52,349 bases of DNA from Candidatus Eiseniibacteriota bacterium (GTDB lineage: Bacteria; Joyebacterota; Joyebacteria; Joyebacterales; Joyebacteraceae): contig JAUWLR010000003.1 in assembly GCA_030613615.1 (NCBI GenBank), forward strand, positions 1-52,349. The letters are read 5' to 3'. Position numbers and translations under genes: made by a program. Shown one piece after another: positions 1-52,349 of the stretch. Under the pieces are notes generated by a model. That model was not told where the DNA came from and did not search any database. It saw only the letters and a program-made list of their open reading frames with translations. How positions within the stretch are numbered: the stretch's first letter is position 1; every line of letters starts with the position of its first letter.

Positions 1-696
1 CGCGGAGATGGTCTTGAGCTCGCCTGTCACTTCCGCGAATCCGACGACGGCGGTCTCCATCGCGTCTATGGCCTCACCGGCCGGGTCCTTTTTCTCACTG
101 ACGAACACCCTGAGCTCGGTCGCCATCACGCTGAGGTCGGCCGTCGCCTGCCTGAGATCGAAGGAGGCGGCGTTCGCGTTGACAAGCGCCTGCTTGACGA
201 GGTCCTTGCCCTCCTGGTCAGTGAGGATCTCGTCCGCCGACTTCAGGACGGCCTGGATGCCGGCGAGAGCCTCGCCCATCGCGTGCACGACGTCACCAAG
301 TCCCTTCTCATACACCCCCTGAACGACGGTGCCCTGCTCGACGTAGACGTCGCTTCCGCCGGGTATGACCGATATGACCTTCGCCCCGATGAGGCCGTAG
401 CTGGCAACCGAGATGCGCGAGTCGATGGGGATCCTGATGTCGTTGTCCACCTCCACCTCGGCAACCACCTTACCGAACGGCGCGAGCTTCAGTGAGATGA
501 TCTCACCAGCGTCGAGGCCGGCCACAGTCACCTTGTCCCCCGCAACCCGCCCCGAGACCTCTGTGAACATGATGCTGAACCCGTAACGGCTCTCACCGAA
601 GGAGAAGCCACCCAGCCACAGAATGCCCGCCACGAGCAGCAATCCCGCGACCGTCAGGGTGATCCCCACCCTCACCTCGTTCGCGTGTTCGGTCAT
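1..696 (-). CDS. mlaD: MlaD/MCE-domain phospholipid transport protein (C-terminus runs off the window)
   Basis: Minus-strand open frame from ATG at 696 to the window edge (not in the ORF track because it has no stop): MTEHANEVRVGITLTVAGLLLVAGILWLGGFSFGES..., with one N-terminal TM and an MCE-like VAGLDAGEI region; adjacent to mlaF and mlaE. Confidence 0.88.
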   Translation of the reverse strand, partial: MTEHANEVRVGITLTVAGLLLVAGILWLGGFSFGESRYGFSIMFTEVSGRVAGDKVTVAGLDAGEIISLKLAPFGKVVAEVEVDNDIRIPIDSRISVASYGLIGAKVISVIPGGSDVYVEQGTVVQGVYEKGLGDVVHAMGEALAGIQAVLKSADEILTDQEGKDLVKQALVNANAASFDLRQATADLSVMATELRVFVSEKKDPAGEAIDAMETAVVGFAEVTGELKTISA

Positions 697-780
697 TGCG
701 TTCCCCCTTGGATTCCCATGTGGTCCTCCGGCCGGAGGCGTGACACGTGGTTCGCGGTGCCCGGTTGGCGGTCGCCCCTC

Positions 781-1722
781 TTACTCGAACACCTCCGAGT
801 CTGTCGGACGGGCGTCCGCCGTCGATCCGATCGCCGGCGCGTGACCGCGAGCGATGAAGGTCCTCACGGCCTCGTTGTCGCTACGTCTGAGATCGTCCAT
901 CGTTCCGCAGAGCTCGATCCTGCCGTCGTGCATCAGGGCGATCTTGTCGCCCGTGAACTTGGCGCTGTGCAGGTCGTGCGTGACGACGATCGACGTAGCA
1001 TTGATCTTGCATTGAAGCGCCCTGATGAGCTCGTTGATCTGCTCGGCCATGATGGGGTCCAGCCCGGTAGTCGGCTCGTCGTAGAGGACGATGTCCGGGT
1101 CGAGCGCGATGGCGCGCGCAAGAGCCACGCGCTTCTTCATGCCGCCCGAGAGCTCAGAGGGCTGAAGGTGCGACACCTCGGCGAGTCCCACCATTTCGAG
1201 CTTCGTCTCAACGAGGTCCGCGAGTTCGTCGCCCTTGATGCCCCGGTGCTCCTTGAGCGGCAGGCCCACGTTTTCCCCGACCGTCATCGAGTCGAAGAGC
1301 GCCCCACCCTGAAAGACCATACCGAAGCGCATTCTGAGATCCTTGAGCTCGCGCGCGTCCAGTCCCGTAAGCTCGTTGCCCTCCACGATGATCGAGCCGC
1401 GGTCCGGCTTCATGAGACCGATCACGTGCTTGAGAAGCACGCTCTTGCCGCATCCCGACGGTCCCAGAACCACCATCGTCTCGCCGTCGAGAACGGTGAG
1501 GTTGATACCACGCAGGACCTCCTGGTCCCCGAACGACTTCCAGAGGTCGCGCACCTCGATGACGGGCCTGGCGGTCGTGCCTCTGCCGGGTCCCGCGGTC
1601 GTGCCGCTGCAGGGTCCCGCGGTCGTGCCTCTGCCGGGTCCCGCGGTCGCGCCTCTGTCGGGTCCCGCAGTCGTGCCTCTGTCAGGTCTCTCGGTCGTGC
1701 CTCTGTCGGGTCTCTCGGTCAT
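781..1722 (-). CDS. mlaF: ABC transporter ATP-binding protein, MlaF type, with repetitive N-terminal extension
   Basis: Walker A GPSGCGKS, signature LSGGMKKRVALARA, Walker B IVLYDEPTTGLDP; next to MlaE and MlaD. Confidence 0.93.
   Translation of the reverse strand: MTERPDRGTTERPDRGTTAGPDRGATAGPGRGTTAGPCSGTTAGPGRGTTARPVIEVRDLWKSFGDQEVLRGINLTVLDGETMVVLGPSGCGKSVLLKHVIGLMKPDRGSIIVEGNELTGLDARELKDLRMRFGMVFQGGALFDSMTVGENVGLPLKEHRGIKGDELADLVETKLEMVGLAEVSHLQPSELSGGMKKRVALARAIALDPDIVLYDEPTTGLDPIMAEQINELIRALQCKINATSIVVTHDLHSAKFTGDKIALMHDGRIELCGTMDDLRRSDNEAVRTFIARGHAPAIGSTADARPTDSEVFE
1572..1719. repeat. 24-bp in-frame minisatellite (about 6 units) in the 5' end of mlaF
   Basis: (GCGGTCGTGCCTCTGCCGGGTCCC)n with variants; encodes ERPDRGTT ERPDRGTT AGPDRGAT AGPGRGTT AGPCSGTT AGPGRGTT. 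Confidence 0.92.
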
Positions 1723-1749
1723 TCATCGCTCCACGGGAAAGCCGCCGGA

Positions 1750-2508
1750 CTATGCACTGAAGATGATCTGGAACAGCAGAACGGCCAGAACGTAGTCGCT
1801 CACCAGTATCAGCACGCAGCTCGTGACGACGGCCCTCGTCGCCGCCGCGCCTACGCCGACGGCCCCCCCGAAGGTGCGGAGACCGGCGGCGCAGCCCATG
1901 AGCGAGATGATGCCACCGAAGACGAACGCCTTGAGGAGTCCGCTCATGACATCGCGCGCGACGAAGTGCATCTTCATCCCCTCGATGAAGATCTTGGGCG
2001 ACAGGTCCAGGGACGCGTTCGAGACGAAAAACCCGCCGCCGATGGCCAGTATGTCCGCGAACACCGTGAGCACCGGCAGCATCACGAGGGCAGCGACTAT
2101 GCGCGGCATCGTGAGATACCTGACCGGGTCGATGCCCATCGCGTCCATGGCGTCGATCTGCTCGGTGACGCGCATGGTACCGAGTTCCGCCGCGATGGAC
2201 GCGCTGACGCGCCCGCCGACGACGAGAGCCGTCAGCACGGGCCCAAGCTCGATGACCACCGACTTGTAGATGGCCGTGCCAAGATAGATCTTGGGAACGA
2301 AGTCCTTCAGCTGATAGGCCGCCTGGACGGCCGTCACCGCGCCGGTGAAAACAGAGGTCATGATAACGAGAGGGAGCGACTCGACGCCGATGCGCCGTGC
2401 CTGCTCGATGACCAGCGGCGCGGACCGCCCGAGCTTCCGCAGGGCCCGTGCGGAGCGCCAGAGAAGGACGCTCGCAAATCCGACCTCGGTGACGAGTCCG
2501 ATGGCCAC
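1750..2508 (-). CDS. mlaE: MlaE-family ABC transporter permease (start uncertain; GTG at 2508 proposed)
   Basis: VIELGPVLTALVVGGRVSASIAAELGTMRVTEQIDAMDAMGIDPVRYL is a diagnostic MlaE motif. The 400-aa ORF extends upstream into dnaB out of frame, so its N-terminus is unlikely to be coding. Confidence 0.88.
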   Translation of the reverse strand: MAIGLVTEVGFASVLLWRSARALRKLGRSAPLVIEQARRIGVESLPLVIMTSVFTGAVTAVQAAYQLKDFVPKIYLGTAIYKSVVIELGPVLTALVVGGRVSASIAAELGTMRVTEQIDAMDAMGIDPVRYLTMPRIVAALVMLPVLTVFADILAIGGGFFVSNASLDLSPKIFIEGMKMHFVARDVMSGLLKAFVFGGIISLMGCAAGLRTFGGAVGVGAAATRAVVTSCVLILVSDYVLAVLLFQIIFSA

Positions 2509-2569
2509 GCGGCCTATGGTGCCGAACAGGCCCGCGCCCGCGTGAGTGATCGCGTGCCCGGGCGCGAAA

Positions 2570-3976
2570 CTAGAGTTCCTCAAAGGGCTCCTCGGTCCTC
2601 CTGCTGAGGTTGTCGAACCGTGTGCACTCGGACTGGAACGCCAGGTGTACGGTTCCCGTCGGACCGTTCCTCTGCTTGCCGATGATGATCTCGGCGCGGC
2701 CGATGTTCTCGGGCGTGCGGTCGTACTGCTCGGCCCGGTAGATGAACATGACCACGTCCGCGTCCTGCTCGATCGCGCCCGATTCTCTGAGATCCGAGAG
2801 GATGGGCCTCCGGTCGCCGCCCCGCGACTCCACCGCCCGAGACAGCTGTGACAGCGCCAGCACGGGAACGTCGAGTTCCTTGGCGAGCGCCTTGAGCGAG
2901 CGCGAGATCTCAGAGATCTCCTGCTGGCGGTTCTCGGGACGTCCGAGCCCACGCATCAGCTGGAGGTAGTCGACGATGACGAGTCCGATGTCGGACTCGG
3001 CCTTGAGCCTTCTGGCCTTCGACCGCATCTCGAGCACGTTCATAGACGGCGTGTCGTCGATGTAGATGGCCGACTCCGACAGGAGCCCGGCCGCCGTCGT
3101 CAGGTCCGACCATTGCTTGTCCGCGAGGTACCCGGTCCGAAGCTTGTGCCCGTCGACGCGCGCCTCGCAGCACAGCATGCGCTGGACCAGCTGTTCTTTC
3201 CCCATCTCCAGGCTGAAGACAGCGGTCGGCGTCTTGCCGTCGATCGAGGCATGCGCCGCAACGTTGAGGGCGAAGGCCGTTTTCCCCATCGACGGCCGCC
3301 CCGCGATGACGATGAGCTCAGCCTTCTGAAAACCCGAGGTCAGCGCGTCGAGGTCGTCGAAGCCGGACGCGATCCCGGTTACGTGCTGCTTCTTGTCGTA
3401 GAGTTCCTGAATGACCTCGAAGCTGTGCTTGAGGATCTCGCGCATCGGCACGAAGTCGCGGTGGACGCGCGCCTGAGCGATCTCGAAGATAGCGTGCTCG
3501 GCCCGGTCGAGGATGTCGGCAGCTTCGCCCCCCGCGTCGTACGCTTCCTGCACAACCTCCGTCGCGACGCTGATGAGCTTCCTCAGAATCGCTTTCTCGA
3601 GGACTATCTTCGCGTGGTGCCGCACATTCGCGGTCGTGGCAACGCTGCCCAGGACCTGCGACAGATAAGCGGCCCCACCCACGTCATCCAGCACCTTCTG
3701 CCGCTTGAGCTCTTGGGTCACCGTGACCAGATCGACGGCCTCTTCCTTGGAAAAAAGCTCGATGACGGCCCTGAAGATCTTCTTGTGGGCGCCCTTGTAG
3801 AACGCGGTATCGTCGAGGACCTCACTGACCGCCCCGACCGCCGACGTGTCGAGGAGCATCGCGCCTATGACGGCTATCTCGGCATCGATCGCCTGCGGCG
3901 GGATGCGGTCGGCCACGGCCGCCCGCACCGTCTCCCGTGTTGTTCTCTCCTTGGTTGCCATACCCGCCTCCGGCAC
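2570..3976 (-). CDS. dnaB: Replicative DNA helicase DnaB
   Basis: PPQAIDAEIAVIGAMLLD N-terminus, Walker A AGRPSMGKTAFALN, VIVDYLQLM, LSQLSRAVESRGGDRRPILSDLRESGAIEQDADVVMFIYR. Confidence 0.97.
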   Translation of the reverse strand: MPEAGMATKERTTRETVRAAVADRIPPQAIDAEIAVIGAMLLDTSAVGAVSEVLDDTAFYKGAHKKIFRAVIELFSKEEAVDLVTVTQELKRQKVLDDVGGAAYLSQVLGSVATTANVRHHAKIVLEKAILRKLISVATEVVQEAYDAGGEAADILDRAEHAIFEIAQARVHRDFVPMREILKHSFEVIQELYDKKQHVTGIASGFDDLDALTSGFQKAELIVIAGRPSMGKTAFALNVAAHASIDGKTPTAVFSLEMGKEQLVQRMLCCEARVDGHKLRTGYLADKQWSDLTTAAGLLSESAIYIDDTPSMNVLEMRSKARRLKAESDIGLVIVDYLQLMRGLGRPENRQQEISEISRSLKALAKELDVPVLALSQLSRAVESRGGDRRPILSDLRESGAIEQDADVVMFIYRAEQYDRTPENIGRAEIIIGKQRNGPTGTVHLAFQSECTRFDNLSRRTEEPFEEL

Positions 3977-3982
3977 ACTTGG

Positions 3983-4615
3983 CTAATGGTACGAGGCAAA
4001 CACCTCTGCACTCGTCACGCGGACGTCGAAGATGTGGGTGAGCACACGACTCCCCGTCCGAACAGTAAGCTCGATCATCATTCTCTTGCCTATCGCCGTC
4101 TCCGCAAGGGACTGCAGCTCGGACTTGCTCTGCCCGGAGGTGAGCGTGACGCCGAAGAACTCGGACGAGGCGTTCCAGGACCCGCCCATAGCCTTGCTGG
4201 GGAACCACTCCCACTCGGCGTGCGAGAGCGGCAGCATGCCGACGACCGTCTGCCCAAGTCCTGGGATCAGCGTGGGTGGCTGAGGCAGCTCCGGGCCCGC
4301 GTGGGGCGCCGTGGAAACCAGGGCCTCCCGTTCCTCGGACCTGTACAAGAACGTCGCTTCTTCCCAGAGAATCGCGGCCGTGGTGTCAGCGGGGTTCGTG
4401 AAGTGGGCACTCAGACCAGCGCTCGTCGCAGACCACTCGATCTTGACGGCTATCTCCTCGGTCCCGGGACCGGTCTCGGGGACGTTCTCTTCGATCACGG
4501 CCTCGTTGACCGCGACCTCGTAGCGGACCTCGTAGCTCGCCGACTGGCAGCCCGCGAGCGCCCAGCAGATCAGAATCGATGAAAGGAGCACAAGGGAAAT
4601 GTATTTCGCCTTCAT
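3983..4615 (-). CDS. Putative lipoprotein of unknown function
   Basis: N-terminal hydrophobic segment with lipobox: MKAKYISLVLLSSILICWALAGCQ. Confidence 0.7.
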   Translation of the reverse strand: MKAKYISLVLLSSILICWALAGCQSASYEVRYEVAVNEAVIEENVPETGPGTEEIAVKIEWSATSAGLSAHFTNPADTTAAILWEEATFLYRSEEREALVSTAPHAGPELPQPPTLIPGLGQTVVGMLPLSHAEWEWFPSKAMGGSWNASSEFFGVTLTSGQSKSELQSLAETAIGKRMMIELTVRTGSRVLTHIFDVRVTSAEVFASYH

Positions 4616-4655
4616 TGGGCGCGCCTCCCGTTAGTGATGTGGTTCGCGGTCTCGC

Positions 4656-4859
4656 CTACTTCACCTTGCACGTGTTGATCTTGAAGAGCGCGTATGCCGG
4701 GCATCTGTTTGCCAGCCCGGTCACCAGCGAGATGGCGCCGATGACGATGAGAGTCCGCCCCCAGACACCGCCTGGCATGACGAACAGCCCCAGCGCAAGC
4801 AGGGCCAGGCCGAGGACCACTCGCACGATCCGATCAGCGGAACCGACGTTGCTCTTCAC
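4656..4859 (-). CDS. Small membrane protein, DUF2892/YgaP-like
   Basis: From GTG at 4859: (M)KSNVGSADRIVRVVLGLALLALGLFV...GAISLVTGLANRCPAYALFKINTC resembles the YgaP transmembrane-type domain. Confidence 0.75.
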   Translation of the reverse strand: MKSNVGSADRIVRVVLGLALLALGLFVMPGGVWGRTLIVIGAISLVTGLANRCPAYALFKINTCKVK

Positions 4860-5021
4860 GCTCTTCCTCCTTGTCGTGACCGGTGAGCCACTTCCCCGGC
4901 ACTCCCTCGGCACGTGCCCTGACGACATCGTAGCACGACTCGCTCGCATCTTCGTCCGCCAGAACAACCCCGGCCTGTCGGTCGCTGTGCCATCTGTTCT
5001 TCTCTCTTCGGGGATAACGTC

Positions 5022-5921
5022 CTACGCTTTCACGTACTCCCGCTTGATCAACTGGATGTCGTCCCAGATCGGTCGCTTGTACTTGGGGTCCCTCAGAGCG
5101 GCCGCCGGATGGTACGTCGGGATGACCTTGACGTTGCCTTCCACGTACATCTTCCCTCGCAGACTTCCCATCGACCCACGGATACCCAGGAGCGTCTGCG
5201 TCGCGGGAAGCCCCAGCGTGCATATGACCCTCGGAGCGATCAGCGCGACCTGCCTGCCCAGGTACGGGAGGCAGGCCTCGATCTCGTTGGTCAAAGGCGT
5301 GCGGTTGTTCGGCGGCCTGCACTTGATGATGTTAGCGATATAGACGTCGTCGCGCTCGATCCCGGCGGCCTCGAGAATCTTGTTGAGAAGCTGTCCCGAT
5401 CTCCCCACGAACGGGATCCCCTGGATGTCCTCGTCACGACCGGGCGCCTCGCCGATGAACATCAGGCGCGCGTTCGGGTTGCCGGCGCCGAAGACCACGT
5501 TCGTGCGACCGCCCGCCAATTCACAGTTCTGGCAGCCGACCGACCTGGCCTCGACCTGCTCAAGCGTCGTGCACGTCTCGAGTCCCGTGGACCCGGCGAA
5601 CATATCGCCCGTCGTCGCCTCCCTCGAGAACGCGAGCTTGACCTTGACGATCTCGACCGTGGGGACATCGGGCGCCTCCGGTGTCGCGGTGACGTCGGGC
5701 GCCTCCGGGGCCGCGGTGACGTCGGGCGCCTCCGGTGTCGCGGTGACGTCGGGCGCCTCCGGGGTCGCTGCGACATCAGAGGTCTTCACAGTCGAGTGTG
5801 CCTTCGGAGCATCCGCGCGGCCCGGGACAGACGGCAGATAGATCTCGGTCTCGCCTGCTTCACCGAGCTGTCTGAAGTACTCCGCCGCGAGCTTGTTGGC
5901 CTCGTCGCGTCCGCTAGCCAT
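5022..5921 (-). CDS. Uracil-DNA glycosylase family 4, with repetitive N-terminal linker
   Basis: CQNCELAGGRTNVVFGAGNPNARLMFIGEAPGRDEDIQGIPFVGRSGQLL...YIANIIKCRPPNNRTP...TYHPAAALRDP. Confidence 0.94.
   Translation of the reverse strand: MASGRDEANKLAAEYFRQLGEAGETEIYLPSVPGRADAPKAHSTVKTSDVAATPEAPDVTATPEAPDVTAAPEAPDVTATPEAPDVPTVEIVKVKLAFSREATTGDMFAGSTGLETCTTLEQVEARSVGCQNCELAGGRTNVVFGAGNPNARLMFIGEAPGRDEDIQGIPFVGRSGQLLNKILEAAGIERDDVYIANIIKCRPPNNRTPLTNEIEACLPYLGRQVALIAPRVICTLGLPATQTLLGIRGSMGSLRGKMYVEGNVKVIPTYHPAAALRDPKYKRPIWDDIQLIKREYVKA
5664..5778. repeat. 27-bp in-frame minisatellite (about 4 units) in the UDG gene
   Basis: Encodes AATPEAPDV TATPEAPDV TAAPEAPDV TATPEAPDV P; DNA unit GTGACGTCGGGCGCCTCCGGTGTCGCG. 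Confidence 0.92.
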
Positions 5922-7170
5922 CTATCTTTCCCCACCCCAGTTCGTGAATGGCGAACGTCAGGACGATGTCAGCAAGCTCACTCTTGGAGACCTTGCCCAC
6001 GCTCTCCTCCAGCCCGGTCCGCCCGATGACGGTAGCGATGTTCGTGTCCGTGCCGAAACCCGCGCCCTCAACCATCGGGTTGTTGACCACGACAAGGTCC
6101 AGGCTCTTCTCTTCGAGCTTCTTCCTGGCGTTGGGTACCTCGTCCCGGGTTTCCACGGCGAAACCTACCACACCCTGTCCCAGCTGCTTCCTGCTCGCGA
6201 CCTCACTCAGGATGTCCTCGGTCCGGACGAGCTCGATATTCAGTATGTCAGCGCGCTTCTTGATCTTGTGCTCCGGGACATCCGATGGACGGTAGTCGGC
6301 CGGGGCGGCCGCCATGACGAGCAGGTGGAGTTCCGGAAGTTCCGCAAGGACGGCATCGAGCATCTCTCTGGTCGTGCCCACGCGGACGAATCTCACGCCG
6401 GCGGGCGGCTCGAGCGCCGTACGGCCGGAGATGAGAACGACCTCGGCGCCGCGAGAGAGAGCGCGTTCCGCCAACGCGAATCCCATCTTGCCCGTCGATG
6501 GGTTGCCGATGTGCCGTACCGGATCAATGGGTTCCTCGGTCGGCCCGGCCGTGACCACGACGCGCTTCCCCGCGAGGTCCCCCGGCACCAGCACGGCGAG
6601 CGCCGCGTCGACGATGGCGTCGGGGGCGGCCAGACGACCGCGCCCCACGGCACCGCTGGCGAGCCTGCCCTCTTCCGGCTCGATTATGACGACACCGCGC
6701 TCCTTCAGGGTCGTGAGGTTCTCCGTGACCGCGTCGGACAGGAGCATATTGACGTTCATGGCGGGCGCGACGAGCACGGGACAGGTCATTGCCAGTAGCT
6801 CGGTCGACAGGAAGTCATCGGCGATCCCACCGGCCATCTTGCCGATGATGTTGGCCGTCGCCGGAGCGACGATGGCAAGGTCCGCCGCTTCACTGAGCTT
6901 CACGTGCCTGAGCCGCTCGGTCTCCGACACGGCCTCCTCAAGCTCCGTGACACCGACCTTCGTCTCGGGCCACATACTGACAACGACCTCGTTGCCCGAG
7001 AGCGTCTCGAACGTCAGGGGCGCTATGAACCGCGTCGCGTTCTCCGTCATCACGACGATGACGTTGGCACCCAGCGACGCCAGTCTGCTTACGATGTGCG
7101 GGGTCTTGAACGCGGCGACGCTGCCCGTGACGCCCAGCACAACCACTTTTCCTGCCAGCAGATCTCCCAT
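5914..7170 (-). CDS. coaBC: Bifunctional phosphopantothenoylcysteine decarboxylase/phosphopantothenate-cysteine ligase
   Basis: GVTGSVAAFK, APAMNVNM, VVVTAGPTEEPIDPVRHIGNPSTGKMG; start set to MGDLLAGK (ATG at 7170). Confidence 0.95.
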   Translation of the reverse strand: MGDLLAGKVVVLGVTGSVAAFKTPHIVSRLASLGANVIVVMTENATRFIAPLTFETLSGNEVVVSMWPETKVGVTELEEAVSETERLRHVKLSEAADLAIVAPATANIIGKMAGGIADDFLSTELLAMTCPVLVAPAMNVNMLLSDAVTENLTTLKERGVVIIEPEEGRLASGAVGRGRLAAPDAIVDAALAVLVPGDLAGKRVVVTAGPTEEPIDPVRHIGNPSTGKMGFALAERALSRGAEVVLISGRTALEPPAGVRFVRVGTTREMLDAVLAELPELHLLVMAAAPADYRPSDVPEHKIKKRADILNIELVRTEDILSEVASRKQLGQGVVGFAVETRDEVPNARKKLEEKSLDLVVVNNPMVEGAGFGTDTNIATVIGRTGLEESVGKVSKSELADIVLTFAIHELGWGKIDG

Positions 7171-7189
7171 TCGATGGTGGCCTCCGGGG

Positions 7190-7420
7190 CTACTCGTCGT
7201 CGAGGTCTTCCGCGGCTTCGTCCTCGGTCTCGATGATCTCGTACTCGACCGCACCGTCGGTGATGAGCTTGAGCGCAAGTGAGGTGCACTTCGCCTCCGC
7301 GTCCGGCCGCTGGTCCGGATCCATCGCGTGGAGGCGCCGCGCGACCTTCGCCGCGAGCACGGCGCCCAGGAACTCGTTCTTCGCGTACTTGAGGAGATCG
7401 TTCTTCTTGAGCGGGTCCAT
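7190..7420 (-). CDS. rpoZ: DNA-directed RNA polymerase subunit omega
   Basis: MDPLKKNDLLKYAKNEFLGAVLAAKVARRLHA..., acidic tail; between gmk and coaBC in the usual gene order. Confidence 0.8.
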   Translation of the reverse strand: MDPLKKNDLLKYAKNEFLGAVLAAKVARRLHAMDPDQRPDAEAKCTSLALKLITDGAVEYEIIETEDEAAEDLDDE

Positions 7421-7458
7421 CGCTACCCTCCGTCTGTCAGTCTCCCCCGGCTCGTCTA

Positions 7459-8043
7459 CTACGAAACCGGTTCGGACTTCGCCTGTCGTTCTTTCGCGAT
7501 TATATCGAGTGTCTCCCGGACGGCCACGTCCAGGTCGTCGTTCACCACCCTGTGGTCGTATCTGTCGGCCCAGTCCAGCTCGCCGATCGCGTTCTTGAGC
7601 CTCGTCTCTATGACGTCCGCGTCGTCCGTCGCTCTGCTGCGCAGCCTGGTCTCCAGAACCTCGGGCGACGGCGGCAGAACAAACACGAGTACGCTCTCCG
7701 GGTACAGCTTCTTGATCGACATCCCGCCCTGGACATCGACGTCCATCACGACGTTCTTCCCGGACGCTGCGATCTCGTCTACTACGCGCTTCCGCGTACC
7801 GTAGCGAAAGCCGTGCACGACCGCCCACTCCGCGAGGTCTCCGGCCTCGACAAGCTCGTCGAACCGTTCATCCGACACGAACTCGTAGTGCGCGCGGTCC
7901 CGCTCGTCGTGCCTCGGCGGGCGCGTCGTAACCGACACCGAGTACGCGGTGCCGGGATCTTCCTTGAGCACCCTTCTCGCGATGGTCGACTTGCCGACGC
8001 CCGATGGGCCGGATACAACGATGGGAAACGCCGTGCGGTTCAC
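7459..8043 (-). CDS. gmk: Guanylate kinase
   Basis: PIVVSGPSGVGKSTIARRVL, TTRPPRHDERDRAHYEFV. Confidence 0.95.
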   Translation of the reverse strand: MNRTAFPIVVSGPSGVGKSTIARRVLKEDPGTAYSVSVTTRPPRHDERDRAHYEFVSDERFDELVEAGDLAEWAVVHGFRYGTRKRVVDEIAASGKNVVMDVDVQGGMSIKKLYPESVLVFVLPPSPEVLETRLRSRATDDADVIETRLKNAIGELDWADRYDHRVVNDDLDVAVRETLDIIAKERQAKSEPVS

Positions 8044-8074
8044 TCTGCCCTCCGGCAGTCGTGGCAGGTCGATG

Positions 8075-8356
8075 TCACTGGGAATCCGAGTGGTCGTCGC
8101 GGCCCTCGAGCCTCTGCGTGATGGTCTCGGCCGCGACAGCGGACAGAATAACGTGGTCGCTGTCGGTGACGATGACCGCGCGGGGCCTTCGACCCTGGGT
8201 CGCGTCGACGAGTTTCCCGGTGTCGCGCGCGTGGTCCTTGAGCCGTTTGACCGGCGCCGAACCGGGCGTGATGATGGCCACGACCCTATCAGACGCCACC
8301 ACGTTGCCGAAGCCGATGTTCAGGAGAAGGTTGTTCAACCCCCTAGCCTCCTTCAC
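8075..8356 (-). CDS. remA: DUF370/RemA-family regulator
   Basis: [62 protein letters not shown]; between yicC and gmk. Confidence 0.88.
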
Positions 8357-9228
8357 TCCACGTTCTGGACCTGCTCGCGGAGCTTCTCGATCTCTTCCTT
8401 GAGCGACAGCACTGGACCGGTGACGCCGACATCGCCGCCCTTGGACCCGGTCGTGTTCGCTTCCCTCAGCATCTCCTGCACGAGGAAGTTGAACCTCTTG
8501 CCGACGGGTTCATCGGCGTTCAGGCACTCGCGCGACTGCGAGATGTGTGCCCTCAGCCTCACGATCTCCTCGGTGTAGTCGGCGCGCTCGGCCGCGATGG
8601 CGACCTCCTGCGCGAGGCGCGTCTCGTCAACGGGGATGGACCCATCGAGGAGCTTCGCGATCCTGGCGGTGAGCCGCTCCTTCATCGCCTCGGCGGCGCC
8701 GGCGGAGAACTCGTCCAGCGCCGTCACGATCCCGTCGATGGCGTCAAGCCGCCCCGCCAGTTCCTCACTGAGTTTCGCTCCCTCGGCTTCGCGCATCGCG
8801 AGGAGCCCGCCCAGTGCCTCCGACAGCACGGGCTCGAGAGACGACCAGACCTCGTCCGCGCCGGCCACGTCGCCGGACTGCTGAAAGATCTGCGGGAATC
8901 GCGTGACGACGGAGAGATCCACCTCACCGGGGACGAAGAGCTCCTCACCGAGCAGCCTGAGCTGCCTGACGAGCTCGTGCGCCGCGTGGATGTCTATGGA
9001 AGGGCTCTCATCGGCGGCGCTCTTCCATTCAATATAGACGGTGACCCGACCGCGTGCCAGCACCGACTCGACGAGCTTCCGGATCCTGTCCTCGACCCGG
9101 AGCATCGTCCGGGGCGCCTTGATCTGCACGTCGAGGAACCGCTGGTTGACGGAGCGTACCTCCACCCTGACACGCCGCTCCTCGCCGCTCTTCTCCGAGC
9201 AACCGTAGCCGGTCATGCTCCTGAGCAC
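8353..9228 (-). CDS. yicC: YicC/YloC-family endoribonuclease
   Basis: [42 protein letters not shown]...; C-terminal [13 protein letters not shown]. Confidence 0.93.
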
Positions 9229-9346
9229 GGGCTTCCCTCCTTCTGGGTTATTGCGATAACCACGTACTATACGTCCTCAACCCGGGCCGGTCAATGAAAT
9301 CCAGAGCATTCGGGCGATTTCAGGCGATTGCGGGATTACGCTGACC

Positions 9347-10924
9347 GTGAACGGCGCAGTCTCTGGACTGGAGCGCTCACCTGCCGTAGACTGTAGCCTC
9401 GCACAGGAGCTTGAAGCGCATCCGGGCGCGGCCAATGCCTTCCCGCCTGCGGGTCTGCACGCTGCCTGCGGCGCACCACCACCGGAGTACGACTTGGATT
9501 CCACGACGGCACGGAAGCTCATCGCTGAGATCGGTCCACGAGTAGCCGGCGCCAAGGTAGCGGATGTCATGGCTCCCGGAGCCGACTGCCTGATCCTCGA
9601 GCTCGCAGGTGACCGCCGCCTGTTCCTCGGCGCGGTCACGTTGAAGGCCCTGCCCATCCTCTTCCTCCTGGACGATTCCAGACTCGCACTCGCGCCGGGG
9701 CGCGCCGCCGCGCCGCCCTTCGCGTCCCAGCTGCGCGGCTCCACACTCGTGTCTCTCGCTCCGCTCGACGACCGACCCGGCGCGCTCGCCCACCTCAGGT
9801 GGACCAGCCAGGTGGGCCGCACCATCGAGAGATGGCTGACCATCGACCTCGGGCGCAGACCCTCGCTGTCTCTCACGGACGGGCACGCGACGCAGGCAGC
9901 TGCCGCACCCGAGACCGCCGCACCCGAGACCGCCGCGCCCGCGCCGACCGTCGCCACGTGGCACGACGACCGGGGCAGGCCGCACGCCAGGCTGTCCTCG
10001 GAGGACCGCAACGAGCCCGCGGAGGAAACGCGCGAGTTCGATTCGCTGAACGCCGCCGCCTGTTTCATGTTCACAGAGCTGTGGCCGGAGCTGGACCTGG
10101 CGCGGCGCCGCGACGCGCTCGAGCGGATCGTCGAGCGTCGCCTGAGGCGAACGCGGCGGGCGATGGAGAAGGTCCAGGTCGAGATCGACGACTCGGAGAA
10201 CGCCGCCCAGTACCGGCACATGGGCCAGCTGCTGCTGACGCGTCAGGCTGAGATAGGACGCGGCAAGTCCAGTGTCACCATCATGGACTACGACGACTCG
10301 ACGCCCGTCGTGATCGAGCTCGACCCCAGGCTCGGTCCGCAGCAGAACGCCGAGTCCCTCTTCCGGCGCGCGCGCAAGGCCGAGCGCAGGAGCGAACGGG
10401 CGCCCGTCCGTCTGGGAGAGCTGGAGGAGAAGGCCACGCAGCTGCAGAACGCGTCGGAGTCGCTCGCCGGCGCGTCAGCCGATGAACTCACCGTGCTCGA
10501 GGGGCGCTTCCTGCCGACCCAGCCTGTGGTCTCAGACAGGAAGGCGCCGAAGGAACGCGTCAGGTTCCGGACCTACAGGATCTCGGGAGGCTGGGAGGTC
10601 CTCGTCGGGAAATCGAATCGCGACAACGACCTCCTGACACACAAGATGGCGCGTCCTGACGACCTCTGGTTCCACGCGAGGCAGACCGCCGGCTCGCACG
10701 TCGTTCTGAGGAAGTCCGGGCAGAAGGCAGAGCCCGACAAGCAGGCTATTCTGGAGGCCGCCGCGATCGCGGCGTTCCACAGCAAGGCCGGCAAGTCGTC
10801 GAAGGTCTCTGTCTGCTACACCGAGAAGCGACATGTGAGAAAGGTGCGCGGCGGCAAGCCCGGTCTGGCCATCGTCGCGCGCGAGAAGGTCGTTATGGTG
10901 AGACCGAAGCTGCCAAAAAGCTGA
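9347..10924 (+). CDS. rqcH: NFACT-family protein (RqcH/FbpA-like); true start may be downstream (TTG 9494)
   Basis: NFACT-N-like LDSTTARKLIAEIGPRVAGAKV, retained Asp-Arg in APLDDRPGA, coiled coil, NFACT-R (DUF814) ...NDLLTHKMARPDDLWFHARQTAGSHVVLR. Confidence 0.85.
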   Translation: MNGAVSGLERSPAVDCSLAQELEAHPGAANAFPPAGLHAACGAPPPEYDLDSTTARKLIAEIGPRVAGAKVADVMAPGADCLILELAGDRRLFLGAVTLKALPILFLLDDSRLALAPGRAAAPPFASQLRGSTLVSLAPLDDRPGALAHLRWTSQVGRTIERWLTIDLGRRPSLSLTDGHATQAAAAPETAAPETAAPAPTVATWHDDRGRPHARLSSEDRNEPAEETREFDSLNAAACFMFTELWPELDLARRRDALERIVERRLRRTRRAMEKVQVEIDDSENAAQYRHMGQLLLTRQAEIGRGKSSVTIMDYDDSTPVVIELDPRLGPQQNAESLFRRARKAERRSERAPVRLGELEEKATQLQNASESLAGASADELTVLEGRFLPTQPVVSDRKAPKERVRFRTYRISGGWEVLVGKSNRDNDLLTHKMARPDDLWFHARQTAGSHVVLRKSGQKAEPDKQAILEAAAIAAFHSKAGKSSKVSVCYTEKRHVRKVRGGKPGLAIVAREKVVMVRPKLPKS

Positions 10925-10938
10925 CAAACTCGGCGCCC

Positions 10939-11646
10939 TCACACCGGCGCGCTCTGCTCCGCCTGAGCCTCGAGTCCCACCCGCTCGTCCGCGGCCCTCG
11001 TCAGCTCCACGAGTATGTCGTCCAGTTCCTCCGCCTCGAGCGCACCATCGGCCGCCCTGGCTATCGGCTTACCCAGCAGTACGAGGCACTTCGAGAACGG
11101 TGCGGGCATCATGTAGAGGCACCATGTGCTCCGTACCCTCCACGAGGGGCGTGCTGTCGTAGCAACGGGCACGATGGGGTAACCAAGCTTCTCCGCCAGA
11201 TAGAGGATCCCGGGCTTCGACTTGTACGCGGGCCCGCTGGGACCGTCGACCGCGAACGCCGCGGAGCATCCCGACTCCAGAGTCCGCTTCATCTCGGCCA
11301 GCGCCTGAACCGCGCGACGCCTGCTCGAACCTCTGACGATGTGGTAACCCAGCCTGGTCATGATGCCCGCCTGAATCCTGCCTGCCCACGAGAGGTCGCT
11401 CATGACGGCTATACCTTCGTGGCGGAACGACGGAACCAGAAGAAACTGCCGGCCGTGCCAGAACGCGTAGAGCACCTTCGCCGGGTCGAGCGCCGCGGCC
11501 TCCGGATGAGTGTCCCTCTCGATCCGGAGGGTCCGCGAGTACACGCGGATGACGACGCTCGACAGGGACGAGATGAACCCCACGAACGCGTCTGAGCGCG
11601 TCACTCGACGCCTGAATCTGCTGAGCCGGGAATGCCCTCCAGCCAT
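10939..11646 (-). CDS. Lysophospholipid acyltransferase family protein (DUF374)
   Basis: LYAFWHGRQFLLVP...RGSSRRRAVQALAEMKRTLESGCSAAFAVDGPSGPAYKSKPGILYLAEKLGYPIVPV. Confidence 0.88.
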   Translation of the reverse strand: MAGGHSRLSRFRRRVTRSDAFVGFISSLSSVVIRVYSRTLRIERDTHPEAAALDPAKVLYAFWHGRQFLLVPSFRHEGIAVMSDLSWAGRIQAGIMTRLGYHIVRGSSRRRAVQALAEMKRTLESGCSAAFAVDGPSGPAYKSKPGILYLAEKLGYPIVPVATTARPSWRVRSTWCLYMMPAPFSKCLVLLGKPIARAADGALEAEELDDILVELTRAADERVGLEAQAEQSAPV

Positions 11647-11679
11647 ACGGTCTCGCTCCCCCTCGCACGTGGACCGCGC

Positions 11680-11759
11680 GTGAACGTGTCGCCCACCGCC
11701 GGCCCGTGAACGTGTCGCCGCCACGCCGGCCCGTGAACGTGTCGCCACCCGCCGGCGCC
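11680..11759. repeat. 26-27 bp tandem repeats (3 units) upstream of the DUF374 acyltransferase
   Basis: GTGAACGTGTCGCCCACCGCCGGCCC / GTGAACGTGTCGCCGCCACGCCGGCCC / GTGAACGTGTCGCCACCCGCCGGCGCC. Confidence 0.9.
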
Positions 11760-11824
11760 CACGCGGGAATCGTCCGGTCGCCACCGCCACGCCGGCCCGG
11801 GGCGACCAATCTTACAGCAATCGG

Positions 11825-13135
11825 CTACCCCAGGTCCGCGACCCGCCCCATGAACAGGATACTGCCCGTGGCGTCATCACGGATGACGAACAGGAACGGA
11901 TGGTCGGCCCTGAAGATCGTCTCCTCCATGATCGCCAGCCGCTCCATCACCACGGCCGTCGCCGCGGCGGCCTCCGTTCCCTCCTCGTTGACAGCGACAA
12001 AGGCCTTGTGAAAGACCGAGGCGATGAAGAGGTCCCTGAGGTCGGTCATGCCTGAGAAGTCGGCCCTCTTCCCGAACGCGTTGCGGATACCGAGTGCTGC
12101 CAGGTGCTTGGAGATGTCTTCGGTTCCCCATGTCATCTCGAATCGCGGGAAGTAGACCTTGAGCTCCTGCTCGTGGAGGCGCCCTGACCAGTCGGAGAGC
12201 ATCTCGGGGGTCAGACGACTCTCAATGACCCTGAGGTTGACGAGGCTCTCGGGCCGGGGCAGGACGACCAGCATCGAGATCTCCTCGCCGCGGTACGGCA
12301 TCTCGAGAACCTGCACGTCCTCGTTCTCGAAGTACCGGAAGTCGCCCTTCTGGTACATCATCGGGACAGTCGCGTCGCCGCCGGTTCCGTGGAAGGTAGC
12401 GTCACTGGTCCTCTCCTCGTCGAACCTCGACAACCACTGGCCCTTGAAGTAGACGGCGTTCGTCAGCACCAGCGTGGTCAGCCCGTCGACCCCGCCCGGG
12501 GGAATGAGGTCCTCTATCTTCTCGCGCGTCGCCTCCTCCACCCACTGGTTGATCCTGACTCTCTCCGCGTCCGCGTTGCGCTTGAAGTCCGCGATATTGA
12601 ACCCGCCGCCGAAGTGCTTCTCGACGAGGTCCAGGAAGGACTCCTTGAACGGATAGCCCTCCTGTCCCCAGAGGCTGTTGGCGATGTGGAGTTCGTAGCC
12701 GCGCGTCTCGCGGGAAGCGACCAGGCCTTCCTGGAGAGAACCGAACGAGGCGATGACACGCTCGCGGCTGATGAACGAGGGCTCGCCCTCGACGCCCTCC
12801 GTCGGGAAGTGCAGCACGGTCGCCATCTCGCGCTCGGTGTTACCGCGCGCACCCGCTGCCGTCATGGCGAGCGCTGTTGAGATACTGTAGGGCGAGAAGA
12901 AGAAGTTGCCGTCTCCGGCCAACCTGCCGTAGAGGTCGAACGCGAACTGGTTTCCGCCGTCGACCAGAGCGGCGACGTCCTCACTGGCCGCCCTGGCGGT
13001 GGCCACGTTTCCTGCCGCGCCCCCGGCCTCGCTCACGGCCGCCGGTTCCTCGCCGCCGCACCCGGCCGTAATGGGAACCGTAAGCACCGCAAGCACAAGC
13101 AGCGAGACCACTCCGCGCGATGTGGTCGCATTCAT
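11825..13135 (-). CDS. Serpin family protease inhibitor, predicted lipoprotein
   Basis: Lipobox TAGC near the N-terminus; NFFFSPYSISTALAMTAAGARGNTEREM; LVLTNAVYFKGQW; hinge/RCL VNEEGTEAAAATAVVMERLAIMEETIFRADHPFLFVIRDDATGSILFMGRV. Confidence 0.95.
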   Translation of the reverse strand: MNATTSRGVVSLLVLAVLTVPITAGCGGEEPAAVSEAGGAAGNVATARAASEDVAALVDGGNQFAFDLYGRLAGDGNFFFSPYSISTALAMTAAGARGNTEREMATVLHFPTEGVEGEPSFISRERVIASFGSLQEGLVASRETRGYELHIANSLWGQEGYPFKESFLDLVEKHFGGGFNIADFKRNADAERVRINQWVEEATREKIEDLIPPGGVDGLTTLVLTNAVYFKGQWLSRFDEERTSDATFHGTGGDATVPMMYQKGDFRYFENEDVQVLEMPYRGEEISMLVVLPRPESLVNLRVIESRLTPEMLSDWSGRLHEQELKVYFPRFEMTWGTEDISKHLAALGIRNAFGKRADFSGMTDLRDLFIASVFHKAFVAVNEEGTEAAAATAVVMERLAIMEETIFRADHPFLFVIRDDATGSILFMGRVADLG

Positions 13136-13207
13136 GTCTTTCCTCCTCCCGTGTGCCCGGACCGAGTGCCCGGACGGACCGGACAGAACCGCGCCAGGAG
13201 TCGAGTC

Positions 13208-13537
13208 CTACGCGGCCTTCGGCTCGTACCGCTCGTAGTAGCCGACGACCTCGCCCCCCTCGCCGCGCACCGCCCGCATGTAGATGCGTTTCTTCTCGTT
13301 GTCGGAGATGAGCCGCTCCTCCTCGCCGGCCTGAAGTGCGGCGAGAACCTCGACCATCATTCCCCGCGAGTCCTCGTTGTGGCAGTCGAGAAGCGACGTT
13401 CCCATCAGCGCTTCGCCTCCGGTGTAGTGGTCGACGGCGGCGCTGTTCATGTAGACGATGGTGTGCTCGGTGTCAGCGACGAGCACGGGGTCGACGAGGC
13501 TGTCGAGGATCTGTGCAGGCAGAGCTTCATCGGTCAC
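13208..13537 (-). CDS. PAS-domain protein (GTG start proposed)
   Basis: LDSLVDPVLVADTEHTIVYMNSAAVDHYTGGEALMGTSLLDCHNEDSRGMMVEVLAAL...RGEGGEVVGYYERYEP. Confidence 0.8.
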   Translation of the reverse strand: MTDEALPAQILDSLVDPVLVADTEHTIVYMNSAAVDHYTGGEALMGTSLLDCHNEDSRGMMVEVLAALQAGEEERLISDNEKKRIYMRAVRGEGGEVVGYYERYEPKAA

Positions 13538-13630
13538 TGCTCTCTCCTTGTCTGTCCCGGCGCCCGTCAGACGCTCGCGGCGCCGCTCCCTGTACACATT
13601 GGACCCGTAGAGCACGCAGAAGTTGGCGGC

Positions 13631-16123
13631 TCACTCGGTGTCCGCAGGCTCAGGCGCGTTCTTGACGTACTCGTCCAGCCACTGCTGCGTTTCCCAGAGG
13701 AGATGCAGAAGCGACTCGCGCGCACGGTAGCTGTGGCTCTCGTACGGCAGCTTGACGAACCTGACCGTCGCACCGTGCCCCTTGAGCGCGCTGTAGAACC
13801 GCTCGCTCTGCATGGGGAACGTCCCCGGGTTGCTGTCCTCCTCACCGTGCACGAGCAGAATGGGTTCCCTGATCTTGTCCGCGTGCATGAACGGCGACAT
13901 CTCGAAGTAGACCTCGGGCGCCTCCCACAGCGTGCGTCCCTCGGACTGGAACCCGAACGGCGTCAGCGTCCTGTTGTAGGCCCCGGTTCTCGCCAGCCCC
14001 GCAGCGAAGAGATCGGAGTGCGCCAGCAGGTTCGCGGTCATGAATGCGCCGTAGGAGTGTCCGCCTATCGCGATGCGGTGCCTGTCCGCAACACCTCGCC
14101 TGACGACCTCATCAATCGCCGCGGCGGCGCTTGCGACCAGTTGCTCGACGTAGGTGTCGTTGGGCTCGGCGTCGCCCTCACCGATGATGGGCATGGTCGG
14201 CCCGTCCAGCGCGGCGTAGCCCTGCGTGAGCCACAGCACGGGCGACCACCAGCCGACCCAGTCGAACCTGTACGGCGAGTCGTCGACCTGCCCGGCGGCG
14301 TCCGCGCTTTTGAACTCCCTCGGGTACGCCCACATCAACATCGGGAGCGGGCCGTCGACCGCGGAGTCGTAGCCGGCAGGCGTATACAGCGTCGCCGTCA
14401 GGTCCAGCCCGTCCTCACGGTTGTAGCGGATGAGTTCCTTCTGGATACCGGCGAGCTGCGGAGTGGGATGTGCGAAGAAGGTCAGCTGTCGGAGCGTCCC
14501 GTCCGCGAGGTCGCGCATGAAGTAGTTGGGAACCTCGTCGACCGACTCGCGTCTCGTTATGACGTGACGCGCCTCCTTGCTCATCACGAGCACCGGGCGC
14601 TCGTAGTACGGCGCCTCAGAGCGGAACAGCCTGGCCGTCTCACCGTGGTACGTGTCGAACGTATCGAGGAACGGCCTGTCGCCCTCTGGAGACGCCCCGT
14701 CGCCGATGAGGAAGATAGTGTTGGCGTCATCGGCGGTCAGAAGGACGCTGCGCCCGTACTCGTTCCGCACCATCACGGGCTCGCCTGGGTCGTTGTATCG
14801 GTCCTGCCAGGAGTAGTCCATCAGAAGCTCCGGCGGATCGTCAGGCGCACCGGGCTGAAGCTTCCACGCCCGTATCCTGCGATCGTCCCACCACCACTCA
14901 CCGGCGATGGCCAGTCCGTCGTGGCCCCAGTAGACGCCGTCGTAGCGCAGCTCGAACGTCATCCACGCCGTCGGCTCTCCGTCGAACGGGGCGGGCAGCA
15001 GGAAGAGCCTGTCCCTCTCCGTGGCCTCAGCACCCGCGTCGCCTCCGTCCAGCGCCTCCGCCCAGCAGAGCGTGGCCGGGGCGTCGGCCCGCCACATCAC
15101 GCTGCGTGGACCGGTCTGCACCCTCCCGCGCGCTATCGGTATCTCCTCCCGGAGCGGATGGTCGGCCACCGTGTGCACGACCTCTCCCCCAAGATCCCAG
15201 ATCTCAATGAGAAGCGGGAAACGGTAGGCGGGCACCGTGTACGAGTAGGGTCGGTGCAGCGACTGGACAAGGATGTAACGTCCGTCCGGCGACGGATCGA
15301 AGTCCCACGTGATGGCGGGGTCGCCGACTGCCGTCACCGTGCCGTCCAGTTCGACCAGCGCGAGCTGGGACGTCAGGTACAGCTCGAAGAGCGCCTCATC
15401 GTGCGGGTTCTTGAGCAGGTCCTGATACGTCCGGGCGGGCGTCTTCGTGCCGATGTTCTCCTGCACGATGGGACCCTCGGGAACACGCGGAGCCTCAAGC
15501 GCCGATCCGCCGCCCCGCTCGGCGTTCACGAGACAGCAGACCAGGGTCTCGCCGCCGTCGAGCCACGCGGGCGCCTCCCCCGCCGTCAGGCTCACGATGG
15601 GACCGGTGAGCGGCCGCGCTTCACCCGTCTCCACCTCGGCCACCCACAACTCCACACCCTGCGCGGTCGTGTTCGTGAACGCCACGCGGGCGCCGTCCGG
15701 CGACCACCGGACGTTCGTGATCCGGGGAATCTCCGGCAGGCCGGTGACCGGTCGCGACTCGAGATCAGCGCTGCGGATGCACTCGAGCCTGTTGTTAGGC
15801 CACACGCGGCTCGGCGAGAAGCTGTCAGGCTTGATTCTGAGCCCCGCGAGCTTGAGCTCGGGCTCTGCCAGCTCAGATATGGACGGGTAGCCCGGCCGCG
15901 ATATCAGGATGCCCCATTCTCTGGTCGGGCCTATGCTGAGCCTGGGCGTCTTGGGCGTATCGATGATGTCGACAAGCGCCTGGTCCGGCACGCGGTACGA
16001 TGTGGCCTCGGACACAGCCGCACTGGTCCCGCCCGCCGGCAGACCGGTCACGACCGACAGTAGAATGATGGTCGGAAGAACGTACGCGCCGAAGCGTCTG
16101 CGACGGCCAGTGGATTCACTCAT
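13631..16123 (-). CDS. S9-family prolyl oligopeptidase-like secreted peptidase
   Basis: Signal/TM segment after MSESTGRRRRFGAYVLPTIILL; nucleophile elbow IAIGGHSYGAFMTANLL, HGEEDSNPGTFPMQSERFYSALKGHGATVRFVKLPYESHSY. Confidence 0.92.
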   Translation of the reverse strand: MSESTGRRRRFGAYVLPTIILLSVVTGLPAGGTSAAVSEATSYRVPDQALVDIIDTPKTPRLSIGPTREWGILISRPGYPSISELAEPELKLAGLRIKPDSFSPSRVWPNNRLECIRSADLESRPVTGLPEIPRITNVRWSPDGARVAFTNTTAQGVELWVAEVETGEARPLTGPIVSLTAGEAPAWLDGGETLVCCLVNAERGGGSALEAPRVPEGPIVQENIGTKTPARTYQDLLKNPHDEALFELYLTSQLALVELDGTVTAVGDPAITWDFDPSPDGRYILVQSLHRPYSYTVPAYRFPLLIEIWDLGGEVVHTVADHPLREEIPIARGRVQTGPRSVMWRADAPATLCWAEALDGGDAGAEATERDRLFLLPAPFDGEPTAWMTFELRYDGVYWGHDGLAIAGEWWWDDRRIRAWKLQPGAPDDPPELLMDYSWQDRYNDPGEPVMVRNEYGRSVLLTADDANTIFLIGDGASPEGDRPFLDTFDTYHGETARLFRSEAPYYERPVLVMSKEARHVITRRESVDEVPNYFMRDLADGTLRQLTFFAHPTPQLAGIQKELIRYNREDGLDLTATLYTPAGYDSAVDGPLPMLMWAYPREFKSADAAGQVDDSPYRFDWVGWWSPVLWLTQGYAALDGPTMPIIGEGDAEPNDTYVEQLVASAAAAIDEVVRRGVADRHRIAIGGHSYGAFMTANLLAHSDLFAAGLARTGAYNRTLTPFGFQSEGRTLWEAPEVYFEMSPFMHADKIREPILLVHGEEDSNPGTFPMQSERFYSALKGHGATVRFVKLPYESHSYRARESLLHLLWETQQWLDEYVKNAPEPADTE

Positions 16124-16167
16124 GCGCTTCACTCTCCGGTTGTCGCGCCTGATGCTTCTCTCAAGTC

Positions 16168-17235
16168 TCACACAACTCCGAACCGCTCGTAGAACGCCCG
16201 CACCCTCGGGTCGCGAAGCAGTGGCTCGAATAGCTGATGTCCCAAGTGGGGGTAGTTGTTGCCCTCGATCACGCGGAACCCGTCGGAGGTCACGACGACG
16301 TCCCAGCCTACGTAGGGAATGTAGGACATCTGCCGCGCCAGCTCGACGAGCCCGGTGGTCACGATGTCCCAGTTCGGCACACGGACACCCTTGATGCGGG
16401 CGTGCGTGTCCGGGTGCTCGTCGAGCCAGACGTTCTCCCGTCCGCGCAGTGCGAGCGAGGCGGATTTCAGCACGCCGGTCGCCACGTCCACCTGAACGGG
16501 TATGCCTCCCTGCGAAACGTTGTCGGTCGGGATCGACGCTGTCCTGCCGAACCTGTGTCCGGCGAACGGGAGGAACGGTTCGTCCTTCTCGTAGTCCCAC
16601 ATTGAGAGGATGCGTATGGAGTTTGTGGAGTGCGGGAATATCGTGGTCGCGTAGTCGTGCTGCACGATGAACTCGCAGATGAGCGCGCCGGACAATCCCT
16701 CGATGAACGCGCGGAACTCAGTTCTGTCAACCGCCTTGCCGTTGACGGTGAGCCGACCGTCCGCCGAAGAAATGACGCGCACGCCTGCTCCCCCACCCCC
16801 GCCGACTGGCTTGACGACGAAGCGCTCGCCGGTCATGCACGCCGCTATCACGCCGTCCGCGTCGCGCATATCGTACCGGTCCCCGATGGGAAGAAGCCCG
16901 TGGTCGCAGGCGAAGCAGTAGTACTCAGGCGCCGGCCCCCCGTGACTCACGACCAGTCCCGAGAACACCAGCTTGTTGAGCAGGGCCGAAGCAAACGGCC
17001 CGTTGATCCTCGGCGTACGGATGTAGCGCGCGGTGTCGCTGACGTAGTCGTTCACGTTCTCCGGGGTGAGCCCGTACCGTGCGGTCGACTCGCTGGTGAA
17101 GCCGTGCCGCCAGCCCCACAGCTTCTTCCCGAGCGGCACGGTAGCGCGACCACAGAGTTCGGCCGAGATGAGCCGCTGCACGTTCCGCGCTGTCCTGCCG
17201 AACGACATCGCCCGCCCTGCCATGTCCCTTCGCAT
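16168..17235 (-). CDS. Sugar-transfer-associated ATP-grasp domain protein
   Basis: GERFVVKPVGGGGGAGVRVIS, ICEFIVQHDYATTIFPHSTNSIRIL, VGWDVVVTSDGFRVIEGNNYPHLGHQ resemble the ATPgrasp_ST family. Confidence 0.82.
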   Translation of the reverse strand: MRRDMAGRAMSFGRTARNVQRLISAELCGRATVPLGKKLWGWRHGFTSESTARYGLTPENVNDYVSDTARYIRTPRINGPFASALLNKLVFSGLVVSHGGPAPEYYCFACDHGLLPIGDRYDMRDADGVIAACMTGERFVVKPVGGGGGAGVRVISSADGRLTVNGKAVDRTEFRAFIEGLSGALICEFIVQHDYATTIFPHSTNSIRILSMWDYEKDEPFLPFAGHRFGRTASIPTDNVSQGGIPVQVDVATGVLKSASLALRGRENVWLDEHPDTHARIKGVRVPNWDIVTTGLVELARQMSYIPYVGWDVVVTSDGFRVIEGNNYPHLGHQLFEPLLRDPRVRAFYERFGVV

Positions 17236-17246
17236 CGTCACCTCCG

Positions 17247-17972
17247 CTACTTCTTCTCGATCACCGCCGCGTAGACCGGACCGCTCGTCCCGAACAACTT
17301 CGCGACTCGCCAACCCGTGCCCCCGAGGAGTTCCTTCATCTCGTCAGGAGAAACGAGCAGGTAGTCGAACCACGGTGTGATGTAGGTCTGATAGCGCACT
17401 CGGATCCTGAGCTGCCCCGCCATCCGACCGCGCCTGCGGTTGCGCCTGTGGTAGCTCATGTGACACTTGTTGGCCGTGGCGTAGGGGTTCGCGCTCTCCA
17501 CGATGATGCGGGCGCCGTCGTTCGTGATGGCCCGGTATCTCGCCAGCAGCCACTTCGCGCGCCCGGCGCCGCCGAAGAGCCCGAAGTTGTTACCGAACAT
17601 GACGATGGTGTCGAACTTGCCGAGCCTCTTCGATACCTTCGTCACCGCGAGGACCCGTGTCCTCTTGAGCCCGCGCAGCTTCGCGACCTTGATCGCGAGC
17701 GGCGATACGTCGATGCCGAGAACGTCTAGGCCCTTGTCCTGGAAGTAGAGCGAGTGTCTGCCGGCGCCGCATCCGACATCGAGCACGCGGCCCTGGGCGT
17801 AGGCCGCAGCCTTCCGAAGGTGTGATCCCCAGTCCCGGTATGCGGTGAAGTACATCTCTGGCCCGCTCGACACGTCGACGTAGCCGTCGTCCCGCTCGAC
17901 GATCTCGTAGCCGCCCTTGCCCAGGTAGTGGTCGTGGATCTCGCGACCGTATGCGTCCTGGTGTTTCTTCAT
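17247..17972 (-). CDS. Class I SAM-dependent methyltransferase
   Basis: GRVLDVGCGAGRHSLYFQDKGLDVLGIDVSPLAI. Confidence 0.9.
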   Translation of the reverse strand: MKKHQDAYGREIHDHYLGKGGYEIVERDDGYVDVSSGPEMYFTAYRDWGSHLRKAAAYAQGRVLDVGCGAGRHSLYFQDKGLDVLGIDVSPLAIKVAKLRGLKRTRVLAVTKVSKRLGKFDTIVMFGNNFGLFGGAGRAKWLLARYRAITNDGARIIVESANPYATANKCHMSYHRRNRRRGRMAGQLRIRVRYQTYITPWFDYLLVSPDEMKELLGGTGWRVAKLFGTSGPVYAAVIEKK

Positions 17973-17996
17973 AGCGCCTTTTCCGCCAGTGTCGGC

Positions 17997-19019
17997 CTAC
18001 GCCCCGGGCGATCCCGGAACGGATATCTCCCCGCAGAAGTCCGTGTGCATGATCTCGCGCACGTCGTCTATGGAGTCGGCGCGCTTCAAGGCCCACATGA
18101 GCTTCGTCACGGTGCTCTCGATGCTCATGTCGTACGCCTGGATGGCACCGAGGTCGAGCAGCTTCGCGCCCAGGTCGTAGAGATGCATCATCGTCGCGCC
18201 CTGCAGACACTGGGTGGTCACCACGACCGGTATGCCGAGCTTCGCCGCCCGTTCTATCGTATCGTGGTAGTCGTATGCGACGTTGCCCGTACCGAACCCT
18301 CGCAACACGAGCCCCTTGATCCCGCTCTCCACGATGTTCGTCAGAACAGCGGGCGGCATTCCGGGAACGAGCGTCACTATGGCGACGTTCTCCTCGAAGC
18401 CCTTCTGGACGTCGAGTGACCCGTCGCTCCGGGTGGTGTGCTCGCCCAAGCGGACGTCGACCCGGATGTCCCCGACCATCCCGCGGTTGACCGTCGTGAA
18501 CGCGTCCAGTCTCGACTCGGAGAACTTCGTGGCGCGCGCGCCCAGGATGATCTTCCTGTCGAACACGATGAAGACACCCGAGAGGTCCATCGTCGCCACG
18601 CGCACGGCGTTGACGAAGTTCCTGCGGGCGTCTGACTCTATCCTCGCGCCCGGTATCTGCGACCCGGTGAGCACGACCGGTTTGCCCAGGCCCCTCAGCA
18701 CGAACGACAGCGCGCTCGCCGAGTAGGCCATCGTATCGGTGCCGTGCGTGACCACGAACCCGTCGTGCGCGTCGTAGTTTTCCCCGATGACGGAAGCGAC
18801 GCGGTCCCAGTGATCCGGCCGGATGTTACTGCTGTCGATGTTGTCGATGTAAGCGACCTCGATGTGCGCGAGTTCATTGAGGCGCGTCTCTATGCTGAGG
18901 AGGTTTTCGATCGCCCTGTCCAGCACCGGCGTCAGGAGACTCCCGCGCTCGTCCTCCTCCATGACGAGCGTGCCGCCGCAGAAGAGAACAAGGACCTTCG
19001 TGTCGGGAGTTCTGCTCAT
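17997..19019 (-). CDS. Asparaginase (type I-like)
   Basis: VLFCGGTLVM, DGFVVTHGTDTMAYSASALSF, KPVVLTGSQIP. Confidence 0.93.
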   Translation of the reverse strand: MSRTPDTKVLVLFCGGTLVMEEDERGSLLTPVLDRAIENLLSIETRLNELAHIEVAYIDNIDSSNIRPDHWDRVASVIGENYDAHDGFVVTHGTDTMAYSASALSFVLRGLGKPVVLTGSQIPGARIESDARRNFVNAVRVATMDLSGVFIVFDRKIILGARATKFSESRLDAFTTVNRGMVGDIRVDVRLGEHTTRSDGSLDVQKGFEENVAIVTLVPGMPPAVLTNIVESGIKGLVLRGFGTGNVAYDYHDTIERAAKLGIPVVVTTQCLQGATMMHLYDLGAKLLDLGAIQAYDMSIESTVTKLMWALKRADSIDDVREIMHTDFCGEISVPGSPGA

Positions 19020-19081
19020 GTGTTGCCCCCAGCCATTGCGCCGACCGTCCCCACGCGTCCGGCGCACCCGCGGTTCTGTCT

Positions 19082-19375
19082 CTATTCCCGCGGCTTGAGC
19101 ACGACGACCGTCGCGCCCCATCCTCCGCCGCCGTGCCCCGCCGACGAATGGGAGACAACGTCCGGCAGCCGGTCGAGTATCGCGTGCACCGTACGTCTCA
19201 GAGCGCCGGTCCCCTTCCCGTGGATGATCCTCACCTCCAGGATGCCGCGCTCCCGACAGGACTCGAGGTAGTCGGGCACGAGTTCCTTGATGTCACCGGG
19301 CCTGAACGTATGGAGGTCGAGCGTCCCGTCGATGGGAAGCTCCGTATGGCCCGCCCGGTTCGCGAGGTCGCTCAT
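19082..19375 (-). CDS. Smr-domain protein
   Basis: DGTLDLHTFRPGDIKELVPDYLESCRERGILEVRIIHGKGTGALRRTVHAIL; start at 19375 preceded by GGAGGGG. Confidence 0.88.
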   Translation of the reverse strand: MSDLANRAGHTELPIDGTLDLHTFRPGDIKELVPDYLESCRERGILEVRIIHGKGTGALRRTVHAILDRLPDVVSHSSAGHGGGGWGATVVVLKPRE

Positions 19376-19442
19376 GCGTGCCCCTCCAGAGCCCGCGGGG
19401 TCGCTCGCGGGGCTCACCCCGAACCACGGGACGCCGTGCCGG

Positions 19443-19868
19443 CTAGTCATCCGACCCGGTGACCCGCCGCCTCTGCTTCTTGGCCCTGCTCTTGCGCCGC
19501 TTCGTATCGAGGCGCCTCTCCTTCGAGGCACGCGTCGGCTTCGTACGCTTCCTCGGCTTCGGCCTCACGGCCGCCCGCCGGATGAGCTCCACCAGCCTCT
19601 CGCGCGCGTCCTGCCGGTTCTTGAGCTGCGTCCGGAACTGCCTGGCGTCGAGGACGATCTCGCCGCTGTCCGTCATGCGCTTCCCCGCAAGGCGGATGAG
19701 GCGTTCGCGGACGTCGTCAGGAAGCGAGGGCGAGTTCGCGACGTCGAACCTGAGCTGGACGGCCGTCGAGACCTTGTTGACGTTCTGGCCGCCCGGCCCG
19801 GAGGCGCGAACGAACACCTCCCGTATCTCGTCCTCGTTTATGGAGATGCTGCGCGTTATCCGGATCAC
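19443..19868 (-). CDS. arfB: Peptidyl-tRNA hydrolase/rescue factor ArfB (YaeJ-like)
   Basis: VFVRASGPGGQNVNKVSTAVQLRFD (GGQ motif) and strongly basic C-terminal tail. Confidence 0.95.
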   Translation of the reverse strand: MIRITRSISINEDEIREVFVRASGPGGQNVNKVSTAVQLRFDVANSPSLPDDVRERLIRLAGKRMTDSGEIVLDARQFRTQLKNRQDARERLVELIRRAAVRPKPRKRTKPTRASKERRLDTKRRKSRAKKQRRRVTGSDD

Positions 19869-19897
19869 GTGTCTACCCGTGCGTGCTCGTCACGCCC

Positions 19898-20470
19898 CTA
19901 CCCGTGCATCTTCTTGAGAAGCCAGGCCATGTTCTCACCCAGCACCTTCATCGTCTCGACGCCCTCGTCGTCCTCCTCGACTTCCCCCTTCTCGCGGCCT
20001 ATCCCTAAGTTCCAGTAGATAGAACCCGGCACGACCATCTGACCAATGAGGAAGAAGTGGTTCATCGAATCGAACGCGTGGATGCTCCCCGCCCGCCGGA
20101 CGGCGACGACGGCGGCGCCGACCTTGCGCCTGAACATGTGCCCGTTCACTCGCGCGACCAGCCCCGCCCGGTCGATGAGCGCCTTCATCTCGGACGTGAC
20201 ATCAGCGAAGTAAGTGGGCGACGCCAGGATGATGCCGTCCGAGTCCATCATCTTCTCGATGCACTCGTTCGCCACGTCGTCGACCGCGCAGCGCCCGTCC
20301 TTGTTCTTGACGCACCCGAAACAGGCCGCGCATCCACGGATCTTCCTGCCCCCCAGCTGGTAGAGCTCCGTCTCGATGCCCTCCTGCTCGAGTGCGCTGA
20401 ACACGTGGCGAATCAGGTGTGCGGTGTTGCCGTCCATCCTGGGACTGCCGTTGAACGCCGTGACCTTCAC
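19898..20470 (-). CDS. Flavodoxin-fold NADPH-dependent FMN reductase/iron-sulfur flavoprotein-like
   Basis: MKVTAFNGSPRMDGNTAHLIRHV and compact Cys motif GCAACFGCVKNKDGRC. Confidence 0.88.
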   Translation of the reverse strand: MKVTAFNGSPRMDGNTAHLIRHVFSALEQEGIETELYQLGGRKIRGCAACFGCVKNKDGRCAVDDVANECIEKMMDSDGIILASPTYFADVTSEMKALIDRAGLVARVNGHMFRRKVGAAVVAVRRAGSIHAFDSMNHFFLIGQMVVPGSIYWNLGIGREKGEVEEDDEGVETMKVLGENMAWLLKKMHG

Positions 20471-20543
20471 GCGATTCCCCCCTGTGTCTGTGCCTGCCGG
20501 CTCGTGTCACCGCCCGTATCCGACCGCAGACCGCGGCCGCGCG

Positions 20544-21134
20544 TCAGATCCTTCGCGCCAGAAGCACTCCTTCCCCCACCGGCGTGACCATCGTGTCCAT
20601 CCGCTCGTCGCTCTCCGCGCGGTCCAGGAACCCGGACAGGTCCCCCGCGTGGCTGATGACGTTGTCGGCCACCAGGAGCCCGCCGCTCACCATCTTGGGG
20701 ATCACTGCCTCGTAGCACTCCTCGTAGAAGTGCTTCTCCACATCGAGGAAGCAGAACGCGATGTCGCTCTGCCCGCCGAGCTCCTCCCTGGCATCTCCGG
20801 AAACGATGCTGACTATGTCGTCCACGCCCGCCTTCCGGAACGTCTCCGTCGCGAGCGCCACCTTCTCCTCTGCGATCTCGAAGGTCGTGAGCCCGCGCCC
20901 GAGCGCGCGGCAGGCCAGGGATATCCAGAGCGCGGAGTAGCCACCGCTCGTGCCTATGTCGATGAGCTCGCCTTCAGGGGCGGTCGCCGCGATGAGTGCC
21001 AGAAAGCGGCCCGTCCCCGAGGGAATCTGTCTCAGTCGATCGAAGTGCGCCATGGCCCCGCGCCTTTCGATCGAGTCCATCTGTTCAAGCTCGCGCATGC
21101 AAGCCAGCACCTCGCCAGGGATCTGGTGAAACAC
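20544..21134 (-). CDS. Class I SAM-dependent O-methyltransferase
   Basis: GELIDIGTSGGYSALWISLACRALGRGLTTFEI...DIAFCFLDVEKHFYEECYEAVIPKMVSGGLLVADNV. Confidence 0.85.
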   Translation of the reverse strand: MFHQIPGEVLACMRELEQMDSIERRGAMAHFDRLRQIPSGTGRFLALIAATAPEGELIDIGTSGGYSALWISLACRALGRGLTTFEIAEEKVALATETFRKAGVDDIVSIVSGDAREELGGQSDIAFCFLDVEKHFYEECYEAVIPKMVSGGLLVADNVISHAGDLSGFLDRAESDERMDTMVTPVGEGVLLARRI

Positions 21135-21199
21135 GTGTGTCCTCCCGTCGAGTCAGCACAGTGAAGTCGCGACCAGCATGTCCGGAGTATACACGAACA

Positions 21200-21892
21200 T
21201 CACTGCTTTGCGGCCTTGCGGCGCAGCTTCTCCTGCACCTTCTCTCCTCTAAGCTCCTTCAGCGCGTCCGCCGCGATCCACCGCGCGGCCTTCGAGTCCA
21301 GCGTCGCGATTCTTTCGGCGGTGTCGATGGCCTTCCGGTTCAGAGTCAGGTTCCGCTTCCCTATCTGCCTCAGAGCCCAGTTGACCGCCTTCTTCACGAA
21401 GTTGCGCTCGTCCGTGGCGCCTCCGCGAATCACCGTGAGGTACCGTGCGAAGCGCGAGTCAGGCGCCTTCTTGTCGTGTACGGCCAGCACGGCCATCATT
21501 GCGAAGCCCGCCCGTCTGACAAACTCCTCTTCGCGCGCGGTCCATTCCTGTGCCTTGGCGTGCGCGAGCTCGGTCTTCCTGAAGAGGTTGTTGCAGCACT
21601 GGTCACAGATGCCCCACGAGTCGAAGTCGCGCACCCAGCGCTTCATCTGCTTCTCCGTGACGCACGCGGGTTCGTCCACCAGCGGGGCGATAATGCGCGC
21701 CTCGTGGCAGCCGGACTTCCAGAGTTCGGCCGCGAGTCCGTGGTCCCTCCCCGCCTCTTTCGCGATCGATCTGAGCATCGGCACCGGAACGCCGAACGTG
21801 TTCTCCGGGTTGATGCCGAACCTGGCCATGCCCTCGACGTTCTTCGGGTTCGCGAGCTTTCTCAGGCGGGCGAGTATCTGTTCACTTGTCAC
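21200..21892 (-). CDS. DNA alkylation repair (AlkD-type) HEAT-like protein
   Basis: (GTG start) VTSEQILARLRKLANPKNVEGMARFGINPENTFGVPVPMLRSIAKEAGRDHGLAAELW...ACVTEKQMKRWVRDFDSWGICDQ. Confidence 0.88.
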   Translation of the reverse strand: MTSEQILARLRKLANPKNVEGMARFGINPENTFGVPVPMLRSIAKEAGRDHGLAAELWKSGCHEARIIAPLVDEPACVTEKQMKRWVRDFDSWGICDQCCNNLFRKTELAHAKAQEWTAREEEFVRRAGFAMMAVLAVHDKKAPDSRFARYLTVIRGGATDERNFVKKAVNWALRQIGKRNLTLNRKAIDTAERIATLDSKAARWIAADALKELRGEKVQEKLRRKAAKQ

Positions 21893-22017
21893 GCCCGGTC
21901 GCTCCTGCTCTGAGTGAGTGCGCTGCGGTCGATGCTGAGCGAAGGCGACTCTCCGCGAGAGCCGCTCACGCGAGATTAGCACATCTGGACCCGGCGGCCA
22001 CGGGGGACGGTCGCTCC

Positions 22018-22047
22018 TTGCCACAGCACGGGGACGTGTGGTATAAT
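22018..22047 (+). promoter_or_regulatory. Putative sigma70-type promoter upstream of the first C1 peptidase
   Basis: TTGCCA (22018-22023), 18-nt spacer, consensus TATAAT (22042-22047), 48 nt before the ATG at 22095. Confidence 0.6.
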
Positions 22048-22094
22048 TGGTGGAGAAGTCTATTGGACCTGCCTACTTGAGGAAGGGGACCGCA

Positions 22095-24560
22095 ATGCTC
22101 CCGCGCAAGCCGCTCCTGAGTCTGTCTCTCGTACTTCTGATCCTCTCGATCGCTTCTCTGTCCGTCGCCCAGCTTCCCTCCTCGTTCGACCTGAGGGACG
22201 TGGGTGGTGAGGACTTCGTCACCTCGGTCAAGTCGCAGACCGGAGGGACGTGCTGGACCTTCGGCGCAATGGCCGCCATGGAGGGCAACCTCCTGATGAC
22301 CGGGGCCTGGGCCGGAAACGGCGAGACGGGCGAGCCGAACCTCGCCGAGTACCATCTGGACTGGTGGAACGGCTTCAACGAGCACAACAACGACGACAGG
22401 ATCCCGCCCGCAGGCGGCGGACTCGTGGTTCACCAGGGCGGCGACTACCGGGTGACGTCCGCGTACACCACCCGCAGCGAGGGAGCGGTGAGGGACGTGG
22501 ACGGGCAGTCCTACACGACGCCTCCCGCCAGGTCCGCCTCGAGCTTCCACTACTACTATGCGCGGGACATCGAGTGGTACGACGCGGGCGCCGATCTCTC
22601 CAACATCGACGTCCTCAAGGAAGCCGTCATGAACCACGGCGTGATGGGAACCGCGCTCTGCTACGACGGCTCCTTCATGTCCAACTACATACACTACCAG
22701 CCACCGTCGAGTCCTCTCGAGCCCAACCACGCCGTGGCCATCGTAGGCTGGGACAACGACAAGGCCACGCAGGCGCCGAACCCGGGCGCCTGGCTCTGCA
22801 AGAACAGCTGGGGAGACGGTTGGGGCCTCGACGGGTACTTCTGGATCTCATACTACGACAAGTGCGCGGGGCACCATCCGCAGATGGGCGCGGTGTCGTT
22901 CCAGAACGTGGAGCCCATGCAGTATGACCGTGTCTACTCGCACGATTACCACGGATGGCGTGACACGAAGACCGACGCGAGCGAGGCCTTCAATACGTTC
23001 ACGGACGCGGGAGACGAGCTGCTGACGAGCGTCAGCTTCTTCACCGCGGCGGACGACGTCGTCTACACGGTCGTCGTCTACGACGAGTTCACGAGCGGGG
23101 CGCTCTCGGGGCTGCTGGCGACCAAATCCGGTACGCTCACGCACGGCGGTTTCCACACGGTGGACCTGGACGCTCCGGTTCCACTCTCGCCCGGCGACGA
23201 TTTCTGCGTCTACGTCGAACTCTCTCAGGGCGGTCATGCGTTCGACAGGACCTCTGACGTTCCGGTCCTGCTGGGTGCGAGATACCGCGTCATCGTGGAG
23301 TCAGCGGCGCGCGCCGGCGAGAGCTACTTCTGGAGCGGGGTCTCGTGGGTCGACCTGACGACCGAAGACGAGACCGCGAACTTCTGCATCAAGGCTCTGA
23401 CGAAGAACGTGGGGCTGAACGTCTCCCCGGACGAGGGCCTGCGAGCCGACGGACCTGTCGGCGGACCGTTCTCACCAGGCAGCGCATCCTACACCTTCGA
23501 GTACCGCGGCGCGTCGGCGATCGACTACGAGGTGACGGTCGACCCGTGGATCGACTGGCTGACGCTCTCGGGCGACACCGGTGGGACGCTCCCGCCCGAC
23601 ACGCCCGCTTCTGTTCTCGTCGAGTTCAATGTCAACGCGGCGTCCCTGCCCGAGGGAACACACTCCGCGACCGTCTACTTCACGAACCTGACGGACCACA
23701 CCGGCGACACGACGCGCGAGGTGTCGCTGTCGATCGGTGACGCGAGCAAGCGCTACGAGTGGACGCTCGACACCGACCCGGGGTGGACCTGCGACGGCGA
23801 ATGGGAGCACGGGCAGCCGACCGGTGGAGGCGGCCAGTACGGGTACCCGGATCCCACGAGCGGACACACGGGCGTCAACGTCTACGGCTACAACCTCAAC
23901 GGCGACTACCCGAACAGCATGACCGAGGAGATGCACCTGACGAGCGGGGCGATCGACTGCTCCGACCTGGGCGCTGTCAGTCTGAGGTTCTGGCGCGGGC
24001 TCGGCGTGGAAAGCCCGGACTACGACCACGCATACGTGCGCGTCAGCAACGACGGCGCGGACTGGGTGACCGTATGGGAGAACACAGAGGAGATCACCGA
24101 CAACAGCTGGACACAGATGGAGCTCGACATCTCCGCTGTCGCGGACGGAGAGGAGACGGTGTATCTGCGCTGGACCATGGGCGAGACTGACCCCGGATGG
24201 AGATACTGCGGCTGGAACATCGACGACATCGAGATCTGGGGCCTCGATCTGATCCTGACCGGTGTCGATGACGAGCACGTCTTCGCGGCGAGGCTGGATC
24301 CGGCCAGGCCGAACCCCTTCAACCCGGTGACGACCATCGCGTTCGCGCTGCCCGAGGCAGGGCCCGCGAGACTCGCGGTCTACGACGTGAGCGGACGGCT
24401 GGTTGCTGTGCTCGCGGAGGGTGTGCACGAAGCCGGTGAGCACGAGGCCGTGTGGAACGGCAGGGACACGGCGGGCAGACAGCTCGGTTCCGGTGTCTAC
24501 TTCGTCCGCCTCGAGACCGCGGGCTCCGTGTCGACCAGGAAGATGGTCATGGTCAAGTAG
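22095..24560 (+). CDS. Secreted papain-like (C1) peptidase with FlgD/T9SS-type C-terminal domain, paralog A
   Basis: Signal peptide; SFDLRDVGGEDFVTSVKSQTGGTCWTFGAMAAMEGNLL (Cys), EPNHAVAIVGWDN (His), WLCKNSWGDGWGLDGYFWISYYD (Asn); C-term PARPNPFNPVTTIAFALPEAGPARLAVYDVSGRLV...GVYFVRLETAGSVSTRKMVMVK. Confidence 0.92.
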   Translation: MLPRKPLLSLSLVLLILSIASLSVAQLPSSFDLRDVGGEDFVTSVKSQTGGTCWTFGAMAAMEGNLLMTGAWAGNGETGEPNLAEYHLDWWNGFNEHNNDDRIPPAGGGLVVHQGGDYRVTSAYTTRSEGAVRDVDGQSYTTPPARSASSFHYYYARDIEWYDAGADLSNIDVLKEAVMNHGVMGTALCYDGSFMSNYIHYQPPSSPLEPNHAVAIVGWDNDKATQAPNPGAWLCKNSWGDGWGLDGYFWISYYDKCAGHHPQMGAVSFQNVEPMQYDRVYSHDYHGWRDTKTDASEAFNTFTDAGDELLTSVSFFTAADDVVYTVVVYDEFTSGALSGLLATKSGTLTHGGFHTVDLDAPVPLSPGDDFCVYVELSQGGHAFDRTSDVPVLLGARYRVIVESAARAGESYFWSGVSWVDLTTEDETANFCIKALTKNVGLNVSPDEGLRADGPVGGPFSPGSASYTFEYRGASAIDYEVTVDPWIDWLTLSGDTGGTLPPDTPASVLVEFNVNAASLPEGTHSATVYFTNLTDHTGDTTREVSLSIGDASKRYEWTLDTDPGWTCDGEWEHGQPTGGGGQYGYPDPTSGHTGVNVYGYNLNGDYPNSMTEEMHLTSGAIDCSDLGAVSLRFWRGLGVESPDYDHAYVRVSNDGADWVTVWENTEEITDNSWTQMELDISAVADGEETVYLRWTMGETDPGWRYCGWNIDDIEIWGLDLILTGVDDEHVFAARLDPARPNPFNPVTTIAFALPEAGPARLAVYDVSGRLVAVLAEGVHEAGEHEAVWNGRDTAGRQLGSGVYFVRLETAGSVSTRKMVMVK

Positions 24561-24619
24561 CACCGCCACGACCGCGCCTGATGAAGGCGGAACAGCGGCA
24601 GGGAACGAGAACCGGACAG

Positions 24620-24652
24620 GAGGGGCGGGACCCGCCGTGGGATCCGCCCCTC
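24620..24652. terminator. GC-rich stem-loop after paralog A (possible terminator, no U-tract)
   Basis: GAGGGGCGG ... CCGCCCCTC inverted repeat about 60 bp after the stop codon. Confidence 0.4.
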
Positions 24653-24663
24653 AGTTCATCCGC

Positions 24664-24758
24664 GACGCCGTTCCGCTTGCCGCCGCATCCGGGCCGACGC
24701 CGTTCCGCTTGCCGATGCGTCCAAGCCGACGCCGTTCCGCTTGCCGATGCGTCCAGGG
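24664..24758. repeat. Three contiguous 32-bp tandem repeats between the two C1 peptidase genes
   Basis: Units at 24664, 24696 and 24728: GACGCCGTTCCGCTTGCCG[CCGCATCCGGGCC / ATGCGTCCAAGCC / ATGCGTCCAGG]. Confidence 0.9.
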
Positions 24759-24895
24759 TGTAGTAGATTGTACGTAACCGGACTCACATGTGAACGCCCT
24801 CCAGGCGGCCCTGCTGCTCGACCCTGCGGGGCCGAATTCGAGTCCGCGGGCCACGAGTATCCGCGTGTCTTCGCCACCCATCATGAGGATTCCAG

Positions 24896-27388
24896 ATGAG
24901 ACACAGGCGTCAGGCGCTCAGAATCACCGCACAGGCGGCGCTCGCCGCGGCTCTGGCCGTGGCCGCGGTGTGGGCAGCCGCCGGGAACGCTTCGGCTCAG
25001 CTGCCGAGCTCGTTCAACCTCAGGAACGTCGGCGGCGAGAATTACGTCACCAGCGTCAAGGAGCAGACCGGGGGCACCTGCTGGACGCATGCGGCCATGG
25101 CCGCGATAGAGAGCAATCTCCTGATGACGGGGGCCTGGGAGGAGAACGGTGAGGACGGAGAACCCGACCTCGCCGAGTACCACCTCGACTGGTGGAACGG
25201 GTTCAACCTCGAGTTCAACGAGGACGAGGCCAATCCCGAGAACCCCTCGGACGGCGTCGAGGTCCACGCCGGAGGCGACTACCTCATGACGTCCGCGTAC
25301 ACCTCCCGGGGCGACGGCGCGGTCCGGAACTCAGACGGGCAGGAGTACAACTACCCGCCGGACAGAAGCTCGCCCGACTACCACGTCTACTACGCTCGCG
25401 ACATCGTCTGGCTGACCGCCGGCGAAGACCTCTCGAGCATCGACGTCGTCAAGCAGGCCGTGATGGACCACGGGATCGTCGCGACATGCCTTCACTCCGA
25501 TGAGATGTTCATGGAGTCCTTCACACACTACCAGCCGCCCGACTCGTCGCTGGAGCCCAACCACGCGGTCTCCATCGTGGGTTGGGACGACGGCAGGCCC
25601 ACTCAGGCGCCGCACCTGGGCGCGTGGCTCGTCAAGAACAGCTGGGGGGACGACTGGGGAAACCAAGGCTACTTCTGGATCTCATACTACGACAAGCACG
25701 CGTGCAAGCAGCCGGAGATGGGCGCCGTTTCGTTCCAGAACGTAGAGCTTCAGGACTACGGCCACATCTACCACCACGATTACCACGGATGGCGCGACAC
25801 GATGGATGACGTCGACGAGGCGTTCAACGCCTTCACGATGACCGGCGACGAGATGGTCAGAGCTGTGAGTTTCTACGTGGCGGCCGACAGCGTGGACTAC
25901 ACGGTCAGGCTCTTCGACACGTTCGAGGAAGGGGTGCTCGCAGACGAGCTTGCGTCTACGTTCGGGACGTTCGAGCGGAAGGGGTTCCACACAGTGGACC
26001 TGGGCGTGCCGGTCGCGTTCTCGGCGGGCGATGACTTTCACGTTTACCTCCAGCTGTCACGCGGCGGGCACCCTTACGACACGACCAGCGAGGTCAACGT
26101 ACTCCTGGGTGCCAGCTATCGCGCGATCGTCCAGTCGTCGGCGAGCCCCGGCGAGAGCTACTACCGCGAGGACGACGCCTGGGTCGACCTCACGGACTAC
26201 GACGCCGCGGCCAACTTCTGCATCAAGGCCCTGACCGATGACCTCTCGTTCCTTATCGACCCACTCGGAGGCATCCAATCACAGGGTCCCGCGGGCGGTC
26301 CGTTCTCGCCCGACAGCGTGCGCTACGAGTTCGTGTACCACGGCGCGGAGGCGGTAGCGTATGAGATTACCGTCGATCCTCCGGTCAGTTGGCTGACTCT
26401 CGTTGGGAACACGGAGGGCACGCTCGAGACAGACGTCCCGACAGAGGTCACGGTCGTGGTGAACGCAGACGCGGCCGAGTTGGAGCCGGGCGTGCACAGG
26501 GCGCGGGTCGTCTTCGAGATCGGGTCGGAGTACCTGGGCGACGTGTTCCGGGAAGTCACGCTCTCCGTCGGCGACCGGGTCCCCCGCTACCAGTGGATGT
26601 TCGACGAAGACCCCGGCTGGACCTGCGAGGGGCTGTGGGGGTTCGGCCAGCCCACCGGCGGCGGTGGACAGAACGGAGCGCCGGATCCGACGAGCGGGCA
26701 CACGGGCGACTACGTCTGCGGATACAACTTGAACGGTGACTACCCGAACGGGATGTCCGAGGAGCACCTCACGACCGGTCCCATCGACTGCTCCGAATTC
26801 GTGCTGACGCGGTTGAGCTTCTGGCGATGGCTGGGCGTGGAGGTACCGCGTTTCGACGAGGCCCGGGTCAGCATCAGCACGGACGGCGAGTACTGGACGA
26901 CGGTGTGGGCGAACGAGTACGAGGTGACGGACCACGAGTGGACCTTGGTCGAACTAGATGTCTCCGGCGTCGCGGACGGCCAAGAGACGGTCTACCTCCG
27001 CTGGACGATGGGCGAGACGGACCTCACGGATCACTACTGCGGGTGGAACATCGACGACGTCGAGATACTCGCATACGACCTCGTTCCGCCCGACATCGAG
27101 GAGCCCGTGACCGAGCTCAAGTTGAGCCCGGCGCGGCCGAACCCATTCTGCAACGAGACGACCATCGCGTTCCTGCTGCCGGCAGAGGGCGCGGCGACCG
27201 TGTCCGTCTACGACGTGGCGGGACGTCTGCTCAGAACCCTTTCGGTGGAGCGCTACGGCGCCGGCCTGAACGAGAGGGTGTGGGACGGGACCGACGCCGA
27301 CGGCAACGAAGTCGCGTCCGGCGTCTACTTCGTGCGGGTCACGGCTGGTGGCGAGTCTGCGACCGGGAAGGTCGTGCTCGTGAGGTAG
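24896..27388 (+). CDS. Secreted papain-like (C1) peptidase with FlgD/T9SS-type C-terminal domain, paralog B
   Basis: Collinear with paralog A: SFNLRNVGGENYVTSVKEQTGGTCWTHAAMAAIESNLL, EPNHAVSIVGWDDG, WLVKNSWGDDWGNQGYFWISYYDKHA; C-term ...GVYFVRVTAGGESATGKVVLVR. Confidence 0.92.
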   Translation: MRHRRQALRITAQAALAAALAVAAVWAAAGNASAQLPSSFNLRNVGGENYVTSVKEQTGGTCWTHAAMAAIESNLLMTGAWEENGEDGEPDLAEYHLDWWNGFNLEFNEDEANPENPSDGVEVHAGGDYLMTSAYTSRGDGAVRNSDGQEYNYPPDRSSPDYHVYYARDIVWLTAGEDLSSIDVVKQAVMDHGIVATCLHSDEMFMESFTHYQPPDSSLEPNHAVSIVGWDDGRPTQAPHLGAWLVKNSWGDDWGNQGYFWISYYDKHACKQPEMGAVSFQNVELQDYGHIYHHDYHGWRDTMDDVDEAFNAFTMTGDEMVRAVSFYVAADSVDYTVRLFDTFEEGVLADELASTFGTFERKGFHTVDLGVPVAFSAGDDFHVYLQLSRGGHPYDTTSEVNVLLGASYRAIVQSSASPGESYYREDDAWVDLTDYDAAANFCIKALTDDLSFLIDPLGGIQSQGPAGGPFSPDSVRYEFVYHGAEAVAYEITVDPPVSWLTLVGNTEGTLETDVPTEVTVVVNADAAELEPGVHRARVVFEIGSEYLGDVFREVTLSVGDRVPRYQWMFDEDPGWTCEGLWGFGQPTGGGGQNGAPDPTSGHTGDYVCGYNLNGDYPNGMSEEHLTTGPIDCSEFVLTRLSFWRWLGVEVPRFDEARVSISTDGEYWTTVWANEYEVTDHEWTLVELDVSGVADGQETVYLRWTMGETDLTDHYCGWNIDDVEILAYDLVPPDIEEPVTELKLSPARPNPFCNETTIAFLLPAEGAATVSVYDVAGRLLRTLSVERYGAGLNERVWDGTDADGNEVASGVYFVRVTAGGESATGKVVLVR

Positions 27389-27420
27389 CCGTCGCGCTGC
27401 AGAGTCGACTGATGTAGAGA

Positions 27421-27449
27421 GGGGCCCGGATCTCGGTCCGGGCCCCTTT
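27421..27449. terminator. Intrinsic terminator between convergent genes
   Basis: Perfect 10-bp stem GGGGCCCGGA-TCTCGG-TCCGGGCCCC followed by TTT, 33 bp after paralog B's stop. Confidence 0.75.
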
Positions 27450-27480
27450 GCTTTCACCGCGTGTCTCCGGGATCACTGCG

Positions 27481-28695
27481 TCACCGATACATGGCTTTGA
27501 TGCGTCCCCACCCCATCTCCTTGGCCGGGCTGCACGCGTGCCCCTCCATCCACACATCGTCGATCATGACACCCGCGGGACCGGCGAGGCTCGGTCCGCA
27601 GCCGTTCTCCGTCGTGTTCATTACCCAGAGGAAGCCGGCCGCCTCCACGAGGTCTCCCGGGCAGAACTGCCCGATATCGAAGCCCGTGTTGTAGGCTGTC
27701 GTGCACCACCCTGTCAGCCCCATGTCGCCCCAGTAGGAAGCGAGCCAGTAGTAGTTCACGCCGTCGCACGTGCCGGAATAGGCGCAGTAGTCGTTGTCGA
27801 CGGTGGGAATCGCGTAGTGGGCCGCGAAGTGGACCGTGCACGAGGCAGCGCACGGAAGATCCACGACGGGCGAGTAGAGCCCGTTGCAGAGATTCGGGGG
27901 AACCAGACCTGGCGGGACCGTGGCCGGGTCGCCGCACCACCAGCTGTGGGGATCGGAGAGCGCCGGGTTGGGGTCGTCCAACAGGTGCCAGTAGTCCCCA
28001 TAGCAAAGGGGCGGGTCCGGCATGCACAGGCCGCCGCTCTCGACGTCATCGTAGAAGTAGGTGTGTCCGCCGTAGTAGTCAAACACCTTGACGATGTCGC
28101 ACATGAAGGCGCCACCCACGGAGAGATACAGACCGTCCTGGTCGGACCACGCACCGTCCGAGATGAAGCGGAAGCGCGCGTTCACAGGATTGTCGTAGGA
28201 GGCGAGGACGTAGCCGTAGACGCCGATGTCAAGCCAGGGCTGCACCCCGTCGTAGCCGTAGTTCAGGTTCACGAAGACGCCGAGGCTCTCGGCCTGAACG
28301 TACGTGAAGTCATGCCCGACCTCTGAGTCGGTTCGAAAGGCGAACGTCAGGATCGGATAGAGCACGGTCGAAAGATCGAGCTCGGGAAGAAGCAGCCTGT
28401 CGTCCCAGTTGTTGCCGTAACCGCCGTCGGCGTCATAGTCGAAGGTCCCGCAGTACCAGGAGTGCGTGCCCTCGTAGGCCATGTAGGTATCTACGTGGAA
28501 GTGACCTGGCATGCAGGGGATGAAACTGACCGTCCTGTACTGACTGACATCACCCTCCATGTCGTCGAACCAGAACATGGTGTTGTACCGCCCCGGCTCC
28601 AGGAACTCCACGGCCGGCCTGGCCACCTCCAGCTTCGCGGCGGCCGTGCCCAGACACAGAACCAGGACAACCAATGTGATGGCGAGTTTTCTCAT
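27481..28695 (-). CDS. Secreted Cys-rich protein with two putative jelly-roll/MAM-like segments, function unknown
   Basis: Signal peptide MRKLAITLVVLVLCLGTAAA; two blocks of the type ...THSWYCGTFD...YGNNWDDRLLLPELDLSTVLYPILTFAFR and ...HSWWCGD...CNGLYSPVVDLPCAASCTVHFAAHY; no FlgD-type tail. Confidence 0.6.
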   Translation of the reverse strand: MRKLAITLVVLVLCLGTAAAKLEVARPAVEFLEPGRYNTMFWFDDMEGDVSQYRTVSFIPCMPGHFHVDTYMAYEGTHSWYCGTFDYDADGGYGNNWDDRLLLPELDLSTVLYPILTFAFRTDSEVGHDFTYVQAESLGVFVNLNYGYDGVQPWLDIGVYGYVLASYDNPVNARFRFISDGAWSDQDGLYLSVGGAFMCDIVKVFDYYGGHTYFYDDVESGGLCMPDPPLCYGDYWHLLDDPNPALSDPHSWWCGDPATVPPGLVPPNLCNGLYSPVVDLPCAASCTVHFAAHYAIPTVDNDYCAYSGTCDGVNYYWLASYWGDMGLTGWCTTAYNTGFDIGQFCPGDLVEAAGFLWVMNTTENGCGPSLAGPAGVMIDDVWMEGHACSPAKEMGWGRIKAMYR

Positions 28696-28914
28696 CGGTC
28701 CCTCCTCTCCCGACACGTGGGATCGTGCCAGCTGCCGACCGCCAGCTTGAGGGGGCACTGCTAACGCTAGCACTCTTCAGACGTTGCGTCAACCATGAAC
28801 ACGCCGACACACCATGTCCCGTGTACCACGTTCTGTGGGCGCCCCCGGGCAATCCGGCGCCTGACGTCCGGGGAGCGCGGGAGGCATGCCGCCAGTCGCG
28901 CGCTGCGGCATCAA

Positions 28915-29649
28915 TCATCCCGGCTGCTGGGCCGTCATCACACGCGAGAGGATCATGACGATCCCCCCGGAGACGACGTTGAACGTGAAGTGCGCGGCGA
29001 CGGCCGGCACGAGGCTCCCGGTCTTCTCCCGGTAGTACCCCGCGACCAGTCCCGCCACGGTAGCCATCACAACGATCAGAACGACCATCGGCACCGCCAT
29101 CACCCGCATCAGGCCGAGATGCACGAGCCCGAACAGCACGGCCGCGATCGCGACCGGGAGGCTTATCCGGCACCGCCCGACCTTCCACGCGCGGCGCGAC
29201 AGCGGAGAGAGAGAGCCGAGGAGCAACCCCCTGAACAGCATCTCCTCGGCGGTGCTCGCGAGAAGCCACACCGACACGACGACCTTGACGAACGAGTCGA
29301 GCCCCGGCATCCCCATGCCCGCCCCTCGCGGCCCGAGAACGGACATTACGATCATGGTCGCAACGACGACCCCCAGCGAGATCGCAGCGCTGACCCCCAC
29401 CGCCCTCCCGACGTCCCTCCACGGGCTGCCCTTGAGGCCGTAGGCGCCCGGGTTCCAGCGCCCGAGCACGAGCATCGCCACCAGTGAACCGACGAGGAAG
29501 ACCAGCTGTGTGATGTCGCTTCTGGTGAGCCACTCGGTCGCCTCGACCGCATTGCTCACGAACGAGAGTGATGGAATGACCTCCGCGGCCAGAACGAAGA
29601 CGACCGCAGCGAGGACGAGTCCAGGAACAGACAGCGCGCGGACGTTCAT
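28915..29649 (-). CDS. CPBP-family intramembrane metalloprotease
   Basis: STAEEMLFRGLLLGSL (EExxxR), ...VLFGLVHLGLM, VAAHFTFNV; multiple TMs. Confidence 0.9.
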   Translation of the reverse strand: MNVRALSVPGLVLAAVVFVLAAEVIPSLSFVSNAVEATEWLTRSDITQLVFLVGSLVAMLVLGRWNPGAYGLKGSPWRDVGRAVGVSAAISLGVVVATMIVMSVLGPRGAGMGMPGLDSFVKVVVSVWLLASTAEEMLFRGLLLGSLSPLSRRAWKVGRCRISLPVAIAAVLFGLVHLGLMRVMAVPMVVLIVVMATVAGLVAGYYREKTGSLVPAVAAHFTFNVVSGGIVMILSRVMTAQQPG

Positions 29650-29662
29650 GTGAACCTCCTCC

Positions 29663-29678
29663 CCTGCCGGTCGGCAGG
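29663..29678. promoter_or_regulatory. Near-palindrome CCTGCCGGTCGGCAGG directly upstream of the CPBP gene (putative TetR operator)
   Basis: Shares the CCGGTCGG core with the palindrome upstream of tetR at 30400-30421. Confidence 0.6.
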
Positions 29679-29702
29679 CGCGGATCGGGAAAGGGAACCG
29701 AC

Positions 29703-30302
29703 CTACGGCGAGAGCATTCGCCAGGTGTTCTCGAAGAGCCGTGCCCCCGCTGCGTCGATATCGATCGAGTGATCCATGTGGCTCAGCAGTGAGACACCCT
29801 CGATGACGGCATGAAGCTCGAGAGCCGCGACCTCGCAGTCGATATCACCCCGGATCTCGCCGCTCTCCTGTGCAGCACGGATGCGCTCGGAGAGGAGCCG
29901 CCGGGATTCGACGAAGCCCTCCTGGATTCTCCTCCGAATGTCCGGATCTCTCCTGCTCGCCGTGAGGAACAGCTCGGTGAAGCTGTACGGTGTCCCGGCC
30001 GTGTCCTTCTCGAGCAGGATGTTCGCCACGTCCCTGAAGCGCCCGATCGACGTCAGCATGGCTCTCATCAGGTCCTCAAGCGTCCTGCACGGGCGCAGCC
30101 TGGCGGCGCTCCACTCCTTCATCCCGTCGAAGAACAGAGTCAGGACCTCGTGGAAGAGAGCGTCCTTGCTCTCGTAATGGTGGTAGATCGCGGGCTTCGT
30201 CAGACCGACTTCGTCGGCGATGTCGTTGAGCGAGGTGTTCTCGTAGCCCTTGAGAAGAAAGAGCTCAAGTGCCGCCCTCGCGATGTCCTGCCTGGTTCCC
30301 AT
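29703..30302 (-). CDS. TetR/AcrR-family transcriptional regulator
   Basis: MGTRQDIARAALELFLLKGYENTSLNDIADEVGLTKPAIYHHYESKDALFHEVL, a canonical TetR helix-turn-helix. Confidence 0.95.
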   Translation of the reverse strand: MGTRQDIARAALELFLLKGYENTSLNDIADEVGLTKPAIYHHYESKDALFHEVLTLFFDGMKEWSAARLRPCRTLEDLMRAMLTSIGRFRDVANILLEKDTAGTPYSFTELFLTASRRDPDIRRRIQEGFVESRRLLSERIRAAQESGEIRGDIDCEVAALELHAVIEGVSLLSHMDHSIDIDAAGARLFENTWRMLSP

Positions 30303-30399
30303 GACACTCCCCCCGTGCGTGCGGCGGCCAGCTGCGACCGCCCCGGCGTTCTTCCTGGTGTTCCTGCTAGCGTTCTTCCTGGGACGTTTCTCCGACTCC

Positions 30400-30421
30400 T
30401 TACCTACCGGTCGGTAAGTAA
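30400..30421. promoter_or_regulatory. Near-palindrome TTACCTACCGGTCGGTAAGTAA upstream of tetR (putative autoregulatory operator)
   Basis: Imperfect 22-bp palindrome with CCGGTCGG core, about 100 bp upstream of the proposed tetR start. Confidence 0.65.
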
Positions 30422-30718
30422 GCATATCAGCTTGCCCCACAGCGCGTCAAGCACGTTTCTGGGGGCTCTAGAGTGTGTCCGGGGCTGTTTTGGGGCTCCT
30501 GGGAGCCGGCCGGCTGAGGCGGGCGCGCGCCCTGAGAGGAACTGGTGTGGGCTCAAAGAGAAGGGGGGGGGGCGGGGGCCGGCCCCCCGCGGAATCCCAG
30601 GGCTAAAAACCGCCGGCGCGCGGGGGGGGGGGGGGGCCAGGTGGGGGCGGGGGGGGTGGCCCGCCCCCTCTCTTCATCCAAGGACTAATCCGCGCCGAAG
30701 CGCGTTGAGGCTTGAGAC

Positions 30719-33700
30719 CTACTTGTCCTCGGGTCGTATCCCCATCCCACTTCTGTCCGGATACTCGGGCTTCGGCACCGGCACGAAGGGGTTCTTCTCG
30801 ATCTCGTCGAGCATGACCTCGATGGCCTTGTCGAGCTGGGGGTCTCCCCCGTCCACCATCAGCGCCGGGTCGTCGACGACCTCGATGTCCGGGTCGACAC
30901 CGTGGCCCTCGATGCCCCACGTCCCATCCTTGTTGTAGAAAGCGAAGCGCGGCACGGTCATGTAGCCGCCGTCCGTCAGAGGCGGGTTGCCGGACAGTCC
31001 GACCAGGCCGCCCCAGGTCCGCGTGCCGATGAGCGGACCCACTCCCCTCTCCTTGAACCAGAACGGGAAGGAGTCGCCGCCAGACCCGGCCGATTCGTTG
31101 ATGAGCATGCACTTGGGACCGTAGTGGCCAACCCCCGGATCCGGCGCACCCTCATCGGCACCGCGTACGGCCCAGTAGCTGCCGTGGTGGCGGTCGAACA
31201 GCTCGACAAAGCGCTCGGGCGACCAGCCGCCGCCGTTCCAGCGCTCGTCGATGATGAGGGCGTCCAGATGCATCTGCCCTCCGAATTGGCGCGCGATGTC
31301 GTTGCGTCCGGCTGAGGCGGTGTCCGGAACGTAGATGTACCCGACCGTGCCACCAGACTCCTCCTCGACGTAGGCACGGTTACCCTCTACCCACGCGCGG
31401 TAGCGGAGGTCTCTCTCCGAACCGACCGGCTCGACGACCACATGGCGGACGCTGTCGGTAATCGAAGGCTCCTCGTTGACCGAGAGCGTCACCTCCATGC
31501 CCGCGAGCCCCTGGAAGGCCGCCCACGGGTCCTTGTCGGTGTCTACCGGAACGCCGTTGACCTCGAGGACATAGTCGCCCTCGCTGACACCGATGCCCGG
31601 CTGGCTCAGCGGACCCCTGGCGTCGGAGTCCCACGGACCGCCCTGGTAGATCTTCGAAATCCTGTAGGCGCCGTCGTGGAGCTCGAAGTCGCACCCGAGC
31701 ATACCGACCGAGACGGTGGCGGGCGTGTCGCTGCCACCGCCCATGTAGTAGGCGTGGCCGACGTTGAGCTCGGCGATCATCTCGCCCAGCACGAATGAAA
31801 GATCGCCGCGCGAAGCGCAATCCCCGACCATCGGCTCGTACTGCCTCTTCACACGCTCCCAGTCGACGCCGTGCATGCCGGGGTCGTAGAAGAAGTCGCG
31901 CATGATGCGCCAGGCGTCGTGAAGTGTCGCCATCCACTCGACCCGCGGCTCGATCTCAACCATCATCCCGGACGTGGAGAGCGTCTCGTCCCAACTCTGG
32001 TCGGCCGCGGCGTCGACGATGGCAAGCGATCCCGTCTTGTTCACGGCGAGCACCTTCTCGCCGTCACCTGAGAGGTCGAAGCCGGAGACGCCAGAGAGCA
32101 CGCTCTTCTCCATCTCTTCATCGTCCTCGATGTCGACGAGCTGAAGCGTGGATGATCCTTCGTCCGAGCGTCGCAGGTAGAGCAACTTGCCCTCGTGGTT
32201 CACGGCCAGGCTGTAGAAGCCGCCGCGCTCGATGGGTAGCAGTATCGCCCGCTGCTCGAAACCCTCGATGTCGATGACGAGAGGGTCCTCGTCCTCTTCA
32301 TCTTCGGCGTCTTCGTCGCCGTCCTCGTCATCGGCATCCTCGTCGCCGTCCTCATCCTCGGCGTCGTCGTCACCGTCCTCATCCTCGGCGTCCTCGTCCC
32401 CCCACTCCTCCTCGTCGCTCTCGGGCACGAGCGGCCACTCGACGTCCGCACGCAGCGGCACGGCGAGGAGTCGGTCGGTCTTATCGTAGACCCAGGAATC
32501 CCAGTCGTCACCGGAGGTGAACGAGGTGAAGTCCTTCATGCTGGCATAGAAGAGGAAGTCGCCGGCGCGGTCGAAGGTCGGCCACGTGTCCGCGAACATG
32601 CTGCTCGTTACTTGTGTGAGTTCGTCCTCGTCAAGGTTGTAGAGGAAGACAACGGAGTTGCCCTCGCGCATACCCAGTGCATCCGCGAACGTGAGCCAGT
32701 GCGAGTCGTGCGACCAGCTGACGTTGACACCGCGTCCGCCGATGGCGCGCTTGTAGACCTCCGTCGTGTCCTTCGACTCGATGTCGAGTATGAAGAGCGT
32801 GCCGCCGCTGTCGAAGAACGCTATCTTCTCCGAGTCAGGAGACCAGGTGAGTTCCTCGATGTAGCTGCCCTTGCGGCTGGTGAGCTTCTTCGTCTCGCCA
32901 CGACCGTCCGACTGAACGACGTAGATCTCGTACTCGCCCGACTCGTCGGACGTGTAGGCTATCCACTGCCCGTCCGGACTCCAGACCGGGTTCCGCTCTA
33001 TGGCGTCGTCGGTGCGCGTGATGGCCCTGGGCATCCCGTTCTCCGCGGGGATGGTCCAGATGTCGCCCCGCGCCTGCACGACCGCGCGCTTGCCGGTCGC
33101 GGAAATGCCACCCCCGCCAAGTTCGTCCGCCGCGTCGAAGAGCTGCGGGCGGATCTTCGTGTGGTCACCGGGGATTCTCACGTCCACCGAGTTTCCGCGC
33201 TCGCTCTCGAGGTCGAGCAGGCGGAGCTCAGGACCGTACTGGTAGACGATCGCATCGGGGCCGATGGACGCCCACTTGACGTCAAAGTCGCTATGCTTTG
33301 TGATCTGGCGGGTACGTTCCGTCTTCGTGTCGTAGACCCACACATTCAGCCGGTGCGCGGGACCCGCGTCGGATACGTAGTAGAGATCGTCGCCGTGCCA
33401 CATCGGGAACGTGTCGGCGCCCTCCCAGTCTGTGATCTTCTTCGACGAGTGGTCGCGCAGGTTGAAGAGCCAGATGTCGGGCGCGCGCCCGCCCTGGTAG
33501 CGCTTCCACGTGGAGTAGTCCGTGGCGAACGGGTTGTAGGCGAGCCACTTGCCGTCGTCGCTGATGGACGCGTTCGAGCCATACGGGACCGGCAGCTGCT
33601 CCGGCATGCCGCCCTTCGGTGACACAGTGAAGAGCGCCGCCGTCCTCGAGTACAAACCCAGTCCGTATGCCCAGAAGATAATGTCGCCGTCGGGCGTCCA

Positions 33701-34057
33701 CCCGGTCGGGCGCTCTGAGTATGGATGGTGCGTCACGCGGAAAGGCGTGCCACCCTCCGTCGGAATGGTGTAGATGTCGTTGTTCCCGTCGTAGTTCGCT
33801 GTGAAGGCGATGGTCTCGCCGTCGGGGCTGAACTTGGGGAGCGACTCGTAGCCTGCGGGATTCGCGAGCGGCGAAGCCACTCCACCCTCTCGTGGCACCA
33901 TCCAGATATCGTTGGCGTAGCGGAACACGATGTGTGTCTCGCTGACGTCCGGATAGCGCAGCATTCCGGCGTGCGGCGTCGCTGCCATCGCCGCCGATGC
34001 GAACAGAATGAGTGCGATCCCGACTGCGATGGGAACGCTCGGTCGCCTCTCCAACAT
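30719..34057 (-). CDS. Tricorn protease homolog (secreted; PD40 beta-propeller, PDZ, S41 core)
   Basis: Signal peptide; GYESLPKFSPDGETIAFTANYDGNNDIYTIPTEGG..., PVWSPDGQWIAYTSDESGEYEIYVV; catalytic region CMLINESAGSGGDSFPFWFKERGVGPLIGTRTWGG. Confidence 0.95.
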   Translation of the reverse strand: MLERRPSVPIAVGIALILFASAAMAATPHAGMLRYPDVSETHIVFRYANDIWMVPREGGVASPLANPAGYESLPKFSPDGETIAFTANYDGNNDIYTIPTEGGTPFRVTHHPYSERPTGWTPDGDIIFWAYGLGLYSRTAALFTVSPKGGMPEQLPVPYGSNASISDDGKWLAYNPFATDYSTWKRYQGGRAPDIWLFNLRDHSSKKITDWEGADTFPMWHGDDLYYVSDAGPAHRLNVWVYDTKTERTRQITKHSDFDVKWASIGPDAIVYQYGPELRLLDLESERGNSVDVRIPGDHTKIRPQLFDAADELGGGGISATGKRAVVQARGDIWTIPAENGMPRAITRTDDAIERNPVWSPDGQWIAYTSDESGEYEIYVVQSDGRGETKKLTSRKGSYIEELTWSPDSEKIAFFDSGGTLFILDIESKDTTEVYKRAIGGRGVNVSWSHDSHWLTFADALGMREGNSVVFLYNLDEDELTQVTSSMFADTWPTFDRAGDFLFYASMKDFTSFTSGDDWDSWVYDKTDRLLAVPLRADVEWPLVPESDEEEWGDEDAEDEDGDDDAEDEDGDEDADDEDGDEDAEDEEDEDPLVIDIEGFEQRAILLPIERGGFYSLAVNHEGKLLYLRRSDEGSSTLQLVDIEDDEEMEKSVLSGVSGFDLSGDGEKVLAVNKTGSLAIVDAAADQSWDETLSTSGMMVEIEPRVEWMATLHDAWRIMRDFFYDPGMHGVDWERVKRQYEPMVGDCASRGDLSFVLGEMIAELNVGHAYYMGGGSDTPATVSVGMLGCDFELHDGAYRISKIYQGGPWDSDARGPLSQPGIGVSEGDYVLEVNGVPVDTDKDPWAAFQGLAGMEVTLSVNEEPSITDSVRHVVVEPVGSERDLRYRAWVEGNRAYVEEESGGTVGYIYVPDTASAGRNDIARQFGGQMHLDALIIDERWNGGGWSPERFVELFDRHHGSYWAVRGADEGAPDPGVGHYGPKCMLINESAGSGGDSFPFWFKERGVGPLIGTRTWGGLVGLSGNPPLTDGGYMTVPRFAFYNKDGTWGIEGHGVDPDIEVVDDPALMVDGGDPQLDKAIEVMLDEIEKNPFVPVPKPEYPDRSGMGIRPEDK
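32283..32405. repeat. 27-bp in-frame acidic repeat in the tricorn gene
   Basis: Encodes DEDAEDEDGDDDAEDEDGDEDADDEDGDEDAEDEEDED, about 3 units of DGDEDAEDE. Confidence 0.88.
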
Positions 34058-34160
34058 ACTTCCCCCCTTGCCTCGGTCTGTGGCAGGCTCGCTGTCCCAC
34101 CGGTGGTTTCTCTACTCGTTCAGTTCGTATGGTCGCTCGTGGCACCCTTCTACTGATTCC

Positions 34161-35543
34161 TCACTGGTCCCTTGGGTTCTCGTCCGTGTGACCGTTCTCG
34201 TAGTGCCCGATGAGCTTGACCGGCGCGCCGTCGTCACCCAGCACGATCTCGAGCCGGAAGTACGGCACAGCGTCGAAACTGAACATGGTCTCGGTCATCG
34301 GCGTCGCGACGATCGGGTCACGGTCGTCGCGGTTGTAGAGCAGACGGCCACTCTCCACTCGAAGATGTCGGGGACCGTAGTCACCAGCATAGGACTCAAG
34401 CGTAGCGACGTCCACCTCAACCGGGTTCAGTCTGGCGTCGAGGCCCTGAATCGCCCAATCGAGCACGAAGGCCTCCTCGTCGCTCATGTCACGCTCGCGG
34501 AGCTTGCCCAACGCGTCGAGATACGCCGCGTCGAACGCCTGGTCGGCAGGAACCTCGATGTCGGGCGCGACGCCCGTCCCTTCCCAGTTCGTGCCCGAGA
34601 CGGGATTGATGGCCCGGCCGAACGACACGCGCATTCCCATGTTGAGGCTCGGGAAGAGATACGACGTGACCGGATGGGCGCCGCCGCCGGTTGTCTCCCC
34701 TACGATGGTGCCGCGCTCCAGGTTCTTGACGTTATAGGCGAACTCCTCGGCGGCCGAGAACGTGTGACTGCTCGTGAGGACGTAGAGTCCTGTGTCCACC
34801 ATCTTTGGCCCCGGCACGTAGGGCGCCGACCAGAACTGCTGGAGGGAATCGCCGTCGCGGATATAGAAGCTGTTCAGGTGCGTCGAGCCGTCGAGAAGGT
34901 AGGCCATGATGGTCTGAATGAGGGACGGGCTGCCGCCGCCGTTCTCAGTCAGGTCGATAATCAGCGCATCGGTGTAGCCCAGGAAGTTCATGGCCGCGAT
35001 GGCGGTCGGTCCCGAGAGCGACGTGTCGTTGAAACTGTTGAGCTTGAGGTAGCCGACGTTGCCATCGAGGATCTCCAGTTTCTTGAACTCGAAGTTGCGC
35101 TTCCTGCCTCGCTCGAAGGCCAGCTGATGCGCGACATCGGGGTCCTCGTCGCCCTGCTGGTACTCCTCCAGGAGCTCGTCGCTCATGAACTGCACGCCGA
35201 GGTGCCGGTCACTGCTGATCTCGCGCATGTCCTCCGTCAGCTGCCGAGCAAACTCCTGCACGGTCTCGAGCTCGTCGTACTCGCCCTCCTTGAGCTTGCG
35301 GCGAATGTGCTTCTCCATCTCCTTCGCTACGTCCTCGAAGACGTAGGTCCTGTTGAGAGCCCAGCTGACCGAGTCGACCGCGGCCGCCTTGAACTCGGCG
35401 CTCGCGGGCATCGAGTCGTCCTGCCCGACAACCATCCGCCGCTGAGCAAGGCACGGCGCCGCTGCCAGAAGAACGAACAGCGTCAGGAACACCAGAAGCC
35501 CCAGACGCCGTCTGAGCGACATCATCCGCTTGCCGAGCCTCAT
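34161..35543 (-). CDS. Secreted S41-family peptidase (IRBP-like)
   Basis: Signal peptide; DALIIDLTENGGGSPSLIQTIMAYLLDG, LYVLTSSHTFSAAEEFAYNVKNLERGTIVGETTGGGAHPV. Confidence 0.92.
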   Translation of the reverse strand: MRLGKRMMSLRRRLGLLVFLTLFVLLAAAPCLAQRRMVVGQDDSMPASAEFKAAAVDSVSWALNRTYVFEDVAKEMEKHIRRKLKEGEYDELETVQEFARQLTEDMREISSDRHLGVQFMSDELLEEYQQGDEDPDVAHQLAFERGRKRNFEFKKLEILDGNVGYLKLNSFNDTSLSGPTAIAAMNFLGYTDALIIDLTENGGGSPSLIQTIMAYLLDGSTHLNSFYIRDGDSLQQFWSAPYVPGPKMVDTGLYVLTSSHTFSAAEEFAYNVKNLERGTIVGETTGGGAHPVTSYLFPSLNMGMRVSFGRAINPVSGTNWEGTGVAPDIEVPADQAFDAAYLDALGKLRERDMSDEEAFVLDWAIQGLDARLNPVEVDVATLESYAGDYGPRHLRVESGRLLYNRDDRDPIVATPMTETMFSFDAVPYFRLEIVLGDDGAPVKLIGHYENGHTDENPRDQ

Positions 35544-35630
35544 GTCTCCCTCCTCTTCGCAAACACAGGCGCCCGCCAGTCCTGAGTGGCGGGCACCGGT
35601 ACGTGCAACCTGCTGGTGTGGTAGGTCGTT

Positions 35631-35723
35631 CTAGTTCACACAGGTGAGCAGCAGCGCCAGCGCCGTGAAGACGAACGCTCCCAGTCGCCTTCGTAAGCCT
35701 ATCATTCTCGTTCCGAATCTCAT
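35631..35723 (-). CDS. 30-aa orphan signal-peptide-like micro-ORF, possibly a relic of an S41 gene duplication
   Basis: MRFGTRMIGLRRRLGAFVFTALALLLTCVN* preceded by AAGGAGA; closely resembles the S41 N-terminus MRLGKRMMSLRRRLGLLVFLTLFVLLAAAP. Too short for the supplied ORF track. Confidence 0.5.
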   Translation of the reverse strand: MRFGTRMIGLRRRLGAFVFTALALLLTCVN

Positions 35724-35786
35724 GAGTCCGGTCTCCTTTCACCGCAATCTTTGACTCGCTCGGGGAAAGGACGGTTGAACATGGAA

Positions 35787-35808
35787 AAGGGCCCTGGAAA
35801 GGGCCCTT
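35787..35808 (-). terminator. Intrinsic terminator-like hairpin after the methyltransferase gene
   Basis: AAGGGCCCT-GGAA-AGGGCCCTT perfect 9-bp stem, with a short T run on the minus strand. Confidence 0.6.
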
Positions 35809-35834
35809 CCTGCTTGGAGCGGGCGCTGGGGACA

Positions 35835-36722
35835 CTACCTGATCGACAGCTCCATCCCACAGTCGTCGATGGCGAAGCAGATGCTCTCTCTGAAATGTGC
35901 CTTGTCTCGCACGAATGCTAGGTAAGGAGCGAGCTCTTTCCTCGCGGTCCAGTCGAGATTGTCGTGCGCCATGACCCAGGCGCCCTCTGGCAGGCGGTCG
36001 TAGATCTGTTTCAGTAGGATGAGATAGAGGCCGCTCACCGGCCCGAGCGGGTCTTTCTCCCCCGAAGCCTGGGCGGCGGCGCTGGCCCTGTTCTCGTACT
36101 TGGCCTCGAGATAGACGAAATCGAACGGGCCCTCGATGCGGTCGAGCGCGGTTCGCGCGTCCTCTGCGATGAGCTCGACCTCCGACACGTCCTCGAGCTT
36201 CTTGAAGTTGGCGCGAGCCTCCCTGACCATGTCGGCGTCCACGTCGATGCCGATGATCCGCTCCGCGGCGTAGGCCCTGTTGGGACCGATGCACGGCCCC
36301 GCGAACCAGCCGAGCGTGTAGCCCCAGAAGCTGCCGAGCTCGAGCAGATGCGCGGGCCGCCTCACGCTCGTCAGCATGTACATCAGCCGCTCCATCGTCG
36401 GGCTCAAGCTGGTCCACGACCCCTCGAACTTCTCCTTGAGCCGGGCGCGGTGCACATCAAGCGCGAGCCGGTCGTAGTCGGCCGAGACCGGCACGTGGCC
36501 TTCGCTCTTCAGGAGCTCGAGTGCCGAGTCGACGATCTTCGACTCCTGGGCGGTCCGCCCGAGCCGGTAGGCGAAGTACGGGTCGCGATGCGCGACCTCG
36601 CTGCGCAGCCCGTCGGGCGCGTTCTCATTGAACGCTGCGTCCGGATGCACGAGTCCGTCTGCCTTCATCTTCTCGAGGGCGAGCGCAATCGCCTCCCTCG
36701 ACGGGTGAAACGTCAGGGCCAT
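35835..36722 (-). CDS. Class I SAM-dependent methyltransferase
   Basis: AHLLELGSFWGYTLGWFAGPCIGPNRAYAAERIIGIDVDADMVREARANFKKLE. Confidence 0.75.
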   Translation of the reverse strand: MALTFHPSREAIALALEKMKADGLVHPDAAFNENAPDGLRSEVAHRDPYFAYRLGRTAQESKIVDSALELLKSEGHVPVSADYDRLALDVHRARLKEKFEGSWTSLSPTMERLMYMLTSVRRPAHLLELGSFWGYTLGWFAGPCIGPNRAYAAERIIGIDVDADMVREARANFKKLEDVSEVELIAEDARTALDRIEGPFDFVYLEAKYENRASAAAQASGEKDPLGPVSGLYLILLKQIYDRLPEGAWVMAHDNLDWTARKELAPYLAFVRDKAHFRESICFAIDDCGMELSIR

Positions 36723-36766
36723 GGTGCCCTCCGCCGTGTGATGTCTGTAGCCGTCCTGCCCGGTTG

Positions 36767-37162
36767 CTACTCTGACTCGACTGTCACGACCGGCGTCCTG
36801 TTCGCATCGAAGACGCGGATGGTGTCGTCATGCAGCAGGACCCAGAACGAGTAGATGCCCAGCGCCGTTCCGAAGGGTATGTCGATGAGGTCGAAGGCCC
36901 CGACTATCAGCGCGAGGATCCTCGCCCACCGCCTGCGCATCAGGAGCGCGATGCCCGCGATGAGCCCCGGGACCGACAGCACGATCAGGAACGTGCCGAG
37001 GCCAATGCCCACGGCCGTCAGGATAGTCATGGCCGTCGGGTCGCCCGTGAGGCATCCCACGCTCGACAGGACACCCATGATGATGAAGCCCACTACGAGC
37101 CCCAGAACGTGGTAAGCGATGAAGAGTACACCAAGCAGCGTCACGTGCTTGTCCATGTTCAC
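36767..37162 (-). CDS. Small multi-TM membrane protein
   Basis: MNMDKHVTLLGVLFIAYHVLGLVVGFIIMGVLSS...VPGLIAGIALLMRRRWARILALIVGAFDLIDIPFGTALGIYSFWVL; hydrophobic segments. Confidence 0.75.
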   Translation of the reverse strand: MNMDKHVTLLGVLFIAYHVLGLVVGFIIMGVLSSVGCLTGDPTAMTILTAVGIGLGTFLIVLSVPGLIAGIALLMRRRWARILALIVGAFDLIDIPFGTALGIYSFWVLLHDDTIRVFDANRTPVVTVESE

Positions 37163-37299
37163 TTGTCCCTCCTTTTAGTATCGCATTCCCGATGCCGCAC
37201 CGCGCGAGGTGCGCTTTCCATCTATGACACCTCGATGGCGCGGTTGGTTTGGCGGTTGTTTACATGTCGTCTGGCCTTCGCCCGCGGCCGCAGGCCGCA

Positions 37300-38301
37300 C
37301 TAGGCGCTCTTCTTGACCTCCGGTATCTTCTCCCCCTCGCGCGGCTCTCTCAACACCTTCCTGAAATCCACCCACGCGGGCCGGGCCTCGAAGCCGAGCT
37401 GCAGGTTGAGGCCGAACATCGGGTTGTTCTCCTCGTTGTCGGTCTCGATTATCGTCGCGCCGTAGTCGCGCGCGAATCTGACGCCGCTGACCTTGAGCGC
37501 GGTGGCGATGCCCTTCCGCCTGTGACTTCTGACAACACCGGTAAGACCCGTGTGGAGCTTGTGTTTCTCCACCTGCGACGTCCAGAACCCGGTCAGCCCT
37601 ACGTACCTCCTTTCGTCGATGGCGACGAAGTGCGCGCTGGCGTCGTAGTTGGGTGAATCGAATCGCGACGCGAACTGCTCGAAGCTCACCCTGGTCGGCG
37701 GCTCCGGCAGCGGCACGTCCATCCAGCACTCGTTCTCGAGTTCGTACCAGCTCCGCTTCCAGTCCGGGTCGCGTGCGGGAAGGTCCGGGACGTTGACTAT
37801 CTCGATACCTTGCTCCCTCACGTGCTCTTCGACACCCTCGAACTTCGCGAAGTCGAACGTCTGTGGATTCAGGTGTGAGACGGGGTAGCGCATGGTCCGT
37901 ACGAACCCGCGCTTCGTGAGGAAGCGAATGAAATCCGGTTTGTCCTCGCGAGTGTCCGCCGTGAAGAAGAGCGGGTCGAGCGCGGCGAGGCCGGCGACCA
38001 CGTGGTCGTACATCGCCGTGCCGTAACCCATGCGCGTGTAATCCGGATGCACATCGACACCGACGAAGTACTTGCCAGGGACGTGCGTCCACTCGCTTTC
38101 GCCGCAGCTCGAGAACGCCACGATCTCCCCATCGATCTCCCCTACCACACGCCTGAACAGGTACTTCGGGTTCCGGTGCTTGTCGCGGTGCTGCCAGCTT
38201 TCCGGTGAGGAGAGCTCCTCCGGCCAAATGGCGTTCGCTATGTCGACGCAGGCTCGGTACTCCTCGTCGGTACCAGCGAACGGTCGTATCTTGATTGTCA
38301 T
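37300..38301 (-). CDS. Double-GNAT N-acetyltransferase, array member 1
   Basis: N-GNAT VHPDYTRMGYGTAMYDHVVAGL; C-GNAT TGLTGVVRSHRRKGIATALKVSGVRFARDYGATIIETDNEENNPMFGLNLQLGF. Confidence 0.92.
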   Translation of the reverse strand: MTIKIRPFAGTDEEYRACVDIANAIWPEELSSPESWQHRDKHRNPKYLFRRVVGEIDGEIVAFSSCGESEWTHVPGKYFVGVDVHPDYTRMGYGTAMYDHVVAGLAALDPLFFTADTREDKPDFIRFLTKRGFVRTMRYPVSHLNPQTFDFAKFEGVEEHVREQGIEIVNVPDLPARDPDWKRSWYELENECWMDVPLPEPPTRVSFEQFASRFDSPNYDASAHFVAIDERRYVGLTGFWTSQVEKHKLHTGLTGVVRSHRRKGIATALKVSGVRFARDYGATIIETDNEENNPMFGLNLQLGFEARPAWVDFRKVLREPREGEKIPEVKKSA

Positions 38302-38373
38302 TGTCAGGTCCTCTTGCGCCACGCTGTAGTTACACGCGGCGAGCCTGTGGTATTCGTCGGTTGCGGAGCCGGG

Positions 38374-39384
38374 CTAGTCCGTGCCGGCGACGGCCTTGTC
38401 AGCCGCACCCAGCTCCTTCCTGAACTGAAGCCAGGCCTTGGTCGGAACGAACCCGAGCCGCATGTTGAGATCGTACATCGGGTTATTCTCCTCGTTGTCT
38501 GTGACGATCACCTTAGCGCCCCGTTCCTTCGCAAACTCGTGGGCGCGCACCTTGAGCGCGGTCGCTATGCCGCGCCTACGGTGGCTCCGCACGACGCCGG
38601 TGAGTCTCGTGTAGAACTCGCCCTTCTTGACGCGCCTGTCCCAGACACTGCTCATTCCGACGTAGCGGCCACCGTCCAGCGCAAGGAAGTAGCCCTCAGG
38701 GATGAAGTCCGGATGTTTGAAGCTCTTCTCGAATTCGGAGAACGGCTCGTTGTGCAGCACATCGTCGTCCGGCACGTCGGGGATGATATCACCGTGCAGC
38801 TCCCACGTCTTCCGCATCCAGTCGGGGTCGCGCTTCGCAATCTCGCTCGCGGCCAGAATCTCGATGCCCGATGCGTGGACGCTCTCCACGACACCCGCGA
38901 ACTTCGCGGGCTCGAATGAAGCGAGGTCGAGTTCCGAGTCCTGCTCCTTCATGGAGATCCGGAATCCCCGCTGCTTGAGGAAGGCGATGCCGGCCTCGTG
39001 GTCCTCGCGCGTGAACGATTGGAGGATCTCGGGCTCATGCACCTCCAGGTGCTCGAGTATGCCGTCGAAGAGCGCCCGACCGACCCCCTGGCCCTGACGG
39101 CCGGGGCGAACCTGCGCGTAGACCAGGAACTTGCCCGTCGCCGCCGAGTCGGCCTCCTCGCGGAAGTAGCCCGTCGCCACGATGTCGCCGTCGTCCTCCG
39201 CGACGAGCCGCCCGAACGGGCTCATGGGGTCACGGCTCTCCGCGTTGTAGCGGTACATCTCGGCGGTCTTCGGGTACTCCGGCCAATTGGCCGTCCAGAT
39301 GGCGGCCGTGGCCTCGTAGTCGGCATCGGACTCGTTCATCGCTCTCACGTGCAGTGTCAACTCCCGTCCTCCGTTGCACCTCAT
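38374..39384 (-). CDS. Double-GNAT N-acetyltransferase, array member 2
   Basis: VRPGRQGQGVGRALFDGILEHL; TRLTGVVRSHRRRGIATALKVRAHEFAKERGAKVIVTDNEENNPMYDLNMRLGF; ATGA overlap with the next upstream gene. Confidence 0.92.
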   Translation of the reverse strand: MRCNGGRELTLHVRAMNESDADYEATAAIWTANWPEYPKTAEMYRYNAESRDPMSPFGRLVAEDDGDIVATGYFREEADSAATGKFLVYAQVRPGRQGQGVGRALFDGILEHLEVHEPEILQSFTREDHEAGIAFLKQRGFRISMKEQDSELDLASFEPAKFAGVVESVHASGIEILAASEIAKRDPDWMRKTWELHGDIIPDVPDDDVLHNEPFSEFEKSFKHPDFIPEGYFLALDGGRYVGMSSVWDRRVKKGEFYTRLTGVVRSHRRRGIATALKVRAHEFAKERGAKVIVTDNEENNPMYDLNMRLGFVPTKAWLQFRKELGAADKAVAGTD

Positions 39385-40382
39385 TCGGCCGCGTCGCCCT
39401 CACGCCCACCGGCCTCTCCGCCGTCGCCCCCCCGGTGTTTCCGCATGTGCACCCACCCCGGCGTCGGCTTGAACCCCAGTTTGACGTTCAGCGGGTACAT
39501 CGGGTTCTTCTCCTCGTTGTCCGTGTCCACGAACTGCGCCTCGGTCGTCCGCGCCTTCGTGAGCGCGTGGACCTTGAGCGCGGTCGCGATGCCCTTCCGC
39601 CGGTGGCTCCTGATGACGCCGGTCAGGTCGGTCTGGAGCTTCGTGGGTTCGGCCAGGTTCAGCTCGAGCATGCTGACGCCCACGTACTCATCACCATCCA
39701 GCGCCACGAAGAACCCCTCCGGGAAGAATGTAGGCTTGTCGAAGGTCTGCCTGCAGTAGACCTCGAACTCGCGCTTCTTCGGCTCGTCGACCTCGGGCAC
39801 GTCCAGCGAGAGCAGCCAGTCGAGTTCCCAGAGCTTCATCCTCCAGTCGGAATCCTCTTCCTTGAGCTCCGTGAGCGGAACGATGCGGACGCCCGATTCC
39901 CTCACACGCTCGACGACGTCTGCGAACTTCGAGGCATCGAACTCCGCGAGCGTCAGACGCGAGTTCTGCCCACGCATCACCTGCTCGTAGCCTCGCTTCG
40001 TAAGGAAGCTCACCGCGTCGGCCTTGTCCTCACGTGTCCACGAGTCGAAGATGGTCGGTTGTCTCTCTGAGAGCACGCCCACGACGTGGTCGTAGATGGC
40101 CTTCCCGTATCCCCTGCGCTGGTGGTCAGGGTGAACCTGCACGTAGATCCAGAACTTGCCGGGAACCGGCGTCCACGACGACTCGCCGAACGAGCACGAG
40201 CCGACGGGCACACCGTCAACCTCAAGGATGACACGCTCCAGCATGTAGCTCTGGTCCCGTGCGTCGTCCCGGTGCTTGAGAAGCTCCGGGAGCTCCAGTT
40301 CGTCCGGGAAGACCGCGTTGGCGATGTCGATGATGATACCGTAGTCGTCGTCGCTCCAGTTGAACGGTCGTATATCTGCCAT
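39381..40382 (-). CDS. Double-GNAT N-acetyltransferase, array member 3
   Basis: VHPDHQRRGYGKAIYDHVVGVL; TDLTGVIRSHRRKGIATALKVHALTKARTTEAQFVDTDNEEKNPMYPLNVKLGF. Confidence 0.92.
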   Translation of the reverse strand: MADIRPFNWSDDDYGIIIDIANAVFPDELELPELLKHRDDARDQSYMLERVILEVDGVPVGSCSFGESSWTPVPGKFWIYVQVHPDHQRRGYGKAIYDHVVGVLSERQPTIFDSWTREDKADAVSFLTKRGYEQVMRGQNSRLTLAEFDASKFADVVERVRESGVRIVPLTELKEEDSDWRMKLWELDWLLSLDVPEVDEPKKREFEVYCRQTFDKPTFFPEGFFVALDGDEYVGVSMLELNLAEPTKLQTDLTGVIRSHRRKGIATALKVHALTKARTTEAQFVDTDNEEKNPMYPLNVKLGFKPTPGWVHMRKHRGGDGGEAGGREGDAAE

Positions 40383-40412
40383 GGTGTTGTCCCTGTCGGT
40401 CAGTTTCGGATG

Positions 40413-41411
40413 TTACCCTTCGACCCTCTCCCCCAGCTTCTTAATAAAGATGAGCCACGCGGGGACCGGCTTGAACCCCAGCCGGACGTTCAGGTCGTAC
40501 ATCGGGTTGTTTTCCTCGTTGTCTGTCTGTATCACTCTCGTACCGATGTCACGTGCGAACTCTATCGACCGAACCTTGAGCGCCGCTGCGATACCGCGCC
40601 GCCTGTGCGGCCGCGCGACGGCCGTGAGGCCGGTGCCCAGACTGCCCGGGTCGGCGAGCCGCTTCCACAGACTCGTCGCCGCCACGATCTCATCCCCATC
40701 GAACGCGAGCAGTATGGCGCCTGGAAGCCTGTTGGGCGCGTTGAGCTCGCGCTCAAACACGTCGTACGTGAACTCCATTCGGTCCACGAATATCGGCACG
40801 TCCTCGAAGAACTCCACGTACTTCTCGTGGGCCTTCCGCCGCGCGTCCGGGTCCTCCGCTTCGTATTCCTCGAACGTCTTCACCGTGATGTCGGACTCCT
40901 CGAACCGCGCCACGAGGCCCGCGAACGGCGCCGCGTCAAAGGACGCGACGTCCAGACGCGAGACCTGCTGCCTCTGCTTCTGCTCGAAGCCCCGGTCGGT
41001 CAGGAACTTCGTCGCGTGCGGCTGGTCCTCGCGGGAATCAGACACCAGGCTCAAAGGCTTGCGCTCGAGTTCGTTGAGGCGCTCGACGATGTGGTCGTAG
41101 ATCGCCGTGCCGATGCCCCTCCTCTGGTACTCGGGCAGCACTCGGATCTGCACGCCGTACATGCCCGGCTCATTGGCCCACTCGGGCTCGCGGTAGATCG
41201 CGGTCGCGACTATCTTCCCCCCGAGTTCTGCCATGAGCCGCTGGAAGAAGTGCCTCCCGCTGCGAGTCCGGTTCGAGTAACGCATGCCCTCTACCGACGT
41301 AGGCTCGTCCGGCCAGATCGCGTTCAATATGGCGACGGACGCGTCGTAGTCACGGTCGGTGTCGTCGAACGGCCTGATGGTCAGCCCTTCGGGGCTCTTC
41401 ACGTCGCTCAT
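40413..41411 (-). CDS. Double-GNAT N-acetyltransferase, array member 4
   Basis: VLPEYQRRGIGTAIYDHIVERL; TGLTAVARPHRRRGIAAALKVRSIEFARDIGTRVIQTDNEENNPMYDLNVRLGF; ATGA overlap with the next upstream gene. Confidence 0.92.
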   Translation of the reverse strand: MSDVKSPEGLTIRPFDDTDRDYDASVAILNAIWPDEPTSVEGMRYSNRTRSGRHFFQRLMAELGGKIVATAIYREPEWANEPGMYGVQIRVLPEYQRRGIGTAIYDHIVERLNELERKPLSLVSDSREDQPHATKFLTDRGFEQKQRQQVSRLDVASFDAAPFAGLVARFEESDITVKTFEEYEAEDPDARRKAHEKYVEFFEDVPIFVDRMEFTYDVFERELNAPNRLPGAILLAFDGDEIVAATSLWKRLADPGSLGTGLTAVARPHRRRGIAAALKVRSIEFARDIGTRVIQTDNEENNPMYDLNVRLGFKPVPAWLIFIKKLGERVEG

Positions 41412-42415
41412 CGATCCTCCTGTGCGGGCTCACCCGCCGGATTGTTCTTCGCAAGCTCGTTCTTGTACGCCAGCCACGACGGGATCGGCTTGAAGCCCAG
41501 GCGGACGTTCAACAGGTACATGGGGTTTCTCTCCTCGTTGTCCGTGCGGATGGATTCGAAGCCCATCTCTTTCGCGCCCATGATCGCGCGGACCTTGAGC
41601 GCGGTCGCGATGCCCCTCCGCCTGTGCGTACGCGCAACGCCGGTGAGCCCTGTCTGAAGGAGCTTCGGGTCCGCGAGATTCCGCCAGAGCTGCGACATGC
41701 CAACGTACCTGCCGGCGTCGACGGCGATGAACCACGACTCCGGCATGCCGTCCGGTCCATCGACTTCCGCCATGTACTGCTCGAACGGCATCTTGGTGAG
41801 CGGGTCCGGGAACGGCACGTCCTGAAGGTACTCCCAGCCGGCCTCGTACGCCTTCCTCAGCGCATCAGAATCCTCGGCCATCAGCTCTCTGAACGAGCGG
41901 ACGTCGACCTCGGAAGCATCGACACGCGTGAGCGTCTCTTCGAAGGGCGCCGAGTCGAACGACCGGACATCGAGCTTCGAGAACTGGTTGCGCTGCGCCA
42001 CGCGGAACCCGCGCTTCTCGGCGAAGCGCATGCTGTCGGGGTCGTCCTCCCGCGCGTACGCCGTCAGGACCGTCGGCTTGGGGTCGCGCCCCGCGAGCAC
42101 GCTCCAGATGTGGTCGTAGACCGCGGTGCCCCACCCGAGCCGCCGGTACTCCGGGATGACCTCGACACCGATCATGTACTTGCCCGGGTAGTGGCTCCAC
42201 TCGGCCTCTCCGTAATAGGCGGCAGCGACGGGCGTGCCGTCCAGCTCTCCGATGAGACGCTGGAACAGATACTGCTTCTGGCGGGTCTCGTCGTAATGCC
42301 GCCTGGTCTCGACGGCGACCGGCTCGTCGGGGAAGGCCGCGTTCCAGACGTCCACAATAGCCTGGTAGTCCTCGTCGGAATCGTCGAACGGCCTGATGGC
42401 GAACCCCTGACGCAT
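41408..42415 (-). CDS. Double-GNAT N-acetyltransferase, array member 5
   Basis: VIPEYRRLGWGTAVYDHIWSVL; TGLTGVARTHRRRGIATALKVRAIMGAKEMGFESIRTDNEERNPMYLLNVRLGF. Confidence 0.92.
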   Translation of the reverse strand: MRQGFAIRPFDDSDEDYQAIVDVWNAAFPDEPVAVETRRHYDETRQKQYLFQRLIGELDGTPVAAAYYGEAEWSHYPGKYMIGVEVIPEYRRLGWGTAVYDHIWSVLAGRDPKPTVLTAYAREDDPDSMRFAEKRGFRVAQRNQFSKLDVRSFDSAPFEETLTRVDASEVDVRSFRELMAEDSDALRKAYEAGWEYLQDVPFPDPLTKMPFEQYMAEVDGPDGMPESWFIAVDAGRYVGMSQLWRNLADPKLLQTGLTGVARTHRRRGIATALKVRAIMGAKEMGFESIRTDNEERNPMYLLNVRLGFKPIPSWLAYKNELAKNNPAGEPAQEDR

Positions 42416-42416
42416 C

Positions 42417-43346
42417 TCAGACCTCCTTCAGCCACTGCCGCAAGACCCTGTAGTCGGTGAAGCCCGCTGACGCGTAGCACCTGTGGGCGGCCTCGGACTC
42501 CGAGCCGACGAACCCCATCGTGGCTCCCATCTCCCTGGCTCGCCTGAGTCCCTCATGTATGCACGCCACAGCCAGGCCTTTCCTCTGGTGGGCCGGCGAC
42601 GTCGCGACGGGCTCGCATGCGGCCGTCAGTGTGATGTCATCAAACCAGACGGTCGCGAACGACGCAACCGCCCCATCCGGCGCCACCGCGACGATGTCAA
42701 GATCGCGGCGGTAGAGCGGCGCCTTCTGGATGTTGCGATACCAGGTGACGTCCGCCCTGTTGTCGTGCGCCTGCGCCGGGTCGTCCGGGTGAAACGCCAG
42801 CCCGGACGCGTAGCACCGCTCCAGGAGCTCGGCCCCATCATTCATCGGGCGCACAACGAACCCCGCGGGCACCACCGGCTCGGGAATCTCTCCCTGGAGC
42901 GACATGTGGCGCGCGTGCTCCTCGTACCTGGGTTCGAACCCACGGCGCTCGAGGATTGTCTCTCGCGTCGTGTCGCCCTTCGTGGCCCAGACGGCCACTT
43001 TGTTCTTGCCATCCTTGGCCACGGTCCAGAGCCGCTTCTCCGCCACGGCGATCATCTCGTCCTCAAGTTCCTCGGCTCTGAACCCCGGATGCATCTGGAG
43101 GAAGGCATTGCCCTTGCCCTCGGCGTTGAGCACAGCTACGAGCTTCCCGTCCGACGTCTCCCACAGGAGGACCTTCTCCTCCAGGGGACCCTGGTCGAGG
43201 TTCGCGACGCCGTGCCACACCCAGTACTCGAACCTGTACACCTGCCAGTTGAGCTCCTCGCGGTCGTCCAGGAGGAACGTCTCACGTAAGTAGGCCCGGA
43301 TCTTCCAGAAGTCGGGAGCCTCATATGCCCTCATGGTGAGTTTCAT
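42417..43346 (-). CDS. Divergent GNAT-family acetyltransferase embedded in the array
   Basis: CEPVATSPAHQRKGLAVACIHEGLRRAREMGATMGFVGSESEAAHRCYASAGFTDYRVLRQW; lacks the TDNEE..NPM signature of its neighbours. Confidence 0.85.
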   Translation of the reverse strand: MKLTMRAYEAPDFWKIRAYLRETFLLDDREELNWQVYRFEYWVWHGVANLDQGPLEEKVLLWETSDGKLVAVLNAEGKGNAFLQMHPGFRAEELEDEMIAVAEKRLWTVAKDGKNKVAVWATKGDTTRETILERRGFEPRYEEHARHMSLQGEIPEPVVPAGFVVRPMNDGAELLERCYASGLAFHPDDPAQAHDNRADVTWYRNIQKAPLYRRDLDIVAVAPDGAVASFATVWFDDITLTAACEPVATSPAHQRKGLAVACIHEGLRRAREMGATMGFVGSESEAAHRCYASAGFTDYRVLRQWLKEV

Positions 43347-43467
43347 GTATTCCCTGTCCTGTGCTTGTGCCGCGCGTGGCGGCTGGAATCAAACCGGGGC
43401 CGCCGCTCCTTTGCCTCATGGCGCGGGAGCGGCGCCGCCCCGATCGTGATGAATGGTCCTGCCGGCA

Positions 43468-44493
43468 TCAAGCGCCCTCCGACGCGCTGACCACCCGGGC
43501 GGAGCCGTCGGCGTCGACCTTGCCCGCGACCTCAGCCGCTCCGTCGAACGGGCGCCGGTACTCGGTCCACGCGGGAGTGGGCTTGAAGCCCAGCCGCATG
43601 TTGAGCTCGAACATGGGGTTCTTCTCCTCGTTGTCCGTCTCGATGAACTTCGCACCGTGCTCCTTCGCGCGCGAGAACCCGTGCACCTTGAGCGCCGTGG
43701 CGATGCCCTTCCGCCTGTGGCTCCTGACGACGCCCGTGAGTCCGGTATAGATCTTCGCGGGGTCCGCCTCGGACAACCAGAGACCGGTGTAGCCCACGAG
43801 CCGGTCGCCGTCACGAGCGAACCAGTGCATGTTCATCCGGTATCCGGGGCTGTCGAACCGCTTGCACCAGATCTCGAACGTGGGCCGCGTAGGCTCGTCG
43901 ATGAATGGCACATCCTGGAAGAGCTCCCATCCGAGGTCGTACCACGAGCGTTTCCAGTCGGGGTCGATCTCGGCGAGCTCCGTCAGACACTGGATCTCCA
44001 CGCCGAGCTCCTTCATCTTACCCGGCGTCCAGTCGAACTCCGACAGGTCGAGCGCCTCGACGTCGAGCCGCGAGACGGCGTACCGCATCGCGAACTCGTA
44101 CCCGCGCTTTGTGAGGAAGCGGACGTAGTCGGGCTTGTCGTCGCGCGTCCACGTCATGAGCGTGTCGGCGCCGCCCTTCGCGAGTTCGCCCATGAGGAAG
44201 TCGTAGAACTGACCACCGTGGCCGTGGTTCTGGTGGTCGGGATGGACCTCGACGAACACGAGGTACTTGCCCGGCACGTGGCTCCAGGTGCAGTGCCCGT
44301 AGACGCCGGACGCCACTATCTTCCCGTCCACCTCTCCCACGAACCGCGCGTGCGTGTACTTCGGGTCGCGGCTCGCGTCCTCATACTTGAACTCTGCCAG
44401 ACCCTGTTTCTCGTCGGGCCACAGCGTGTTGGATATGTCGAGCACCGCACGGTACTCGTCGTCGGTCTTCTTGAACCTGCGTATCGTCATCAT
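43468..44493 (-). CDS. Double-GNAT N-acetyltransferase, array member 6 (start trimmed to MMTIRRF)
   Basis: VHPDHQNHGHGGQFYDFLMGEL; TGLTGVVRSHRRKGIATALKVHGFSRAKEHGAKFIETDNEEKNPMFELNMRLGF; ATGATGA overlap with the upstream gene. The 482-aa ORF's first 141 residues read the neighbour out of frame. Confidence 0.92.
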   Translation of the reverse strand: MMTIRRFKKTDDEYRAVLDISNTLWPDEKQGLAEFKYEDASRDPKYTHARFVGEVDGKIVASGVYGHCTWSHVPGKYLVFVEVHPDHQNHGHGGQFYDFLMGELAKGGADTLMTWTRDDKPDYVRFLTKRGYEFAMRYAVSRLDVEALDLSEFDWTPGKMKELGVEIQCLTELAEIDPDWKRSWYDLGWELFQDVPFIDEPTRPTFEIWCKRFDSPGYRMNMHWFARDGDRLVGYTGLWLSEADPAKIYTGLTGVVRSHRRKGIATALKVHGFSRAKEHGAKFIETDNEEKNPMFELNMRLGFKPTPAWTEYRRPFDGAAEVAGKVDADGSARVVSASEGA

Positions 44494-45473
44494 GTTGGTT
44501 TGTCTCCATTCGTGCTCTTGAGTTCTTTCCTGTAGGTCCACCAAGCCGGCACCGGCTTGAAGCCGAGACGGACATTGAGGTCGTACATCGGGTTGTTCTC
44601 CTCGTTCTCCGTTCTGATGATCCGGGCTCCACGGTCGCGCGCGAACTCGATCGATCGCGCTTTGAGCGCGGTCGCTATGCCCTTCCTGCGCTGGCTTCTC
44701 ACGGTACCGGTCAGATTCGTGTGGAGCTTGTCCTTCTCGGCCATGGACTGCCACAGGCTCGTCACGCCTATGAACCTGCCGTCCACGATCGCGACGAAGT
44801 GCGCCTCCGGAATGAAGCCCGGGTGCGTCAGCCACTTCACCCACTGCTCGAAAGGCTGCTTCGTCACCGGATCGTCGGTCGGAACATCCTGCATCAGCTC
44901 GTGCTCGAGCTCCCACATCTCTGGCTTCCAGTCGATTCCGTCGGCCTCGAGTTCCGGCACGGTTCGTATCTCGACCCCGATCTCGGCCATGCGTTCGCCC
45001 GTCCAGGCGAACGGCTCAGGATCGAAGTCGGCGACAACGAGCTCGGACATCTGGTCGCGCAAGGTCTTCTTGTACCCACGCTTCTCCAGGAAACTCATCC
45101 CCTCCTGCTTGTCCTCCCGGGCATGAGACTCGAAGATCGTGGGACCGCGCTCCGCCAGATCACCCATGATGTGGTCGTAGAGCGCCGTCCCGATCCCGGT
45201 CCTCTGGTGATCCGGGTGAACCTGCACGCTGATGAAGAACTTCCCGGGCACGTGAGTCCACTCGGACTCGCCGTAGAGGGCGCTGGCGACTATGCCACCG
45301 TCAATCTCCACGACCAGGCGCTGAAGGTAGTACCTCGGGTCGCGCCTCTTGTCGTTCTCCTTCGTGCCCTCCGGCACGCTCGGCCTGTCAGGCCAGACGG
45401 CGTTAGAGATGTCCGCGAGTGCCTGGTAGTCGTCGTCGCTGTAGTTGAACGGTCGTATCATCATCGTTAGCAA
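44490..45473 (-). CDS. Double-GNAT N-acetyltransferase, array member 7
   Basis: VHPDHQRTGIGTALYDHIMGDL; TNLTGTVRSQRRKGIATALKARSIEFARDRGARIIRTENEENNPMYDLNVRLGF. Confidence 0.92.
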   Translation of the reverse strand: MLTMMIRPFNYSDDDYQALADISNAVWPDRPSVPEGTKENDKRRDPRYYLQRLVVEIDGGIVASALYGESEWTHVPGKFFISVQVHPDHQRTGIGTALYDHIMGDLAERGPTIFESHAREDKQEGMSFLEKRGYKKTLRDQMSELVVADFDPEPFAWTGERMAEIGVEIRTVPELEADGIDWKPEMWELEHELMQDVPTDDPVTKQPFEQWVKWLTHPGFIPEAHFVAIVDGRFIGVTSLWQSMAEKDKLHTNLTGTVRSQRRKGIATALKARSIEFARDRGARIIRTENEENNPMYDLNVRLGFKPVPAWWTYRKELKSTNGDKPT

Positions 45474-45503
45474 CTCCCAAGTTGTCGGTTCCTTTCGGTT
45501 GAC

Positions 45504-45689
45504 CTAGCGGGCAGGCTTGGTCTCGAGCTTGATCTTGATATTGAGAACGCGTATCACGTTCATGCTTTTGCTTCTTCCTCTGACGGCCAGGACCGCCCTG
45601 TCGGGGTCCGGCCACGCTGCGTTCGAGACGTCGAGCAGGTTTTGATACCGCCTGTCGCTCTCGTCCTGTGCGCTGATCAGATACTCCAT
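45504..45689 (-). pseudogene. Internally deleted GNAT relic (or 61-aa micro-protein) at the head of the array
   Basis: MEYLISAQDESDRRYQNLLDVSNAAWPDP... matches the array N-terminus (MIRPFNYSDDDYQALADISNAVWPDR); tail VIRVLNIKIKLETKPAR resembles the C-terminal ...DLNVRLGFKPVPAW; all CoA-binding sequence is missing. Confidence 0.55.
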
Positions 45690-46045
45690 GTTCTGTTCTT
45701 CCTTTCGCGTGGACGCGGCGCGCCCACATCGCTCATGAGTTCAAGTGTCGTGTCGGCCAGCTTCGCCTCGCGCCAATCCACCTTCAGCGTCCGGACGGTC
45801 AGCTCGGCCGTCTGCTTGTCGCGGGAGCGGCTCGCGCGCGTCTGGCGCGGCTCCTCCCCGACGGCTCCCTTGGGGGGACGTAGGCTCATCAACAACATGC
45901 TCGCTGCCAGGTTCATCATCCCGATAACAAGCAGCCTCATCGTGTGATGGCCGAACATCGCCCCCAGGCAACACGCCCCTCCGGCTGCGGCGAATGCCAC
46001 CGCGGCGAGACGGTACCTCGCATGTGCTGTGATGTTCTTAGCCAT
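45677..46045 (-). CDS. Small membrane protein with basic cytosolic tail, first gene of the GNAT transcription unit
   Basis: MAKNITAHARYRLAAVAFAAAGGACCLGAMFGHHTMRLLVIGMMNLAASMLLMSLRPPKG...; SD GAGGAGC; overlaps the relic's start by 13 nt. Confidence 0.65.
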   Translation of the reverse strand: MAKNITAHARYRLAAVAFAAAGGACCLGAMFGHHTMRLLVIGMMNLAASMLLMSLRPPKGAVGEEPRQTRASRSRDKQTAELTVRTLKVDWREAKLADTTLELMSDVGAPRPRERKNRTWSI

Positions 46046-46345
46046 AGTGTGCTCCTCGTTAGCGCTCGCTAGATCCGGCCTGCCCGCCGTCCTGCCTGCC
46101 CGAGTGTCGGACAAACAGAATGCTCCGTCACCCGATACACTCTGTTCGAGATCGGCAGCAACGAGTTGCAGGCCCCGCACTATCTCTGAGGGGCCGCTAT
46201 GCTTACACCTTGGCTAAACAGAAGAGCTAGCTACGAAGGTGGGCCCTCGAGGTGCGATCTCGAGCGTATCGGTCGTTCGATGTTAATCACCCGGCATCTC
46301 CTCTCGAAGGTTCATGGGTTGTACGACACGAACGGTGTGATTGGT

Positions 46346-46375
46346 ATGCTACTGGCCTGCGCCTCGCCCCGTCAA
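46346..46375 (-). promoter_or_regulatory. Putative promoter of the GNAT-array transcription unit
   Basis: On the minus strand TTGACG (46375-46370), 18-nt spacer, TAGCAT (46351-46346); implies a leader of about 300 nt. Confidence 0.4.
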
Positions 46376-46560
46376 GCACTTTTTGTGCCGACACGACTAT
46401 CGGCGCATCATAGACTCTGACTGATGACGCGTCCGCCGGGTTGAACCGCGTGTCGAGTTCTTTCTTCCGACCCGTCGACCGCCGACATGCGGTGTCGCTC
46501 CTGCCTCGCGACCACTGGTTGTCTCACCTCACGACCACTGGGCGTCGTCCCCGAAATGAA

Positions 46561-46824
46561 TCATGACTCATCCACCTCGACGATCTTCTCGACGACGATC
46601 GAACACTTGGTGACGAGGGCCGCGATGGCGCCGACCGCCGCGAGCTGTGGCAGTATCAGTGCGCCGGCAACGCCCAGCGTAAGGGGGAATTCTATGAGGC
46701 TCTCCCCCTTTTCACTCTTGATGGTCACGCGCCTGATGTTCCCCCCGCGGACGATCTGCTTGACGGTCTCGATGAGCTTCTCGCCTGTGACCTCGAATTC
46801 CTCAATGCGTGTCTTCTCGGACAT
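46561..46824 (-). CDS. DUF4342-family protein
   Basis: MSEKTRIEEFEVTGEKLIETVKQIVRGGNIRRVTIKSEKGESLIEFPLTLGVAGALILPQLAAVGAIAALVTKCSIVVEK. Confidence 0.88.
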   Translation of the reverse strand: MSEKTRIEEFEVTGEKLIETVKQIVRGGNIRRVTIKSEKGESLIEFPLTLGVAGALILPQLAAVGAIAALVTKCSIVVEKIVEVDES

Positions 46825-47027
46825 GTGAGCCTCCATTCAGCTGGGAAACGGGCTGCCCCGGCCGGCGTAGTGCGACTCTCGAGGCCAAGGCTGCGCCCGG
46901 ACTGCCGCAAGTTCCGTGTGTGCGCCCGCTCTTCGTCGCCTCATCAGACACTACGCATGAGCCGGAGGTTTCATTCGGTGTGCAGGCAGCTGGCTCGCTG
47001 GGCAACGCGTCAAGTAGGCAGCCCCGC

Positions 47028-48395
47028 CTAGGCCGGTATCCGGGGACTGATGGCCGCGATCTCAGCGGACTCCTCGTCCCGATCGGCCTCGCGCGCGACC
47101 CGGACGCCCTCATCGACGTCGACACGCGTGAGGACGATGGCGCCCGCGATGAAGAAGATGATGACCGAGAGGATGGAGAACCGGCTCTGGCCGGTGACCT
47201 GGCTCACGAGCCCGAAGACCAACGGCCCGACGATGCCGGCGAACTTGGCGGAGAGGCTGAAGAACCCGAAGAACTCGGCCGAGCGGCTCTTGGGGACCAT
47301 CGACCCGTAGAGCGAGCGCGACAGCGCGCCGGCGCCGCCCTGCACGGTGCCGACGACGAGCGCGAGGACGTAGAAGTGGAGCGCGGTCTTCATGAAGAAC
47401 GCCGAGAAGCTCACGCCCGCATAGATGGCGAGCGTCAGCAGTATTGAGCGCTTCGCCCCAAACCTGCCGGCGTGCCGGCTGAACAGAAACGTGAACGGCA
47501 CGGCGACGAACTGGGTGATGACGAGCGCGAGCATCATATCGGTGATGCCGATACCTATCTCATCGCCGTATGCGGTCGCCATGCGGATGATGGTGCCGAT
47601 CCCGTCGCTGTAGACCCAGAAGGCGACGAGGAACACGGAGAGCTGCCTGTACTTCCGCACCTCCCCGAAGGTGCGTGCCAGGCGCGAGAATCCCTCCAGC
47701 AGGACGGCGCGATCGGGCCCGCTCCTCCTCTTCGCGTTGGCGCGCGGCTCCGGGACTCTCGCAAAGAAGGGGATGGAGAAGATCGCCCACCAGATGGCCA
47801 CGCTCAGGAAGGACGCCCTGAGCGCGAAGCCGATGTCGGGCATTCCGAACCACTCGGGGTGCGAGACCCAGAGCACGTTGATGGCAAGCAGCGTGCCTCC
47901 GCCCAGGTAGCCGATGGCGTAGCCGCGCGATGAGACCGCGTCGATGGTCTCCTTCGTCGTGATGTGCGGAAGCAGCGATTCGTAGAAGACTATGGAGCCG
48001 GAGAATCCGATGGCGGCGATCATGTACAGGAGCGATGCCAGCGACCACGTGTCGTCGCCTATGAAGATGAACGCCGCGGTCGCCACGATGCCGATCCCGG
48101 CGAAGATGCCGAGGTACCTCTTCTTCCCCCCGGTGAAATCGGAGACGGCTCCCAGGAGCGGCGAGATGACCGCGCCTATCAGGAGCGCGGCGGCGGCGGT
48201 GTAGGCCCAGAACGCGGTCGCGTCACGGACGGGAAGTCCGGCGTTTATCACGAGCGAACGGAAGAACGGCGGGAAGAGCGCCGACATGAGCGTCGTCGCG
48301 AATGGCGAGTTCGCCCAGTCGTACATGCACCACGCGGTGATGACGCGGTCGCTGATCCCCACAGAGAGGCTGCGTGGCGGCTTGGGCACGTCCAT
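47028..48395 (-). CDS. MFS transporter, UMF1/Atg22-like family
   Basis: SDRVITAWCMYDWANSPFATTLMSALFPPFF, multiple TMs, GGAGALSRSLYGSMVPKSRSAEFFGFFSLSAKFAGIVGP. Confidence 0.92.
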   Translation of the reverse strand: MDVPKPPRSLSVGISDRVITAWCMYDWANSPFATTLMSALFPPFFRSLVINAGLPVRDATAFWAYTAAAALLIGAVISPLLGAVSDFTGGKKRYLGIFAGIGIVATAAFIFIGDDTWSLASLLYMIAAIGFSGSIVFYESLLPHITTKETIDAVSSRGYAIGYLGGGTLLAINVLWVSHPEWFGMPDIGFALRASFLSVAIWWAIFSIPFFARVPEPRANAKRRSGPDRAVLLEGFSRLARTFGEVRKYRQLSVFLVAFWVYSDGIGTIIRMATAYGDEIGIGITDMMLALVITQFVAVPFTFLFSRHAGRFGAKRSILLTLAIYAGVSFSAFFMKTALHFYVLALVVGTVQGGAGALSRSLYGSMVPKSRSAEFFGFFSLSAKFAGIVGPLVFGLVSQVTGQSRFSILSVIIFFIAGAIVLTRVDVDEGVRVAREADRDEESAEIAAISPRIPA

Positions 48396-48410
48396 TCCTG
48401 AGTTACGGTG

Positions 48411-48464
48411 ATTCCGGTCGATTCACCGGAATTGCAATGGCAGGTGGCCTCGTTCAAGCCACCT
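48411..48464. repeat. Two consecutive perfect inverted repeats in a divergent intergenic region
   Basis: ATTCCGGT-CGATTC-ACCGGAAT (48411-48432) and AGGTGGC-CTCGTTCAA-GCCACCT (48442-48464). Confidence 0.7.
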
Positions 48465-48630
48465 CAAATGACAGACTCGCAGATGTCGTCGGAAGATGCA
48501 AGGATAAATGACCAAGGGCCATCACACCCTGCGCTGAGTCCCGGTGTCCAACAGACAGGAGCACGGCCCGAGTGGAGCGATGACTCCTATCACTTGCTGG
48601 GATACCCTCTACCTTCAGGAGGTGACGAAC

Positions 48631-50226
48631 ATGGCACTGAGAACTCAGGTGCTGGCGGCGGTCGTCCTTGCGGCGTTCGCCATGGCCGCCGCGGCGGCCG
48701 CCACGCAAGGAGCCACCGACATGGAACTGGACATCCTCAGGGTCTGCGAGGGCGTCATCCAGCTCTTCGCAAGTCACGCCGCCGACATCTGGCCTGGATA
48801 CGACCTGTCCGAGCGACCGTTCCTCGTATACATCCCGGAGCGATGGGCGCTCATCCTGAACTGCGGGAACGAAGCCGAGGGGTTCGGGCCGCCTCCGCCG
48901 AGCTGGCCAGATGTCGGTACCGACATGTGCTACAAGGAGGGCCAGGTCGGGAATCTCGTCGGGCAACTCGCGTTCGGCTACGACGCCGGCGGGGTACGGA
49001 CCGTCGCCGTCGGCTTCCCGGAGTCGATGTCGGAGTCCTTCGAGGACCTCGAGCTCAAGATGTTCGGGTACGTCGTCCATGAGGCATTCCACGAGTATCA
49101 GGACGAGGTCTTCGGCGACATCGAGTGGGCGAGAGAGCAGGAGTATCCGATCGAGGACGTGGAGAACGCGGCTCTCGCCTACCTCGAGATGGCTCTTCTG
49201 GTAGAAGCTATCGAGGCCGCGTGGGCGGACGACGCACACGTTGCGAATGAGGCCACGGCGCAGTTCGTCGCCGTGCGAGCGCACAGGTGGGCGCGCGCAG
49301 ACGGCTTCATCGCGACGTACGAGGGCGGCAAGGAGACGAGAGAGGGTACGGCCCGCTACGTTGAGCTTCGCTGCCTCGACTTCGCCAGGGTACTGGACTA
49401 CGAGTCGTCGGTGCCGGGTGCCCCTCCCCTCAGGGACGACCTGGCGCACGCGGCGCTGCCGGGATACCTGCTCGACGACTTCCGCGACTCGATGGTGGAC
49501 GGCGCCATCCCGATGGAAGACCTCCCGCGCAACAGGATCTACCCGGTTGCGAGCGCTCAGGGATTCCTGCTCGACTACTTCGACGTCGACTGGCAGCCGG
49601 AGGCGGAGCAGTCCACACGGGACTTCACCTACGCGCGCCTGCTCGGGGAGCGGCTGGGACTGAGCCAAGAGGATCACGCCGCGCTCATCGAGGCCGCCAA
49701 GGCGCGGCACGGCTACCCCGAACTCCTGGCCGCGGCCGGAAGGTCGATAGAGAGTCACCTCACCGCGTACCGTGAGGCGCTGGCGGTGTTCGAGCAACAG
49801 CAGGGAAGCAGGATCGAGATCGCATTCGACACCAACGGGCTCTATCGGTCGCGCGCGACCTCAGCCACCAGGCTCGTTGTAGACCGGGGTGCGCACGAGC
49901 TCTGCGACCGCTACGACGTCTACACGCTCGAGCGCGACGGGACCTTCTTCGAGCTCCATGGTGTAGGTCTGCTTGAGGTGAACGACTACGACGGATACAG
50001 GAAGACCGTTGTGTTCTACGCCCCGGACGTCGAGACGGTCACCGTGGACGGAGATGCGATCGCCGCACCGGCCTCCGCCACTCCAGTCCCGAACGAGCGC
50101 GATGCCGAAGTACGGCACTTCACGGCACTCCGGATAGCCGGCGACGGGTTCGAGCTCACCCACGAGGGCCCCGGCACCATCGCGGTCGATGCGAGTGGAA
50201 TAGTCGTGGACCTGACGGCGGAGTAG
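48631..50226 (+). CDS. Secreted protein with HExxH...EGxARYxE, candidate gluzincin-like metallopeptidase
   Basis: SD AGGAGGTGAC before ATG 48631; signal peptide MALRTQVLAAVVLAAFAMAAAAAA; FGYVVHEAFHEYQDEVFGD (HEAFH at 49078-49092) and KETREGTARYVELRCLD (EGTARYVE at 49342-49365). Confidence 0.6.
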   Translation: MALRTQVLAAVVLAAFAMAAAAAATQGATDMELDILRVCEGVIQLFASHAADIWPGYDLSERPFLVYIPERWALILNCGNEAEGFGPPPPSWPDVGTDMCYKEGQVGNLVGQLAFGYDAGGVRTVAVGFPESMSESFEDLELKMFGYVVHEAFHEYQDEVFGDIEWAREQEYPIEDVENAALAYLEMALLVEAIEAAWADDAHVANEATAQFVAVRAHRWARADGFIATYEGGKETREGTARYVELRCLDFARVLDYESSVPGAPPLRDDLAHAALPGYLLDDFRDSMVDGAIPMEDLPRNRIYPVASAQGFLLDYFDVDWQPEAEQSTRDFTYARLLGERLGLSQEDHAALIEAAKARHGYPELLAAAGRSIESHLTAYREALAVFEQQQGSRIEIAFDTNGLYRSRATSATRLVVDRGAHELCDRYDVYTLERDGTFFELHGVGLLEVNDYDGYRKTVVFYAPDVETVTVDGDAIAAPASATPVPNERDAEVRHFTALRIAGDGFELTHEGPGTIAVDASGIVVDLTAE

Positions 50227-50436
50227 CACCGGTGCCGAATCGTGGTTGATCTCCCCATCAGGTAGCTCCCGCATGGCGGGGTGCAGCGGCGCGCGACACA
50301 GTGCTGCACCGTGCGTCTCCCGAACCCTTGCGTCCTGACGAGCGCGCTTCTTGGCGCGGCGCACCGATTGTGGTATCCTCAAGATGTACTCATAACGCGA
50401 GTCCGACACTGCCCACCATCCACGGAGGACCCCACC

Positions 50437-51957
50437 ATGAGAACGACCATCGCGGTGCTGCTGCTCCTCGCCTGCACGCTGACCGCCGCGGCGCAGGTGA
50501 ACGGCCACGTCCAGGTCATCGACGGCAAGCCGATACTCACGGTCTGGGGAACTCATGCCGAGCGCGGGTACGCCCAGGGCTACCTCAAGGGCGTCGAGGG
50601 CAAGGAGATGTTCGACGACTACATCGTCGGCTACTGCTGTGGCGGGTCAGTGCTGACGTACTACTTCATGCGCCTCCACTACACCAGCAACTACGCGGTC
50701 GACGCGAAGTACCAGGCGGAAGTGGACGCCGTCCTTCAGGGCATGTCCGACGCAGGCTTGAGCCTCTACAACAGCACTCTCATGAGGGACATCGACGCGA
50801 CCGACATGCTCGTCGCGAATGCCATCGTCGACCTGAGCACGTTGGCCTCGGCCGCGCCCTTCGCGTGCTCCAGCATGTCGAGCTGGGGCGGAACCACCAT
50901 TGCCGATCCGTTCCTCGACGGGCACCTCGTCATGACGAGGCTCCTCGACTGGAGCAAGCACCCCACGCTCACGGACAATCCGCTCCTTACCGTCCACTTC
51001 CCGTCGGAGGCTGACGAGCAGCCGTGGATCTCGATCGGCTACGCGGGCCTCTTCGGGGCGCTCTCCGCCATCAGTGAGTCCGGCGTGTCGGCCTCTCTCA
51101 ACATGGGCAACAACGAGAGCAGCACGGGCGGCGCTCCGTACCACCCGATCCTCCTGACCCTGCGAAACGGGATCGAGGGCGCGGACTACGACGGCAGCGG
51201 GCAGCACGCCCCGGACGACGTGGTCGCCGCCATCGCGGACCGCGCGCGCAACATAGACACCATCGTCCACGTGACGAAGGACAAGGGACTGGGGTCGAGA
51301 CCCATCGTCATCGAGTCGAATAACGAGGCGGGCGTCGCCGTACGCGATGCGTCCGATAACACCGCGGTGCCCGGCGACCACCTCGTGGCGACGAACCACT
51401 TCCGCACTCTCTACCCGCCGGTCTACTGCTACCGCTACGCCGGCATCGTCGACTCGCTCACGGTGAGCACCGACATGACGTGCGGGCGAAGCTGGTCGGT
51501 GATGGCCGGCGCGGCGGGGACGTTCGGCTCGAACATCCAGTGCATCCAGTACGTCGAGTCGGAGGGACTGCTGCTCTGGTCGATGGACACCTACTCGCAG
51601 CCGGCCTACACCGAACCGCCGACGGAGCTGTCCGTCTGGGACCTCTTCGGCTGCCAGATGGGTGTGGACGGCGCGGCCGGGGCGCCCGTGCTGAGACAGA
51701 ACTCCCCCAACCCGTTCAATCCCAGAACCGAGATCGCCTTCGGGCTCCAGGAGCCGTCCCTGTGCAGGCTCAACATCTACGACGTGAGCGGTCGTCGGGT
51801 GGCGACGCTGCTCGATGAGCTTCGCGGGCCCGGGACTCACCGGGTCGAGTGGGACGGCAGGACGGACGAGGGCATCGAGGTGGGAACCGGCGTCTACCTC
51901 TACCGGCTCGAGACGGACCGGGGGACTTTTGAGCGGAAGATGCTGCTGCTGAAGTAG
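50437..51957 (+). CDS. Secreted C45/Ntn-type acyltransferase/hydrolase-like protein with FlgD/T9SS-type C-terminal domain
   Basis: Signal peptide MRTTIAVLLLLACTLTAAAQ; PFACSSMSSWGGTTIADPFLDGHLVMTRLLDW (candidate Ntn Cys); C-term LRQNSPNPFNPRTEIAFGL...GVYLYRLETDRGTFERKMLLLK. Confidence 0.78.
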   Translation: MRTTIAVLLLLACTLTAAAQVNGHVQVIDGKPILTVWGTHAERGYAQGYLKGVEGKEMFDDYIVGYCCGGSVLTYYFMRLHYTSNYAVDAKYQAEVDAVLQGMSDAGLSLYNSTLMRDIDATDMLVANAIVDLSTLASAAPFACSSMSSWGGTTIADPFLDGHLVMTRLLDWSKHPTLTDNPLLTVHFPSEADEQPWISIGYAGLFGALSAISESGVSASLNMGNNESSTGGAPYHPILLTLRNGIEGADYDGSGQHAPDDVVAAIADRARNIDTIVHVTKDKGLGSRPIVIESNNEAGVAVRDASDNTAVPGDHLVATNHFRTLYPPVYCYRYAGIVDSLTVSTDMTCGRSWSVMAGAAGTFGSNIQCIQYVESEGLLLWSMDTYSQPAYTEPPTELSVWDLFGCQMGVDGAAGAPVLRQNSPNPFNPRTEIAFGLQEPSLCRLNIYDVSGRRVATLLDELRGPGTHRVEWDGRTDEGIEVGTGVYLYRLETDRGTFERKMLLLK

Positions 51958-51983
51958 TGCCCCGCGAGCCAGGAATCCACGCG

Positions 51984-52008
51984 ACCCCGAGTCAGTTGAC
52001 CCGGGGGC
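51984..52008. terminator. Hairpin between convergent genes
   Basis: CCCCGAGTCA...TGACCCGGGG stem with one mismatch, followed by GCGTGTTT. Confidence 0.45.
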
Positions 52009-52070
52009 GTGTTTGCGTTCGGGAAGCTCGACTTCGGTGATCCGGCGGCGTGACTGCCGTCGGCCACGCG

Positions 52071-52349
52071 CTACAACGTCTTCTCCTTCTGCATCACCGC
52101 CAGCGCGACCTTCTCCGCTGTGACCGGCATCGACTTGATGCGGACCCCGAGCGCGTCCTCGACGGCGTTCGCGATCATCGGCGCCGCCGGGATCATCGTG
52201 TGCTCCCCCACTCCGCGCGCCCCGAACGGCCCGTCGGGCTGCGGCACCTCGATGATGATGGGGATCATCTCGTCCGGGACGTCGAGTGAGGTCGGTATCT
52301 TGTAGTCGGTGAAGTTCGGATTGAGGAGCCTGCCCTTCTCGTCGAACCG
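52071..52349 (-). CDS. Xanthine dehydrogenase/aldehyde oxidase molybdopterin-binding subunit, C-terminal end (5' part outside the window)
   Basis: ...RFDEKGRLLNPNFTDYKIPTSLDVPDEMIPIIIEVPQPDGPFGARGVGEHTMIPAAPMIANAVEDALGVRI; frame open to the window edge. Confidence 0.93.
   Translation of the reverse strand, partial: RFDEKGRLLNPNFTDYKIPTSLDVPDEMIPIIIEVPQPDGPFGARGVGEHTMIPAAPMIANAVEDALGVRIKSMPVTAEKVALAVMQKEKTL

Follow-up and report, generated by a model that had tools for sequence, protein, structure and literature searches.

An old, operon-like array of ORF14/MAB_4324-like tandem GNATs as a candidate substrate-diversified acyltransferase panel

The array and its surroundings

The window analysed here is a stretch of 52,349 nucleotides from Candidatus Eiseniibacteriota bacterium (assembly GCA_030613615.1, contig JAUWLR010000003.1, positions 1 to 52,349), a little-known organism that is probably a cold-seep bacterium. 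Between positions 37300 and 45689, seven full-length tandem GNATs, one divergent double GNAT (g6) and a 61-aa ORF lie head-to-tail on the minus strand, as read from the ORF table and by direct translation (Table 1). An earlier sequence-only reading had described seven full-length paralogues and a divergent GNAT in this arrangement, and the ORF coordinates agree with it; the three ATGA start/stop overlaps that it pointed out are all real. Each of the seven tandem GNATs has two PF00583 matches and a length of 324-341 aa, and the copies can be aligned end to end, with an identity to g1 of 39-50%. The C-terminal signature that had been proposed for all seven is invariant across the 7-copy alignment. 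No further close member of the family was found elsewhere in the same MAG. It is plausible that the array would be transcribed as a single unit, one that contains gaps of 121 nt before g6 and 51 nt before g1 if this gene starts at its GTG, or about 70 nt if it starts at the ATG.

Table 1. Features of the array and of its flanks in the window
Feature	Position	Strand	Remarks
S41 peptidase	30719..33964		3' side of array
S41 peptidase	34161..35543		3' side of array
Predicted methyltransferase	35835..36722	-	3' side of array
131-aa hydrophobic ORF	36767..37162	-	directly downstream of g1 in 4 sister species
g1, tandem GNAT	37300..38322	-	GTG start; family-typical ATG at 38304 likelier; orthologues in 4 sister species
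g2, tandem GNAT	38374..39384	-	start overlaps g3 stop, ATGA 39384-39381
g3, tandem GNAT	39381..40382	-	
g4, tandem GNAT	40413..41411	-	start overlaps g5 stop, ATGA 41411-41408
g5, tandem GNAT	41408..42415	-	
g6, divergent double GNAT	42417..43346	-	between g5 and g7; weak MshD similarity
g7, tandem GNAT	43468..44493	-	start overlaps g8 stop, ATGA 44493-44490
g8, tandem GNAT	44490..45464	-	ORF to 45473, ATG at 45464; modelled
61-aa mini-ORF	45504..45689	-	earlier taken for a relic; first ~28 aa resemble a GNAT N-terminus, then unrelated 33-aa tail
122-aa ORF	45677..46045	-	hydrophobic N-terminal half; overlaps mini-ORF start; upstream of array, kept in 3 sister species

The 61-aa ORF had been taken for a truncated relic. 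It is instead kept in four species, conserved rather than visibly decaying: in G001 and G003 it has the same length and is 90-95% identical, and in G002 it lacks 30 nt through an in-frame deletion. For the 122-aa ORF and the mini-ORF, dS is 0.02-0.19, compared with 0.25-0.36 for the flanking atg22, DUF4342 and g8, and between about 46345 and 45460 on the minus strand the nucleotide identity mostly lies at 0.9-1.0 (90-95% overall in three sister species). A structured RNA did not emerge from this region, which has no Rfam match and a fold z-score of -0.98 that is not unusual. Judged by its conservation, the region of the 61-aa ORF is a conserved leader and not a visible wreck.

In the window genus the array is bordered on its 5' side by the 122-aa ORF and the mini-ORF and on its 3' side by the 131-aa ORF, followed by a predicted methyltransferase and two S41 peptidases; neither the 122-aa nor the 131-aa ORF has a match in Pfam or NCBIfam. 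In other genera of the family the flanks hold pyruvate kinase, RNase E/G and MsrB instead, and the arrays of Chloroflexota have different neighbours again. We looked for a conserved neighbour gene that could give a pathway and found none common to the genera, the flanks being housekeeping genes or transporters. As the neighbours are not conserved between genera, no pathway is indicated by the genomic context and the array itself is the unit to be explained. The related claim that biosynthetic core genes are absent stands for one kind, as an NRPS-based cluster could be rejected from the lack of any condensation domain in the MAG. The methyltransferase gives a weak match to the PADLOC model mad2 (3e-14) over its methyltransferase part, which is likely generic similarity, and the contigs of G003 and G004 lack this gene.

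Age, orthology and selection

A maximum-likelihood tree of 138 family proteins places each copy of the window with its orthologues from the sister species, with SH-aLRT support of 99-100. DNA trees built separately for N domain, C domain and C core recovered all seven slots as single groups with support of 95-100 SH-aLRT. Since the slots stay whole in these domain-wise trees, the copies have stayed distinct, with no gene conversion between them. That such conversion might explain the conserved C-terminus was rejected on the same trees and on the paralogue pS, which is equal in the C core and elsewhere. An assembly artefact, the danger that the sequence-only reading had foreseen, was rejected as well: the copies are no assembly duplicates because they share so little identity with g1, and the same slots recur in sister MAGs, most of which were separately binned and are read by us as cold-seep MAGs.

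The relative gene order is the same in the sister species wherever the contigs let the copies be followed. Elsewhere in the family, L043 has four copies, of which three join g1, g7 and g3 and one joins a fourth clade; L038-L042, from other genera, have three copies. By this phylogenetic placement the seven slots are older than the split of the genus, and some of them reach other genera of the family. The divergent g6 occurs in G001 (split over two contigs), is interrupted in G003 and has a 37% identical relative in G008. Deletion derivatives were seen within the array in G003 and G004 (L036 1-1000, L045 5200-5735 and L037 1-520); some of their junctions show an overlap of 7-15 nt, and they are either real variants or assembly joins. 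Array genes are frameshifted in G002 and G014. In the G002 case (L072 9722-11728) sequencing error is likely, because the adjoining atg22 is broken too.

On the substitution pattern, purifying selection acts on all seven copies. Orthologue dN/dS in true orthologue pairs of the window with G001 or G003 is 0.14-0.31 for all seven (0.16-0.20 for g1), and 0.40 for a partial g4; values from G004 and G005 were left out where different slots had been paired, the true orthologue being missing there. The C core, which comprises beta4, the CoA loop, alpha3, beta5 and alpha4 (residues 246-301 of g8), is under stronger constraint than any other region of the protein, with a paralogue pN of 0.245, a pS of 0.53 and an orthologue dN/dS of 0.13. 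The acceptor-side part of the C domain (165-245) and alpha1-alpha2 of the N domain have paralogue pN values near pS, 0.466 and 0.479 respectively, and orthologue dN/dS of 0.20 and 0.21. The acceptor side is thus more divergent between copies than the C-terminal core, as the sequence-only reading had supposed, and the least constrained part is the CoA-loop region of the N domain, where dN/dS reaches 0.40. Positions that differ between slots and are the same within them are concentrated on the acceptor-side elements, with 5 of 315 circular shifts scoring as high for elements that were picked after the alignment was seen. In g8 numbering, the slot-specific residues are 27, 31, 34-36 and 137-138 of the N domain and 180, 208, 223, 231 and 311 of the C domain. 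The same concentration was not significant in two types of Caldilineaceae array (97/315 and 47/315 shifts).

Fold, relatives and catalytic residues

The AlphaFold model of g8 consists of two GNAT units with a mean pLDDT of 96.8. Its best Foldseek matches are 7q3a (MAB_4324), 2wpw/2wpx (ORF14), 3tt2, 5kf1 (GlmA) and 1ozp (MshD), and the fold match to 7q3a, 2wpw, 3tt2, 5kf1 and 1ozp is full-length with a TMq of 0.69-0.75. By sequence, the best PDB match is ORF14/CBG of the clavulanic acid cluster (phmmer 7e-12, profile 2e-19). ORF14 is likewise a tandem GNAT, has the same C-terminal block T-x-N-x-E-x-N-PM-xxx-N-xx-LGF and, by alignment, an Asn at the position of the general-acid Tyr. It differs from the array copies in that the sequence match lies mainly in the C domain (TM about 0.74, 18-19% identity) and in being a single gene within a biosynthetic cluster. 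MAB_4324c of Mycobacterium abscessus, the top Foldseek match over the whole length, is also a tandem GNAT, but it is a single gene and only 18% identical. MshD and GlmA share the tandem GNAT fold as well; GlmA carries a Tyr where the window family has Asn (a Y297F mutant is in the PDB), and we take this Tyr297 to be its general acid. Membership of the MshD family is not indicated, as the best score against TIGR03448 is 26.8 bits (g6) and the seven copies reach at most 20.9, compared with a cut-off of 163.1. A role in anti-phage defence was rejected too, there being no PADLOC model match among the array GNATs scanned, a set that excludes g3.

The CoA P-loop pattern [QR]xxGx[GA] is found in the C domain of all seven copies and of 91 out of 105 family members. 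In the N domain it is found in six of the seven and in just 57 of the 105; g1 reads TRMGYG, so the claim that every copy has an N-terminal (Q/R)xxGxG loop does not hold. The general acid of GNATs is often a Tyr. At the corresponding position, four residues before the Gly of the closing GF, the C domain has an Asn (Asn297) in 103/105 members and the N domain has mostly Leu, and g6 keeps a Tyr there in its C domain. By this residue the seven copies are Asn-type tandem GNATs, outside the canonical type with a Tyr as general acid. As Asn297 replaces the catalytic Tyr, the details of catalysis must be different, or the activity could have been lost.

Among the tandem GNATs that have been studied, catalysis is usually confined to the C domain, and the N domain binds acetyl-CoA non-catalytically and helps to form the cleft (PMC10936415). 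In VipF, for example, the N lobe is part of the substrate-binding interdomain cleft and catalysis is by the C domain only (PMC10936415), and RmNag is a further case of a single, C-terminal catalytic domain (PMC4680927); exceptions to the rule of one catalytic domain have been noted (PMC13060382). The earlier impression of two competent domains in each copy is not supported, given that solved relatives generally have one catalytic domain, that the N-domain CoA loop is so weakly constrained and that the general-acid position is mostly Leu in the N domain and Asn in the C domain.

Proposed function, rival explanations and similar rows elsewhere

The reading we favour, and consider reasonably probable, is that this operon-like array of ORF14/MAB_4324-like tandem GNATs, which is old and arose by tandem duplication, is a substrate-diversified acyltransferase panel. 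Its products would be acyl-CoA N-acyltransferases, in which the conserved C-terminal GNAT domain may transfer an acetyl group, or another short acyl group, from CoA to an amine, and the acceptor amine may be held in the cleft between the two domains. The elements lining this cleft would have diverged between the copies after duplication and then have been fixed within each copy. The outcome could be a series of enzymes that serve different small amines, peptides or toxicants with an amine group, and each copy probably acts on a different substrate. If so, nature would have provided seven enzymes that share a catalytic core and have seven different acceptor clefts, and that have persisted for so long that their specificity could be read from sequence. 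The array could also open a way into the amine metabolism of bacteria that are uncultured and probably live at cold seeps, and it could serve to test the role of the second domain in tandem GNATs, which has been called unclear (PMC10936415, PMC4680927).

It is unlikely, in our estimate, that the panel serves detoxification or antibiotic resistance by acetylating amine antibiotics of the sediment, as Eis and MAB_4324 do. The fold match to Eis and MAB_4324 would fit such a role, MAB_4324 having a mild acetylation activity on amikacin and a modest amikacin effect (PMC10727445), as would weak matches to AAC families. However, these scores are far below cut-off and at the level of any generic GNAT, with at most 25 bits for AAC(6')/AAC(3) against curated cut-offs of 140-320 and 15 bits for Eis against an NCBIfam cut-off of 576, Eis also being longer (about 400 aa) than the array proteins. 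Deletion of MAB_4324c is reported to be without a resistance phenotype (PMC10727445), no resistance genes are adjacent to the array, and the slot-by-slot conservation in the genus suggests steady endogenous substrates.

We think it rather improbable that the paralogues are subunits of one hetero-oligomeric acyltransferase, in which translational coupling would set the subunit ratio and the divergence would reflect interfaces. The start/stop overlaps, the conserved gene order and the constraint on every slot are all consistent with a complex, and ORF14 is dimeric in crystals. The relatives of solved structure, however, are regarded as acting alone, and the divergence in the array sits on acceptor-side elements. 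A fixed complex would also be hard to hold because the copy sets vary within genus and family: only g2 and g1 are whole in G004, beside remnants of g7 and g8, one other genus has three copies and another has one to three.

Dosage, or neutral duplicates that are partly decaying and kept by chance, seems to us a very poor explanation. The deletion derivatives and frameshifts described above could be seen as decay, but all seven copies have a low dN/dS, gene conversion is absent and the slots persist across species. A panel of distinct enzymes is favoured over dosage because the acceptor-side elements differ between copies and are conserved within lineages, and the earlier proposal of amplification with diversification therefore survives, with seven slots that predate the genus. 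Just as improbable is a peptide-handling module in which the GNATs cap peptides or amino acids freed by the two downstream S41 peptidases: a tricorn-like S41 gene does lie downstream of the GNATs in the window genus, G008 and G014, but other genera of the family have the genes named above in its place, the Chloroflexota neighbours differ, and G003 and G004 have lost most of the smaller S41 gene.

The substrate-diversified panel that we favour can also be set against similar rows in other genomes. Members of the tandem-GNAT family occur in 13 of 20 genomes of the host's small phylum, with 4 to 9 matches or fragments per genome in the window genus, three in most genomes of another genus, one to three in a further one and four in G009; four genera of this 20-genome sample have no family member. 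A neighbourhood search for consecutive double GNATs found rows of at least three in Caldilineaceae, Anaerolineae and Fraserbacteria (L049, L054, L056, L057, L060, L081, L084, L087 and L093), each with 3 to 7 members head to tail, so that the array is not unique. Several Caldilineaceae genomes have such rows, with up to 11 members per genome spread over several rows, and L054 from Anaerolineae has seven members, six of them consecutive. As in the window, the slots of the Caldilineaceae rows are orthologous between related genomes. The rows of these three groups differ from the window in their neighbours (ABC sugar transporter genes, PadR/MFS, amidase and Rieske oxygenase) and in belonging to clades separate from the window slots. 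By their occurrence, rows have formed in several lineages. Among 150 other, evenly drawn Chloroflexota genomes, with 14 candidates per genome scored and counts that are thus lower bounds, adjacent pairs were seen and no row of three or more. The motif-based sampling of relatives favours close kin and gives no estimate of frequency. We found no description of tandem-GNAT arrays in the literature searched; the kind of enzyme is already known, and the maintained row is a variant without a description there.

It is possible, though we hold it only tentatively, that rows of Asn-type tandem GNATs are a recurrent kind of locus, a combinatorial acylation panel that would have arisen and been maintained separately in several phyla. 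One conserved catalytic core would be combined with exchangeable acceptor clefts, and the targets would be endogenous metabolites or peptides that are related to one another.

Two further features were observed in the Caldilineaceae rows. In L087 (7593-12240) and L093 (12479-17128) the row is broken by sugar-type ABC transporter genes, coding for a periplasmic binding protein, an ATPase and permeases, and is followed by another family member. Directly upstream of the rows lies a gene for a protein of 332-334 aa (L084 704-1702, L087 218-1216 and L093 6381-7385), which is 67-87% identical between the genomes and whose L087 copy has no Pfam match.
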